DNA of 64,000 nt from Nitrosomonadales bacterium (GCA_016235045.1 JACRME010000021.1:26595-90594); one strand, 5' to 3'. Shown: positions 1 through 64,000, counted from the stretch's first letter. Notes: generated by a model not told the origin, from the letters alone. A program made the numbers and translations.

Positions 1-1415
1 CCGTCCTTGATCAGGCCCATGGCGATACCTGCAACGTGGGTCTTCAGCGGCACGCCCGCATCCATCAGCGACAGGCAGCCGCCGCACACGGAAGCCATGG
101 AGCTGGAACCGTTGGACTCGGTGATCTCGGACACCACGCGGATGGCGTAGCCGCACTCTTCTTCGCTCGGCAGCACGGCTACCAGTGCGCGCTTGGCCAG
201 ACGGCCGTGGCCGATCTCGCGGCGCTTGGGCGTACCGACGCGGCCGGTCTCGCCGGTGGCGTACGGGGGGAAGTTGTAGTGCAGCATGAAGCGGTCGGAG
301 TACTCGCCCTGCAATGCGTCGATGGTCTGCGCGTCGCGCATGGAACCCAGTGTCGCCACCACGATGGCTTGCGTTTCGCCGCGGGTGAACAGCACCGAAC
401 CGTGGGTACGCGGCAGCACGCCGGTACGGATGGTGATCGGGCGCACGGTGCGGGTGTCGCGACCGTCGATGCGCGGCTCGCCGCTCAGGATCTGGCCGCG
501 CACGATCTTGGCTTCCAGTGCGCTGAACAGTTCGCCGATCTCGTTCTTGGATACGTTCTCGAATTCCGGCGTGGCTAATGCTTCAGACACCTTGGCACGG
601 ATCGCCTCGACTTGATGGGTACGGGCCTGTTTTTCACGCACAGCGTAAGCAGCCTTCAGGTCGCTTTCGGCCAGCGCATTGATCTTGGCGATCAGCGCCT
701 CGTTCTTCGCGGCCGGGGTCCAGTCCCAGTCGTCCTGGCCGACTTCATTCGCCATTTCGATGATCGCGTTGATCACGGTCTGCATCTGCTCGTGGCCGTA
801 TACAACCGCGCCCAGCATGATTTCTTCGGACAGTTGTTGCGCTTCGGATTCCACCATCAATACCGCCTTGGAAGTACCGGCGACCACCAGGTCCATCTGC
901 GACTCGACCAGTTCGTCCTTGGTCGGGTTCAGCACATACTGGCCGTTCAGGTAGCCCACGCGTGCTGCACCGATGGGGCCGTCGAACGGGATGCCGGAGA
1001 TCGCCAGCGCGGCGGATGCACCGATCATGGACGGAATGTCGGAATCGATTTGCGGATCGGAAGACATCACGGTCGCCACGATCTGCACTTCGTTGTAGAA
1101 ACTCTCGGGGAACAGCGGGCGCAGCGGACGGTCGATCAGACGCGAGGTCAATATCTCTTTTTCGCTGGGGCGGCCTTCACGCTTGAAGAAGCTGCCGGGA
1201 ATCTTGCCCGCGGCGTAGGTGCGCTCCTGGTAATCCACGGTCAGTGGGAAGAAATCCTGGTCGGGTTTGGCATCCTTGCGGCCCACCACAGTGACCAGCA
1301 CCACGGTGTCGTCCAGACTGACGATGACTGCACCGCTGGATTGGCGCGCGATTTCGCCGGTTTCCAGGGTCAATTGATGTTTGCCGTAGCTCAGGGTTTT
1401 TTTATAGTGACTCAA
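1..1415 (-). CDS. pnp: Polyribonucleotide nucleotidyltransferase (PNPase), C-terminus cut by window edge; TTG start
   Basis: Minus-strand translation reads (TTG)[102 protein letters not shown], typical PNPase; RBS GGAGAG just upstream; follows rpsO. Confidence 0.95.
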
Positions 1416-1480
1416 GATAGCTCTCTCCAATGTGTATGCGTGACCGAGTTGCCAGCGTGTTGCTTCGACATCCAAAACGA

Positions 1481-1504
1481 AGCGGGCCGCATTCGCGACC
1501 CGCT
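1481..1504 (-). terminator. rpsO-pnp intergenic hairpin (rpsO terminator / possible RNase III-processed pnp leader)
   Basis: AGCGGGtCGC-GAAT-GCGgCCCGCT stem-loop between rpsO stop and pnp start, followed on minus strand by a short T run. Confidence 0.6.
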
Positions 1505-1517
1505 ACTTAATCCGTTG

Positions 1518-1787
1518 TTACTTGCGCAGATCCAGACGCTTGATCAGTTCCTTGTAACCGCCTTCGTTCTTGCTCTTCAGGTAGTCCAGCAGCTTGCGGC
1601 GGCGGCTTACCAGACGCAACAGACCGCGACGCGAGTGGTGATCCTTGTTGTGCTCCTTGAAATGATCGGTCAGGTAGTTGATACGGGCCGTCATCAGGGC
1701 TACTTGTACTTCCGGGGAGCCGGTATCGCCCTTGGCGCGCTGATAGTCAGTCACGATCTGCGATTTTTGTGCGGCGGTAATAGACAT
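1518..1787 (-). CDS. rpsO: 30S ribosomal protein S15
   Basis: 89 aa [71 protein letters not shown]. Confidence 0.98.
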
Positions 1788-1843
1788 TGACTTCTCTCTC
1801 CAATAAAAAAGTGCGGCATTCTACCCTTTATTAGGGGGTTCGC

Positions 1844-2764
1844 TCAAGCTGAATTAGCCCCTGCGGCGGCTTTCGCCACGCTGGACAGCAGTCTGCTCGG
1901 CACCAGCCGCCCGCCCGCCAGCTCGCCCAGCCCAATAAAGCTCCCTTCGGCGTACAAACGTCGCTTTCCGTCCGGATATCCGTCGTTCAGACCCAGTTTT
2001 TGCCCCTGGGCCAGACGATTGGCCTGCACAGCGTCCAATTCCAGGCGGGGAAGCTCCTGCACCAGGCGATCCAGCGGCATCAGGCAGGTATCGCGCTGCT
2101 CTTCGCCCATGGATTCAAGTTGCTGCAGCGTATAGGCCGCGGCCAGCCCGAATTCGCCGATGCGCGTGCGACGCAGGGCGATCAGATGCCCGCCGCATCC
2201 CAGCACCTCGCCGATATCCTCAGCCAGCGTACGGACATAAGTGCCTTTGCTGCACAGCACGCTGAATTCCAGCTCGTCGCCCTGCAACCGTTCCAGCTTC
2301 AACTCGCGGATGACCACGTTGCGCAATTCGCGCTCCACCGTCTCGCCCTTGCGGATGTACTCGTACAACGGCTTGCCCTGATGCTTGATGGCGCTGTGCA
2401 TGGGCGGAAGCTGTTGCGTCTCGCCCATGAACTTCGCCAACGCCGCCAATACCAATGCCTCGTTCACCGCGACCGGCCGCGTTTCGATGATTTCGCCTTC
2501 GGCATCGCCCGTGTTCGTGCGCTGCCCCAGGCGTATCGTCGCGCGATAACCCTTGTCGGCATCCAGCAAGGCAGTGGTGAATTTGGTGGCCTCGCCGAAA
2601 CAGACCGGCAACAGGCCGGTGGCCAGCGGATCGAGCGTGCCGGTGTGGCCGGCCTTCTCGGCATGGTACAGACGGCGGACTTTTTGCAGGGCGGTATTGG
2701 AGCTGAGTTCCAGCGGCTTGTCGAACAGCAGCACGCCGTCGAGCGGGCGTTTGATGCGGGACAT
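1844..2764 (-). CDS. truB: tRNA pseudouridine(55) synthase TruB
   Basis: 306 aa; GVLLFDKPLELSSNTALQKVRRLYHAEKAGHTGTLDPLATGLLPVCFGEATKF. Confidence 0.97.
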   Translation of the reverse strand: MSRIKRPLDGVLLFDKPLELSSNTALQKVRRLYHAEKAGHTGTLDPLATGLLPVCFGEATKFTTALLDADKGYRATIRLGQRTNTGDAEGEIIETRPVAVNEALVLAALAKFMGETQQLPPMHSAIKHQGKPLYEYIRKGETVERELRNVVIRELKLERLQGDELEFSVLCSKGTYVRTLAEDIGEVLGCGGHLIALRRTRIGEFGLAAAYTLQQLESMGEEQRDTCLMPLDRLVQELPRLELDAVQANRLAQGQKLGLNDGYPDGKRRLYAEGSFIGLGELAGGRLVPSRLLSSVAKAAAGANSA

Positions 2765-2796
2765 GGGCTATGCTTCCAAGCGGGTAAAAGCCTGTG

Positions 2797-2911
2797 TCCG
2801 CAGATTACACAGATTAAACAGATTAGAAAAAGCCAAATTCATATTGAAATTCCGAGTCGAAGGATGCGTATATTGTTGAACAATCGACTCAAAATCTACG
2901 TAATCTGCGGA
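2797..2911. repeat. Dispersed palindromic repeat (TCCGCAGATTAC... / ...GTAATCTGCGGA termini)
   Basis: Left tccgcagattacacagattaaacagatt and right aatctacgtaatctgcgga are inverted; same termini recur at 11482-11550. Confidence 0.7.
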
Positions 2912-2926
2912 TAAACGGTTTTGTCT

Positions 2927-3280
2927 TTAATGCTTGTCGCTGGCAACAGCCTGATCGATCAACTGCGAAAGATGCGCTCCGCGCTCGACGGAGGCGTCAT
3001 ACACGAAATGCAACTGGGGGGTGATGCGCAGCTTCATGGCATGCGCCAACTGGCTGCGCAGGAAGCCGGCGGCGCGCTCCAGTCCTTGCAGCAACTCCGG
3101 GCTGTCGCCGTCGAGCGAGGTGTAGAACACCTTGGCATGGGCGTGGTCGTTGGTCACTTCCACCCCGGTCAGCGTGACTTTTTTCACGCGCGGATCCTTC
3201 ACCTCCAGGCGAATCAGCTGGGCCAATTCGCGCTGGATTTGTTCGGCGATGCGATCTGTGCGCGCAAAATCCTTTGCCAT
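2927..3280 (-). CDS. rbfA: 30S ribosome-binding factor RbfA
   Basis: [56 protein letters not shown]; between truB and infB. Confidence 0.95.
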
Positions 3281-3282
3281 TC

Positions 3283-5740
3283 CTACAGCGCCCGTGCCAC
3301 TTCGACGATCTCGAACACTTCCAGTTGGTCGCCGACTTCCAGATCGTTGTAACCCTTCAGCGAGAGGCCGCACTCGAAGTTGGACTTGACTTCCTTCGCG
3401 TCATCCTTGAAGCGTTTCAGCGAATCCAGTTCGCCGGTATGGATCACCACGTTGTTGCGCAACACGCGCACGCTGGAAGAACGCTTGATCATGCCCTCGG
3501 TGACGTAGCAACCGGCGACCGTGCCGACCTTGGAGATGTGGAACACCTGGCGGATTTCGACCATGCCGATGATGCTTTCCTTCTTCTCGGGCGCCAGCAT
3601 GCCGGACAACGCAGCCTTGATCTCGTCCACCATCGCGTAAATGATGTTGTAGTAGCGGATGTCCACACCGGACGACTCGGCCAGGCGGCGCGCTGCCGCA
3701 TCGGCACGCGAATTGAAGCCGATGATGATCGCTTTGGAAGCCAGCGCCAGGTTGACGTCGGACTCGGTGATGCCGCCCACACCGCTGTGGATCAGGCTGA
3801 CCTTGACCTCGGGCGTGGAAAGCTTCTCCAGCGATCCCGCGATCGCTTCGAGCGAACCCTGTACGTCGGCCTTCACGATCAGCGACATCGTCGGCCAGTA
3901 CGAGGAAATCCGCACCGGCGGTGGGCACTTCGGACAAGCCCTGTATCTCGACCGGAATCGAAGGCCCCGCTTCGTTCACCACCTTGCCGTTCTCGTCCAG
4001 CATCGCGCGCACGCGGCCCGACACGGAACCGACCAGGATCGCGTCGCCGCGTTTCAAGGTACCGGACTGCACCAGCAGGGTCGCCACGGCGCCCTTGCCC
4101 TTGTCCAGGCGCGCTTCCACCACCACGCCTTTGGCGCTGGCGTTCTTCGGTGCTTTCAGTTCCAGCACTTCGGCCTGCAACAGGATGCCTTCCAGCAACG
4201 TGTCGATGCCCTGCCCGGTCTTGGCGGACACTTCGACGAACATCGCATCGCCGCCCCAGTCTTCCGGCACCACGCCTTCGGCCACCAGCTCCTGGCGCAC
4301 GCGCTCGGAGTTGGCTTCGGGTTTGTCGATCTTGGTGACTGCCACCACGATAGGCACTTCAGCCGCCTTGGCGTGGTGGATCGCTTCCTTGGTCTGCGGC
4401 ATCACGCCGTCGTCCGCCGCCACCACCAGGATGACGATGTCGGTTGCTTTCGCGCCGCGCGCGCGCATCGCGGTAAACGCTTCGTGACCCGGGGTGTCGA
4501 GGAAAGTGATCATGCCGCGCGGCGTATCCACGTGGTAGGCGCCGATATGCTGGGTGATGCCGCCGGCTTCGCCGGAAGCCACGCGGGTGCGGCGGATGTA
4601 GTCCAGCAGAGAGGTCTTGCCGTGGTCGACGTGACCCATGACCGTCACCACCGGCGCGCGCGACTCCAGCACCACGTCGCCGTGATCGACCGACTCCATC
4701 AGGAAGGCATCGGGATCGTCCGGCTTGGCCGGCACTGCCTTGTGACCCAGTTCCTCGACCAGAATCATCGCGGTTTCCTGATCCAGCACCTGGTTGATGG
4801 TGACCATGGAGCCCATCTTCATCAGCGTCTTGATGATCTCGGCCGCCTTGATCGACATCTTCTGCGCCAGTTCGGCCACGGTGATGGTTTCCGGAACCAT
4901 CACTTCCTGCACGATAGGCTCGGTCGGCAGCGAGAATGCGTGTGCCGCTTCCGGCTTGCTGTGTTTCTCGTGACGCGGCGCGCGAATCGCACTGCCGCCG
5001 GTACGCCCGCCCAATCCGGCACGGGTATCGGTGCTGCGCGAAGGCGGACGCTTCTTGTGTCCGGCCTCGTCCCACGGACTATCCTTGGCTGCGGGCTTCT
5101 CGGTCTTCTTGGCGGGACGCGCCACTTTGTCGCCCGGCTTGAGCGTCGGCTTATGCAAAGTGCCTTCGGATGCGGGCACGGCGGCAGCGGCTACGGGTGC
5201 GGCAACCGCTGCCTTCGCCTCAACCGCGGGTTCCGGTGCAGGCGCGGGCGCAGGCTCTGCGGCAACCTTGCGCTTGCTGCGCTCCTGCTTGGCTTGCACT
5301 TCCGCCGCCTGGCGGGCTGCCAACTCGGCTTGCAGTCGCGCTTCTTCGTCGCGCGCTTTCTGTTCCTGCTCGTCCAGCACTTTCTTGGGTTTTTTCGGCT
5401 TGGCCTCTTCCGCTACAGGCGCGGGGGCTTCGGCAACCTGCTCGGCAGCGGGCGCGACGGTGCGTTTCTTGCGCACTTCCACCTGGATGGTGCGCGCCTT
5501 GCCCGTGCTGTCCGCCTTCTTGATCGCGGTCGTCTCGCGGCGCGTCAATGTGATCTTGTTCTTGCCCGCACCGTGCGCTCCGCGCAAGTGTTCCAGCAGT
5601 TGCGACTTATCCTGTTCCGAAATGGAGTCGGTATCTTTCTGCTTGCTGACCCCGGCCGATTTCAACTGCTCCAACAGCAGCTCTACCGGCAGCCCCAGCT
5701 CACCCGCAAATTGCGCGACGTTCATTTTTCCCATTGCCAC
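3283..5740 (-). pseudogene. infB: Translation initiation factor IF-2, reading frame broken by internal deletion/frameshift (junction about 3880-3900)
   Basis: N-terminal and GTPase part in one frame (ORF 3401-5740, ...[15 protein letters not shown]...[14 protein letters not shown]); C-terminal part in another frame (ORF 3283-3915, [43 protein letters not shown]...). The conserved linker between them is absent. Confidence 0.9.
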
Positions 5741-5792
5741 CCCTTAAACCAATACCAGACTACGGATAAACCTGTGTTTCCTGCGCTTCGGC

Positions 5793-7232
5793 TCAAACGA
5801 ACCAGGGCGCGCGCGCCGTCATGATCAACTGGTTGGCGCGCTCGGCGTCCATGCCGGTCATTTCCACCAACTCATCGCCATCCAGGTCGGCCAACTGCTC
5901 CTGCGTGCCGACACCCTTGCCCGCCAGGGTGCGTGCCGTTTCCTCGTCCATGCCTTCGATCTTCAGCAGGTCTTCGATGTTGTGTTCGACCTGCTCTTCG
6001 TTGGCAATGGCCGCCGTCAGCAAGGCGTTGCGCGCACGGCTGCGCAACTCGTTCACGGTTGCCTCGTCGAACGCCTCGATCGCCTGCATCTCCTCCAGCG
6101 GCACATAGGCCACTTCTTCCAGCGTGTTGAAACCTTCCTGCACCAGAATATCTGCGACTTCCTCGTCCACATCCAGCTTGGCCACGAACAAATCGCGGAT
6201 CACCGAGAACTCCTGCTCGTTCTTCTCGGCGGATTGCTCCACCGTCATACGCACGTTTTGACCGCCGCGTCCGATAGCCTGCGCCAGATTCTCTTCCTCG
6301 ACCACCACATCCATGCTGTGCTTGTCTTCATCCACCACGATGCTGGTCACTTCGGCCGGCGCCAAGGCGTTGATCACGTAGGTGGCCGGTTCGTCCGCCC
6401 ACAAAATGATATCCACGCGTTCGCCCGCCAGTTCGTTGGTCACCGCCTGTACGCGCGAACCGCGCATGCCCACGCAGGTGCCGATCGGGTCGAGACGCTG
6501 GTCGTGGCTGCGCACCGCGATCTTGGCGCGCGAACCGGGGTCGCGCGCGGCGCTGACGATGTCCAGGATGCCTTCTTCGATTTCCGGAACTTCCAGTTCG
6601 AACAGCTTCTTCAGGAACTCGGTAGTGATGCGCGACAGGACGATCTGCGGGCCGCGCACGGTGCGGTCCACGCGCAGCAGATAAGCCCGCACGCGGTCGC
6701 CGACGCGCAGGTTCTCTTTCGGGATCATCTGGTCGCGCGGCAGCAAGGCTTCGATCTTGCCGAATTCGATGATGGCGTTGCCGCGTTCGATGCGCTTGAT
6801 CGTACCGGACACCAGGTGCTCGTTGCGCTCCATGAAGTCGGCCAGGATCTGTTCGCGCTCGGCATCGCGGATCTTCTGGAAGATGACCTGCTTGGCGGCT
6901 TGCGCGCCGATGCGGCCGAAATCGATGTTCTCCAGCGGCTCTTCGATGAACTCTTCCAACTGGATATGCGGATCGCGCTTCTGCGCCTCTTCCAGCTTGA
7001 TGTGCAGTTCGGGTGTTTCGAAGGTCTCGTCGTCCATCACCTGCCAGCGGCGGAAAGACTCGTATTCGCCGGACTGGCGGTCGATGCTCACGCGCACATC
7101 CGCTTCTTCTTCCACGAAACGCTTCTTGGTCGCCGAGGCCAGGGCCGATTCCAGCGCACCGAACACGATCTCCTTGTCCACGTTCTTCTCACGTGCCAGG
7201 GCATCCACCAACAACAGAACTTCACGACTCAT
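5793..7232 (-). CDS. nusA: Transcription termination/antitermination protein NusA (lacks the conserved LASxLxGW segment of the second KH domain)
   Basis: 479 aa [39 protein letters not shown]...[18 protein letters not shown]... ; reads [14 protein letters not shown]. Confidence 0.95.
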
Positions 7233-7247
7233 AACTTTCTCCAGCGA

Positions 7248-7673
7248 CTAGAACACAGGCACCAAACGCGCCTTATCCATATTCGACAGCTCAATTGCTA
7301 CATTGCTGCCATCCACATCCAACTGTAAAACCCCATCCTTCAACTCGCCGATGATGCCGACGAAGTTTTTGCGACCGTTCATGGGCACGCGCACCTTGAT
7401 CTGCGCCTTTTGCCCGGCAAAACGCACGAAATCGGCTTCTTTCTTGACCACCCGATCCAGCCCCGGCGAGGACACCTCAAGGCGTTCATAATCAACACCT
7501 TCCACCGTGAACAGGCGCACCAACTGATTGCTCACCCGCTCGCAGTCTTCCACCGCGATGCCATCCGGCTTGTCCATGAACACGCGCATCAGCCCGCGGC
7601 CGGACAACTCCAGATCGACCAGTTCGTAACCCATCCCGGCCAGCGTCGTCTCTACCAGCTTCGCCACATCCAT
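7248..7673 (-). CDS. rimP: Ribosome maturation factor RimP
   Basis: [51 protein letters not shown]...[14 protein letters not shown] at 7673; precedes nusA. Confidence 0.93.
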
Positions 7674-7783
7674 ATCCGTACCCACAAATAAAAAACGGGC
7701 CTGAAGCCCATCTGAAAACGGCGCGGATTGTACCAAAACGTCAGACCAATGGAAACAGGTATTTAAGGCCATCTCGAAAAGAG

Positions 7784-7915
7784 CCCCCTTCCCAACCCTT
7801 CCCCCATTGGGAGAAGGGCTCGGCATCCCTCTGGTGGAACTACTAGCCATTCGACTAAGCCCGCAAGCGGGCTAGTCGCTGGTTATCCCGCCGGGGGAGG
7901 GACTGAGGGTGGGGG
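7784..7915. repeat. GC-rich dispersed palindromic repeat, copy 1
   Basis: cccccttcccaacccttcccccattgggagaaggg ... ccgggggagggactgagggtggggg, with an internal gactaagcccgcaagcgggctagtc hairpin; related to 8766-8856 and 12222-12299. Confidence 0.7.
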
Positions 7916-7928
7916 ATACCCTGTCCGA

Positions 7929-9062
7929 CTACTGCCGCATCAACGTCCGGATGCCTTGCACATCCGGCTGCAACACCACACCCTTTTCGGTAATCAACCC
8001 CGTCACCAACTCCGCCGGCGTCACATCAAAGGCCGGATTGCGTATCTTCACCCCCTCCGCCGCCCAGTGATAGTCGCGGAAACCCTTCACCTCCTCCACC
8101 GAACGTTCCTCGATGGGGATGTCCTTGCCCGAGGCGATGTTCAAGTCGATGGTCGACAGCGGACACGCCACATAGAACGGGATGTTGTGCCGCTTCGCCA
8201 GCACCGCCACCATATAAGTACCGATCTTGTTCGCCACATCGCCGTTGGCCGCCACGCGATCCGTACCCACCACCACCGCATCGATCTCGCCGTGCGCCAT
8301 CAGGTGACCGGCCATGTTGTCGGTGATCAGCGTCACCGGGATGCTCTCCTGCACCATCTCCCACGCCGTCAGCCGCGCACCTTGCAGGAAAGGCCTTGTC
8401 TCGTCGGCGATCACCGAAATCTTCTTGCCCGCCTCCACCGCCGAACGGAACACCCCCAGCGCCGTGCCCCAGCCCGCCGTCGCCAGCGCGCCCGCATTGC
8501 AATGCGTCAACACCCGCGCGCCGTCTTTCAGCAAGGCCGCGCCGTGCGCGCCCATGGCCTTATTGATGCGGATGTCCTCGGCCAGAATCTCGTGCGCCTC
8601 GGCCAGTAAACGCTGTGCGACCTGTTGCGGCGTTTGCGTAGCGACGCTTTCCCAAACCTTGCGCATGCGCTGCAACGCCCAGAACAGGTTCACCGCCGTC
8701 GGGCGGCTGGCTGCCAGCACGGTGAAGCCTGTTTCCATACCCGCATTGAAATCCACCGAACCATTCCCTCCCCCTTGCAGGGGGAGGGTTAGGGTGGGGG
8801 TAGAATCGTTCACGGAGTCCACCCCCATCCCAACCTTCCCCCTGCCCGGGGGAAGGAGTTGAGACAACCGCAGCGCCTCCAGCGCCACCCCATAAGCTGC
8901 CGCCACACCAATGGCCGGCGCACCGCGCACCACCATGCTGCGGATGCCCTCAGCTACGGAATGCGCTGTGTAATAGCTCAGATATTCAAACGCAGCAGGC
9001 AGGATGCGCTGGTCTATCATTTCCAGACGGTTGTTGAACCAGCGCAGGGTTTCGATTTTCAT
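7929..9062 (-). CDS. mtnA: S-methyl-5-thioribose-1-phosphate isomerase MtnA, with in-frame repeat insertion
   Basis: 377 aa; VVRGAPAIGVAAAYG, HCNAGALATAGWGTALGVFRSA, VGTDRVAANGDVANKIGTY, IPFYVACPLSTID; insertion LLPPGRGKVGMGVDSVNDSTPTLTLPLQGGGNG within the N-terminal region. Confidence 0.93.
   Translation of the reverse strand: MKIETLRWFNNRLEMIDQRILPAAFEYLSYYTAHSVAEGIRSMVVRGAPAIGVAAAYGVALEALRLSQLLPPGRGKVGMGVDSVNDSTPTLTLPLQGGGNGSVDFNAGMETGFTVLAASRPTAVNLFWALQRMRKVWESVATQTPQQVAQRLLAEAHEILAEDIRINKAMGAHGAALLKDGARVLTHCNAGALATAGWGTALGVFRSAVEAGKKISVIADETRPFLQGARLTAWEMVQESIPVTLITDNMAGHLMAHGEIDAVVVGTDRVAANGDVANKIGTYMVAVLAKRHNIPFYVACPLSTIDLNIASGKDIPIEERSVEEVKGFRDYHWAAEGVKIRNPAFDVTPAELVTGLITEKGVVLQPDVQGIRTLMRQ
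8766..8856. repeat. GC-rich dispersed palindromic repeat, copy 2 (inside mtnA)
   Basis: ccctccccc-ttgca-gggggaggg ttagggtgggggt ... acccccatcccaa ccttccccc-tgccc-gggggaagg: two hairpins arranged as a larger inverted repeat. Confidence 0.85.
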
Positions 9063-9469
9063 TTAGTTACCTTAATTCTTTCTCTGTAGAACTCATTTTC
9101 AACCTCGTGCAGGAACTGAGTGAATTCGTCGTAAGTCATGAAGATGCTCTTCTTGTCATTTTCAAAGTGATAGCCGTTTTCGTCGATTGAAAAGCTGTTG
9201 TGAGCAATAGAATCCCGTATGACCTTTACTTGCTCAGTTACTCCCACCAATTCTTTTTTATCCTTTTTGAATTCTTCTTTCATAAGGATTATCGGCAAAA
9301 GCCTGTAGATTCCGAAATTCTGATTCAACAAGGTGTGTTGAGCTGAAAATCGTTTTTGAAAATCCTCACGTATTGCTTTCAGCGTCGTTTCATCTGGATA
9401 AGTATCGAACACATGCAACATGTATTCGACATATTTCAGGTGAGCATTGATCGCTAAAATTGTTTCCAT
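9059..9469 (-). CDS. Hypothetical protein, possible HEPN-like (RDSIAH motif)
   Basis: 136 aa ORF METILAINAHLKYVEYMLHVFDTYPDETTLK...VTEQVKVIRDSIAHNSFSIDENGYHF; TGA overlaps mtnA ATG; locally AT-richer than surroundings. Confidence 0.6.
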   Translation of the reverse strand: METILAINAHLKYVEYMLHVFDTYPDETTLKAIREDFQKRFSAQHTLLNQNFGIYRLLPIILMKEEFKKDKKELVGVTEQVKVIRDSIAHNSFSIDENGYHFENDKKSIFMTYDEFTQFLHEVENEFYRERIKVTK

Positions 9470-9514
9470 GAATATTTCTCGACTTGTATTGATGCTGCGT
9501 CCAGGTACTGAATC

Positions 9515-9616
9515 TAATCCCCCTCAAACTCGCACAACGCAAACACCTTGTGTCCGCGCTTCTCCAGCCGCGCCCGCCCGCCTATATCCGGCAGGTCGAT
9601 CATGAACAGCATTCGA
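9515..9616 (-). pseudogene. Diverged duplicate of the apt 3' end
   Basis: taatccccctcaaactcgcacaacgcaaacaccttgtgtccgcgcttctccagcc...ggcaggtcgatcatgaacagcattcga aligns with 10921-11023 (real apt 3' end); translates to [29 protein letters not shown]. Confidence 0.85.
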
Positions 9617-9639
9617 GGACATGGCAGCCCAATTCCCCA

Positions 9640-10380
9640 TCATTTCTCCGGCAGTATAGCTTTGCTGATTGCGCTTGCGAGGTTCACTTCGAACTCGTTC
9701 ACTGCCTCAAGAAAAAATTCGCGCAATTCGGCCAGTGTGACTTCAACCCCGATGGACTCAAACCCTTCATCATCCGCATCGAGCGGCACATTGCCAACCA
9801 GCACTTCTTTCGCGTATTCGCGCTGGAAGGACGGGTCTGCTTGCGCACCGGCTTCGAGGATGTCTTGTATCGTTTTGCCGCGTTGCATCAGCATCATCAA
9901 GTCGTACAGGTCGCGCGACCTGACTCTTTGCGAGATGAGCCATGACTTCATGTTGAACAGCGCCTCTTCGTCGGCAATACTGAACAGGGTTTTGCTTTTG
10001 AGTCTTTTCATTTGCGCAAAGTGGCGATAGGGAACATCGTCGCGCGCGAAGAAGGTGACCTTTACGCCATCGATGATGTGGTCGCGGCTTTGCGATAGCA
10101 GGTCGATCCCGTTGATGCGCGCTTGCGAAATTTTCCAAGCGGGGGTGGCGAATTCGTGGGCAAGACCATGCTGGCCCAAGTTGAACAAGATGGAATCCAC
10201 CCGGTCTTTGGACATGGAGATGGCGGGTAGCCAAAAATCCAGGTCTTCGCTCAAACGGTGGCCGATCTGAATGGAGAGCGCCGTACCGCCAATCAGTACA
10301 AACCCCTTCATCAAAGGCTCTTGCGCAAGCTCCTGGAATACGCGCCGGGTGCGCTCCGGCATGCAATCAAGCTTGAGCAT
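9640..10380 (-). CDS. Nucleotidyltransferase, AbiEii/AbiGii toxin family
   Basis: 246 aa with GGTALSIQIGHRLSEDLDFWLP nucleotidyltransferase motif; paired with an XRE-HTH gene that overlaps it. Confidence 0.8.
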   Translation of the reverse strand: MLKLDCMPERTRRVFQELAQEPLMKGFVLIGGTALSIQIGHRLSEDLDFWLPAISMSKDRVDSILFNLGQHGLAHEFATPAWKISQARINGIDLLSQSRDHIIDGVKVTFFARDDVPYRHFAQMKRLKSKTLFSIADEEALFNMKSWLISQRVRSRDLYDLMMLMQRGKTIQDILEAGAQADPSFQREYAKEVLVGNVPLDADDEGFESIGVEVTLAELREFFLEAVNEFEVNLASAISKAILPEK

Positions 10381-10855
10381 GTAAGGCCTTTTCGATGTTG
10401 CCCAGCATTCTGTTCAGGGTGGGAGCGGCGGTACGATTCTTTGCGGAGAATTTATCGATGGACCGGCGTAGTGGCGTTGTACCAAAACGGGCAGCAACCT
10501 TGACCATATCCTCAAACAAGCCGCGCTCCACCACCTTGTCGATCAGTAGCGCATCGGGCATGGCGGAGTTGCTCCAGTCGTAAGGGAATGACAATTCAAG
10601 GGCGGCAGATTTTCTAATGGACGGCGAAGTCACTTCGCGCACACTGACCAAGCCCTGACACACCGCGACGATGCGATTCAGGCGATTCACACCGATTTCG
10701 TTGATCGAGCCATTCTCCAGTCCATTGATCGTTGCCCGCGAAACACCGGCCAGACTCGCCAACTCAGCCTGACTGATGCCCGCCCTGAGCCGGGATTGCT
10801 TGATTTGAAGCCCTGCGGTTTTGAGATTCAGTTGCATGGGAATGATGCTACTCAT
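10367..10855 (-). CDS. XRE-family HTH antitoxin/regulator
   Basis: 162 aa; HTH LRAGISQAELASLAGVSRATINGLENG; overlaps the toxin ORF by 14 nt. Confidence 0.8.
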   Translation of the reverse strand: MSSIIPMQLNLKTAGLQIKQSRLRAGISQAELASLAGVSRATINGLENGSINEIGVNRLNRIVAVCQGLVSVREVTSPSIRKSAALELSFPYDWSNSAMPDALLIDKVVERGLFEDMVKVAARFGTTPLRRSIDKFSAKNRTAAPTLNRMLGNIEKALHAQA

Positions 10856-10864
10856 GGCGCACCC

Positions 10865-10890
10865 GTGATGTCAAATATATTTGACATCAC
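10865..10890. promoter_or_regulatory. Perfect 26-bp palindrome, probable autoregulatory operator
   Basis: GTGATGTCAAATATATTTGACATCAC is identical to its reverse complement; 9 bp upstream of the HTH gene ATG. Confidence 0.8.
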
Positions 10891-10919
10891 ATAGGCTGGA
10901 AACAGGAGTTCTGAAAGCG

Positions 10920-11447
10920 CTAATCCCCCTCAAACTCGCACAAAGAAAACACCTTGTGCCCGCGCTTCTCCAGCCTTGCCCGTCCACCGATGTCCGGCAG
11001 GTCGATCATGAAGCAGCATTCGACGATCTTTCCGCCCATCTTCTCGATGAGGATAACGGCGGCTTCTGCCGTACCGCCGGTGGCGATGAGGTCGTCCACC
11101 AGCAGCACCTTCTCGCCCTTGGAGATGGCGTCTGTGTGGATTTCGATACGGTCGGTGCCGTATTCGAGCGCGTAGTCGTGACCAATGGTTTCGGCGGGAA
11201 GTTTGCCTTTTTTGCGGATGGGGACGAAACCGACGCCGAGCGCATAGGCAAGCGGCGTGCCGATGATGAAGCCGCGCGATTCGATACCGGCGATTTTGTC
11301 GATCTTCACGTCCTTGTAGCGGCGCACCAGTTCATCGATGGTGGCGCGCAGGCCGACGGGGTCCTTCAGCACCGTGGTGATGTCACGGAACATGATGCCT
11401 TGTTTGGGGTAATGTGGGACGGTGCGGACTCGGGATTTGATGGTCAT
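10920..11447 (-). CDS. apt: Adenine phosphoribosyltransferase
   Basis: [30 protein letters not shown]...[31 protein letters not shown]...[17 protein letters not shown]. Confidence 0.96.
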
Positions 11448-11481
11448 GGTGGTTTCCTTGATGAGATTCAAAAACTATTCT

Positions 11482-11550
11482 TCCGCAGATTACGCAGATT
11501 CACGCAGATTCGAAACGTTTTTAATCTGTGCAATCTGCGTAATCTGCGGA
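11482..11550. repeat. Dispersed palindromic repeat, TCCGCAGATTACGCAGATT family
   Basis: tccgcagattacgcagattcacgcagatt cgaaacgttttt aatctgtgcaatctgcgtaatctgcgga, near-perfect inverted arms; shares termini with 2797-2911. Confidence 0.85.
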
Positions 11551-11563
11551 TAAGGGTTTGGTT

Positions 11564-12202
11564 TCAGTTTTTCTTCTTGTATTCCACGAACTTCGCTTTC
11601 ACTTCATGCATCTGCTGTGCGGTGAGTATCTTCGGTTCCCCCACCGACAAGGTGCGCCAATAAATTTCACACAGGTACTCGACTTCCTGCGCGACGGACA
11701 GCGCATCGTTGAGGTCTTTGCCCAATGCGATCATGCCGTGGTAGCCGAGCAGGCAGGCTTTACGGTCGCGCAAGGCTTCCAGCGCGAGGTCGGAGAGGTT
11801 CTGTTCGCCAAAGAGGGTGTAAGGCGTGCAGCGTATGGTGTCGCCGCCCGCGATGGCGATGTGGTAGTGAACGGCAGGCACGTCCTTGCCCAGGCAGGCG
11901 ATGGTGGTGGCGAAGGTGGAATGCATGTGCAGCACCGCGCCGATCTCGGGGCGGGCATTGAAAATATCGCAGTGGAAACGCCACTCGCTGGACGGCTTGC
12001 GGCCTTGCAGCACTTTGCCGTCCTTGGCGATCAGCACCAGGTCCTGCTCGGTCATCTCGGCGACCGGCAACGCTGAGGGGGTGATGAGGATGTCGCTGCC
12101 GCAGCGCACCGAGGCGTTGCCTGCCGTGCCGCGGTTGAGGCCGAGTTCGAGCATGCGGCGGGAGGTTTGCAGTAGGGATGTGCGTAATTGTTGTTCGGTC
12201 AT
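11564..12202 (-). CDS. Class II aldolase/adducin family protein, FucA/Ald2-like (candidate 5-(methylthio)ribulose-1-phosphate aldolase)
   Basis: MTEQQLRTSLLQTSRRMLELGLNRGTAGNASVR...PSSEWRFHCDIF...AVLHMHSTFATTIACLGKDVPAVHYHIAIAGGDTIRCTPYTLFG; closely FucA-like and inside an mtn cluster. Confidence 0.85.
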   Translation of the reverse strand: MTEQQLRTSLLQTSRRMLELGLNRGTAGNASVRCGSDILITPSALPVAEMTEQDLVLIAKDGKVLQGRKPSSEWRFHCDIFNARPEIGAVLHMHSTFATTIACLGKDVPAVHYHIAIAGGDTIRCTPYTLFGEQNLSDLALEALRDRKACLLGYHGMIALGKDLNDALSVAQEVEYLCEIYWRTLSVGEPKILTAQQMHEVKAKFVEYKKKN

Positions 12203-12221
12203 TCGATACCCTTCAGTTTCT

Positions 12222-12299
12222 ACCCCCACCCTGGCCCTCCCCCTGCATGGGGGAGGGAACGTTCCTTCCCCCTCACAGGGGGAAGGCCAGGATGGGGGT
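12222..12299. repeat. GC-rich dispersed palindromic repeat, copy 3 (inverted arrangement)
   Basis: acccccaccctggccctccccctgcatgggggaggg aacgtt ccttccccctcacagggggaaggccaggatgggggt. Confidence 0.85.
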
Positions 12300-12305
12300 G
12301 AATCG

Positions 12306-13175
12306 TTAAATCACCCGCCCCGCTATCGCATGCAGCTTCTTCTTCATCGTCTCATCGCGCGCTTCCGGCGCCGTGATGAGCGCATATTGCAGCGCCGTGC
12401 GGCAGCCGCAGTCGCAGGCCTTGGCATCGTGACCGACATGCGGCACGAGGTGTTTCACCAGCGTCTTGGCCTTGTCTGCATTCGCCAGCAGCACCTTGAT
12501 GATCTGCTCCACGGTCACGTCGTCGTGGTCGGGATGCCAGCAGTCGTAGTCGGTGACCATGGCGACGGTGGCGTAGCAGAGTTCGGCTTCGCGGGCGAGT
12601 TTGGCTTCGGGCATGTTGGTCATGCCGATCACGTCGCAGCCCCAACTGCGGTACAGCTCGGATTCGGCGAGGCTGCTGAACTGCGGGCCTTCCATGACCA
12701 GGTAGGTGCCGCCGCGCAGGGCGTTGATGTTCGCTTCTTTCGCCGCTTTTTCGATATGGTCGCCGAGGCGCTTGCACACCGGGTGCGCCATCGAGACATG
12801 CGCCACGAGGCCGGTGCCGAAGAAGGATTTGTTTCTGGCGAAGGTGCGGTCGATGAATTGGTCGACGATGACGAAGGTGCCGGGCGTCAGGTGTTCGCGC
12901 AGGGAACCGACGGCGCTAACCGAGATGACATCGCTCACCCCTACCCGTTTTAGCACATCGATGTTGGCGCGGAAGTTGATCTCGGACGGCGGTATCTTGT
13001 GCCCTCTGCCGTGACGCGGCAAGAACGCCAGCTTCACGCCGTTGAGTTCGCCGAACAGCAGTTCGTCCGACGGCTCGCCAAAAGAAGATTCGACCTTTTC
13101 CCAGCGCTTGTTCTCCAGTCCGGCGATGTCGTATACGCCGCTGCCGCCGATGATGCCAATGCTTGCCTGCCCCAT
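12306..13175 (-). CDS. mtnP: S-methyl-5'-thioadenosine phosphorylase
   Basis: 289 aa IGIIGGSGVYDIAGLE...PRHGRGHKIPPSEINFRANIDVLKRVGVSDVISVSAVGSLRE...MEGPQFSSLAESELYRSWGCDVIGMTNMPEAKLAREAELCYATVAMVTDYDCWH. Confidence 0.95.
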   Translation of the reverse strand: MGQASIGIIGGSGVYDIAGLENKRWEKVESSFGEPSDELLFGELNGVKLAFLPRHGRGHKIPPSEINFRANIDVLKRVGVSDVISVSAVGSLREHLTPGTFVIVDQFIDRTFARNKSFFGTGLVAHVSMAHPVCKRLGDHIEKAAKEANINALRGGTYLVMEGPQFSSLAESELYRSWGCDVIGMTNMPEAKLAREAELCYATVAMVTDYDCWHPDHDDVTVEQIIKVLLANADKAKTLVKHLVPHVGHDAKACDCGCRTALQYALITAPEARDETMKKKLHAIAGRVI

Positions 13176-13301
13176 GCTTGCCCCCGTTTTCCGATGGGCA
13201 TGGATTGAAACAGGAAACCCCGTTTAGCTCAAGGTCAAGATGGACAAGAATCCCGCTCGGGCGTATCTTTTGGCCTATTCATTCCACCGAGTTACTTCCC
13301 C

Positions 13302-15497
13302 ATGTCCCTAGCAGAAAATCACGCCGACCTCCAGATCGTCGGCATGCGTTGTGCCTCCTGTTCCGGCCGCCTGGAAAAGGCGTTGAATCAACTACCTGAC
13401 GTTACCGCCGTGGTGAACCTGGCGACGGAGAAGGCCAGCGTGAGCTTCGACCCCGCGCGCATCAATGTGGACGCGCTGATCAAGGCCGTGCGCGATACCG
13501 GCTTCGATGCGCATGTGACGCGCGACTTTGCCGCCGAAAAGGCGGATCGCGTCAAGGCCTACGAGCACGAGAAACTGCGCTTCTTCATCGCAGTGGGCCT
13601 TATCACGCCGATGCTGCTGGAAATGCTGCTCATGCTGTTCGAGGTGCACCTCATGATCCCGACCTGGATGCAATGGGCGCTGGCAACCCCGGTGCAATTC
13701 TGGATCGGCGCGCGTTTCTATCGCGGCGCCTGGGCCAGCGTCAAGCACGGCAGCGGCAACATGGATCTGCTGGTGGCTTTGGGCACCAGCGCCGCCTATT
13801 TCCTGAGCGTGGCCATCGTGATGTTCGATATCCACCAGCCGGTATATTTCGAATCCAGCGCGGTGCTGATCACACTGGTGCTGATGGGCAAATTGCTGGA
13901 AATGGGCGCCAAGGCCAAGGCATCGAGCGCCATCGAAAAGCTGATCCAGTTGCAGCCGAAAATCGCGCATGTGGAGCGCGACGGCCAGGTGCTGGATGTC
14001 TCGGTCGGCCAACTGCGTCCGGACGACATTTTTATCGTGCGCCCCGGCGAACACGTGCCGGTGGATGGCGTGGTGCTGGAGGGAACGTCCACGCTGGACG
14101 AAAGCATGCTCACCGGCGAAAGCATGCCGCAGGCGAGGCAGGCTGAAGACAAGGTCTATGCCGCCACGCTCAACCAGCAGGGCATGATCAAGTGCCGCGC
14201 CACCGCCGTCGGCAGCCATACGCAACTGGCTGCGGTGGTGCGCATGGTGGAACAGGCGCAGGGTTCGAAAGCGCCGATCCAGCGCCTGGCCGACAAGATT
14301 TCCGGCATCTTTGTGCCCATCGTGCTAGTGCTCGCCGTCATCACCTTTTTGGTCTGGCTGCAAGTCGAGAAGGATTTCTCTTATGCCCTCATCACGGCAG
14401 TGTCGGTGCTGGTGATCGCCTGCCCCTGCGCCCTGGGCCTGGCGACACCGATTACCGTGGTCGTCGCCAGCGGCCTGGCCGCGCGCGAAGGCATATTGGT
14501 CAAGGATGCCGCAGCACTGGAAGGGGCGCACAAACTTTCCGTGCTGGTGCTGGACAAGACCGGCACGCTGACCGAAGGCAAACCCGCCCTGACCGACCTG
14601 CGTCCGAGTGCGGCCAGCGGCGTCGGCGAACTGCTGCGCATCGCGGCCAGCCTGGCGCAGCATTCCACCCACCCGCTCTCCGTCGCCATCATGGCGCACA
14701 CGCAGGCACAGGCGACGATGCCGCTGCCGGTCACCGATTTCGACGAAGCGCCGGGCAGCGGTTTGCGCGGCAATCTGGACGGCGTTACCTACCTGCTCGG
14801 TTCTCCCGCCTACATCGCCAGGCAAGGCGTTGCGCTGGACGAACCGTCGATACAGACCTTGCAAAAGCAAGGCAAGACGGTGGTGGCGGTCGCGCGCGGA
14901 CAGGTGCTGCTCGGCTACCTCGCGTTTGCCGACAGGATGCGGCCCAGCAGCCGCGCGGCGGTGGCGCGCTTGCGCGACATGGGAATGCGCGTGGTGATGT
15001 TGAGCGGCGACAACCAGATTACCGCACAAGCCATCGCCGATCAGGCGGGTATCGATGAATTCATCGCCGAAGTGTCGCCGCAGGACAAGGCACGCTATGT
15101 CGGTTCGCTCAGGAACGAGACCACTCGGGTCGGCATGGTCGGCGACGGCATCAACGACGCGCCCGCGCTGGCGGCCGCCGACGTGAGCTTCGCCATGAAG
15201 AGCGGCAGCGACATCGCCATCGAGGCGGCCGACATCACACTGATGCGCAACGACCTCAACAGCGTGGCGGATGCCATCGACCTGTCGCACGTTACCCTGA
15301 GCAAGATCCGCCAGAACCTGTTCTTCGCCTTTGCCTACAACGTGCTGGGCATTCCGCTGGCAGGCCTCGGCCTGCTCAACCCGATGATCGCGGGCGGCGC
15401 CATGGCGATGAGTTCGGTCTCGGTGGTCAGCAATGCCTTGCTGCTCAAGCAATGGAGGCCGGGTGAACCCGTTCCGGATTTGAAGGTCGAAGAGTGA
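13302..15497 (+). CDS. Heavy-metal (copper-type) translocating P-type ATPase
   Basis: 731 aa; N-terminal HMA motif GMRCASC, CPC motif IACPCALGLATP, DKTGTLTEGK, GDGINDAPAL. Confidence 0.93.
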   Translation: MSLAENHADLQIVGMRCASCSGRLEKALNQLPDVTAVVNLATEKASVSFDPARINVDALIKAVRDTGFDAHVTRDFAAEKADRVKAYEHEKLRFFIAVGLITPMLLEMLLMLFEVHLMIPTWMQWALATPVQFWIGARFYRGAWASVKHGSGNMDLLVALGTSAAYFLSVAIVMFDIHQPVYFESSAVLITLVLMGKLLEMGAKAKASSAIEKLIQLQPKIAHVERDGQVLDVSVGQLRPDDIFIVRPGEHVPVDGVVLEGTSTLDESMLTGESMPQARQAEDKVYAATLNQQGMIKCRATAVGSHTQLAAVVRMVEQAQGSKAPIQRLADKISGIFVPIVLVLAVITFLVWLQVEKDFSYALITAVSVLVIACPCALGLATPITVVVASGLAAREGILVKDAAALEGAHKLSVLVLDKTGTLTEGKPALTDLRPSAASGVGELLRIAASLAQHSTHPLSVAIMAHTQAQATMPLPVTDFDEAPGSGLRGNLDGVTYLLGSPAYIARQGVALDEPSIQTLQKQGKTVVAVARGQVLLGYLAFADRMRPSSRAAVARLRDMGMRVVMLSGDNQITAQAIADQAGIDEFIAEVSPQDKARYVGSLRNETTRVGMVGDGINDAPALAAADVSFAMKSGSDIAIEAADITLMRNDLNSVADAIDLSHVTLSKIRQNLFFAFAYNVLGIPLAGLGLLNPMIAGGAMAMSSVSVVSNALLLKQWRPGEPVPDLKVEE

Positions 15498-15544
15498 GCA
15501 GCAAATGACTCACCCGCGGCATCAACTTCATAAGGAACGACATC

Positions 15545-16009
15545 ATGAGCAAGATATTCATTCTTCTATTGTCGGCACCGTTCATTCTGGCGGCCTGCGC
15601 CAGCGATAAAGGCGGCGACGTCTATACCCGCGACCAGGTCCGCCAGGTACAGCACTTCAAAGTGGGGACAGTCGAGAGCGTGCGCAAGGTGCGCATCGAA
15701 GGAACCCAAAGCCAGATCGGCGCAACGGCTGGTACCGTTGTCGGCGGCATCGCCGGTAGCGGTGCATCGCAGGGCAAGACCGGGCAGGTCGCCTCCGTTC
15801 TAGGCGCCGTGGTTGGCGGCATGGTCGGTGCCGCGGCGGAAGAAGGCTATACCCGCGAAGACGGCATCGAGATGGCCATCAAGCTTGAGGACAACAGTTA
15901 TATCTCGGTCGTGCAGGCCGCCAACAAGAACGAAGCCGAGGAGATCAAGGCCGGCGACAAGGTTCGCGTCATTGAAAGCGATGGCGTGACGCGCGTCGTC
16001 AAGTTCTGA
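15545..16009 (+). CDS. Outer-membrane lipoprotein with glycine-zipper domain (SlyB/PcP-like)
   Basis: Lipobox LAAC; GATAGTVVGGIAGSGASQGKTGQVASVLGAVVGGMVGAAAEEG glycine zipper. Confidence 0.85.
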   Translation: MSKIFILLLSAPFILAACASDKGGDVYTRDQVRQVQHFKVGTVESVRKVRIEGTQSQIGATAGTVVGGIAGSGASQGKTGQVASVLGAVVGGMVGAAAEEGYTREDGIEMAIKLEDNSYISVVQAANKNEAEEIKAGDKVRVIESDGVTRVVKF

Positions 16010-16029
16010 CGGCAGGGTTGCGATAAAAC

Positions 16030-16056
16030 AAAACGGGGGCGATAAGCCCCCGTTTT
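16030..16056. terminator. Bidirectional Rho-independent terminator between convergent genes
   Basis: aaaacgggggc-gataa-gcccccgttttt. Confidence 0.9.
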
Positions 16057-16075
16057 TACTTCTGCCCCATTCGCG

Positions 16076-18631
16076 TCAAAACTCCCTTTCCATCGGTTGC
16101 GCCTGTTGCGCAGACGGCCCGCCCAGATCGGCGGAAAGCTTCAGGTTATCCAGTGCGGCTTTTTCGCCGGCGGGCGACGCTGGCGCGAATTGCGCAACCA
16201 CAATGCCGTTGTTGCCCGCCGCTTGCTCCGTTCCGGCATTGGAGCCCTGCCCGGCAATCCACAACCCCGCGCTCAGCAACAGCGAAGCAACCAGTCCGGC
16301 TTGCGACAGGCGGTTGATGCGATGGGTCCGGTTCAGCCTTTGCAGAAGCTTTCCGGTTTCAAGTTGCGATTTGGTGCCGACCAATTCCTCGCGCACTTGG
16401 CTGCTCAGGCTGCGCTCGATCTCTTCGCTTTCATGCAGTGCGGCAATGGCCTGTTCCTGCATGTCGATCATTTCGTCGGCGATCTGCTGCGCCGACAGTT
16501 CCGCAATCTCGCGTTGCCGCGCCGCTTCCGCAGCTTGTTGCTCGGCGGCGATGCGCGCTTCGCTTGCCGCGAGCGCCAGCCGTTCCGCCTCCACTCGCTC
16601 ATTGCATGCCGCACGCAACCGGACTTCGGCATCCCGGTTCTGCTGAGCCAGCGTCAGTTGTTCGGCCTCTTCGTCCGCGCGCTTCGCCGAAAGCCGCTTC
16701 GCCTCTTCTGCGATGGCCTCGCGCTGGTGTACCAGTTCGGCAATCCGTTCATCTGCGGCACGCTTCGCGGCAATCCGGTTCTGCTGGTCCAGGATCAATT
16801 GCTCGGTCTCCTTGCGCTCGCGTTCTTCGATCCGGCGCCTGGCCTCTTCCGCCGTTTCGATGCGTTGACGCGATTGCAGCACGGCGCGCGCGTCAGCCTG
16901 TACCGCCTCCTCTTCCGCCTTGATGGCGCGGGCCAGTGTTTCGGACTTGAGTTTTGCCATGTTGATCGCGCGCACATCGAGTTCCTCTTTCGCCCTTGCG
17001 GCAGCGGACAGTTCTTCCGCCAGCGCCTGCCGGGCAATGGCCGCTTCTTCGGCACGCACTTCGGCGGCAATGCGCTCGTTGTCGGCCTCGATGGCGCGCA
17101 GTTCCGCATCCATGCGCGAGGTGATCTTTTCGATGGCTTCGTTCTCCGCATCCAGCCTGGCTTGTGCCACTCGCGCGGCTTCCTCATCCAGCGTCTTGCA
17201 CCGTGCAGCGGCTTCCGTTGCGCGCCGTTCGCTGTCGGTGCGTTGCTGCAATGCCGCGACGGCGGCAGTCTCTTCCGCCAGCCTGGCTTCGGCTGCAAGG
17301 CAGGATTCCGCCAGGAGCCGTGCGCGCGCTTCCGCCAACGGCAACATGGCGTTGATCGCATCCAGTTTGTGCTGCATTTCCCGGTTTGCCATTTCGTCGG
17401 CCTCGGCCTGGGCCTGTTCCGCGGCGAGCAACCGGCCTTCCATCTCGGCCTTGCCTTCGGCAATGCTGCGCGCGCATTCGGCCAGCTCATTTCTTTGCCT
17501 GGCCAAATCAATGGCCTCGGCCTCGGCATGCACCTGCTGTTCAAGCGCGTGCGAAGCGAGCATGTCGGCTTCGGCGCGCTGTTGCGCAATTTCCATCAGT
17601 TCGCGCTCGGCCTGCAGTTTGACCTCGGCTGCGCGCCGGGCCTGCTCTTCGGCCGCCAGCAGGTCGCGTGCCTCCAGTTCGATCTGTTTCAACACTGCAT
17701 TGGCATTTTCGCGTTCCTTGATCGCCAGTTGCTCCGCCTCCACGCGGGATTCAAGCAGTTTCAGCATGTCCTGCTCGGCCTGCAGCTTGCGTTCCGCCGC
17801 CAGCCGCTCGTCCTGTTCTTTCCGGACTGCCAACTGTGCGGTCTCGGCTGCCTTGCGCTCGGCCGCAATGCGCGCTGCCGCTTCGGCCTGCGCCTGTTGT
17901 TCGATCTGGATGCGCAGTTCGACTTCCCCGGCCAGCATGCGTTCTTCCTCGGCGCGCGCCGCTGCGGCCCGCTCCGCATCCAGCTCGGTTGCCACGCGCG
18001 CCTGCGTTTCCGCCAGCACCCGCATTTCGGCACGAACGCGCGCATTCATCGCTTCCTGCGCAGAGGTCTCGGCGGCGAGTTTGGCATTGACCATCGCCAT
18101 CGCGTCTTTCTCGGCCTTGAGCTTGTTCTGCACGGTCTGCGTCAGCATTTTTTCGGTACGCGACTTTTCCTGCGCGATACGGGCCGTTTCGCGCTCTATC
18201 TCTGCCTGTCGATCCAGTTCCCGATGCAGGCGCTGCTCGGCGGCCAGCCGCTGTTCCAGTTCGGACTGGGTCTGTCTTTCGGCTTCCAGTTTCTCGCGTA
18301 CCGCCTCGGCGAGGCGCTCCTCGGCCTGTCTCTTGGTATGGGCCAGTTCCTCCAGGCCGCGCTCCATTTCGATGCGGGTCTGGACTTCCTCGATCACCTT
18401 CGCTTCGGCTCGCGTACGCTCCTCGATCTGTTCGGTGAGATGGCTTTCCCGCCTGGCCTTGCCTTGCGCAATGGCGCGGGCATGCGCTTCGGCGCGGGCG
18501 CGGGCCTGGACCGCCAGTTGCGCCTCGATCTCGGCCTCGATGCGTCCGCGCGATTCCAGTATCGCTTCGGATTCAACCGGGTTTTCTTCGTCGCGGGAAG
18601 AAACCAACCGTATCTTTTTCAGTGCAGACAT
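16076..18631 (-). CDS. Very long Ala/Glu/Arg-rich coiled-coil protein with one C-terminal transmembrane segment
   Basis: ORF of 863 aa, likely ATG at 18631 after AGAGGTGG; heptad-like E/A/R/Q repeats throughout; TM LSQAGLVASLLLSAGLWIAGQ near the C-terminus. Confidence 0.8.
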   Translation of the reverse strand: MSALKKIRLVSSRDEENPVESEAILESRGRIEAEIEAQLAVQARARAEAHARAIAQGKARRESHLTEQIEERTRAEAKVIEEVQTRIEMERGLEELAHTKRQAEERLAEAVREKLEAERQTQSELEQRLAAEQRLHRELDRQAEIERETARIAQEKSRTEKMLTQTVQNKLKAEKDAMAMVNAKLAAETSAQEAMNARVRAEMRVLAETQARVATELDAERAAAARAEEERMLAGEVELRIQIEQQAQAEAAARIAAERKAAETAQLAVRKEQDERLAAERKLQAEQDMLKLLESRVEAEQLAIKERENANAVLKQIELEARDLLAAEEQARRAAEVKLQAERELMEIAQQRAEADMLASHALEQQVHAEAEAIDLARQRNELAECARSIAEGKAEMEGRLLAAEQAQAEADEMANREMQHKLDAINAMLPLAEARARLLAESCLAAEARLAEETAAVAALQQRTDSERRATEAAARCKTLDEEAARVAQARLDAENEAIEKITSRMDAELRAIEADNERIAAEVRAEEAAIARQALAEELSAAARAKEELDVRAINMAKLKSETLARAIKAEEEAVQADARAVLQSRQRIETAEEARRRIEERERKETEQLILDQQNRIAAKRAADERIAELVHQREAIAEEAKRLSAKRADEEAEQLTLAQQNRDAEVRLRAACNERVEAERLALAASEARIAAEQQAAEAARQREIAELSAQQIADEMIDMQEQAIAALHESEEIERSLSSQVREELVGTKSQLETGKLLQRLNRTHRINRLSQAGLVASLLLSAGLWIAGQGSNAGTEQAAGNNGIVVAQFAPASPAGEKAALDNLKLSADLGGPSAQQAQPMEREF

Positions 18632-18732
18632 GTTCCACCTCTTTCGCGTAGTGTGGCCAAAGGCCATCGGCTCGACGCTAAAGTAACAGGTGGCTGGCGC
18701 GCTGAAGCGTGGAATAAAGGCAGAAAAACGGG

Positions 18733-21700
18733 TTATTTACGGGGAAGTTGCCCGTTGGGCACGCCGATTCGCAGCAGCGTTTCGAATTCGTCCGCCGGGA
18801 TCGCCTTCGAAAACAGGAACCCCTGCGCGTAATCGCAACCCGCGTCGAGCAGCAGCAGGCGCTGCTGTTCGGTCTCCACCCCTTCGGCAATGACCTTCAA
18901 ACCCAGTTTGTGCGCCATGACGATAATGGCCTCGCATAACGCCATGTCGTCTGGATGATTGCCCAGGTTGTTGACGAAGGTCTGGTCGATCTTCAGGTAA
19001 TCGATGTCGAATTTTTTCAGGTAGGCGAGGGACGAGTAGCCCGTGCCGAAATCGTCAATCGCCACCTGGATGCCAGCGTCGCGCGAGGCCAGCAGCCGTT
19101 CCTTGATATTGCCCGCATCGTCCAGCAGCACGCCTTCGGTAATCTCGACCACCAGGCTGCCCGCGTGCAATCCGTTGCGTTCCATTTCCTGCAGCCACTC
19201 TTCCGCCTTCAGCGGATTGTCGTTGTGGAACTGTACCGGGGACTTGTTGACGCTGATCTGGAAGCTCTTGTGATGGCTGGCTTGCAGGCGTTTGACCTGC
19301 TGCATGGCTTGTTGCAGCACCCAGTCGCCGATCTCCACGATCATGCCGGTTTCTTCGGCCAGCGGGATGAATTCGGCGGGGCTGACCATGCCGCGCGTCG
19401 GATGAATCCAGCGCAGCAGCGCCTCGGCCTTGTGGATGTCTCCGGTCGCCAGTTCGACAATGGGCTGGTAATACACCTGGAACTGGTTAAACGCCAAGGC
19501 ATCGCGCAGATCGTTGACCAGGCGCATGCGCTTCTGTGCATTCTCCTGCATGACCGGCGTGAAGTAGCTCATGCGGTTGCGACCCAGGCTCTTGGCGACA
19601 TACATCGCCTGATCGGCGTTTTTCAGCAGGGTCTCCATGCTGTCGGCGTCCGACGGATAAAGCGTGATGCCGATGCTGGCGGAGATAAAAGCCTTTTCTT
19701 CGCCCAGCAGGAACGGCGAGGCCAGTTTGCCGATGATTTTCTGCGCGATGCGCTCGATGTTGGCCGGATCGTCGATGTCGGGCAGGATCACCACGAACTC
19801 GTCCCCGCCCATGCGCGCGACCGTATCGGATTCGCGCACGCAATGCAGGATGCGTTGCGCGGCATCGACCAGCAGGAAATCCCCGGCATCATGGCCCATG
19901 GTGTCGTTGACTTCCTTGAAGTGATCGAGATCGATGAGCATGAGGGCGAACGGGGAGTGATCCCGCCGGGACAGCCTGATCGTTTGTTCCAGGCGATCGC
20001 GGAACAACCTCCGGTTCGGCAGTTGAGTGAGCGCATCGTAGTGCGCCTGGCGCCGGATGGTCTCTTCGGCCTGCTTGCGCTCGGTCAGGTCGGTGTGGGT
20101 GCCGATCATGCGCGTCACGCGCCCATCCTCGCCCCGGTGCGAGACCATGCCGCGCGTGAGTATCCATTTCCAGCTGTCGTCCTTGCAGCGAACGCGGTAT
20201 TCGGCCATGAACTTGTCCTGCTTGCGGTGGAAGAAGTCGCTGACTTGAACCAGCAGGCCGGCGACATCTTCAGGATGCACGCGCGCATTCCATTCCGAGA
20301 TGTGATTGCCGATCTCGTCGTCGGCAAAACCAAACATGCCCTTGCCGCCCTTGGAAAGCGAGACTTCGTTGCTCAGCAGATTCCAGTCCCACACGCAATC
20401 GCCGCCGCCCTCCAGCGCAAAGCTCCAGCGCGCCTCGCTCTCGCGCAAAGCTTCTTCGGCCTGTTTGCGCGCGGTGACGTCCACCGAAATGCCGATGGTG
20501 CCGACAACCTCACCCCTGGCGTCGCGCAATCTGGCCTTGGTGACTTCCAGTTGGTGCAGCTTGCCGTCCACCAGCGGAAGCGCTTCGATGGAAACATAAG
20601 GCTCGTCCTGCGCCAGGCTGGCACGATCCGAAGCCTGGCAATTCGCCGCGATTTCCTCCCCCAGCAGGTCGGGCAGATGCTCCGTCAGCAAAAAAGCCGT
20701 TTCCGGTATGCCGACCGCATTGCAGAAGCGCTTGTTGACGAAGCGGTAACGCCCATCCGTCCCGACGAACCAGATGCCCACCGGCGCGTGGTCGAGAATC
20801 GCATGCAGCCTCGCTTCGCTTTCGCCCAGCGCTTGCGCATCCAGTCTCTGCTGGCGGATGGAGGTCGCCAGCACGATACCGACAAAGGTCATGCTCAAAG
20901 TGAAGAGCCAGAAGTTGGCCAGTCCGGTGCGGATGTCGGAGGCAAAGAAGCCAACCCCGTCGAGCGCGCCCAGCACTCCCTGGATCGCGGTCAACAACAA
21001 GATAAGCATGACGCCGTGCCGCCCGAAACGCACTGCCCCCCAGATGACGAACAGGAACATCAGGTAGGCGAGCGGAACATCCGACATCATCTCCGGCGTC
21101 CAGCCGTGGAAAGCGATCATGCTTGTCAACAGCGACAGCACGATGAAGCACACCGTCTCGACCAGCCTGCGCTTGCCGCGCGCCCAACTTGCCGGGAGCG
21201 TACGCCAAATCAGCAGGAATGGCGCGACCAGCGCAATGCCGAAAAGATTTCCCCGCCACCAGTACATCCATCCGGCGAAAGCGAACTCTGCCGGCAGAAT
21301 GCCCGCAGCCAGCAGAGTGGCGATGCCGATGCTCGCCGCCAATATGGCGACCAGCGCGCCGATAAAAATGAGCCAGAGGTAATCGCGCGGATCGCGCAAT
21401 AGCGGATCGAATCGCTTGGTCAGGGCCAGCAACCAAAGCGCAAGCAGCGGCTCGATCACGTTGCTGACCGCGATGAAAAAAGAAACCGGGAAAGAGCGCC
21501 CCACGGCCAGATACGCTGCCAGCGCCCCGACGAATATTCCCGGCCAGTATTTTTTTCCGCCCGCCATCAGGGCGGCCAATCCCAATCCGCTGGGAAGCCA
21601 GACCGGAGAGATGTTGCCGTCGGTGGTCAGGTAGGACAGGACGAGCAGAATGAGCAGCGCATACAGCGCAACCAGCGCCAGCAGTTTGGGAACATCAGAC

Positions 21701-21738
21701 CAGCGGTAAATAGCGAATGCATGCACGCCAGACCTCAC
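18733..21738 (-). CDS. MASE1-PAS-PAS-GGDEF-EAL c-di-GMP signalling protein
   Basis: 1001 aa; MASE1-like N-terminus (GNISPVWLPSGLGLAAL), ARMGGDEFVVILPD, HKAEALLRWIHP, DDFGTGYSSLAYLKKFDIDYLKIDQTFV. Confidence 0.93.
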   Translation of the reverse strand: MRSGVHAFAIYRWSDVPKLLALVALYALLILLVLSYLTTDGNISPVWLPSGLGLAALMAGGKKYWPGIFVGALAAYLAVGRSFPVSFFIAVSNVIEPLLALWLLALTKRFDPLLRDPRDYLWLIFIGALVAILAASIGIATLLAAGILPAEFAFAGWMYWWRGNLFGIALVAPFLLIWRTLPASWARGKRRLVETVCFIVLSLLTSMIAFHGWTPEMMSDVPLAYLMFLFVIWGAVRFGRHGVMLILLLTAIQGVLGALDGVGFFASDIRTGLANFWLFTLSMTFVGIVLATSIRQQRLDAQALGESEARLHAILDHAPVGIWFVGTDGRYRFVNKRFCNAVGIPETAFLLTEHLPDLLGEEIAANCQASDRASLAQDEPYVSIEALPLVDGKLHQLEVTKARLRDARGEVVGTIGISVDVTARKQAEEALRESEARWSFALEGGGDCVWDWNLLSNEVSLSKGGKGMFGFADDEIGNHISEWNARVHPEDVAGLLVQVSDFFHRKQDKFMAEYRVRCKDDSWKWILTRGMVSHRGEDGRVTRMIGTHTDLTERKQAEETIRRQAHYDALTQLPNRRLFRDRLEQTIRLSRRDHSPFALMLIDLDHFKEVNDTMGHDAGDFLLVDAAQRILHCVRESDTVARMGGDEFVVILPDIDDPANIERIAQKIIGKLASPFLLGEEKAFISASIGITLYPSDADSMETLLKNADQAMYVAKSLGRNRMSYFTPVMQENAQKRMRLVNDLRDALAFNQFQVYYQPIVELATGDIHKAEALLRWIHPTRGMVSPAEFIPLAEETGMIVEIGDWVLQQAMQQVKRLQASHHKSFQISVNKSPVQFHNDNPLKAEEWLQEMERNGLHAGSLVVEITEGVLLDDAGNIKERLLASRDAGIQVAIDDFGTGYSSLAYLKKFDIDYLKIDQTFVNNLGNHPDDMALCEAIIVMAHKLGLKVIAEGVETEQQRLLLLDAGCDYAQGFLFSKAIPADEFETLLRIGVPNGQLPRK

Positions 21739-21769
21739 TTGTTCGACCGCACCGCAGCGAAGGACTGCG

Positions 21770-23350
21770 TCACTCCCACTCGATGGTCGCGGGCGGCTTG
21801 CCGGAAATATCGTACACCACGCGGTTAATGCCGCGCACTTCGTTGATGATACGGTTGGAGACCTTGCCCAGCAGTTCGTAAGGCAGATGCGCCCAGTGCG
21901 CGGTCATGAAGTCCTGCGTCTGCACCGCGCGCAGGCTGACCACCCATTCGTAGGTGCGGCCGTCGCCCATCACGCCGACCGATTTGACCGGCAGGAACAC
22001 GGTGAAGGCCTGCGAGGTCTTGTCGTACCAGCTCTTGCCCGATTCGTCTTTGGTATTGCGCAGCTCTTCGATAAAGATGGCATCGGCACGGCGCAACAGC
22101 TCGGCATACTCACGCTTCACTTCGCCCAGGATGCGCACACCGAGGCCGGGGCCGGGGAACGGATGACGGTAGATCATATCCGCCGGCAGCCCCAGCGCCA
22201 CGCCGAGTTCGCGCACTTCGTCCTTGAACAGTTCGCGCAACGGCTCCAGCAGCTTGAGGTGCATGGATTCCGGCAGGCCGCCGACGTTGTGGTGCGACTT
22301 GATGGTGTGCGCCTTTTTGGTCTTGGCGCTGGCCGATTCGATCACGTCCGGATAGATGGTGCCCTGCGCCAGCCACTTGGCCTGCTTCAATTTGGCCGAT
22401 TCGCGCTGGAACACTTCGACGAACTCGCGGCCGATGACTTTCCGTTTTTGCTCCGGATCAGTCACGCCCGCGAGATGCTTCATGAATTCGCCGCTTGCAT
22501 CGACGCGAATGACCTTCATGTGCAGGTGATTCGCGAACGTCTCCATCACCTGATCGCCTTCGTGCAGGCGCAGCAGCCCGTTGTCCACGAACACGCAGGT
22601 GAGTTGGTCGCCGATGGCACGATGGATCAGCGCCGCTGCGACGGAAGAATCCACGCCGCCGGACAGACCGAGGATGACTTCCTCGCTGCCGACCTGCGCC
22701 TTGATCTTCGCCACCGCCTCGGCGATGTAATCCGGCATGTTCCAGTCCTGGCCGCAGCCGCAGACGTCATGCACGAAACGAGCGATGATGGCCTTGCCCT
22801 GGTAGGTATGCGTGACTTCCGGGTGGAACTGCACCGCGTAATAACGGCGCGATTCGTCGGCCATCGCAGCAAACGGTGTCGCCGCGTTGGAAGCAATGGC
22901 CGTGAAGCCCGGCGGCAGCGCCGTCACCTTGTCGCCGTGGCTCATCCACACGTCGAGCAGGCCGTGGCCCTGTGCATTGGCCTTGTCCTGGATGCCGTCG
23001 AACAGTTTGGAATGCCCCTGCGCACGAATCTCGGCATAACCGAACTCGCGCACCTTGCCGCTTTCGACCTTGCCGCCCAGTTGCGCCGCCATGGTCTGCA
23101 TGCCGTAGCAGATGCCGAACACCGGCACTCCAAGCTCGAACACCACATTCGGCGCCTTCGGCGTCTCTTCCTCATAAACCGAATTCGGCCCGCCGGACAG
23201 GATGATGCCCGCCGGATCGAAGGCGCGGATGTCCGCTTCGCTCATATCCCAGGGATGCAACTCGCAATAGACATGCGTCTCGCGCACGCGGCGGGCGATG
23301 AGTTGGGTGTATTGGGAACCGAAATCGAGGATGAGGATTTTTTTATGCAT
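21770..23350 (-). CDS. guaA: GMP synthase (glutamine-hydrolysing)
   Basis: 526 aa; [60 protein letters not shown] terminus. Confidence 0.98.
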
Positions 23351-23439
23351 GGCTTTACAGGATTTAGGATTTTGGAATGAGGATTCAGGAAGGATCGCAG
23401 AACGGCTTCTACTAAATCCTGGATCCCAAATCCAAAATC

Positions 23440-24900
23440 CTAGTCAATATGATAGTTCGGCGCTTCTTTGGTGATCTGCACGTCGTGCACGTGCGATTCG
23501 CGAATGCCGGCCGAGGTGATCTCGACGAATTCGGCTTTGGCATGCACGGTGGAAATGTCCGGACAACCCAGATAACCCATGCTGGAGCGCAGACCGCCGA
23601 GCAATTGATGAACCACCGCCAGTGCGCTGCCTTTGTACGGCACGCGGCCTTCGACGCCTTCCGGCACCAGCTTGTCCTTGTTGCCTTCGTTTTCCTGGAA
23701 GTAGCGGTCGCTGGAGCCCTGCTGCATCGCGCCCAGGCTGCCCATGCCGCGATAGGATTTGTAGGAACGCCCCTGATACAACTCGATTTCGCCGGGGGCT
23801 TCTTCGGTACCCGCGAACAGGCCGCCCAGCATCACGGAATGCGCACCGGCCGCGATGGCCTTGGCGATATCGCCGGAAAAACGCACGCCGCCGTCGGCGA
23901 TCAGCGGCACATCGGAACCAGCCAATGCATCCGCCACCATCTGGATAGCCGATATCTGGGGAACACCGACACCCGCCACCATGCGCGTAGTACAGATGGA
24001 ACCGGGGCCGATGCCGACCTTGACGCCGTCGGCGCCGTGATCCACCAGCGCCTTGGCCGCGGAGCCGGTGGCGATGTTGCCGCCGATCACGTCGACCTTG
24101 GGGAAATTCTTCTTGACCCACTGCACGCGACTCAGCACGCCTTGCGAATGGCCGTGCGCAGTATCCACCACCAGCACATCCACGCCCGCTTCGACCAGCA
24201 AGGCCACGCGCTCTTCCGTGCCCTCGCCCACGCCGACTGCTGCGCCGACGCGCAGACGGCCCATCTCGTCCTTGCAAGCCAGCGGATGTTCGCTCGATTT
24301 CAGAATATCCTTGACCGTAATCAGGCCGCACAACTCGTAAGCATCGTTCACCACCAGCACGCGTTCGATACGGTGCTTGTGCATCAGACCGCGCGCTTCG
24401 TCGCGGTTGGCACTCTCTTTTACAACGATGAGCCGTTCGCGCGGCGTCATGATATTGGTGATGGGCTGGTCAAGATTGCTCTCGAAGCGCAGGTCGCGGT
24501 TGGTCACGATGCCGACGACTTGCTTGCCTTGCACCACGGGGATACCGGAAATCTTGTGCTGACGGGTCAGGTTGAGCACATCGCGCACGGTCATGTTCGG
24601 CGCAATGGTAATGGGATCCTTCACCACGCCGCTCTCGAAACGCTTGACCTTGGCGACTTGTGCCGCCTGTTCCTTGGCGGTCATGTTCTTGTGCACGATG
24701 CCGATGCCGCCCTCCTGCGCCAGGGCAATCGCCAGGCGCGCCTCGGTGACGGTATCCATCGCTGCGGACAGCAGCGGAATATTCAGGGTGATGTTGCGGG
24801 TGAGTTGGGTGCGCAGACTGACATCGCGCGGCAGGACGTTGGAATGCGCCGGGAGCAGCAAAACGTCGTCAAAAGTGAGGGCTTTTTGTGTAATACGCAT
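23440..24900 (-). CDS. guaB: IMP dehydrogenase
   Basis: [50 protein letters not shown] region; upstream of guaA. Confidence 0.98.
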
Positions 24901-24960
24901 GTGAATCTTCCTCTGCAAAGCGCGCATTATATCAAAACTTGCGCAGAGGCCGGGCGGCGT

Positions 24961-25635
24961 TTACCCCCCGCTTTTCCCCTTGCTGCTCATCACGTAGATC
25001 AGGTACTCGAAGAAAACGTCGCACCAACTCTGGTCGTTGTCTTTAAGCGTCATCAACAGCTTGTTCACTTCCCCGATCGGCCAGTTTGGATTAAACCGTA
25101 CCAGTGCTTCGGCGGGATAAAACGGCAATAACGACATCAGCCGGTCGCCCAGCTTGTTGATCTCTTTCAGCATCAGGGCGAGATCCTTGTCGGAATCGAT
25201 CTCGGCCGTAATGTCCCCATAAGTCTTGGGGTGTTGCTTGGTGTAAGCGATGAAATTGCTCAGCACGAAGAAGAACTCGCTCTTGTTGATTTCCGTCACG
25301 GAGTCGCCAAGCATGAACGGGAGCACGCTCAGTTCCAGCCAATAGTAATTCAGCTTGGGATTTTTTTGCTTGCTCACGCCGACATAGCCCTGGCGTTCCT
25401 GCGCCCGATGGATGCAGTCGTCGAGTATCAGCTTGTCGGAAGCGCGTGTGGTCAAATCCGCATCCTTGAGCACGATAGGCTTGACCAGAAAAAAATCCGG
25501 GATGTCGTCAAACAGCTTTCCCGTGTTCTGGTGCGCCCGGTAATAGAAGCGGAACAGCCTGAGCACCAGTTCCTGGTTCTTGTCTATCCGCAAGTAATCC
25601 GGATTGATGCCTGCAGGCAATTGTGTAGATGACAT
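24961..25635 (-). CDS. Conserved-looking hypothetical protein
   Basis: 224 aa MSSTQLPAGINPDYLRIDKNQELVLRLFRFYYRAHQNTGKLFDDIPDFFLV; no family recognised. Confidence 0.7.
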   Translation of the reverse strand: MSSTQLPAGINPDYLRIDKNQELVLRLFRFYYRAHQNTGKLFDDIPDFFLVKPIVLKDADLTTRASDKLILDDCIHRAQERQGYVGVSKQKNPKLNYYWLELSVLPFMLGDSVTEINKSEFFFVLSNFIAYTKQHPKTYGDITAEIDSDKDLALMLKEINKLGDRLMSLLPFYPAEALVRFNPNWPIGEVNKLLMTLKDNDQSWCDVFFEYLIYVMSSKGKSGG

Positions 25636-25774
25636 TTAAGCTTGCAACTCCGCTGTTTTTCGTTCCTGAGTTCCCCGAGATGGGGAACCGGTTCAAAATG
25701 AAGGCGCTATCATAAATTGACGCGGGACAAATTAACAGCTAGTTTCGCATCCATCGACATTCCCGGAGGTTGCC

Positions 25775-26233
25775 ATGAAATCCTGTTTTGCCATCGTTTT
25801 ACTGGCCCTGGTTAGCCTGAATGCCCGTGCCGGCGTGCATAAATGGGTGGATCCGGACGGAACCGTCCATTACTCGGACACCCGTCCGCAGAACAACGAC
25901 ATCGAAACCCAGGCAGTACGCAACGTCGCAGGAAAGGATCTGGCGGAGGCTCCGGCCGCCAGTTCCCCCAAAAGCCTTGCGGAACGCGAAGCCGAAATGA
26001 AGAAGGCCAGGCAGGAAAAAATGGAGGCTGCGGAAAAACAGCAGCAACAGGATGCCCAGGTCCAGGCCAAAAAGAGCAACTGCGCAGCCGCGCGCGAGAA
26101 CGAGCGCACCCTGGAACAAAGCCCCCGAATCGTCACCTACGACGAAAAGGGCGAGAAAACCTATATGGAAGATTCGACGCGCGCCCAAAAACTGGAGGAA
26201 GCGCGCCGGATCATCCGCGAAAGCTGCAACTAG
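25775..26233 (+). CDS. DUF4124-domain protein with signal peptide
   Basis: MKSCFAIVLLALVSLNARAGVHKWVDPDGTVHYSDTRP. Confidence 0.85.
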   Translation: MKSCFAIVLLALVSLNARAGVHKWVDPDGTVHYSDTRPQNNDIETQAVRNVAGKDLAEAPAASSPKSLAEREAEMKKARQEKMEAAEKQQQQDAQVQAKKSNCAAARENERTLEQSPRIVTYDEKGEKTYMEDSTRAQKLEEARRIIRESCN

Positions 26234-29200
26234 GCCGCCACCACAGTGGCGTTGCCGCCGCTGTTCTCGCTCAGTTTCATCGCCTCCTCGATATCCACCG
26301 ACACCACCTTGGAGACACCGCGCTCCTGCATGGTCACGCCGATCAGTTGCTGCGCCATCTCCATGGTGATCTTGTTGTGGCTGATGTAGACGAACTGGGT
26401 CTTGTCCGACATCTTCTGGATCAGTTTGCACAGGCGCTCGGTATTGGTATCGTCCAGCGGCGCATCCACCTCGTCCAGCACGCAGAACGGCGCCGGGTTG
26501 AGCTGGAACAGCGAAAACACCAGCGCGATGGCGGTCAGCGCCTTCTCGCCGCCGGACAGCAAGTGGATGGAAGCGTTCTTCTTGCCGGGCGGATGCGCCA
26601 TCACCTGCACGCCGCTATCCAGGATCTCGTCGCCGGTCAGCACCAGTTTGGCATCGCCGCCGCCGAACAGGATGGGGAACAACTCGGACAGGTGGCGGTT
26701 CACCTCCTCGTAGGTCGCCATCAGCAGATCGCGCGATTCCTTGTCGATGCGGCGAATGGCGTCTTCCAGCGTCTCGATCGCCTCGTTCAGGTCTTTCGCC
26801 TGCGCGTCCAGATAGGTCTTGCGCTCCTGCGCCGACTGCAATTCCTCCAGCGCCGCCAGGTTCACCGCACCTAACGCGGTAATCTCGTTACCCAGCCGCG
26901 TCAATTCGTTCTGCAATCCGCCCGCCTTGGCGCCTTCGATCAAGGGCAGCAGCGGCTCTTCATCCACCCCTTGCAGTTGCTCCGCCCATTGTTCGAACTG
27001 GATCCTTGCTTCCTGTTCCTTCAGCGTGATCTCGCTCACCTTCTCGCGCAACGGATGCAGCTTCTGCTCGCAGACCATGCGCTCCTGCTCCATACGGTTC
27101 AGGTTCAGCGTGGCGTTCTCCAGGATGTTGCGCGCCTCGGCCAGCGCCTGTTCATGCACCTGGCGCTGCTGTAGCGCGCCCTGTAATTGCTGGTCGGCAT
27201 CGCCCTCGCTCAGGTTCGCCTGCTCGTTGCGGCTGTGTGCCAGCGCTTCTTCCAGTTGCGTCAGCGTTTCGCCCTGCTGCCTCAGGTTCTGTTCCAGATC
27301 AGCCAGCTTCTCGGCACAGGTCTTGGCGAAGAATCGTGCTTCCTGCAATTCGTGCTGCGCCTTTTGCGCGCGGTCGCGCTGTTCGCGCAGCAGATTGTCC
27401 TGCGTGCCTGACTGCTGCCGCGCCTGATCGCTTTCCGCCTGCTGCGACGACAGCTTCTCGCGCTGGAGCTCCATCTGCTCGGCGATCTCCTGCATCTGGC
27501 GCTGCTCGTTGTTCACGCGTTCGGCCAGTTCTTCCAGTTCCTGCGCGATCTGCACGTTGCGTTCCTGCGTGCGTTCGTTGGCCTGGGTCAGTTTCAGGAT
27601 CTGCATCTGCAAGCCGTGCTGGCGCTGCTGCAGATCGCTGGTGGAACTGCGCAGTGGCGCAATGCGTCCCTCGACCGAGTGATAGGCTTCTTCTGCCGCC
27701 GCGGACTGCTGCTTGCCCTGCTCCAGTGCCGCGTCGCGCTGCTGCGTTTCCTGCTGCAATTGCTCGATCTCGCGCTGGCGTGCCAGCACACCGTGCAACT
27801 GGCTGTCCGGCGCATGGAACAGCACGCTGTGCGCGCCGACCAGGTGCCCCTGCGCCGTCACCAGCCAGGCGCCGGTCGGCAGGTTGTTGCGCTGACTCAG
27901 CGCTTCGTTCAAGTTCGCCACGGCATACACGCCCGCCAGCCAATCCTCGACCACGGGTGCCGCCTGCGCATCCTGACAGCGCACGTAGTTCACGAGCGGG
28001 GTCAAGCCGGATTGGGTCGCCGTCTTGCCGGAATGCGTGCCGTCAGCCGCATACACCGCCAGTTTGGCCGGCGGCGCATCGCCCCAGTTGGCCGCATCTT
28101 CCAGGCGCGGCAACGCCAGCGCATTGATGCGTTCACGCAACACCGCTTCCAGTGCGTCTTCCCAGCCCTGCTCAATGCGGATGGATTGCCACAGGCGCGG
28201 CGCGTTATCCAGTTGGTGCTGCGTGAGCCATGCCTTCAGATTCTTGTCGTTGTCGAGTTGCGCCTGCAACTGCTGCAGGGCGTTCAGGCGCGCCTCGGTT
28301 TGCGCCAACTGGCGTCCGAGTTCCTGCACCGCATCGCGCTGCTGGCGGCGCTCCGCATCGGCCAGCGGCAGGCGTTCCTGCAATTCGGCCAACTGTTGCT
28401 GCTGCATCTCGTACTCGACCTGCATCTCCGCCAGTTGCTGCTGGTTCTGCTGCAGCAGTTCGATGTCCACCTGCGGCAGGTTGTCGCGTTCCAGCATCAG
28501 GCGCGAACGGCGGCTGTCCAGTTGCTGCACATTGCCCTGCACATGACCGCGCTGGGTCTCGAAAATCTGCAATTGCTGCTGGATCAGCATCTGCTCGCGC
28601 TGCATCGCGTTGAGGCGCTCCTGCGCCACGCGCGCGGCCTCTTCCACCTGCGGCAGGCTTTGCGCCTCGATCTCGCTGCGGTTCTCGCAGGTCGCCACGC
28701 GCACGGCGGCGTCTTCCTGCTGCTGCTGCCAGTGCGTGCGCAGCGTGCGCAGGCCCTGCAACTGGGTCTGCTGCTGCGCGATCTGGCGTTCGCCGTTCTG
28801 TATCTGTTGCGACAGACGGTTGCGCTGCTCGGTGATGAAGGCGATCTGCTGCTCCAGACGCAACACCTCGGCATTGCTTGCGTACAGCTCGCCCTGTTTG
28901 GCATGCAAGGCATCGGACTGCCCGAAATGCTCGCTGCGCGCGGTCTCCAGCTTGGCTTCCACTTCGCGCAGCTTGGCGATCTCGGCTTCCAGGTCGTTCT
29001 TGGTCTTCTCGACCTGCTGCGCCAGACGCACCCGGCGCGCTTCGGCTTCCTGCTTGTTCACCAGCCACAGCAGTTTTTGTGTGGTCTCGCGCCTTGCTTC
29101 CAGTTCGCGATAGGTCTTGGCGACCTCGGCCTGTCCGCCCAGATGCACCAGCTGCTTGTCGAGTTCCTGCAGGATGTCGCTGACGCGCAACAGGTTGTCG

Positions 29201-29763
29201 CGTGTATCGCCCAGACGCAGTTCGGTCTCGCGGCGGCGGTCGCGGTATTTGGAGACGCCCGCCGCTTCTTCCAGGAACACCCTCAGCTCTTCCGGCTTGG
29301 CCTCGATGATCCGCGAGATCATGCCCTGCTCGATGATGGCGTAGGCACGCGCACCGACGCCGGTACCGAGGAAGATGTCGGTGATGTCCTTGCGGCGTAC
29401 GTTCTGGTTGTTGATGTAGTAACTGGAATCGCCGTCGCGCTGCAGCACGCGCTTGATGGATATCTCGGCGTAGGTCGCCCACTGCCCGCCGACCTTGCCC
29501 AGCGAGTTGTCGAACACCAGTTCGACGCTGGCGCGGGCCACCGGCTTGCGCGTGCCGGCGCCGTTGAAGATCACGTCCTGCATGGATTCGCCGCGCAAAG
29601 CGGAGGCGCGCGACTCGCCCAGCACCCAGCGCAAGGCGTCGATGACGTTGGACTTGCCGCAACCGTTGGGGCCGACGATGCCCACCAGCTGCCCGGGCAG
29701 CGAGATATGGGTGGGATCAACGAAGGACTTGAAACCGGCTAACTTTATATGGGCGAGACGCAA
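26230..29763 (-). CDS. smc: Chromosome segregation protein SMC
   Basis: 1177 aa; VGIVGPNGCGKSNVIDALRWVLGESRASALRGESMQDVIFNG; LLSGGEKALTAIALVFSLFQLNPAPFCVLDEVDAPLDDTN. Confidence 0.97.
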   Translation of the reverse strand: MRLAHIKLAGFKSFVDPTHISLPGQLVGIVGPNGCGKSNVIDALRWVLGESRASALRGESMQDVIFNGAGTRKPVARASVELVFDNSLGKVGGQWATYAEISIKRVLQRDGDSSYYINNQNVRRKDITDIFLGTGVGARAYAIIEQGMISRIIEAKPEELRVFLEEAAGVSKYRDRRRETELRLGDTRDNLLRVSDILQELDKQLVHLGGQAEVAKTYRELEARRETTQKLLWLVNKQEAEARRVRLAQQVEKTKNDLEAEIAKLREVEAKLETARSEHFGQSDALHAKQGELYASNAEVLRLEQQIAFITEQRNRLSQQIQNGERQIAQQQTQLQGLRTLRTHWQQQQEDAAVRVATCENRSEIEAQSLPQVEEAARVAQERLNAMQREQMLIQQQLQIFETQRGHVQGNVQQLDSRRSRLMLERDNLPQVDIELLQQNQQQLAEMQVEYEMQQQQLAELQERLPLADAERRQQRDAVQELGRQLAQTEARLNALQQLQAQLDNDKNLKAWLTQHQLDNAPRLWQSIRIEQGWEDALEAVLRERINALALPRLEDAANWGDAPPAKLAVYAADGTHSGKTATQSGLTPLVNYVRCQDAQAAPVVEDWLAGVYAVANLNEALSQRNNLPTGAWLVTAQGHLVGAHSVLFHAPDSQLHGVLARQREIEQLQQETQQRDAALEQGKQQSAAAEEAYHSVEGRIAPLRSSTSDLQQRQHGLQMQILKLTQANERTQERNVQIAQELEELAERVNNEQRQMQEIAEQMELQREKLSSQQAESDQARQQSGTQDNLLREQRDRAQKAQHELQEARFFAKTCAEKLADLEQNLRQQGETLTQLEEALAHSRNEQANLSEGDADQQLQGALQQRQVHEQALAEARNILENATLNLNRMEQERMVCEQKLHPLREKVSEITLKEQEARIQFEQWAEQLQGVDEEPLLPLIEGAKAGGLQNELTRLGNEITALGAVNLAALEELQSAQERKTYLDAQAKDLNEAIETLEDAIRRIDKESRDLLMATYEEVNRHLSELFPILFGGGDAKLVLTGDEILDSGVQVMAHPPGKKNASIHLLSGGEKALTAIALVFSLFQLNPAPFCVLDEVDAPLDDTNTERLCKLIQKMSDKTQFVYISHNKITMEMAQQLIGVTMQERGVSKVVSVDIEEAMKLSENSGGNATVVAA

Positions 29764-29824
29764 TTTGATATCAGGCTGACGATATAATGCGCTGCATTCT
29801 AACTGAACCCGGGCACCTCACCAA

Positions 29825-30244
29825 ATGACCACCCAAGCCACTAAGACTTTGGAAACTTTTCCCAATCCGCAGCCGAAACGCGATTATCACATCCACATGG
29901 AGATCCCCGAATTCACCTGTTTGTGCCCCAAGACCGGCCAGCCGGACTTCGCCACCTTGATCCTGGATTACATCGCCGACGAGCAGTGCGTGGAGTTGAA
30001 GAGCTTGAAGCTGTACATCTGGAGTTTTCGCAACGAGGGCCATTTCCACGAGGACGTGACCAACCGCGTGCTGGACGACCTGGTCGCCGCCACCCAGCCC
30101 CGTTTCATGCGCCTGACCGCCAAATTCTATGTGCGCGGCGGCATCTTTACCAATGTGGTGGCCGAACACCGCAAACCCGGGTGGCAACCGGCGCCGCTGG
30201 TCGACCTGACGCAGTTCCAGACGCAGTCCAACATGCGCGGGTAG
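29825..30244 (+). CDS. queF: NADPH-dependent 7-cyano-7-deazaguanine reductase QueF
   Basis: 139 aa; [58 protein letters not shown]. Confidence 0.95.
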
Positions 30245-30252
30245 TACCGAAG

Positions 30253-31488
30253 CTACGTTTGCATCGGACCCACCGCTGCATGCCAGCATTCCTGCAGGTT
30301 TGCTTCTACGGCTGCAACCACTTTCCCGTCCAATTTGCCTTCGTCCGCTTCCAGCTTGAGGAGCAGCATGATGACTTTCTGCTCCAGCGGCCCCCGGTAG
30401 GGGCGCGCTTGCGCCAGCGCCTGAAACACGTCGGATACCGCGACGATACGCGCCTCGAACGACAGTTCGGCGCCTTTCGTGTGGTTGGGGTATCCGGTGC
30501 CGTCCATGCGCTCGTGATGCTGCAACGACCACAAACTGACTTGCTCCAGTCCGCGGATATTCTTCAGGATGCTGTAGGTGTCGAAACAGTGCTGGCGCAT
30601 GATGATGGTTTCAGTCTCGCTCAACTCGCCCGGTTTTTCCAGCAATTCGTCCGGCACCCGCAACTTGCCGATATCGTGCAGCAATCCGACCAGTTCGAGC
30701 ATCTCGCAGGTCACTTCCGGCAACTGGAACAGGGTGCCGATATAGCGTGCCAGATTGGCGACGCCGTCGGAATGCTGCTTGGTATAGGGGCTCTTCGCAT
30801 CGACGATGCAGGAGAAGACATGCACTAGGCTGCGCAACTCGTGAAATTCCATGGTCTGATCCGGAAAATGCGACAACCAGGTCGCCAGATAGCCGCTGAC
30901 GTTATCGCTTTCAAGGGTGAACCAGAATGCTTCCGAGCGCGACACTTCCATGAAGATATCGACCAACTCGGGACAAAACCAATCGCCGCGACGCTCGAAT
31001 ATCTTGCGCCTGATCTCCTCCTTGCCGAGCAGGATATCCTTCCCGCCCGCCATCCAGCCCAGCGACTGCACGTCCACGCGGTCTACCATATAGATGCAAT
31101 TTGCCCGCAGCTTCACATCCAGCGGCAGATCCAGTTCCTTGAGCACAGACCAGTGCGTATGGTGATGCAATATCGTGTCCGCCAGGTGTTTCAGCAGCGG
31201 GCTGCCGGACAGCAGATCGGCTCCGAGCTTGCAGTGTTCCGATTCGTTTTCCCAGGCCATCTGCGCCAGCTTGGCATGCACCATCGTCTTGGACACGCCG
31301 CTGTCGTGCAGGATGGCCGCCTGGAATAACTCGTCCAGGCGCGTCCCGCCCCAGCCCAGGCGCTTGCCGCATTCGGTGGCCATATACGCCACGCGCTTGC
31401 CGTGATGGATATGCGTGACGCCCACCAGGTCGAGGGCGTCGGACAGGGAATAGATGGCCTCATGCAGGTTGACGTTATAGGTGGACAT
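30253..31488 (-). CDS. Tandem HD / HD-GYP domain phosphodiesterase-like protein
   Basis: First HD ...AAILHDSGVSKT...ILHHHTHW; second LVGLLHDIGKLRVPDELLEKPG...LQHHERMDGTGYP. Confidence 0.88.
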   Translation of the reverse strand: MSTYNVNLHEAIYSLSDALDLVGVTHIHHGKRVAYMATECGKRLGWGGTRLDELFQAAILHDSGVSKTMVHAKLAQMAWENESEHCKLGADLLSGSPLLKHLADTILHHHTHWSVLKELDLPLDVKLRANCIYMVDRVDVQSLGWMAGGKDILLGKEEIRRKIFERRGDWFCPELVDIFMEVSRSEAFWFTLESDNVSGYLATWLSHFPDQTMEFHELRSLVHVFSCIVDAKSPYTKQHSDGVANLARYIGTLFQLPEVTCEMLELVGLLHDIGKLRVPDELLEKPGELSETETIIMRQHCFDTYSILKNIRGLEQVSLWSLQHHERMDGTGYPNHTKGAELSFEARIVAVSDVFQALAQARPYRGPLEQKVIMLLLKLEADEGKLDGKVVAAVEANLQECWHAAVGPMQT

Positions 31489-31543
31489 CGATTCGCCTCG
31501 TTCTTGCTTTTCTCAAGTTGTCGTATTCGCTCACGCCACACTA

Positions 31544-33748
31544 CTATACCAGCGACTGTACCGGAAGCTGCATCTTCAGCCGCTCCTCGAAATCCCTTGC
31601 CGGCACCGGCTTGCCGAACAGATAGCCCTGGAATGCGTGGCAGCCGCGCAGGTCGAGAAACACCCGCTGCTCTTCGGTCTCCACGCCTTCCGCGATGACG
31701 TTCAGCCCCAGCACTTCGCTCATGGCAATGATGGTCTGCACGATGGCGGCATCGTTGGCATCTTTGACGATGTCGCGCACGAAGGACTGGTCGATCTTGA
31801 TCTGATCCAGCGGCAGGCGCTTCAGGTACTGCAGCGAGGAATAGCCGGTACCGAAGTCGTCCATCGAAAAGCTCACTCCCAGCAGTTTCAATTCGCGCAT
31901 CTTGGCAATGGTATCCCCGACGTTTTCCAGCACGATGCTTTCCGTCAGTTCGAGCTTGAGCAATGCCGGTTTCGCCCCCGTTTCCAGCAGCGTGCGCTGC
32001 ACTTGCGCGACGAAATCCGGGTTGCGGAACTGCTTGGCGCTCACGTTTACCGCCAGCGTCAGGTCGCGCGTCGTCGCGTCGCCCTGCCAGGACTTGAGCA
32101 GCGCGCATGCGGTACGCAACACCCAGAGCCCGATGGGAACAATGAGGCCGGTTTCTTCCGCCAGCGGAACGAATTGCGCCGGCGATATCAGGCCGCGATC
32201 GGGATGCTGCCAGCGCAACAGCGCCTCCGCACCGAGCGGGCGGTACTGGCTGTCCACCTGTATCTGGAAATGCAGGCAGAGCTGTTCCCGCTCTAGCGCA
32301 TGCCGCAACTCTTCTTCGAGATCGGCGCGCGCTTCGATGGCCGCCTGCATCAGCGGGTCGTAGAACCGGATGGTGTTGCGCCCGGCAGTCTTGGCCTGGT
32401 ACATCGCGGTATCGGCGTGCTTCAGCACGTCGTCCAGGGTTTGCTGATGGCCCCGGAACAGGACGACCCCGATGCTCGGCGTGGTGTGGTGGGCATGATT
32501 GCCCAATCGATATGGCTGGCTCAGGATATCCCGGATTTTTTCGGCCACCATGTCTGCCTGGGCGGCCGCCTCGTCCGATATCTGGCTCAACGAATCCAGC
32601 ACCACCACAAACTCGTCGCCGCCCAGGCGTGCCACGGTGTCGCCGTCGCGCACGCAGGTATTGAGCCGCCTCGCCACCTCGGCCAGCAACTGGTCGCCGA
32701 TGTCGTGCCCCTTGGTGTCGTTAAGCGTTTTGAAGTTATCCAGATCGAGGAACAGCACGGCACCGTGCTGCCCGCTGCGCGCCCCGACCGAGAAAGCCTG
32801 CTGCAGGCGTTCCAGCAGCAAGCGCCGGTTCGGCAGCTCGGTCAGTTGATCGTAAAACGCCAATTGGTGAATCTGCGCTTCCGCTTCCTTGCGCTTGCTG
32901 ATATCGGAAAACATGCCGACGTAGTAAATCAGCGTGCCGTTATTGTCCCGCACCGGGTTGATGTTCAGCCAGCTTGGGTACACCTCGCCGTTCTTGCGGC
33001 GATTCCATATCTCCCCTTCCCAATGCCCGCTGTGTTCGATGTCGTCCCACATTTCCCGGTAATAGTCGTGGTCGTGCCGCCCCGAGGCCAGCAGGTGCGG
33101 ATTCCTGCCGATCGCCTCATCCGGCAGATAGCCGGTGATGCGCGTGAAGGCCGGATTGACCTCGATGATCCGCTGGCCGGCATCGGTAATCATCACCCCC
33201 GAATAACTGCTTTCGAATACCTTCTCCAGCAGATTGCGCTGGGTGACCAGGCCGCTGGTATAGGCGTCGTTATTGCCGCACAGCATGATGGCCCTGGCCA
33301 AATGCGCCAGCACCGGCTGCAACATCGTCGTCAGTGGCAGGTTCGTTTCCGGTATCTCGGCCGCGAGCAGCACGATCACGCCGCGATGGTCGATGGGCAA
33401 GCGCAGATACGCCTTGTATTGCGTATGCGTACAACGCAGCGACGACAGCAGCGCTGCCTGATCCGTCTCCCGCACGGCCTCCCGGCAGATCAGTTCGCAG
33501 GGCAGATAAATGGGCTTGCCCAGTTCCCCGGTCAGATCGAAGTCGCCGACCGCCGCATCGAGACGCACTTCGACCTGGCCTTCGTGGTTTTTGCAGGGCG
33601 GAATCTCCAGGCAGATGAACCCGGCCGAAAACGAAGTGTGGTAAAGCAGACGCTGCAGCGTGCGCGTCAGCAGCGGTTTGACGCTGATCTCGCTGCCGAT
33701 CGTGGCAACAAGATCATATAGTACGGGCAGGATATCTTCCCGATCCAT
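31544..33748 (-). CDS. GAF(-like)-PAS-GGDEF-EAL c-di-GMP signalling protein
   Basis: Start MDREDILPVLYDLVAT at 33748; PAS ANPAFTRITGYLPDEAIGRNPHLLASGRHD-like; ARLGGDEFVVVLDS; GAEALLRWQHP. Confidence 0.9.
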   Translation of the reverse strand: MDREDILPVLYDLVATIGSEISVKPLLTRTLQRLLYHTSFSAGFICLEIPPCKNHEGQVEVRLDAAVGDFDLTGELGKPIYLPCELICREAVRETDQAALLSSLRCTHTQYKAYLRLPIDHRGVIVLLAAEIPETNLPLTTMLQPVLAHLARAIMLCGNNDAYTSGLVTQRNLLEKVFESSYSGVMITDAGQRIIEVNPAFTRITGYLPDEAIGRNPHLLASGRHDHDYYREMWDDIEHSGHWEGEIWNRRKNGEVYPSWLNINPVRDNNGTLIYYVGMFSDISKRKEAEAQIHQLAFYDQLTELPNRRLLLERLQQAFSVGARSGQHGAVLFLDLDNFKTLNDTKGHDIGDQLLAEVARRLNTCVRDGDTVARLGGDEFVVVLDSLSQISDEAAAQADMVAEKIRDILSQPYRLGNHAHHTTPSIGVVLFRGHQQTLDDVLKHADTAMYQAKTAGRNTIRFYDPLMQAAIEARADLEEELRHALEREQLCLHFQIQVDSQYRPLGAEALLRWQHPDRGLISPAQFVPLAEETGLIVPIGLWVLRTACALLKSWQGDATTRDLTLAVNVSAKQFRNPDFVAQVQRTLLETGAKPALLKLELTESIVLENVGDTIAKMRELKLLGVSFSMDDFGTGYSSLQYLKRLPLDQIKIDQSFVRDIVKDANDAAIVQTIIAMSEVLGLNVIAEGVETEEQRVFLDLRGCHAFQGYLFGKPVPARDFEERLKMQLPVQSLV

Positions 33749-33749
33749 G

Positions 33750-34904
33750 TTACCAGCGCGCGGCGACCAGCGTGGCGTTGTGGAACAGCGGGTAGCCATG
33801 TACCGTCGAGCCGCCGATCTCTCCCAGCGAAAGCGCTCCCGCAATCTGGGAGGCGTGCGTCAATCCGGCGAACGCCTCCAGTTCGGTCGTTGCCATCGGA
33901 ATTCCGAGATGCAGCCGCCGTCCGGCGCAATAGAACAGCAATATCTCCTTATTCGAAATATCCCCGTTGAGCGCGCTCAAGCCCTCGGTCAGGTTATGCA
34001 GCGTCTCGACGGTGCGCACGGTCGGCGCCTTGAGCAGGGTCAGCACCGAGTTGGACGGAACTTCGCCCACGCAGAACAACGAGCCGTCTTCGGCCAGCAT
34101 GACCGGGATACGCACCAGCACGTGGTGATTGGCGCGCACGATGCCGAAGGGGAAATGCACGCCGAACTGGTAGAAATTTTCCGCCGTGACCTCCTCACCG
34201 TAATGTTCGCGTACTAGTTCCTGGTACACCTCGAAAGCGGGCCGCCAGTCGATTTGCGAGATGCAATTGCCCTTGGTCGAAGTCGCATAGGAGGTGTGGG
34301 GATTGGTATGGTAGCCATGCTCCAGGATCGCTCCCTTGTGTTCCCTCAACAACAGCAGCAACACGCCGTTTTGGGTTATGCGCTCCCCGTCGAACAGGCA
34401 CGGCATCGGTTGAAAAGTCTCGCTGCCCGCGTTGGCGCCGGCATAGTGGACGCGATTCGCCAAGTGCAGATAAAGGGTGTCCAGCATGGTGCCGATATTC
34501 GGCACCATGGCATCGAACAGCAAAAACATGGTGATGTCGGGGATGTGATCGATCTGGGCGCGGACATCGGCGGCGATCTTTTCCACCGCGCGTTCGGCTT
34601 CTGCGGCTTCGGTCGGCAAGTTGTCATACAGGGCGAAATAGGGCATTTCACTGAAGCAAAACAACCAAACCCCGCCGGTCAGGAAATGGCCGTCCTGAAC
34701 CAGCGCCGGGAAGATCGCGCCGGCCAGTTGAACCTTTTGCGCGGCACAGGCTGCCTGCAGCACGGCAACCTTGTCTTTTTCCGCTTCCGGCAAAAGCGCG
34801 AGCACGCCCAGCTTTGGGTATGACGCCTGCAATTCCGCCAGTTTCTGCCCCACCGCGCCCGCCTCGACCCGGGGCAGGTAATGCATCATGTTTGCCTTGC
34901 TCAT
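33750..34904 (-). CDS. FIST-domain sensory protein
   Basis: MSKANMMHYLPRVEAGAVGQKLAELQ...AGANAGSETFQPMPCLFDGERITQNGVLLLLL...IPMATTELEAFAGLTHASQIAGALSLGEIGGS; stop adjacent to next ATG. Confidence 0.82.
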   Translation of the reverse strand: MSKANMMHYLPRVEAGAVGQKLAELQASYPKLGVLALLPEAEKDKVAVLQAACAAQKVQLAGAIFPALVQDGHFLTGGVWLFCFSEMPYFALYDNLPTEAAEAERAVEKIAADVRAQIDHIPDITMFLLFDAMVPNIGTMLDTLYLHLANRVHYAGANAGSETFQPMPCLFDGERITQNGVLLLLLREHKGAILEHGYHTNPHTSYATSTKGNCISQIDWRPAFEVYQELVREHYGEEVTAENFYQFGVHFPFGIVRANHHVLVRIPVMLAEDGSLFCVGEVPSNSVLTLLKAPTVRTVETLHNLTEGLSALNGDISNKEILLFYCAGRRLHLGIPMATTELEAFAGLTHASQIAGALSLGEIGGSTVHGYPLFHNATLVAARW

Positions 34905-34969
34905 CATAGCCTCCCGACCAAATTCACGACTGCGTATCGATACAGGTAGCGGCACATATCGCCGACTCT

Positions 34970-35758
34970 TTAGTTTGCTTTGTCAAACAGCCATGCGTCC
35001 ATTGCCAGGGTGCCGAAAGTCACCACCCGATTCAGATGATGCGCGTCTTCCAGCCCGGATGCCGCCCCCAGCGCCACGAACAACGGCAACAAATGCTCGT
35101 CGGTCGGGTGGTTCTGCACGGCATGCGGCGCAAGCGCGCGGTAATCGCACAGCGCATCGAGGTCGCCCTCCTTGATCCTGGCGGCGATCCAGTCGCGGAA
35201 TTCCGTTACCCAGGGCGGAACCGCTTCGCCCGGCGGATGACGGAAGACTGCGCGCAGGTTATGCGTGATCGCGCCGCTGCCGACGATCAGCACGCCCTGC
35301 TCGCGCAACGGCCGCAGTGCGCGCCCCAGCGCGAGGTGCCAGGCCGGGTCGCGGTCGGGCTGGAGCGAAAGCTGCGCCACCGGAATGTCCGCCTGCGGAA
35401 ACATGAGGCTCAGCGGAACCCAGGCGCCGTGATCCAGACCATGCCGGTCGTCCAGTTGCACCGGAATGTTGGCCTGCTGCAACAGGCGCGCAGCCGTTTC
35501 CGCCAATTGCGGCGCGCCGGGTGCGGGATATTGCAAACGGTACAGTTCTTCGGGAAAGCCGCTGAAATCGTGGATGGTTTCCGGCTGCACGGCACGGCTG
35601 AGGGTGGGGACATGCGATTCCCAATGCGCTGAAACTGCCAGGATCGCAGCAGGTCTGGGCAACTGCGCGCCAAGTTGCTTCCAGGCAGCACCCGTCTCGC
35701 CCGGCTCAAGCGGCAAGGTAGGGGCACCATGCGAAAGGAACAGGACAGGCATCATCAT
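34970..35758 (-). CDS. DODA-type (LigB-like, YgiD) extradiol dioxygenase
   Basis: 262 aa; PVLFLSHGAPTLPLEPGETG, AVSAHWES, GLDHGAWVPL, VGSGAITHNLRAV. Confidence 0.9.
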   Translation of the reverse strand: MMMPVLFLSHGAPTLPLEPGETGAAWKQLGAQLPRPAAILAVSAHWESHVPTLSRAVQPETIHDFSGFPEELYRLQYPAPGAPQLAETAARLLQQANIPVQLDDRHGLDHGAWVPLSLMFPQADIPVAQLSLQPDRDPAWHLALGRALRPLREQGVLIVGSGAITHNLRAVFRHPPGEAVPPWVTEFRDWIAARIKEGDLDALCDYRALAPHAVQNHPTDEHLLPLFVALGAASGLEDAHHLNRVVTFGTLAMDAWLFDKAN

Positions 35759-35817
35759 GTGCAGATGCTAGCACGATGAAAGGATAAAATATGCCCACCT
35801 AATACCTTGGGATCGAC

Positions 35818-36852
35818 ATGGAATACAGACAACTGGGCAGCAGCGACCTAAAAGTATCGGCGCTCGCGCTCGGTACCATGACCTTCGGCGAACAGACCGG
35901 CGAAGCGGACGCGCATGCGCAACTGGACTATGCCGTCGCACAAGGCGTGAACTTCATCGACACCGCCGAGATGTACCCGGTCGCCCCGCGCGCCGAGACC
36001 GTGCATCTCACCGAAAACTACATCGGCGCCTGGCTCAAGCGGCAGCCGCGCGACAAGCTCATCGTCGCCACCAAGATCGCCGGACCCGCGCGCGGCTTTA
36101 GCTGGATACGCGGCACACCGCGCATCAACCGCGAACACCTCACCGCCGCCATCGACGGCAGCCTGCGCCGCCTGCAGACCGACTACGTGGATTTGTACCA
36201 GATCCACTGGCCCGATCGTTACGTGCCGATGTTCGGCTCCACCAGCTACGACGTCACACAGGAACGCGAAGCCACCCCCATCGCCGAACAACTGCAAGCC
36301 TTGGCGGAACTGGTCAAGGCCGGCAAGGTGCGCCACGTTGGCTTGAGCAACGAAACGCCGTGGGGCGTTGCGGAATTCGTGCGTTGCGCCGAACAGTTGG
36401 GACTGCCGAAAATCGTCAGCGTGCAAAATGCCTACCACCTGATGAACCGCACCTTCGAAAGCGGTCTCGCCGAAATGTGCCGCCACGCCGATGTCGGCCT
36501 GCTCGGCTACAGCCCGCTGGCCTTCGGCTGGCTCACCGGGAAATACATCGCCGACCCGCAGGCGCACGGACGCATCACGCTCTTCCCCAACTTCGGCCAG
36601 CGCTACGCCAAGGTCAACGTCCCGCCCGCCGTCGGGGAATACATGCGCATCGCCCAAGAGGCCGGGCTCTCCCCGGCAACGCTGGCACTCGCGTTTGCCA
36701 GAACGCGCTGGTTCACCGCCAGCGTCATTCTGGGCGCCAGCTCGCTGGATCAACTGAAGGAGAATCTGGCCAGCGCGGAAGTCACGTTATCGAAAGAGGT
36801 GCTGGGGAAAATCGAAGCCGTGCACAGGCTGTATCCGAATCCGGCGCCGTAG
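35818..36852 (+). CDS. Aldo/keto reductase (Tas-like)
   Basis: 344 aa MEYRQLGSSDLKVSALALGTMTFGEQTGEADAHAQLDYAVAQGVNFIDTAEMYPV. Confidence 0.92.
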   Translation: MEYRQLGSSDLKVSALALGTMTFGEQTGEADAHAQLDYAVAQGVNFIDTAEMYPVAPRAETVHLTENYIGAWLKRQPRDKLIVATKIAGPARGFSWIRGTPRINREHLTAAIDGSLRRLQTDYVDLYQIHWPDRYVPMFGSTSYDVTQEREATPIAEQLQALAELVKAGKVRHVGLSNETPWGVAEFVRCAEQLGLPKIVSVQNAYHLMNRTFESGLAEMCRHADVGLLGYSPLAFGWLTGKYIADPQAHGRITLFPNFGQRYAKVNVPPAVGEYMRIAQEAGLSPATLALAFARTRWFTASVILGASSLDQLKENLASAEVTLSKEVLGKIEAVHRLYPNPAP

Positions 36853-37002
36853 GGCACGGTACCCGGAGAAACTTTGAGGAAAAGCGGAATTCCCCGGGAC
36901 GCCGCAATTGTAAAAGACACTCCGGAAACATGCCTTTTCCCGGGTTGTGTTGGTGCGCTCTATCCTCTATCCTCCCGACTGTTCGCTCAATCAATAAACA
37001 CA

Positions 37003-37794
37003 ATGTCCATCAGCATCAAAACCCCGCAGGAAATCGAAAAAATGCGCGTCGCCGGTCGTTTGGCGGGCGAAGTGCTGGATTACATCGCGCCTTTCGTGCA
37101 GGTCGGCGTCACGACCGACGAACTGGACCAACGCTGCCACGACTATATGGTCGACGTGCAGGGTTGCATTCCGGCGCCGCTCAATTACGCGCCGAACGGG
37201 CACACGCCGTATCCGAAATCGATCTGCACCTCGATCAACCATCAAGTGTGTCACGGGGTGCCGAGCGACAAGAAACTGAAGAACGGCGACATCGTGAACC
37301 TGGATATCACCACGATCAAAGACGGCTGGCACGGCGACACCAGCCGCATGTATTGTGTCGGCGAACCGTCCATTCAGGCCCGACGCCTGTGCGAGGCGAC
37401 CTACGAAGCGATGTGGCGCGGCATCCGCACGGTTCGGGCGGGCGCGTATCTGGGCGACATCGGCCAGGCCATCCAGACCTTCGTGGAAGGCATGGGCTAC
37501 AGCGTGGTGCGCGAATTTTGCGGCCACGGCATCGGCAGCAGATTTCATGAAGAGCCGCAGGTGCTGCACTACGGCAAGGCCGGCACCGGCGTCCGGCTCG
37601 AAGCCGGCATGATCTTCACCATCGAACCCATGGTCAACGCCGGCAGGGCCGGCATCAAGCAACTGGGCGACGGCTGGACGGTGGTCACCAAGGATCACAG
37701 CCTGTCCGCACAGTGGGAACACACCATTCTGGTCACCCCAACCGGCTTCGAAGTGCTGACCCTGTCCGCCGGTTCGCCGCCCGTTCCGGCCTGA
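37003..37794 (+). CDS. map: Methionine aminopeptidase, type I
   Basis: MSISIKTPQEIEKMRVAGRLAGEVLDYIAPFV...NGHTPYPKSICTSINHQVCHGVPSDK...GHGIGSRFHEEPQVLHYG. Confidence 0.97.
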   Translation: MSISIKTPQEIEKMRVAGRLAGEVLDYIAPFVQVGVTTDELDQRCHDYMVDVQGCIPAPLNYAPNGHTPYPKSICTSINHQVCHGVPSDKKLKNGDIVNLDITTIKDGWHGDTSRMYCVGEPSIQARRLCEATYEAMWRGIRTVRAGAYLGDIGQAIQTFVEGMGYSVVREFCGHGIGSRFHEEPQVLHYGKAGTGVRLEAGMIFTIEPMVNAGRAGIKQLGDGWTVVTKDHSLSAQWEHTILVTPTGFEVLTLSAGSPPVPA

Positions 37795-37806
37795 TATTTG
37801 CAAACC

Positions 37807-40344
37807 ATGAAGACCATCTCTGAAATCAGGGACAGTCTGCGCATTGCGCGACGCAAACTGCAGGAAGGCTATGCCACCCATCACCAGCCCGCGCGCCACC
37901 TGCACGCCCACACCAGAATAGTCGACGAGCACTTGCGCATGGTGTGGCAACTGCTTGCCATGCCGCCGGAATTGACATTGGTGGCGGTGGGCGGTTACGG
38001 GCGCACCGAGCTCTTTCCGAAGTCCGACATCGACCTGCTCATCCTGTTGCCGCAGCAACCCGACGAGCCGTTGCAACAACGCCTGCAGGATCTGGTCGGC
38101 AAGTTGTGGGACATCGGTCTGGAGGTCGGCCACAGTGTGCGCACCATCGGCGACTGCATGGCCGAATCTTCGGACGTCACCGTGCAGACCAACCTGCTGG
38201 AAGCCCGCCACATCACCGGCAGCAAGCCGCTGTTTGTCGAAATGCGCGAGACGCTCTCCGAGCACCTGAACCGGCGCGCGTTCTACCTGGCCAAGGTCAA
38301 GGAACAGGAACAGCGCCACACCCGCTTTCTCGACACCGACTACAACCTCGAACCGAACATCAAGGAAAGTCCGGGCGGCCTGCGCGATTTGCAGACCGTG
38401 TTGTGGATCGCCCGCGCCAGCGGTTTCGGCGACACCTGGCGCAAACTGGCCGAAGCGAAACTGATCACCGCGCTGGAGGCGGCCGCCATTGTCCGCCACG
38501 AAAATCTGCTGCAAACCTTGCGCATCCGTTTGCACTACCTCGCCGGTCGGCGCGAAGACCGCATCCTGTTCGACTATCAGACCGAACTGGCCGAACAGAT
38601 GCATATCGAGGCGACCGAAACGCGCCGCGCCAGCGAACACCTGATGCAGCGCTACTACCGCACCAAACGGGCGGTATTGCAACTCAACGCCGTGCTGCTG
38701 CAGAACCTGCATACCCATCTGTTCCCGGAAGGCGCAACGATACGCCCGCTCAACGAACGCTTCCTGGCGTGCGACAACCTGCTCGAAGCGCGCGACGAGA
38801 CGCTGTTCGAACACGATCCTGCGGCCATCATGGAAAGTTTCCTGCTGATGGAACAGCATCCGAACCTGACCGGATTTTCAGTGCCGACCGCACGCGCGCT
38901 GTTGCGGGCGCGCCCGAAAATCGATGCCGCGTTCCGCCGCGATCCGCGCATCCGCGATCTCTTCATGAAGATCCTGCGCCAGCCGCAGGGCATCACCCAC
39001 GTGCTGCGGCGCATGAGCCGGAGCGGCATCCTGGGACGCTATCTGCCGGCCTTCGGCCGTATCGTGGGCCAGATGCAGCACGACCTGTTCCACGTCTATA
39101 CCGTGGACGAGCACATCCTGATGGTGGTGCATAACGTGCGCTGTTTCGCGCTGGAAAAACATGCGCACGAACTGCCGCTGTGCAACAAGCTGATGAAGGA
39201 CTTTGCCCGGCCCGAAGTGCTGTATATCGCCGCGCTGTTCCACGACATCGCCAAAGGCCGCGGCGGCGACCACGCAATCAAGGGACGCGCCGATGCTGCA
39301 CGTTTCTGCAAACAGCATGGCCTGACCAAAGAAGACAGCGAACTGGTGGTGTGGCTGGTGCAGCATCATCTGTTTCTTTCCGCCACCGCGCAAACCAGGG
39401 ATCTGTCCGATCAGGACGTCATAGCCGCGTTCGCCGAAAACATCCCGAACGACCGTTATCTGGTCGCGCTGTATCTCTTGACCGTCGCGGACATCCGCGG
39501 CACCAGCCCGAAAATCTGGAACGTGTGGAAGGGCAAGCTGCTCGAAGACCTGTTCTGGTCGACCCGGCGTTTCATGGTGGGCGGCAAGATCGCCAACCAG
39601 GTCGGCGAAGTGCGCCGCCTCGCCGCCGAAACGCTGAGCCTGTATGCCATCAGCCCCGAGGTGTACGAATTGCTGTGGGCGCAACTGGATGCCGAATATT
39701 TCCTGCGCCATGAACCGCACGAGATCGCCTGGCATGCGCGGCTGCTGTCGCACCGCGTAAACAGCGAAGCGCCTGTCGTCAAAACCCGCCTGAGCCGCAT
39801 CGGCGAGGGCCTGCAGGTACTGGTCTACACGCCGGACAAACCCTATCTGTTCGCACGCATTTGCAGCTTCTTTGCGCGCATGAGCTACAACATCATGGAA
39901 GCCAAGGTGCATACCACGCACCACGGCTACGCGCTGGACAGTTTCCTGGTGATGGATGCGAACAACGAAAAAACCGTCTATCGCGACGTGATGAATTACA
40001 TCGAGTACGAACTGGCCCAGCAACTGACCAGCGACGCCCCGCTGGCAACGCCGCCCGTGGGCAGGGTCAGCCGCCAGTTCAAACACTTCCCCATCGCCCC
40101 GCAAGTCAACATCGCCAGGGACGAAAAAGGCCGCCACTTCCTGTCCATCGTGGCCGGCGACCGCACCGGCCTGCTGGCGCGCATCGCCTTCCTGTTGGCG
40201 CAACATCACATCGAACTGCGCAGCGCCAAGATCAACACGCTGGGCGCCCGCGCCGAGGACACGTTCTGGATCAGCGGCGAGGCACTGGATCGGCCGGAAG
40301 AAGTCGACGACCTGCGCGACGCGTTGCAGAAACAGCTCGCTTGA
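37807..40344 (+). CDS. glnD: [Protein-PII] uridylyltransferase/uridylyl-removing enzyme
   Basis: MKTISEIRDSLRIARRKLQEG; GGYGRTELFPKSDIDLLIL; HD LFHDIAKGRGGDHAIKG; C-terminal ACT domains. Confidence 0.96.
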   Translation: MKTISEIRDSLRIARRKLQEGYATHHQPARHLHAHTRIVDEHLRMVWQLLAMPPELTLVAVGGYGRTELFPKSDIDLLILLPQQPDEPLQQRLQDLVGKLWDIGLEVGHSVRTIGDCMAESSDVTVQTNLLEARHITGSKPLFVEMRETLSEHLNRRAFYLAKVKEQEQRHTRFLDTDYNLEPNIKESPGGLRDLQTVLWIARASGFGDTWRKLAEAKLITALEAAAIVRHENLLQTLRIRLHYLAGRREDRILFDYQTELAEQMHIEATETRRASEHLMQRYYRTKRAVLQLNAVLLQNLHTHLFPEGATIRPLNERFLACDNLLEARDETLFEHDPAAIMESFLLMEQHPNLTGFSVPTARALLRARPKIDAAFRRDPRIRDLFMKILRQPQGITHVLRRMSRSGILGRYLPAFGRIVGQMQHDLFHVYTVDEHILMVVHNVRCFALEKHAHELPLCNKLMKDFARPEVLYIAALFHDIAKGRGGDHAIKGRADAARFCKQHGLTKEDSELVVWLVQHHLFLSATAQTRDLSDQDVIAAFAENIPNDRYLVALYLLTVADIRGTSPKIWNVWKGKLLEDLFWSTRRFMVGGKIANQVGEVRRLAAETLSLYAISPEVYELLWAQLDAEYFLRHEPHEIAWHARLLSHRVNSEAPVVKTRLSRIGEGLQVLVYTPDKPYLFARICSFFARMSYNIMEAKVHTTHHGYALDSFLVMDANNEKTVYRDVMNYIEYELAQQLTSDAPLATPPVGRVSRQFKHFPIAPQVNIARDEKGRHFLSIVAGDRTGLLARIAFLLAQHHIELRSAKINTLGARAEDTFWISGEALDRPEEVDDLRDALQKQLA

Positions 40345-40360
40345 TGCATCAGGCAGTTTT

Positions 40361-40428
40361 TGTAGGAGCCCGGCTTGCCGGGCGAATTTCCGCTTAAACC
40401 TCATCGCGCGACAAGTTGCGCTCCCACG
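40361..40428. repeat. REP-like element (GTAGGAGCCCGGCTTGCCGGGCGAA ... GTTGCGCTCCCAC)
   Basis: tgtaggagcccggcttgccgggcgaa...gcgcgacaagttgcgctcccac; internal CCCGGCttGCCGGG hairpin. Confidence 0.7.
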
Positions 40429-40443
40429 GGCAGCGGGTCTCAA

Positions 40444-40493
40444 GCAGGGTGCGCTTGCGCACCACTTGACTCTGGTGCGCAGGCGCACCCTGC
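40444..40493. repeat. 20-bp inverted repeat, double-hairpin element
   Basis: gcagggtgcgcttgcgcacc acttgactct ggtgcgcaggcgcaccctgc; one mismatch between arms. Confidence 0.85.
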
Positions 40494-40546
40494 ACTAACC
40501 AACCTGCATTTTGCGATGTTTGTTTCGAAATTGGCAGGTCGTGCCA

Positions 40547-41215
40547 CTAGTCCTGGATGTCCCGCTCCCCCTGCACTACCCATGCCGTCCGGTCGGCCAG
40601 CTCGGCCAGGCTTGAGGCCTGCAGTACGGATGCCGGAACGACGCCCCCCTTGCCATCCGGCAGACCGCGCGTTGCCGTTGCCGCCGCAACGATCGTCGGG
40701 ACATAGCCCAGGTCGCGCGCGACGCGGGCCGTCGAGCTCACGCAGTTGTGCGTCATGAAGCCCACCAGGATGAGATTCTTCTTGCCCGTGCGCCGGATCG
40801 TCTCTTCCAGCCCGGTACCCGCGAAAGCGCTCACCCGCATCTTCTCGATCACCGCCTCACCGGCCAGCGGCTGCAGCGGCGCGACAATTTCATAAGAGCT
40901 GCTGTCCGGATTGAACAGCGCGCCCTGTCCTTTGTGCCGGATGTGGATGACCGGTACGCCGGACTTTCTGGCGCGCGCCAGCAATTGCGCGGTTTCGGCG
41001 ATTGCAGCATCTACGCCAGCCAGAGGCAACGCACCATCGACATATTCACGCTGGGCATCAATGATGATCAACACTGCGTTTGAAAGTTTGGCGGGTTCGG
41101 ACTTTGCACCTGCCATTTCGAACAATGTTTTTGGAAATGTGTCGGCTTGTACAGGGAAAGCGAAGCACAGAAAGCTGATTAAGAAAATTCCGAATAATTT
41201 CATTGTCTTCTCCAT
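40547..41215 (-). CDS. Isochorismatase-family cysteine hydrolase with N-terminal signal peptide
   Basis: MEKTMKLFGIFLISFLCFAFPVQADT signal; AVLIIIDAQREYVDGAL, GFMTHNCVSSTARVARDLGY. Confidence 0.85.
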   Translation of the reverse strand: MEKTMKLFGIFLISFLCFAFPVQADTFPKTLFEMAGAKSEPAKLSNAVLIIIDAQREYVDGALPLAGVDAAIAETAQLLARARKSGVPVIHIRHKGQGALFNPDSSSYEIVAPLQPLAGEAVIEKMRVSAFAGTGLEETIRRTGKKNLILVGFMTHNCVSSTARVARDLGYVPTIVAAATATRGLPDGKGGVVPASVLQASSLAELADRTAWVVQGERDIQD

Positions 41216-41235
41216 TGAGTTAAGGGGCGTGGTGT

Positions 41236-41293
41236 GTAGGTGCGAATTTATTCGCACGGTTTAAGTGTTTTGTGCGAATGAATTCGCACCTAC
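41236..41293. repeat. Double-hairpin repeat GTAGGTGCGAATTTATTCGCAC ... GTGCGAATGAATTCGCACCTAC
   Basis: 22-nt arms inverted with one mismatch; each arm is itself palindromic (GTGCGAAT/ATTCGCAC). Confidence 0.85.
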
Positions 41294-41320
41294 TGGATAC
41301 CGGCCTGCGCCGGTATGACG
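41293..41320. repeat. GGATACCGGCCTGCGCCGGTATGACG dispersed repeat unit
   Basis: ctggataccggcctgcgccggtatgacg; identical string at 42918-42945, related at 62142-62170. Confidence 0.8.
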
Positions 41321-41325
41321 CAGCG

Positions 41326-41727
41326 TCAACTCTTCAAATGTTGCGTAATCGACCAATGCGTCTGGATGAGGCGCCAGCCTTGCTTGTCCAGACGATACAC
41401 CTCGGTGCAATTCCAGCGCATCAGGGTCGTGCCGGTGTACGAGTTCAAGTTGAAGGTCAGCACGGCCGCCTCGCCGCAGACCTGCACTTTCGGTTCGATC
41501 AGCTCATAGCGGTCGATACGGATTGATCCGCGCAACGATTCGTACCAAGCCGTCAGCGCAGCCAGCCCGTCCAGACGCCGTTCGAGGAACGGGTCGAAAT
41601 ACACTACATCGGGAGCGGAAATTTCCAGGTAACCGGACGGATCGCCTGCGCCCCAGCGATCCAGTGCCGTGCGTTCCAGCGCGACGAGCGTGCGGGCGAT
41701 TTCTTCGGTTCGCGACATGTTTTGCAT
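41326..41727 (-). CDS. SnoaL-like / DUF4440 nuclear-transport-factor-2-fold protein
   Basis: MQNMSRTEEIARTLVALERTALDRWGAGDPSGYLEISAPDVVYFDPFLERRLDGLAALTAWYESL. Confidence 0.8.
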   Translation of the reverse strand: MQNMSRTEEIARTLVALERTALDRWGAGDPSGYLEISAPDVVYFDPFLERRLDGLAALTAWYESLRGSIRIDRYELIEPKVQVCGEAAVLTFNLNSYTGTTLMRWNCTEVYRLDKQGWRLIQTHWSITQHLKS

Positions 41728-41817
41728 CCTCATCTGGTTGAATGGTGCGCATGATGTCACTCGGCACATTTCGCCAGCAGTGGCATAATTGCCCAAATCC
41801 ATGCGAAAACTGCCAAG

Positions 41818-42801
41818 ATGAAAATTGCGATGTTATTGGAACAGGGTGCAACCGCCTCCAGCGTCACCACCACGCTGGACATGTTCCGTCTGGCGCAACG
41901 TTACCAGCCCGAAGCGGGTTACCAGCCGCACCTGTTCTCGACCCGGGGAGGCTTGGTGCGACTGACCGATGCGGTCGCCGTCGATACTCAGCCGCTGCCA
42001 GCCGACCTCGGCGCATACGACGCAATCATCCTGCCGGGCTTTTTCGCCGAATCCCTCGATAGCATCGTCAATCAATTGCAGACAACCTGGCGGATCGTTA
42101 TCGACCGGCTGCAAAAGCTGCCTGAAACCACACTGGTGGCCGCCAGTTGTTACGGTACGTTCGTGCTGGCCGAAGCAGGTTTGTTGAACGGCCTACCCGC
42201 CACAACCACCTGGTGGCTCGCCCATGAATTTCAGCAGCGCTATCCGAATATCCGGCTGGATGCGGACAAGACGCTCGTCGACAGCGGGCGCGCCATCACC
42301 GCCGGGGCAATGACGGCGCATACCGATCTCTCCCTGCACGTGCTGCGCCGCCTCGGCGGTGCGGCACTGGCGCGCAGCGTGAGCGGCATCATGCTGGTGG
42401 ATGGCGCACGCTCGTCGCAGCGCCCGTTCATGTCGGTGCAGAAGAACTACTCCGAACCGCTGATCCAGCGTGCCATCGATTGGATGACGACCAACCTTGC
42501 GCTGCCCATCGCCATCGACGACCTCGCCAACGCGATGCACGTGAGCTATCGCACGCTCAACCGCCGCTTTATCGAAATCACCGGATTGACGCCGCTGGCT
42601 TATTTGCAGGCGTTGAAGATTGAACGGACAAAGGAATTGCTGGAAGGAACGCACGACGATTTCGAGGCAATCACCGCGAGCGTGGGATACGAGGATGTTT
42701 CTTCGTTCAGGAGACTGTTCAAACGCTCGACCGGACTTTCCCCGGCGCAGTATCGGCGGCAGTTCAAGGGCAATGCGCCCGTCAGTAGTTTTCACCCTTA
42801 A
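41818..42801 (+). CDS. GlxA-family transcriptional regulator (DJ-1/PfpI-like domain + AraC HTH)
   Basis: 327 aa; AIILPGFFAES, AASCYGTFVLAEAGLL, AraC HTH MHVSYRTLNRRFIEITGLTPLAYLQALKIERTKELLE. Confidence 0.92.
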   Translation: MKIAMLLEQGATASSVTTTLDMFRLAQRYQPEAGYQPHLFSTRGGLVRLTDAVAVDTQPLPADLGAYDAIILPGFFAESLDSIVNQLQTTWRIVIDRLQKLPETTLVAASCYGTFVLAEAGLLNGLPATTTWWLAHEFQQRYPNIRLDADKTLVDSGRAITAGAMTAHTDLSLHVLRRLGGAALARSVSGIMLVDGARSSQRPFMSVQKNYSEPLIQRAIDWMTTNLALPIAIDDLANAMHVSYRTLNRRFIEITGLTPLAYLQALKIERTKELLEGTHDDFEAITASVGYEDVSSFRRLFKRSTGLSPAQYRRQFKGNAPVSSFHP

Positions 42802-42820
42802 CCCCAACAATCCATTAAGC

Positions 42821-42945
42821 CGTCATTCGGGTGCAGGCCGGAATCCAGCAATACAAAATAAGCCGCGAAGCGGACAAATTCGCGAGGTTGCCCCGCTGGC
42901 GGGAATTTGTTATCCATCTGGATACCGGCCTGCGCCGGTATGACG
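42821..42945. repeat. Palindromic dispersed repeat (CGTCATTC...GGCCGGAATCCAG / CTGGATACCGGCC...GGTATGACG)
   Basis: Inverted termini cgtcattcgggtgcaggccggaatccag ... ctggataccggcctgcgccggtatgacg. Confidence 0.8.
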
Positions 42946-42962
42946 CAGACTAGGCTACTGGA

Positions 42963-43253
42963 TTAGCCGGGTTTGTAAGTGCGCTTGCGCGGTTGCGTGA
43001 ACGACCACCACGGCAATGCATCGCCACCGTCCATGAAATGAACCACAGACATGAATACATCGATCACGCAGGGATCGTGGCGCACGCCCGTCCGCTGGCA
43101 CAGCGCTTCATACAATTGAAACGGATCCCGCCCAGCCAACTGTATCGGCGAACGAATACCGATGCAACGCAGATCGGCCGCCATCGTCTTGCCGATGTTG
43201 GGCAGGTCTTCCAGTTCGAAGAGCTTGTTGCGCTGGACTTTCCGGGGATTCAT
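42963..43253 (-). CDS. Helix-hairpin-helix (Cdd1/'pathogenicity locus'-like) protein
   Basis: [74 protein letters not shown]. Confidence 0.78.
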
Positions 43254-43333
43254 GTTGGAGTTTGGCTGTTTGCGTCAGAGCGCATCGTATCAGCCTGAGC
43301 TACGAGAAAGAACTGGCATGGCTGAAAAAGAAA

Positions 43334-43357
43334 AAGGCCACCGGTTAAAGTGGCCTA
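43334..43357 (-). terminator. Terminator downstream of tRNA-Pro
   Basis: minus-strand AGGCCACTTTAACCGGTGGCCTTTTTCTTTTTC. Confidence 0.8.
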
Positions 43358-43371
43358 AGTTCTTTTACTAC

Positions 43372-43448
43372 TGGTCGGGGCGGGGAGATTCGAACTCCCG
43401 ACCCCTTGCACCCCATGCAAGTACGCTACCAGGCTGCGCTACGCCCCG
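43372..43448 (-). tRNA. tRNA-Pro (anticodon GGG), CCA encoded
   Basis: CGGGGCGTAGCGCAGCCTGGTAGCGTACTTGCATGGGGTGCAAGGGGTCGGGAGTTCGAATCTCCCCGCCCCGACCA; loop ATGGGGT. Confidence 0.96.
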
Positions 43449-43510
43449 AGGGCGCGGATTATAGCAGAGCACTTTGAATAACTTGAAGCAGTTTTATGCG
43501 ATTTTTCGAT

Positions 43511-43876
43511 TCACGCGTGCAGCAGCGAGATGATATCGCGCAGTTCGCGCCGGAAGACCGCCATGTTCTGGTTGGGGACGACGGGTGCGGCTTCTTCCTG
43601 ACGGATGGCATGCTGATCCAGACGGCTGCGCGCGCCGCTGATGGTGAAGCCTTCTTCGTACAGCAGTTGGCGGATGCGGCGGATGAGCAGTACTTCGTGA
43701 TGCTGGTAGTAACGACGATTGCCGCCGCGCTTGACCGGCTTGAGCTGGGTGAATTCCTGTTCCCAGTAGCGCAGCACATGCGCCTTCACCCCGCACAATT
43801 CGCTGACTTCGCCGATGGTGAAGTAGCGTTTTGCCGGGATGGGCGGCAGATCGGAATTAGCTACGTGATGTTCCAT
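43511..43876 (-). CDS. MerR-family transcriptional regulator
   Basis: [63 protein letters not shown]; downstream of ihfA. Confidence 0.92.
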
Positions 43877-44165
43877 GATAGGTCTTTTCTACCATGCTCT
43901 TGAGTTTCTGGCTGGGGTGGAAAGTCACCACACGGCGCGCCGTGATCGGAATTTCCTCGCCGGTCTTGGGGTTGCGCCCGGGACGTTGCGGCTTGTCGCG
44001 CAACTGGAAGTTGCCGAAGCCGGAAAGCTTGACGCTTTCGCCTTTCTCCAACTGCATGCGTATCTCCTCGAAGAACGCTTCCACCATATCTTTTGCTTCG
44101 CGCTTGTTCAGACCGACTTTTTCAAACAGCAAATCGGCCAGTTCAGCCTTGGTCAATGTCGTCAT
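43857..44165 (-). CDS. ihfA: Integration host factor subunit alpha
   Basis: 102 aa [89 protein letters not shown]. Confidence 0.97.
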
Positions 44166-44174
44166 ATTCCCCTC

Positions 44175-46529
44175 TTACACTCGCAACTGCGCGCCTTGAC
44201 GTTGCAAAGCCGCAACCAGGCGAGCTATATTTTCTTCAATCTCATTATCAGTCAGAGTCTTTTGAGTATCTTGCAATAACACACGGAATGCAAGGCTTTT
44301 TTTGCTTTGCTCCACGCCTTTGCCGCGGTACACGTCGAATAGTGCCAACTCGACCACATTGGGTGCTTTTTCCGCCTGCATCACGTCCAAAAGCGCCTGA
44401 ACGGTCACATTTTCATCAACCAATACAGCAATATCCCGTCGAACCGGCGGGAATCGCGAGATGTCCGCCAACCGGGGGACGCTGCCCTGGGTCAATGCAG
44501 CCAGTTCGACCTCAAACCACACCACTGCCTGCGGCAAATCATATTGTTGCTGCCATTGCGGGTGCAATTCGCCGATCCAGCCTACGACACGTCCATCCAG
44601 CAGGATGCGCGCCGAACGGCCGGGATGCGAGGCCGGATATGGCGCTGCGTGGAATTCCAGGCGGCGTGGCGCAAACAGGGCTTCGACATCGCCTTTCACG
44701 TCGTAGAAATCCACACCCCGTGCCGGCGAACCCCATTGCTCCGGCAGGACGCCGCCGTAGGCCAATCCGGCAAGGCGCTCGCTTTGCTTATAACTGCCCG
44801 CCTCGGCGGCGAAACAGCCGCCAATCTCGAACAGGCGCACTCGGGGCTGCTTGCGCGCAAGATTGGTACGCAACGCCGCCAGCAGACCACCCAGCAAACT
44901 GCTGCGCATCACACTCATCTGGCTGGCGATGGGATTCTTCAGGGCGATAGGCGCATTGTTGCCGCACAGATCGCGCTCCCAGTCGGCTTCCACGAAGGCA
45001 TAGTTGATGGTTTCCTGATAATCGCGCAACACCATGCTCTGGCGCAGCTTTGCCAGCGGGCGCTGGGACTCGACCTGCGGCAAGATGGTCATGCGCGCCT
45101 GAATCGGGGCCGGCTGGATTTTTTCGTAGCCATGCACGCGCGCAACTTCTTCGATCAGGTCTTCTTCGATGGCGATATCGAAACGGTAGCTGGGCGGCGT
45201 TACCGAGAATTCATCGCCCTTCTGCTGCGACACCATGCCGAGCCGTTTCAATATCTGCGCGATTTCATCGGTCTTCAGTTCCACGCCCAGGACACGATGC
45301 ACGCGCGACGTGCGCAGTTTAACCGGCTGGCGTGCGGGCAGTTCGCCTTGCGCTTCCGTTACCGCGCCCGCCTGCCCCCCGCAGATGTCGAGGATCAATT
45401 GCGTCGCGCGATCCAGCGCTGCTGCCGCAGCGGCAAAATCCACCCCGCGCTCGAACCGATAGGAGGAATCGGAACTGAAGCCAAGCAGGCGCGATTTGCC
45501 GACGATCGCCGCGGGCGAGAAAAACGCGCTTTCGAGGAAAATGTCGGTAGTCGCATTGTCCACTGCGCTGTCAGCACCGCCCATCACGCCCGCCAGCGCG
45601 ACCGGCTTCTTGCCATCGGCGATCACCAGCATGTCCTCTTTCAACGCCACGACTTGCTCGTTCAGCAGTTTCAGGCTCTCGCCATTGCGCGCGAAACGCA
45701 CTTCGATGTCGCCGTTCAATTTGTTCAAATCGAAAGCATGCAGCGGCTGCCCCAGTTCCAGCAGCACGTAGTTGGTCACGTCCACCAGCGCGCTGATACT
45801 GCGCAGGCCGCAACGCTGCAGGCGCTGCACCATCCACACCGGCGTAGCTGCCTTGGCGTTCACGCCGGAAATCGCGCGCCCGCTGTAACGCGGACAGGCG
45901 GCGGATGCGGTTAATTTGACCTTGCGGCTTTGGCTGCCGGCTTGTTTGAAGGAGACTTGCGGAACCGCTTGCAGCGACGCACCCGTTAATGCCGCCACTT
46001 CGCGCGCGATGCCGTTCAGCGACAGGCAATCGCTGCGGTTCGGCGTCAGTTTAAGGGTGATCAGGTGATCGTCCAGATCGAGATGCGCGCGGATGCTTTG
46101 TCCGACGACCGCATCGGCAGCCAGCACCATCAACCCCGCACTTTCCTCGGCCAGACCGAGTTCTTTTTCCGAACACATCATGCCGAAGGAGGCGATGCCG
46201 CGCACCTTGGCTTGTTTGATCTCGATGCCGGGCAACTTGGCACCGACCAGCGCGCATGGTGCTTTCATGCCCACGGTCACGTTTCCGGCACCGCACACGA
46301 TGGTCAGCGGTTCAGCCTGTCCGACATTCACCGTCAGCACGTTCAAGCGGTCAGCATCGGGATGCTTATCTTTAGTCAGCACCTGCGCCACCACGACCTT
46401 CTCGAAAGCCGGAGCGACGGAAGTCATCTCCTCCACTTCCAGCCCAGCCATGGTCAACAGATGCGACAACTCGTCGCTGGTGAGCGAAGGGTTCACGAAG
46501 GTACGCAACCAGGATTCGGAAAATTGCAT
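44175..46529 (-). CDS. pheT: Phenylalanyl-tRNA synthetase beta subunit
   Basis: 784 aa MQFSESWLRTFVNPSLTSDELSHLLTMAGLEVE... Confidence 0.97.
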   Translation of the reverse strand: MQFSESWLRTFVNPSLTSDELSHLLTMAGLEVEEMTSVAPAFEKVVVAQVLTKDKHPDADRLNVLTVNVGQAEPLTIVCGAGNVTVGMKAPCALVGAKLPGIEIKQAKVRGIASFGMMCSEKELGLAEESAGLMVLAADAVVGQSIRAHLDLDDHLITLKLTPNRSDCLSLNGIAREVAALTGASLQAVPQVSFKQAGSQSRKVKLTASAACPRYSGRAISGVNAKAATPVWMVQRLQRCGLRSISALVDVTNYVLLELGQPLHAFDLNKLNGDIEVRFARNGESLKLLNEQVVALKEDMLVIADGKKPVALAGVMGGADSAVDNATTDIFLESAFFSPAAIVGKSRLLGFSSDSSYRFERGVDFAAAAAALDRATQLILDICGGQAGAVTEAQGELPARQPVKLRTSRVHRVLGVELKTDEIAQILKRLGMVSQQKGDEFSVTPPSYRFDIAIEEDLIEEVARVHGYEKIQPAPIQARMTILPQVESQRPLAKLRQSMVLRDYQETINYAFVEADWERDLCGNNAPIALKNPIASQMSVMRSSLLGGLLAALRTNLARKQPRVRLFEIGGCFAAEAGSYKQSERLAGLAYGGVLPEQWGSPARGVDFYDVKGDVEALFAPRRLEFHAAPYPASHPGRSARILLDGRVVGWIGELHPQWQQQYDLPQAVVWFEVELAALTQGSVPRLADISRFPPVRRDIAVLVDENVTVQALLDVMQAEKAPNVVELALFDVYRGKGVEQSKKSLAFRVLLQDTQKTLTDNEIEENIARLVAALQRQGAQLRV

Positions 46530-46530
46530 A

Positions 46531-47544
<1,014 letters not shown>

Positions 47545-47557
47545 TCAGTTTTGAAAC

Positions 47558-47588
47558 AAAAAAAGGAGGCATGACGCCTCCTTTTTTA
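47558..47588 (-). terminator. Terminator/attenuator-like hairpin between rplT and pheS
   Basis: aaaaaaaggaggc-atgac-gcctcctttttta; minus strand GGAGGC...GCCTCC followed by T7, about 17 nt upstream of pheS ATG. Confidence 0.8.
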
Positions 47589-47601
47589 TCTAGCGCAATA
47601 T

Positions 47602-47961
47602 TTACGCGCCGAGGCTGGCTTTGGCTTGTGCGACGATCTGCGCGAACGCAGCCTTGTCGAACACGGCCAAATCGGCCAGCACCTTGCGATCGATCTCAAT
47701 CGCGGCTTTCTTCAGGCCGTTCATGAATACGCTGTACGCCATACCCTGCTCGCGTGCAGCCGCATTGATACGGGCGATCCACAGCGTGCGGAACTGGCGC
47801 TTGCGTTGACGACGGTCGCGGTAGGCATATTGACCGGCCTTCATCACCGCTTCCTTGGCGATGCGATAGACGCTGTTGCGACGGCCGCGGTAACCCTTGG
47901 CCTGATCCAGAACCTTCTTATGGCGCGCGCGCGCCGTTACACCACGTTTGACTCTTGGCAT
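47602..47961 (-). CDS. rplT: 50S ribosomal protein L20
   Basis: 119 aa [58 protein letters not shown]. Confidence 0.98.
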
Positions 47962-47970
47962 GTTCGCTCC

Positions 47971-48168
47971 TTATGCGTAGGGCAACATGGCGCGCACGGA
48001 CGCCGTGTTGGTTTCATGGACACCGGTAGAGCCGCGCAGTTGGCGCTTGTTCTTGGTGGTTTTCTTGGTGAGGATGTGGCGCTTGAACGCTTGACCGCGC
48101 TTGATGCTGCCACCGGCGCGGACGCTGAAGCGCTTTTTCGCACCGCTCTTGGTTTTCATCTTTGGCAT
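47971..48168 (-). CDS. rpmI: 50S ribosomal protein L35
   Basis: [46 protein letters not shown]. Confidence 0.97.
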
Positions 48169-48297
48169 AACGACTCCATTTATTTGATGACGCCGGGAGG
48201 TCCCTGACAGGAACGCTTGAAAACCCGGAACCACTTGTGCGGGACTCTTTTTACGACCACCGCAACGGCAAGTCCCTTGCTCCGTTGCAATGCAAAA

Positions 48298-48816
48298 TCA
48301 TTTCCTCTTCGGGCCGAGCACCATCACCATCTGACGGCCTTCCATCTTCGGGAACTGCTCGACCACGCCGTGTTCGTCCAGGTCTGCCTTGATGCGCTCG
48401 ATCAGCTTCATGCCGATCTCCTGGTGCGCCATTTCGCGTCCGCGGAAACGCAAGGTAATCTTGGTCTTGTCGCCGTCGGCCAGGAATTTGATCAGGTTGC
48501 GCAACTTGATGTTGTAGTCGCCTTCGTCCGTTCCCGGGCGAAACTTGATTTCCTTGATCTGAACCTGTTTCTGCTTAAGCTTGGCTTCGTGCTGTTTCTT
48601 GGCTTCCGCGTACTTGAATTTGCCGATATCCATGATCCGGCATACGGGCGGTTCCGCCAAAGGGGCGATCTCCACCAAATCCAGTTCCGCTTCGTCCGCC
48701 ATGCGCAATGCTTCCGCAATTGCCACGACACCAGCCTGCTCTCCCTCCGCGCCGATGAGCCGCACCTGCGGTGCTGTTATCTGCTCATTGATACGCTGCG
48801 ACTTATCTTGTGCTAT
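48298..48816 (-). CDS. infC: Translation initiation factor IF-3, probable ATA start codon
   Basis: In-frame extension of the listed ORF: (ATA)[55 protein letters not shown] 8 nt upstream of ATA. Confidence 0.93.
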
Positions 48817-48837
48817 TGGAAATTCTCCATTAAAAAA

Positions 48838-50751
48838 TTAAACCGCACTCTCCGCATGCAGCTCGGTTTGCAAGCGCTGAATCAGCGCCTCCACCGACAT
48901 CTGCCCAAGGTCTTCACCTGTTCGGGATCGCACGGCAACGAGACTTGCAGCCACTTCCTTGTCGCCAATAATTAGCTGGTAAGGCAACTTCTGCAAGCTA
49001 TGTTCGCGTATTTTATAGGTAATCTTCTCGTTGCGCAAATCCGATTGCACGCGGAAGCCGGATGCACGCAAGGTTTCCGCCACTTTCCCGGCATATTCCT
49101 CCTGCGCCTGGGAGATGTTCATCACCACCATCTGCACCGGCGCCAGCCACAAAGGCAGGGCGCCGGCATGGTTTTCCACCAGAATCCCGATGAAACGCTC
49201 CAGCGAACCCAGGATAGCGCGGTGCAGCATCACCGGCACCTTGCGGCTGTTGTCCTCGTCCACGAACTCGGCCCCCAGTCTTCCCGGCATGGAAAAGTCC
49301 ACCTGGATGGTGCCGCACTGCCAGGAACGGCCGATGGCGTCCTTGATGTGGAACTCGATCTTGGGGCCGTAGAACGCGCCCTCGCCCGGCAACTCGACCC
49401 AGCTCAGACCGGAAGCGCGCAAAGCACCGCGCAAGGCTTCTTCGGACTTATCCCAGATTTCGTCTGAGCCGACCCGGCTGTCCGGGCGCAGCGCCAGCTT
49501 GACCACCACGTCGTTGAAGCCGAAATCCTTGTAAACCTTCAACACCAGCGCATTGAACGCGGTCACCTCGGACTCGATCTGGCTTTCGGTACAAAAAATG
49601 TGTCCGTCGTCCTGCACGAAACCGCGCACCCGCATCAGGCCGTGCAAGCCGCCGGACGGCTCGTTGCGGTGACAGGAGCCAAACTCGCCGTAGCGCAGCG
49701 GCAGTTCGCGATAGGAACGCAGATCGGCGTTGAACACCTGGATGTGGCCGGGGCAATTCATCGGCTTGATCGCGTATTCGTGTTTTTCCGACTCGGTGGT
49801 GAACATGTTGGCCTTGAAGTGTTCCCAGTGGCCGGATTTTTCCCATAGCACGCGGTCGATGATCTGCGGGCAGCGGACTTCCTGATAACCGTTATCCAGA
49901 TAGACGCGGCGCATGTACTGCTCGACCACCTGCCATACCGCCCAGCCCTTGGGGTGCCAGAACACCATACCCGGCGCTTCGTCCTGCATGTGGAACAGGT
50001 CGAGCAATTTGCCGATCTTGCGGTGGTCGCGCTTCTCCGCCTCTTCCAGACGGGTCAGGTAGGCATCCAGGTCTTCCTTCTTGGCCCAAGCTGTGCCGTA
50101 GATGCGCTGCAGCATCTCGTTCTTCGAGTCGCCGCGCCAATAAGCGCCGGCCACCTTCATCAACTTGAATGCCTTCAGCTTGCCGGTCGACGGCACGTGC
50201 GGGCCGCGGCATAGGTCTGTGAACTCGCCTTCGCTGTACAGCGAAACGTCCTGATCGGCCGGGATCGACTCGATGATCTCGGCCTTGTACTTTTCGCCGA
50301 TGGACTTGAAATAGGCTACCGCCTCGTCGCGCGGCAATACCTTGCGCGTCACCGGCAGGTCTTTCTTGGCCAACTCCGCCATGCGTTTTTCAATCGCCGT
50401 CAGGTCTTCCGGCGTAAACGGGCGCGAATAGGCAAAATCGTAATAAAAGCCGTTCTCGATCACCGGACCAATGGTCACCTGCGCCTCGGGAAACAGTTCC
50501 TTAACCGCATAGGCCAGCAAGTGTGCCGTGGAATGGCGGATCAGGTCGATGCCATCCTCGTCCTTGTCGGTGATGATGGCCAGCTTGGCATCGGCAGAAA
50601 TCAGGTGCGAGGTATCTACCAGCGTCCCGTCCACCTTGCCTGCCAGCGCGGCACGCGCCAAGCCGGCACCGATGCTCTGCGCGACTTCGGCAACAGTCAC
50701 AGGATTGGGATAACTGCGTTGCGAACCATCCGGTAAGGTAATGACAGGCAT
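48838..50751 (-). CDS. thrS: Threonyl-tRNA synthetase
   Basis: [42 protein letters not shown]...; [36 protein letters not shown]. Confidence 0.98.
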
Positions 50752-50874
50752 TTTATTCACTCTGCTAAAAACAAATGCGGCGAACGCCGCACTTCACATT
50801 TCAAAGGCGCACCCTGCGCCAAACGGGCGCGCAGTATAGCGCAAGTCACTCCACTATCGAACCCTATTCCAAGA

Positions 50875-51189
50875 TCACGCCAGCATTTCAAGCAACACTG
50901 GATGCCACTTTGCCAAGTCGACCTCGCCCATTTTTCCGGCCAAGCGGCGCTTATCCACCGAACGCAATTGATCGAGCAGGATGCGGGCAGATTTGCCTGC
51001 GAATTTGACTTCCGGGCGGCAACCAAGCGGTTGTCCCTGGCTGGTGAGTGGGGCGATGATCACGCGCGGCAATGCGGCGTTCATGTCGTCGGGCGAGACG
51101 ATTAATGCGGGGCGTGTTTTCTTGATTTCGGTGACGATGGTTGGGTCGAGGTTGACCCAATATACCTCGCCGCGCTTTACCACACCCAC
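50875..51189 (-). CDS. MazF/PemK-family endoribonuclease toxin
   Basis: KRGEVYWVNLDPTIVTEIKKTRPALIVSPDDMNAALPRVIIAPLTSQG. Confidence 0.93.
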   Translation of the reverse strand: MGVVKRGEVYWVNLDPTIVTEIKKTRPALIVSPDDMNAALPRVIIAPLTSQGQPLGCRPEVKFAGKSARILLDQLRSVDKRRLAGKMGEVDLAKWHPVLLEMLA

Positions 51190-51413
51190 TCCTCCCCCCC
51201 TTCGTCTATAGGCAAGATTGCAAGCGGTTCGGCATCGGTTTCCGGCAGATAACCTGTGAACCAGTCGGCACGGGGAGCGTTGATAGGGGCGATCACCAAA
51301 TTTTTACCTTCCAATCGAATATCCACTTCTTCGCCCATTTCGCATGCAGCCAGAAGCGCTGCCGGAATGATGACCCCGCGGGAATTTCCCACTTTTCTCA
51401 AATTGGTACGCAT
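51177..51413 (-). CDS. MazE/AbrB-family antitoxin
   Basis: MRTNLRKVGNSRGVIIPAALLAACEMGEEVDIRLEGKNLVIAP; 3' end overlaps toxin start. Confidence 0.92.
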   Translation of the reverse strand: MRTNLRKVGNSRGVIIPAALLAACEMGEEVDIRLEGKNLVIAPINAPRADWFTGYLPETDAEPLAILPIDEGGEEWVW

Positions 51414-51498
51414 GACCTTCTCCAAAACGCAATGTGGTAACTATGTTATAACACGCTTCATCAACAAAGCAAGGGGTGCTTTGCGGCTCGACATCAGT

Positions 51499-52281
51499 TC
51501 ACTCCACCATGCCGAGATAGGCGATCAGCGCATCCAGGGTGAAAACGAACAGCAGGCTTTGCAGCACGGCCTTGATGGCGACCTTGGGCACTTCGGTCAC
51601 CGAAGGCTGGGCCTGCATGCCGTTGTAGCAGGAGATGGTGGAGATGGCCAGGCCGAACAGGCAGCCCTTGAAGGCAACCACGGCGAATTCGGACAATTTG
51701 ACGGTTTGCAGGAAGCGTCCAACCTGATCGAGGTAGGACACGTTCTGGAACATGGCGCTGACTGCCAGCCCGCCGCCGATGGCAACGACCTGGAAATAGA
51801 TGGTGAGCGCCAGTACGGCCAGCGTCACCCCGGCAATGCGCGGTACCAGCAGGTAATCGTCCGGCGGAATGCCCATGCGGCTGAGACTGGTCATCTCGTG
51901 GCGCGTCTTCATCAGCGCCAGTTCGGAAGCGATGGCGGAACTGCTGCGCGCGATGATGATGATGGCGGCAAACAGCGGGCCGACTTCGCGCACCACGGTC
52001 CAGATCAATATCTTCACGGTCAGTTCGCTGTTCCCGCCGACCAGCGACGTGATCTGGGTGATCACCAGCGCGCCGCTCAGCAGACCGAACACGGCAACGA
52101 TGCGCAAGGCTTCGACTCCGGTGAAAAAGATTTGCCGGTGAAACACGGCGTTGACCGGGGCAATGCGCAACACGCGCAGATGGGTCGAGGCATACCACAG
52201 CAACTTGAAACAGCCGATCACCGTCTGGCGCATCCGCACCATCTTCAGCCATTCGATGAATTTCGGCCAGAAGGCAAGCAT
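51499..52281 (-). CDS. MlaE/YrbE-family ABC transporter permease
   Basis: MLAFWPKFIEWLKMVRMRQTVIGCFKLLWYASTHLRVLRIAPVNAVFHRQIFFTGVEALRIVAVFGLLSGALVITQ...REVGPLFAAIIIIARSSSAIASELALMK; ATG overlaps preceding stop. Confidence 0.88.
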   Translation of the reverse strand: MLAFWPKFIEWLKMVRMRQTVIGCFKLLWYASTHLRVLRIAPVNAVFHRQIFFTGVEALRIVAVFGLLSGALVITQITSLVGGNSELTVKILIWTVVREVGPLFAAIIIIARSSSAIASELALMKTRHEMTSLSRMGIPPDDYLLVPRIAGVTLAVLALTIYFQVVAIGGGLAVSAMFQNVSYLDQVGRFLQTVKLSEFAVVAFKGCLFGLAISTISCYNGMQAQPSVTEVPKVAIKAVLQSLLFVFTLDALIAYLGMVE

Positions 52282-54068
52282 CACTTTTCGGCCAGCAGCG
52301 GCGGGTTCCAACCGAACACATGCAGCGGGACGCCTTTGACGGATTGCTCGCCGCAATCATCCAGGCCGCCCGAATGTTCCACCGCCTTCGCTACTTCGGC
52401 AGAGCACACGACGGGATACTGGAGTGTCCTGGTCAATTCTTCCAGCCTGGCGGTCAGGCTCACCACATCGCCAATGACCGTGTATTCATGGCGCAACTTC
52501 GATCCGATATTGCCGATGACCGCCTCACCCATATGCAGTGCGATGCCGATCTCGATGGGCGCCATCCCCTGTTCCCGCAACCGCGCATTGACCAGGCGCA
52601 GGCGCAGCAACATTTCCTGCGCCGCCTCGAGCGCGTTCTTTTCCGGACATTCCAGCACTTGCGGCGCACCGAAGAAAGCCATGACGCCATCGCCGATGAA
52701 CTTGTCCACCGTGCCCCGATGCTGGTGGATCGCCACGGTCATTTCGGAGAAATAATCGTTGAGCAGGGCGACCACTTCTTTTGCCGGCTGCTTCTCGCTG
52801 CGTTCGCTGAAACCGTGAATGTCGGCGAACAGGATGCACAGCCGGGCGCGCGTTCCCTCCAGGCCGGAATGGATGCTGCCTGCCATGATCTCCTGCAGCA
52901 CTTCCTGGCTGACATAGCTGCCGAAGGTGTCGCGCAACCAGTGGCGTTTCTGCACTTGCAGGACGCCTCCATAGAGCAGGCGCGCAAAAAAGGCGAATAC
53001 CCCGGCGTACACAATGCCGCCCACGGGCAGATACAAGCCCGCCCCCAACTGCCAAGCGGAAATCTGGAACATCAAAAACGGAAAGGCGATCAGTGCGGCA
53101 AGCTTGACCCAACTGAAGCGTCCCAGCCAGAACAATGCCGCGAGCACAGTCAGCATTCCCACCGCAAAATCGCTTGCTTCGCGTATCAAGCCGCCGCCCA
53201 GCATCGAGCGCAATATCTGCGCCTGCATCAATACACCGGGAACGCGCAGCTTGAGCGGATCCCACGCTGCCAACGGAACGGGCGCCCTGACGCGGTCGCC
53301 AAACCTGGACACCACTCCCAACAGCACCGGCTTGCCGCCGAAAGTGCCGGCCAGTTGCCCGGCGTTGCCCTGCTGCTGCCATTCCAGCACCTTGAGGAAA
53401 GGGACGTATTCGAATTTATCGCCGGCGCTGAAATCCACCAGCCCGATTCCGGGATTCGCCTGACCCAGGTGTGCCGCCATCTTTTCGACCAGCATGGTAC
53501 CGCGCGCATTCACCGTACAGCGGTTGGGATCGAAGCGACGCACCACGCCGCCTTCATCCGGACAAACCACGACCGACGCCAATGCATCCGCTCCCGCTGC
53601 GGAAACATAGGGGGCATGAACCGGACGGAACGCGCCGCTCTCGTCCAGCATCTGCGCCAGCACCAGCGGAGTGTGTGCTTTCAGTTCCCGCAGCCCTTGC
53701 ACCAGGCTCTGGTCGTATTGCGGAATGAGGAATTGGTAGGAGCGTTCCGGCAGGGCGATGTCCAGGCCCAGCACGGCGGGCCTGGCTGTCGCCATCGCAT
53801 CCAGAAATTTGCCGAGGTGCGGATGCCACAGGGCAAAGGGTTCCTTCAGCACCTTGGTGGCTTCCTCATCGATGCCTACGACAACGACATCGTTCTGCAG
53901 GCGATGCACATCGTGCCGATGCATCCGGACAAATTGCCGGTCCAAAAGCGCAAGGCTCAACTGCTCGCCAACTTGAAACAAATGCAGCAGCAACGCGACC
54001 AGCAAACAGAATCCCAGCCCCAACAGGGAATGTACTTTCGGGTCGTTCAGCCGCTTCAACGCTTCCAT
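52281..54068 (-). CDS. CHASE2-domain class III adenylate/guanylate cyclase
   Basis: 595 aa; CHASE2 VVVVGIDEEATKVL...RPAVLGLDIALPE, three TMs, cyclase ARLCILFADIHGFSERSE...GTVDKFIGDGVMAFFGAP...EYTVIGDVVSLTARLEEL. Confidence 0.92.
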   Translation of the reverse strand: MEALKRLNDPKVHSLLGLGFCLLVALLLHLFQVGEQLSLALLDRQFVRMHRHDVHRLQNDVVVVGIDEEATKVLKEPFALWHPHLGKFLDAMATARPAVLGLDIALPERSYQFLIPQYDQSLVQGLRELKAHTPLVLAQMLDESGAFRPVHAPYVSAAGADALASVVVCPDEGGVVRRFDPNRCTVNARGTMLVEKMAAHLGQANPGIGLVDFSAGDKFEYVPFLKVLEWQQQGNAGQLAGTFGGKPVLLGVVSRFGDRVRAPVPLAAWDPLKLRVPGVLMQAQILRSMLGGGLIREASDFAVGMLTVLAALFWLGRFSWVKLAALIAFPFLMFQISAWQLGAGLYLPVGGIVYAGVFAFFARLLYGGVLQVQKRHWLRDTFGSYVSQEVLQEIMAGSIHSGLEGTRARLCILFADIHGFSERSEKQPAKEVVALLNDYFSEMTVAIHQHRGTVDKFIGDGVMAFFGAPQVLECPEKNALEAAQEMLLRLRLVNARLREQGMAPIEIGIALHMGEAVIGNIGSKLRHEYTVIGDVVSLTARLEELTRTLQYPVVCSAEVAKAVEHSGGLDDCGEQSVKGVPLHVFGWNPPLLAEK

Positions 54069-54075
54069 CGCGGCC

Positions 54076-54873
54076 TCACTTCACCGCAGTCGCGGCGATG
54101 CGCGCCGCGCGGTCGCGGAATTGCGCGGCCTGCTCGACACGGCCCGATTTCTCATGGGCCTGCGCCGACAGCAGCAAATCCTGGCGAATCTTTTCCGGCA
54201 AGCCCAGCGACTTGTCGATGACCAGCGCCTCTTCCAGCAGGCGCAGCGCGCTGTCGTTTTCGTTCTTGAGCAACCTGGCCGAAGCCGCGAGCCGCAGTGC
54301 GTTGGCGTATTCGAGCGGCGATTCCCCCTTATTCGCCGCGGCGGCGCGTTCGCTCCAGTACAGCGCTTGCTCTGCATCCTTCTCATGCAGGGCAATGCTG
54401 GCGCGGGCATTGTCGATCACGCCGGCGAGGAGGCAATCCGTTGTGCACCAGGCTGCCGCCTTGTCCGCCCAGATCGTTGCGCCCGCCACATCGCCATCCT
54501 GCAGGCGCAACAAAGACTTTTGCACTGCGGCAGCGGCCAGATGCTGTGGAGCATACTGAAGCGACTTGTCTTCCAGCAGGCTGTCCAGAAAGCGCTGTGA
54601 CAGCGCACTATTTCCCAGAACCTGATTCACCTTGGCCAGATTGAGCATATTGATCGCGATACCGTTCACATTCTCGACCGCGACATCCAGTTGCAATGCG
54701 TTCTCGTAGAAAGCGGCGGCTACCTGATATTCGCCGCGCTGGTAAGCGCGCTGGGCGCGCTGATTGAACTCGGTAGCCTGTTCCTGCCTTGCACTGCGCG
54801 TCTCCTCCACGTGGCCGCACGCAGCCAACAGTCCGATGCTGCACAAGAGAGAAATGGCTAACCGGAAACCCAT
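54076..54873 (-). CDS. Lipoprotein with TPR-like helical repeats
   Basis: MGFRLAISLLCSIGLLAACGHVEETRSARQEQATEFNQRAQRAYQRGEYQVAAAFYENALQLD. Confidence 0.82.
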   Translation of the reverse strand: MGFRLAISLLCSIGLLAACGHVEETRSARQEQATEFNQRAQRAYQRGEYQVAAAFYENALQLDVAVENVNGIAINMLNLAKVNQVLGNSALSQRFLDSLLEDKSLQYAPQHLAAAAVQKSLLRLQDGDVAGATIWADKAAAWCTTDCLLAGVIDNARASIALHEKDAEQALYWSERAAAANKGESPLEYANALRLAASARLLKNENDSALRLLEEALVIDKSLGLPEKIRQDLLLSAQAHEKSGRVEQAAQFRDRAARIAATAVK

Positions 54874-54883
54874 GCGCCCCCCG

Positions 54884-55783
54884 TCACGGTTGTTTGGGCG
54901 CAATGTAGCCGTCCACTGGCAACGCCCGCTCTTCGGGTGCCGGGAACAGGCCGTTCAACAGCCAGGATTTCTTCACGCCGCCCAGGGTCTCCTGCCCGTC
55001 CTGCACCAGTGCATTGCTGTTGCGCACCAGCGAGGGAATTTCCGCAGCGGACTCATTGGTGATCTTTTTGATATCGGCGGTGGCGGATTGCACGTTGTCC
55101 AGGGTCGAATCGGCTTTGTCCACCAGTTTCGGGATGGCCTTATCCAGCGTCTCCAGAGTGGAATTCATGCGATCCATCGCTTTGTTGCTGCTGACGCCAA
55201 GCCGGGTGAACTGGTTCACCGTCTCGTGGAAATCCCCGGTCGCACGGTTGAGGTTGCGCATCGTCTGCTGGATATCGCCCGAAGACGTGATCTGGCGGAT
55301 GTCGCTCAGGATGGGCTGCAACTGCGACGCCAGATTCTCCACAACGGTGCTGGCATCCTGACCGCGCTCGAATTCCAGCACGCTATTGCGCGAAACCTGT
55401 TTCACTTGCTGCGAGCCGGGAATGATCTCCACCACGCTCTCGCCCACCAGCGCCTCCTTGACCAGCCTGGCCTTGGCGTCCTGCCCGATGAGGTGAACGT
55501 ACTCGTTGTCCAGGGACACCTCGACCTGCACTGTCGCGTTGGGCTGCATGCTCACGTCTTCCACGCTGCCGACCTTGAAACCGATGAATTTGACCGCCAT
55601 GCCTTTGCTCAGACCTTGCGCATTGGGCGTAAAAAACAATATCGGCGTACTGCGGTGGAAATAATTCTGCCTGACCGCAATCATCAGCAGCACCAGCAGC
55701 AAAACACCGGCTGCACCCAGCATGAACCGCTGCGTGCGCTTCTCGATGGTCAGCAATCTCTGGTTGTAATTGGGCAGTTTCAT
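54884..55783 (-). CDS. MlaD/MCE-domain protein
   Basis: 299 aa; single N-terminal TM; PILFFTPNAQGLSKGMAVKFIGFKVGSVEDVSMQPNATVQVEVSLDNEY; coiled C-terminal region. Confidence 0.9.
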   Translation of the reverse strand: MKLPNYNQRLLTIEKRTQRFMLGAAGVLLLVLLMIAVRQNYFHRSTPILFFTPNAQGLSKGMAVKFIGFKVGSVEDVSMQPNATVQVEVSLDNEYVHLIGQDAKARLVKEALVGESVVEIIPGSQQVKQVSRNSVLEFERGQDASTVVENLASQLQPILSDIRQITSSGDIQQTMRNLNRATGDFHETVNQFTRLGVSSNKAMDRMNSTLETLDKAIPKLVDKADSTLDNVQSATADIKKITNESAAEIPSLVRNSNALVQDGQETLGGVKKSWLLNGLFPAPEERALPVDGYIAPKQP

Positions 55784-55796
55784 GTCGAATAGGTGT

Positions 55797-56351
55797 CTAT
55801 AACTGGATCACGATCTGCTTCGGATTGTCCTTGTCGCGGTATTCCTCGAAACTCACCAGCACCGACGTCCGGAACGGGAAGTATAAACGGAATACCTTGT
55901 CGAATCTGACCGTGCGAGCCAATTCCTTGCGCGACAGGCCTTCGATCAGGGAATCGTAAATGATCAGTTCCGGACTCATCAACATGGCGCGCACGAAACC
56001 GACCAGGCGCTTTTCATACAGCGACAATTGATCGGGCAGTTTGAACAGCAGATTGGACACGGCAGCCTCGTCCTCCAGACCGCACTGAATCAGCAGTTGC
56101 GCCACGTTGTCTTCCAGTTTCCCGGCGACCTCGATGCCATGATACTGCACCGGCAGGACGATGTTCTCCCACACGCGCAGGTTGCTGATCAACCCACCGT
56201 TATGAGGGACAATCACCACACCGGGCTGGTCGCCCAGGTTTTTGAGCAGGGCGGAACGCTGGGATTCGGAACGGACAACGAGGCAATACGAATAGCCCGA
56301 TTGCAGCAGGGCCTGGGTACCTTCTTCTCCATGCAGGCTCAATGTGAACAT
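55797..56351 (-). CDS. Degenerate ABC-ATPase-like protein lacking a Walker A motif
   Basis: MFTLSLHGEEGTQALLQSGYSYCLVVRSESQRSALLKNLGDQPGVVIVPHNGGLISNLRVWENIVLPVQYHG...LLFKLPDQLSLYEKRLVGFVRAMLMSPELIIYDSLIEGLS; Q-loop-to-Walker-B-like architecture, no GxxGxGKST. Confidence 0.75.
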   Translation of the reverse strand: MFTLSLHGEEGTQALLQSGYSYCLVVRSESQRSALLKNLGDQPGVVIVPHNGGLISNLRVWENIVLPVQYHGIEVAGKLEDNVAQLLIQCGLEDEAAVSNLLFKLPDQLSLYEKRLVGFVRAMLMSPELIIYDSLIEGLSRKELARTVRFDKVFRLYFPFRTSVLVSFEEYRDKDNPKQIVIQL

Positions 56352-56390
56352 GGCATTTCTCGAAAGAACTGTCGGGAGATTCGGGTAAAT

Positions 56391-56467
56391 TGGTAGGCGC
56401 GATTGGACTCGAACCAACGACCCCCACCATGTCAAGGTGGTGCTCTAACCAGCTGAGCTACGCGCCT
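56391..56467 (-). tRNA. tRNA-Val (anticodon GAC), CCA encoded
   Basis: AGGCGCGTAGCTCAGCTGGTTAGAGCACCACCTTGACATGGTGGGGGTCGTTGGTTCGAGTCCAATCGCGCCTACCA; loop TTGACAT. Confidence 0.96.
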
Positions 56468-56524
56468 GTAAAAGGCCGCGCATTGTAACCGAACGGATTG
56501 GGAGCGCCAAGAATTTATTGCAGA

Positions 56525-57913
56525 TTAGTACTGTGCAGAAGCGTAATTCTCGAATCTCGTGTATTCGCCGCGGAAAGTCAGTTCGACCTTGCCGATGGGA
56601 CCGTTACGCTGCTTGCCGATGATGATCTCGGCCTTGCCCTTGTCCGGGGTATCCGGGTTGTAGACTTCGTCGCGGTAGATGAACAGGATCAGGTCGGCAT
56701 CCTGCTCGATGGCGCCGGATTCGCGCAGGTCGGACATCACCGGGCGTTTGTTGGGGCGCTGTTCCAGGCTGCGGTTGAGCTGGGACAGTGCGATCACCGG
56801 CACATGCAGCTCCTTGGCCAGCGATTTCAACGAGCGCGATATCTCGGAGATCTCGGTCGCACGGTTCTCGCTGGCCTTGCCGGACGGCGAAGACATCAAC
56901 TGGATATAGTCGATCACGATCAGGCCGAGGCCGTTGTGCTGGCGGCTCAAACGCCTGGCGCGCGAGCGCAATTCCAGCGCGTTCAGGCCAGCGGTCTCGT
57001 CGATGAAGATCGGCGCATCGTTCAATTGTCCCAGTGCATGGGTCATGCGCGACCAGTCATCGTCTTCCAGACGTCCGGTGCGCAGGTTGTGCTGGTTAAG
57101 CCGCCCGACCGAGCCGATCATGCGCATCGCGAGTTGCGTACCGCCCATTTCCATACTGAAGATGGCGACCGGTTTGGCCGATTCCAGCGCGACGTTCTCG
57201 GCGATATTGATGGAGAACGCGGTCTTGCCCATACTGGGTCGGCCCGCGACGATGATCAGGTCGCCCGGTTGCAGGCCGGAGGTCATGCGATCCAGGTCGG
57301 TGAAACCCGTGGCGATGCCGGTCACGTCGCTGGAATTGTCGCGCCCGTACAAAGTCTCGATGCGTTCGACCACCTGGGTCAGCAGCGGCGGGATGGGGGT
57401 AAAGCCCTGGCGCCCACGTTCACCCTGCTCGGAAATCTCGAACACGCGGCTCTCGGCCTCGTCCAGCAACTGCCCGGCATCGCGCCCGCCGGGGTTGTAG
57501 GCGCTGGTGGCAATCTCGCTACCTACTTCGACCAGTTTGCGCATGATGGCGCGCTCGCGCACGATCTCGGCATAGCGGCGGATATTGGCGGCGGAAGGCA
57601 CGTTCTGCGCCAGCGTGCCCAGATACACCAGCCCGCCCGCCTTCTCCAGTTCGGCGTTGCTCTCCAGCGACTCGGCCACGGTGATGACGTCGATGGGTTT
57701 GGCGTGCTCGGTCAGGCGGCCGATGTGGCGCCAGATCAGGCGGTGTTCGTGACGGTAGAAATCGCTCTCGCTCAACAAGTCGGCGATCTTGTCCCACGCG
57801 CTGGCATCCAGCAGGATGCCGCCCAGCACCGACTGTTCCGCCTCGACGGAATGCGGCGGCAGCTTCAGCGCATCGAGCTGCGGATCGGCAACGGGGGTGG
57901 AAAAATTCTGCAT
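56525..57913 (-). CDS. dnaB: Replicative DNA helicase DnaB
   Basis: 462 aa; PPHSVEAEQSVLGGILLD; GRPSMGKTAFSINIAENVA. Confidence 0.97.
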   Translation of the reverse strand: MQNFSTPVADPQLDALKLPPHSVEAEQSVLGGILLDASAWDKIADLLSESDFYRHEHRLIWRHIGRLTEHAKPIDVITVAESLESNAELEKAGGLVYLGTLAQNVPSAANIRRYAEIVRERAIMRKLVEVGSEIATSAYNPGGRDAGQLLDEAESRVFEISEQGERGRQGFTPIPPLLTQVVERIETLYGRDNSSDVTGIATGFTDLDRMTSGLQPGDLIIVAGRPSMGKTAFSINIAENVALESAKPVAIFSMEMGGTQLAMRMIGSVGRLNQHNLRTGRLEDDDWSRMTHALGQLNDAPIFIDETAGLNALELRSRARRLSRQHNGLGLIVIDYIQLMSSPSGKASENRATEISEISRSLKSLAKELHVPVIALSQLNRSLEQRPNKRPVMSDLRESGAIEQDADLILFIYRDEVYNPDTPDKGKAEIIIGKQRNGPIGKVELTFRGEYTRFENYASAQY

Positions 57914-57962
57914 GGCGAGACCGCGAATTTCGGGAGGGAGATTCTACACTTTGTCGGACAAC

Positions 57963-57989
57963 AAAAAAGGGCTGTTGCCAGCCCTTTTT
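57963..57989 (-). terminator. Terminator-like hairpin between rplI and dnaB
   Basis: aaaaaagggct-gttgcc-agccctttttc. Confidence 0.85.
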
Positions 57990-58012
57990 CTTAACTGCCT
58001 GACAACGCTGGA

Positions 58013-58462
58013 CTACTGCTCGCCCAGCACCGAGATCGTCACGTTCACGACCACGTCCGGATGCAACGCGATGCTGACCGGATGATCGCCGATCTGCTTC
58101 AGGTGCCCGGTCGGCATGCGAACCTGGCTCTTCTCGACCTGGTGGCCTTGGGCTACCAGTGCGGTCGCGATGTCGGCATTGGTCACGGAACCGAACAGCT
58201 TGCCGTCCACGCCGGCCTTTTGCACGATCTGCACGGTCAGGCCTTCCAGCTTGGCACCGCGAGCCTGCGCATCGGCCAGCTTGGCTGCTTCAGCCGCTTC
58301 CAGCTCGGCACGGCGTGCCGCAAAATCCGCCACGCTGCTTTCAGTCGCACGCTTGGCCTTGCCTTGCGGGATCAGGAAGTTGCGCGCGAAACCGTTCTTC
58401 ACTTTGACCACGTCGCCCAGTTGGCCGAGATTGATCACTTTTTCCATCAGGATAACTTGCAT
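58013..58462 (-). CDS. rplI: 50S ribosomal protein L9
   Basis: 149 aa [40 protein letters not shown]. Confidence 0.97.
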
Positions 58463-58472
58463 GGTCTACTCC

Positions 58473-58742
58473 TTAGTGCAAATCGGTGTAAGGCAGCAAC
58501 GCCAGGAAGCGCGCGCGCTTCACCGCTACGCTCAATTGGCGCTGATAGCGCGTCTTGGTGCCGGTGATACGGGCCGGGATCAGCTTGCCGTTCTCGGTGA
58601 TCATTTCCTTGAGGATGTTGATGTCCTTGTAGTCCACTTCCGCGATCTTCTCGGCGGTGAAGCGGCAGAACTTGCGGCGTTTGAACAGCTGACGCGAAGC
58701 GTTGTTCTTCTTGTCGTCTTTTTTCTTAAATACACGAGCCAT
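58473..58742 (-). CDS. rpsR: 30S ribosomal protein S18
   Basis: [66 protein letters not shown]. Confidence 0.98.
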
Positions 58743-58751
58743 GTTGTGCTC

Positions 58752-59048
58752 CTATCTCAATGTAACGTTATCAATGTGCAAAACCAGTTGCGCGATCTTG
58801 AGGCTGCGCTGCGCCAGGAAACCTTCGGCTTTCACCTGCTGTCCGGGTTGCAAACGGCTGACCTGCATTGCCGCTTCGCCCAAAGCCAGTGCGGAAACCA
58901 CACACTGTACCTGGCGCTGCATCCCTGCTTCCTGCTGCATCGAGGTGTGGCGCAACTTGAACGCCACTCTCGCCAAACCTGCCGGGGTGTATCTCAAGCC
59001 TTCCGACTCGATCACTTCCCCTTCGATCACACAACGGTTGCTGCTCAA
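58752..59048 (-). CDS. priB: Primosomal replication protein N (PriB), probable TTG start
   Basis: (TTG)SSNRCVIEGEVIESEGLRYTPAGLARVAFKLRHTSMQQEAGMQRQVQCVVSALALGE; between rpsF and rpsR. Confidence 0.88.
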   Translation of the reverse strand: MSSNRCVIEGEVIESEGLRYTPAGLARVAFKLRHTSMQQEAGMQRQVQCVVSALALGEAAMQVSRLQPGQQVKAEGFLAQRSLKIAQLVLHIDNVTLR

Positions 59049-59055
59049 TCCCTGC

Positions 59056-59445
59056 TTACGCTGCCGCTGCCGGCGCTTCTGCTGCCGGAGCCGGTGCCGC
59101 TGCATCGCCGCCGAACGAACGCGACTTCTCTTCCTTCATCATGGCGGAAGGCACCACAACAGCAGCCTTGGTCTTGATGGTCAGGTGGCGCAATACGGCG
59201 TCGTTGAACTTGAATGCGTGCTCGAGCTCGTCCAGCGTGGGCTGGTCGACTTCGATGTTCATCAGCACATAGTGTGCCTTGTGGATCTTCTGGATCGGGT
59301 AGGCCAGCTGGCGGCGGCCCCAGTCTTCCAGACGGTGGATGTGACCGTTCTTGCTGGTCACCAACGTGCGATAACGCTCGACCATCGCGGGCACTTGCTC
59401 GCTCTGATCGGGATGCACGATAAATACGATTTCGTAGTGTCGCAT
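59056..59445 (-). CDS. rpsF: 30S ribosomal protein S6
   Basis: [65 protein letters not shown]. Confidence 0.98.
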
Positions 59446-59565
59446 TACATCTCCTTGTGGATTAAAGCCCCCCGACATCAGTAGACGGTGGAGCAAGGTA
59501 AAAACTCCCTTTTTCAGGGAGGGGCGCATTATAGGGATATTCCGTGCCGCGTCAAGCCTAAGCCA

Positions 59566-62040
59566 TTAATCCGCCGCAAGAATGCGGAGGGGAGGACGCA
59601 GAGCCAGCTTGCGGGTTGCCACCCATCCGGCCAGCATCACCACCGCCATACCGCCGCCAACGCCGATGAACCAGATGGAACCATCTGACTGGTAAGGAAT
59701 ATCCAGGACAAACCGCGCCAACACCCAGCCCAGCAGCACCGCCCCCGCCGCCGCGAACAGGCCACTCAGGCCGCCCAGCACGGCGAACTCGGACAGGTGC
59801 AAACGTCGTAAATAGCGGCTGTCCGCCCCCAGCGTACGCAGGATCGCCGCTTCGTGGCTGCGCTCGTCCTGCGTCGCCAGCAGCGCGGCATACAGCACCG
59901 CCAAGCCGGTGAGCAGCGTGAACAGGAACACCGCGCTGACCGTCTGCGCGATCTGGTCCATGATGCCGCGCACCTGGGCGATCACCGCGCCGGTGTCGAT
60001 CAGCAGGATATTGGGAAAGGCGCGCGACAGCGCATCCCCGGCGCGCACCCTGTCCGGCGGCAGATAAAAGCTGCTCAGATAGCTGGCCGGAAAATCCCGC
60101 AGCAATTCGGGCGTGGTGATGACGAAGAAATTCACCCGCATCGAATCCCACTGTACCTTGCGCAGGTTGGTGACCCGGCCGGAAAACCGGCTGCCCGCCA
60201 CATCGTAGGTGAGCGTATCGCCAAGATGGATGCCCAGCGTCTTGGCGATGCCCTCCTCCACCGAAAGTTCGCCGTTTGCTTTTCCAGTCCACCACTCCCC
60301 GCTCACCAATTCGTTCCAAACCGGCATCTGTTCCATCCAGGAAAGGTTGAACTCGCGTTCCACCAGTCCGCGCGCGCGCGGGTCGGGATAGCTGTCGCCG
60401 CTGATGGCGCGCTCGTTGATGGCGATCAGCCTGCCGCGCACCATCGGTTGCAATTCGGGTGCAGGCAGCGACTGGCGCGCGAAGAAATCGCGCACCGGCT
60501 GGTATTGATCGGGCTGGATGTTCACCAGAAAGCGGTTCGGCGTATCCGGCGGCAGCTTGCCCTGCCAGGCTTCCAGCAGATCGGCGCGCACCAGCGTCAG
60601 CACCAGCAAGGCCATGCCGCCCAAACTCAGCGCCACCACCTGCACCGCGGCGTTGCGCCCGTGACGCGCGAGGTTGTTGAATGCGTGCCGCCATTGCGAC
60701 TGGAAGTAAAACGAATTGAGTGCCAGGCCGTGCAACAACAGCCAGGCCAGCCAACCGAACGCCAGCAGCCCCGCCAGCAAGCCGCCCAGCACGGCCAGAC
60801 CCAGTTTCAGCGAACCCGCGTGCCACAGGAACAGCAGCGCCAACACACCCACCGCCAGCCCGTAGATCAGCCAGCCACTCGCTTCCGGCATGCCCATCTC
60901 GCGGCGCAGCACGCGCAGCGGCGACACCTTGCGCAATTGCAGCAAGGGCAGAAAGGCAAAACCGAGCAACAGGGCAAAACCGCTGGCCGCGGCTTTCAGC
61001 AGCGGCAACACGCCCGGCTGCGGCAGGCTCGCATCGCGCATGGAGGCGATGCTCTCGACCAGCAGCGCCTGCGTGGCATAACCCAGCAGTCCGCCGAGCA
61101 GCACCGCGACCACGCCGAGCAGAATGAACTGGTTCAGGAACAACCACAGCACCTGCCGCTGCTGCGCGCCGAGGCAGCGCATCACCGCGCAGCCGTCCAG
61201 ATGACGCAGCACGAAACGCCGCGCCGCCAATGCCATCGCCGCACCCGCGAGGATGGCAGCGGTCAGTGCTGCGAGGCCGAGGAAATGCTCGGCGCGTTCC
61301 AGTGCCGTGCGTATCTCGGGGCGCGCATCGCGCACATCTTCCATCTTCTCGTTGCCGGAAAGCCCCGGCTCCAGTGCGGTGCGCAACGCCTTCACCCGCA
61401 GCGCATCTCCCGCGATCAACAGGCGGTAGGAAAGACGACTGCCTTCCTGCAGCAGCCCGGTGGAAGCCAGATCGGCATCGTTCATCAACACGCGCGGCGC
61501 GAAACTGGAGAAGCCGATGGACTGGTCGATGTCCTTCACGATGCGTGCCGCCACGGTGAAACGCCGCGCGCCGATACCCACCTCGTCTCCAACCTGCAAA
61601 TCCAGTCGGCGCAACAAGCGCTCGTCCGCCCACACCGCACCGCGCGCGGGAATGGCCTGCGCCACATGCACGCGGCCATCGTCGATCTCGATCTTGCCGC
61701 GCAAGGGGTAGCCCGCCTCCACCGCCTGTATTTCGCTCAGCAACACCTGCTCGCGATGCGACACCATGCTGGGGAAGGTGCGGCTCTGCACCACCTGCAG
61801 GTTCTGCCTGGTTGCCGATTCGCGGTAATCGGGGGGAAACGGTCGGGTGGAGGTGATGCGCAGATCGGCGCCGATCAAACTTTGCGCCTGCTGCTGTAGG
61901 GCCTGGCGCACGCGGTCGGCAAACAGGCCGACGGTGGCGAGGCTGCCCACGGCCAGCACCAATGCCAGTAACAGCACGCGCCATTCACCGGCACGCCAGT
62001 CGCGGCGCAGGAGATTGAGGGAGAGTCGGATGATATTCAT
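59566..62040 (-). CDS. FtsX-like ABC transporter permease (YbbP-like)
   Basis: About 824 aa from MNIIRLSLNLLRRDWRAGEWRVLLLALVLAVGSLATVGLFADRVRQAL; two FtsX-type permease regions. Confidence 0.9.
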   Translation of the reverse strand: MNIIRLSLNLLRRDWRAGEWRVLLLALVLAVGSLATVGLFADRVRQALQQQAQSLIGADLRITSTRPFPPDYRESATRQNLQVVQSRTFPSMVSHREQVLLSEIQAVEAGYPLRGKIEIDDGRVHVAQAIPARGAVWADERLLRRLDLQVGDEVGIGARRFTVAARIVKDIDQSIGFSSFAPRVLMNDADLASTGLLQEGSRLSYRLLIAGDALRVKALRTALEPGLSGNEKMEDVRDARPEIRTALERAEHFLGLAALTAAILAGAAMALAARRFVLRHLDGCAVMRCLGAQQRQVLWLFLNQFILLGVVAVLLGGLLGYATQALLVESIASMRDASLPQPGVLPLLKAAASGFALLLGFAFLPLLQLRKVSPLRVLRREMGMPEASGWLIYGLAVGVLALLFLWHAGSLKLGLAVLGGLLAGLLAFGWLAWLLLHGLALNSFYFQSQWRHAFNNLARHGRNAAVQVVALSLGGMALLVLTLVRADLLEAWQGKLPPDTPNRFLVNIQPDQYQPVRDFFARQSLPAPELQPMVRGRLIAINERAISGDSYPDPRARGLVEREFNLSWMEQMPVWNELVSGEWWTGKANGELSVEEGIAKTLGIHLGDTLTYDVAGSRFSGRVTNLRKVQWDSMRVNFFVITTPELLRDFPASYLSSFYLPPDRVRAGDALSRAFPNILLIDTGAVIAQVRGIMDQIAQTVSAVFLFTLLTGLAVLYAALLATQDERSHEAAILRTLGADSRYLRRLHLSEFAVLGGLSGLFAAAGAVLLGWVLARFVLDIPYQSDGSIWFIGVGGGMAVVMLAGWVATRKLALRPPLRILAAD

Positions 62041-62063
62041 TGAAGCACCTCTAAATAATTCAG

Positions 62064-62173
62064 ATTTCGTCATTCCGGCCCTTCGGCAATCTCAGGACAA
62101 GCTGACCTTAGGTCAGGCCGGAATGCAGTGTATTCAATTGACTGGATACCGGCCTTAGCCAGTATGACGAAAT
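62064..62173. repeat. Palindromic dispersed repeat with ATTTCGTCATTCCGGCC / ...GACGAAAT termini
   Basis: atttcgtcattccggccctt...gacctaaggt...ggataccggccttagccagtatgacgaaat; same family as 42821-42945. Confidence 0.75.
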
Positions 62174-62340
62174 TTTAGAGGTTCCCGGCATTTCTGCTCA
62201 TTTTTTTGCGTGCTCAATGGAGCGTCAACTACAGTTTCCAGAATGATCCCCTGAGTCAGCAAAATCAGGCACGGCGCGTCATTGCCTCCGACCTGCATCG
62301 TGATTACAATGACTGCATTGCAATCACCGGGAGATTTCCC

Positions 62341-62586
62341 ATGTCCAGCCTGACCATCCGCAATCTTGACGACCAACTGAAGGCACTGCTGCGCATGCAG
62401 GCAGCGCGGCACAGTTGCTCTATGGAACAAGAAGCGCGCGACATCCTGCGCCGGGCAATGCAAGTGCAACCCGCCGGGGTCGGCTTTGCCCAGAAAATTC
62501 AGCAGCGATTCACCGGACTCAATGCGGATGAACTGCCAATCCCCAAGCGCCACGCCGCGCGACTGCCTGTCACAACCAAAGACTGA
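62341..62586 (+). CDS. FitA-like ribbon-helix-helix antitoxin
   Basis: MSSLTIRNLDDQLKALLRMQAARHSCSMEQEARDILRRAM. Confidence 0.9.
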   Translation: MSSLTIRNLDDQLKALLRMQAARHSCSMEQEARDILRRAMQVQPAGVGFAQKIQQRFTGLNADELPIPKRHAARLPVTTKD

Positions 62587-62588
62587 AC

Positions 62589-63014
62589 ATGAGCGGCATC
62601 CTGCTCGACACCAACGTACTCTCGGAACTCATGCGTCCGAAACCAGCCGCCGAAGTGCTTGACTGGTTTGAACGGCAGCAAGGCGCCTCGTTTTTTGTCA
62701 GCGCCATCACCCGTGCCGAAATATTGCTGGGCATCGCCCTGTTGCCCGCAGGCAAGCGCCGCAACAGCCTGGCGGCAGCAGCCGAACAAATGTTTAACGA
62801 AGATTTTGCCGGACACAGCCTCGCTTTCGACGGCAATTGCGCCACCGAGTACGCACTGCTGGTCGCCGAACGCGTCCATAACGGCCACACCATTTCCACC
62901 GAAGACGGACAGATCGCCGCAATTGCCCTGAGCCATAATCAGCCGCTGGCCACCCGCAACGGCAAGGACTTTAAGGGCATCAAAGGACTCACCCTGCTCA
63001 ATCCGTGGAAATAG
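62589..63014 (+). CDS. FitB/VapC-like PIN-domain toxin
   Basis: MSGILLDTNVLSELMRPKPAAEVLDWFERQ...SAITRAEILLGIALLPAGKRR...GHTISTEDGQIAAIALSHNQPLATRNGKDF. Confidence 0.93.
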   Translation: MSGILLDTNVLSELMRPKPAAEVLDWFERQQGASFFVSAITRAEILLGIALLPAGKRRNSLAAAAEQMFNEDFAGHSLAFDGNCATEYALLVAERVHNGHTISTEDGQIAAIALSHNQPLATRNGKDFKGIKGLTLLNPWK

Positions 63015-63077
63015 TTGAAACCTGAAATTAATCGCCTTTGGTGTGGGTAAAGTCATTTCGTAGCGGATCAGGCCATC

Positions 63078-63206
63078 CGCGCCCACGGACGATACCGGTA
63101 CGCCCCCTGCTCAAGCACGACGCCCTGCCCGCTGGCGACCCGGGTGGTTGGATCCGCACTCAGGAACCTGCCGATGGCGGTGGCGTACACACGTCCGCAG
63201 CCATGC
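63078..63206 (-). pseudogene. Possible remnant of an RHS-repeat core C-terminus
   Basis: Minus-strand frame reads VYATAIGRFLSADPTTRVASGQGVVLEQGAYRYRPWARMA*; AIGRFLSADP resembles RHS core, rest degenerate. Confidence 0.3.
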
Positions 63207-64000
63207 TCAGTCCTTGCCGAACAGGTCGCGGCTGTACACCTTGTCCGCCACATCGCGGATGTCGTCGGTGATGCGGTTGGCGACGATGACATCGGACTGC
63301 TGCTTGAATTGCGCCAGGTCATTCACTACTCTGGAGTGGAAGAACTCGGCTTCTTTCAGCGCGGGCTCGCGCTCTTCATCACCAGACGGTGGATGCCGAC
63401 CACCTTGGGGTTGCGCTTGAGGATGCTGTCCGCCACGAAATCCTTGCGCGTGGTGTTGGATTCGACGATGGCGTGGATGAGGTTCTGCGGCACGTCCTGA
63501 TAGTTGGCCAGCAGTTGTTTGGTGTCCTTGGGCAGGCAGTAGCCACCGTAGCCGAACGAGGGGTTGTTGTAGTGGTCGCCGATGCGCGGATCGAGGCTGA
63601 CGCCCTGGATGATCTGCTTGGTGTCCAGGCCGTGGGTTGCCGCGTAGGTGTCCAGCTCGTTGAAATAGGCGACGCGCATGGCGAGATAGGTGTTGGCGAA
63701 CAGTTTGATCGCTTCGGCCTCGGTGGAGTCGGTGAACAGCACCGCGATGTCCTGCTTGATCGCACCCTGCTTGAGCAGGTTGGCGAAGGTCTCGGCGCGC
63801 TTGGAGCGTTCGCCGACCACGATGCGCGAAGGATACAGGTTGTCGTACAGCGCACGGCCTTCGCGCAGGAATTCGGGCGAGAAGATGAGGTTGTCGCATT
63901 TCATCTGCTGCCTGAGCTTGACGGTGTAACCGACCGGGATGGTGGACTTGATGATCATCACCGCTTGCGGGTTGATGCCCTGCACGTCCCTGATCACGGC
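63207..64000 (-). pseudogene. ugd: UDP-glucose 6-dehydrogenase, N-terminus beyond window, frame broken by internal deletion (junction about 63360-63372)
   Basis: Upstream frame ...[66 protein letters not shown]; downstream frame [53 protein letters not shown]. Confidence 0.88.

Follow-up and report, generated by a model that had tools for sequence, protein, structure and literature searches.

An MlaE/MCE gene cluster of a Gallionellaceae bacterium with an MlaF-like protein lacking the Walker A motif and an inserted CHASE2 cyclase-like protein

Organization of the operon

The stretch of DNA analyzed in this study (64,000 nt; referred to below as the window) comes from a Gallionellaceae draft genome of 3.1 Mb. 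Its minus strand carries a contiguous run of five open reading frames (ORFs), which encode, in the order of transcription, (i) an MlaF-like nucleotide-binding domain (NBD) protein without a Walker A motif (P0001, 184 aa; positions 55797..56351), referred to as the pseudo-ATPase, (ii) an MCE protein (P0002, 299 aa; 54884..55783), (iii) a TPR lipoprotein (P0003, 265 aa; 54076..54873), (iv) a protein composed of a CHASE2 domain, transmembrane (TM) helices and a class III cyclase-like domain (P0004, 595 aa; 52281..54068), and (v) an MlaE-family permease (51499..52281). The first three genes are separated by gaps of 13 and 10 nt and followed, after a further 7 nt, by the cyclase gene, whose stop codon overlaps the start codon of mlaE (TGATG).

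This layout had been proposed in a sequence-only reading of the locus, and the ORFs, Pfam domains and gaps all agree with it, including the placement of the cyclase between the MCE protein and the permease and its coupling to the latter. The nearest named loci come from Sideroxyarcus, Gallionellaceae and Sideroxydans MAGs. The arrangement is kept in 26 of the 34 genomes of the genus, and therefore it is not a product of chance. The operon is directly preceded by a tRNA-Val gene and directly followed by a MazE/MazF-like pair.

The MCE protein (PF02470, E 4e-15) starts with a TM helix, which is followed by a single MlaD/MCE domain (residues 47-123) and a long helical C-terminal part (approx. residues 144-271); in the model of the monomer the MCE domain is confident and the helical tail is of low confidence. 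The lipoprotein was recognized by Pfam TPR matches, weaker than those for MCE, CHASE2, the cyclase and MlaE, and matched no PqiC-type family in Pfam or NCBIfam. Its lipobox (LAAC) is followed by Gly, and the residue at this +2 position is Gly, Ser or Ala in nearly all of the loci compared. According to the +2 rule, any of these three residues after the lipobox Cys points to the outer membrane. The permease (PF02405, E 2e-48) belongs to the MlaE family and not to the PqiA/LetA type, as judged from Pfam and NCBIfam, and the MlaE of this system (MlaE2) aligns with canonical MlaE across the coupling-helix region. One row of the alignment (A5, row L025) is wrong, being a TPR stretch, which leaves the conclusions unaffected. 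Searches of Pfam and NCBIfam identified no MlaB, MlaC or MlaA among the five products, and no description of such a system was found in the open-access literature searched.

An MlaF-type domain that lacks the ATP site

The match of P0001 to Pfam ABC_tran is below the threshold (19.7 bits; cutoff 25) and covers residues 44-133, i.e. only the part downstream of Walker A. The best PDB sequence match is MlaF of P. aeruginosa (E 3e-5). The AlphaFold2 model, built with 33 family members as input, reached a pLDDT of 92.2; compared with the PDB by fold, it is most similar to MlaF in the MlaFEDB complex of Acinetobacter (TM 0.76), and further MlaF structures score only slightly lower. Sequence and fold therefore identify P0001 as an MlaF-type NBD. 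In the alignment with the canonical MlaF of the same genome, residues 26-34 (VRSESQRSA; 56250..56276, minus strand) take the place of GGSGCGKTT. The protein also lacks the LSGG signature and the conserved residues of the Q-loop (Gln), Walker B (Glu) and the H-loop (His).

Two trivial explanations of these losses were rejected. An intact ATPase with a misplaced start codon is contradicted by the upstream sequence, in which the ORF can be extended by only 28 codons, into the tRNA gene, and by relatives with longer N-terminal parts, which likewise have no Walker A. The possibility of a frayed gene or pseudogene is ruled out by the conservation of the family and by dN/dS values of 0.03-0.17; the pseudo-ATPase is under purifying selection.

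Five residues (N57, L58, E62, N63 and R121) are invariant across the 33 family sequences, and the first four are located in a stretch that aligns with the MlaF segment following the Q-loop. The family thereby retains an NL..(W)EN..LP segment, aligned with the permease-facing region of MlaF; in P0001 this is NGGLISNLRVWENIVL (residues 51-66; 56154..56201, minus strand), whose counterpart in MlaF, QFGALFTDMSVFDNVAF, lies near the permease. In the MlaFEDB structure the coupling helix of MlaE mediates the contact with MlaF (PMC7790496). We infer that NGGLISNLRVWENIVL would form the docking surface of the pseudo-ATPase on MlaE.

To analyze the distribution of the family, its profile was run first against 100 relatives and later against 399 genomes of the order; true members scored at least 78 bits and ordinary ABC proteins at most 72 bits. 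True members were found in five families of the order (f1, f5, f15, f22 and f33). Walker A is absent from all of the approx. 30 order-level members recovered by the profile; the motif table revealed that the Q-loop Gln, the LSGG signature and the H-loop are missing too, and that the Walker B position has no conserved Glu (the L063 row of the motif alignment is an unrelated ABC protein, with no effect on the conclusions). The MlaE, pseudo-ATPase, MCE and TPR lipoprotein genes recur as a set across these five families, usually in the order MlaE - pseudo-ATPase - MCE - TPR. The earlier suggestion that the ATPase slot of an MlaE/MCE system is occupied here by a protein without Walker A is thus borne out by the alignment, the fold and a family of about 30 members.

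A wider survey, in which an MCE profile was compared with 150 genomes of the phylum, revealed the same four genes in family f78, which belongs to another class. Its Walker-A-less protein is homologous both to the P0001 family (hhalign probability 97%, E 6e-11) and to the NBDs of ABC transporters (E 1.5e-9). In the two f78 genomes inspected, the four-gene set is located downstream of mlaC and a gene for a protein of approx. 1,025 aa, within one co-directional run. In one of them (G490) the order is mlaF, mlaE, mlaD, mlaC, a YhdP-family protein, MlaE2, pseudo-ATPase, MCE, TPR lipoprotein, HATPase and STAS proteins. YhdP is involved in the movement of phospholipids to the outer membrane, and the f78 context ties the system to canonical mla and a YhdP-like gene.

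Other proteins found in the phylum retain more of the ATP site. Those of f86 and f82 have kept Walker A, but the signature has given way to an LTxEQ-like sequence, the Glu of Walker B is replaced by Asn and the His of the H-loop is missing; the f75 protein has kept Walker A, the Glu and the His, and the motifs of the f81 protein are intact. This series looks like a graded erosion of the NBD, with f86 and f82 as possible intermediates. In the MlaE tree the deeper nodes are weak, with long branches, so that it does not establish how many times Walker A was lost independently. The loss of Walker A is a property of a transporter lineage, extending beyond the operon of the window.

The inserted CHASE2 cyclase

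P0004 combines a CHASE2 domain (PF05226, E 3e-22) with a class III cyclase domain (PF00211, E 6e-18). An assignment to the Pycsar anti-phage system was rejected: the PycC model matches the shared cyclase domain only (E 2e-27), and PADLOC gave no match for any other operon product.

Within the genus, the cyclase is present in 24 and the pseudo-ATPase in 26 of the 34 genomes, and none of the 34 has the cyclase without the pseudo-ATPase. In two of the 24 genomes the two genes are on different contigs, one copy being cut by the contig end, so that their linkage there is presumed. If the five genes formed one system, the cyclase should be conserved wherever homologous MCE clusters occur; this holds for 24 of the 26 operons of the genus and fails elsewhere. 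One congener (G032) has only a 66-codon remnant, corresponding to the N-terminal TM segment, between the TPR gene and mlaE, another (G021) has the operon with no cyclase at all, and the homologous clusters of all other genera and families examined have no cyclase, including that of a genome of another genus (G058) in which the gene order is otherwise identical to that of the window. The distribution points to a genus-specific, apparently dispensable insertion of the cyclase gene upstream of mlaE.

The six catalytic positions of P0004 read DKDDSR (metal D, K, metal D, D, Ser for Asn, R). The protein has kept both metal-binding Asp residues (D416 and D460) as well as K456 and R541, and the transition-state Asn is replaced by Ser537 (codon 52458..52460, minus strand). 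The Asn and the Arg occur together in none of the 23 operon-linked copies of the genus, and a metal Asp has been lost in approx. four lineages (G011, G018, G023 and the clade G006/G009/G015/G017/G033). Among nine other homologues compared, which include stand-alone CHASE2 cyclases of Desulfobulbaceae and of a gammaproteobacterial symbiont, the Asn is kept in all nine and the Asn together with the Arg in eight, and the stand-alone homologues have kept the catalytic Asp residues too. The genome of the window encodes seven further class III cyclases, all with both metal Asp residues and the Asn.

For the cyclase domain, dN/dS values of 0.06-0.16 were obtained, even when members of the clade devoid of metal Asp residues were compared with each other, and the domain is under purifying selection. 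The loss of catalytic residues together with such a low dN/dS indicates that, in most of the genus, the protein is a pseudoenzyme maintained by selection. The copy in the window is predicted to be impaired or dead as a cyclase; some residual activity is possible, the Asn being the only catalytic residue that it lacks. Judging from these residues, local production of cAMP or cGMP by the operon is unlikely.

A candidate ATP-independent lipid conduit and its relation to known systems

We give a probability of about 0.55 to the reading that the operon encodes an MCE lipid conduit in which a dead motor domain is kept as a scaffold or gate, and in which the cyclase is a decayed sensor or scaffold. 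The MlaE-type permease would form the inner-membrane part of a trans-envelope conduit; the MCE protein would assemble into a hexamer whose helical needle spans the periplasm, and the TPR lipoprotein would be located at the outer-membrane end. The place of the motor would be taken by an NBD that has lost the motifs for ATP binding and hydrolysis and kept the segment facing MlaE, so that the pseudo-ATPase, presumably docked on MlaE, would act as a structural or gating subunit. Such a conduit might move lipid without ATP hydrolysis of its own, like PqiABC and LetAB, which have no ATPase. In the genus, the CHASE2 cyclase would have been inserted before mlaE and its catalytic site would have decayed afterwards; since this site has decayed, the protein most likely serves in the periplasm as a sensor or a scaffold rather than supplying cyclic nucleotide.

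It is also conceivable, although less likely, that the permease is driven by a borrowed motor, i.e. a canonical or orphan MlaF, and that the pseudo-ATPase is regulatory, competing with this motor or holding the permease closed. The genome of the window contains a separate canonical mlaFEDC elsewhere and, in addition, an orphan intact MlaF without a permease. Because an intact canonical MlaF was detected in all 37 genomes tested that carry the system (a genome with the system and without this protein was sought among them and not found), such borrowing may occur, and it would fit both the position of mlaF upstream in the same co-directional run of f78 and the alignment of MlaE2 with canonical MlaE through the coupling-helix region. 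The orphan MlaF, however, occurs in only 10 of the 19 well-assembled operon-bearing genomes of the genus and its distribution tracks the species tree; its absence from the other nine rules it out as an obligate partner. Moreover, a complete ATP site would not arise in a mixed MlaF/pseudo-ATPase dimer, since the pseudo-ATPase can contribute neither Walker A nor the signature.

The operon might instead, in line with the repurposing suggested in the sequence-only reading but without cyclic nucleotide, be a sensor that no longer transports, in which the CHASE2 domain, the TPR lipoprotein and the MCE ring report the state of the envelope and the permease is an anchor. The retention of two enzyme subunits that have lost catalysis would be in keeping with this, but the permease, MCE protein and lipoprotein persist in all other genera, where there is no CHASE2 part, and in the two congeners that have lost it, and the context in f78 is one of lipid transport, which makes this explanation improbable. 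Even less credit can be given to the earlier proposal that an active cyclase regulates the transporter through cAMP or cGMP made on site: in spite of the low dN/dS and the metal Asp, Lys and Arg residues kept by the window copy, the cyclase domain is degenerate across the genus (the window copy has Ser for Asn, none of the copies combines Asn with Arg, several lineages are without metal Asp residues, and two genomes have a stub or no gene), whereas the stand-alone homologues and the seven other cyclases of the genome keep the Asn.

Returning to the conduit with a dead motor domain, the motor appears to have lost its ATP site first and the cyclase its catalytic site more recently, with selection still keeping both proteins. 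The maintenance of both dead enzymes suggests a whole transporter lineage working without ATP hydrolysis of its own. More tentatively, and with somewhat less confidence than in the conduit itself, we propose that an MlaE/MCE branch present in at least two classes of the phylum gave up ATP hydrolysis and turned its NBD into a scaffold or gate, providing an ATP-independent conduit beside the ATP-driven Mla system and possibly operating in the opposite direction, and that one genus recruited a signalling enzyme which became a second pseudoenzyme.

Neither the direction nor the energetics of lipid transport by MCE systems is settled. With a natural MlaE/MCE system that has no motor site of its own in any member, and with possible intermediates that keep Walker A without the residues for hydrolysis, the role of ATP in MlaFEDB can be tested directly, as can the question of whether MlaE conducts lipid passively.

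Among the known systems, Mla (MlaFEDB with MlaC and MlaA) shares with the operon an MlaE-family permease, an MCE protein with an N-terminal TM helix and an NBD of the MlaF fold. The operon differs in that its NBD has no catalytic motifs, MlaB, MlaC and MlaA are not encoded, the MCE protein has a long helical tail, the lipoprotein is a TPR protein of the outer-membrane type and a cyclase gene has been inserted. The chimeric Mla-Pqi system Mpc of Brucella is likewise a compact set of a permease, an MlaF-like protein, a needle MCE protein and an outer-membrane lipoprotein, with no MlaC. Its MlaF homologue is well conserved, however, its permease carries a STAS domain and its lipoprotein is of the PqiC type (PMC12436622), in contrast to the degenerate NBD and the TPR-type lipoprotein, with no PqiC-family match, of the present operon.

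The likeness to PqiABC and LetAB (PMC12436622, PMC10897342) lies in MCE transport without ATP hydrolysis of its own, as proposed here: PqiA and LetA have no ATPase domain (PMC12436622), and an outer-membrane lipoprotein is part of Pqi as well (PMC12436622, PMC10897342). In contrast to these systems, the operon encodes an MlaE-family permease, a single MCE domain and a pseudo-ATPase. Finally, P0004 shares the CHASE2 domain, TM helices and class III fold with the CHASE2 cyclases CyaD1, CyaD2 and CyaK of S. meliloti (PMC13001267), from which it differs in its degenerate catalytic residues and in the linkage of its gene to an MCE operon.

Cyclase remnant and operon border

The operon of the congener G032 holds a remnant of the cyclase gene reduced to 66 codons (locus L153, 3389-3589, plus strand), which is flanked by the TPR lipoprotein gene and mlaE.

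Immediately 3′ of the operon in the window, between it and thrS, lies a minus-strand pair of genes (50875-51425) encoding a MazE-like antitoxin (PF04014) and a MazF/PemK-like toxin (PF02452).

An orphan MlaF in the same genome

An orphan MlaF with an intact Walker A motif, 58% identical to the canonical MlaF of this genome, is encoded on its contig C29 (locus L155, 5131-5928, plus strand). No permease or MCE gene adjoins the orphan gene there, and its distribution is confined to part of the genus.

MlaE-linked systems in other families

In family f78, which belongs to another class, the pseudo-ATPase MCE system shares a single co-directional run with canonical mlaFEDC and a gene of the YhdP family (loci L194, 1303-11492, minus strand, and L193). 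HATPase and STAS genes come after this run.

The MlaE-linked nucleotide-binding domains of families f86 and f82 (loci L175-L180) retain Walker A, carry Asn in place of the Walker B Glu and have a degenerate signature; they are possibly ATP-binding, non-hydrolysing intermediates.
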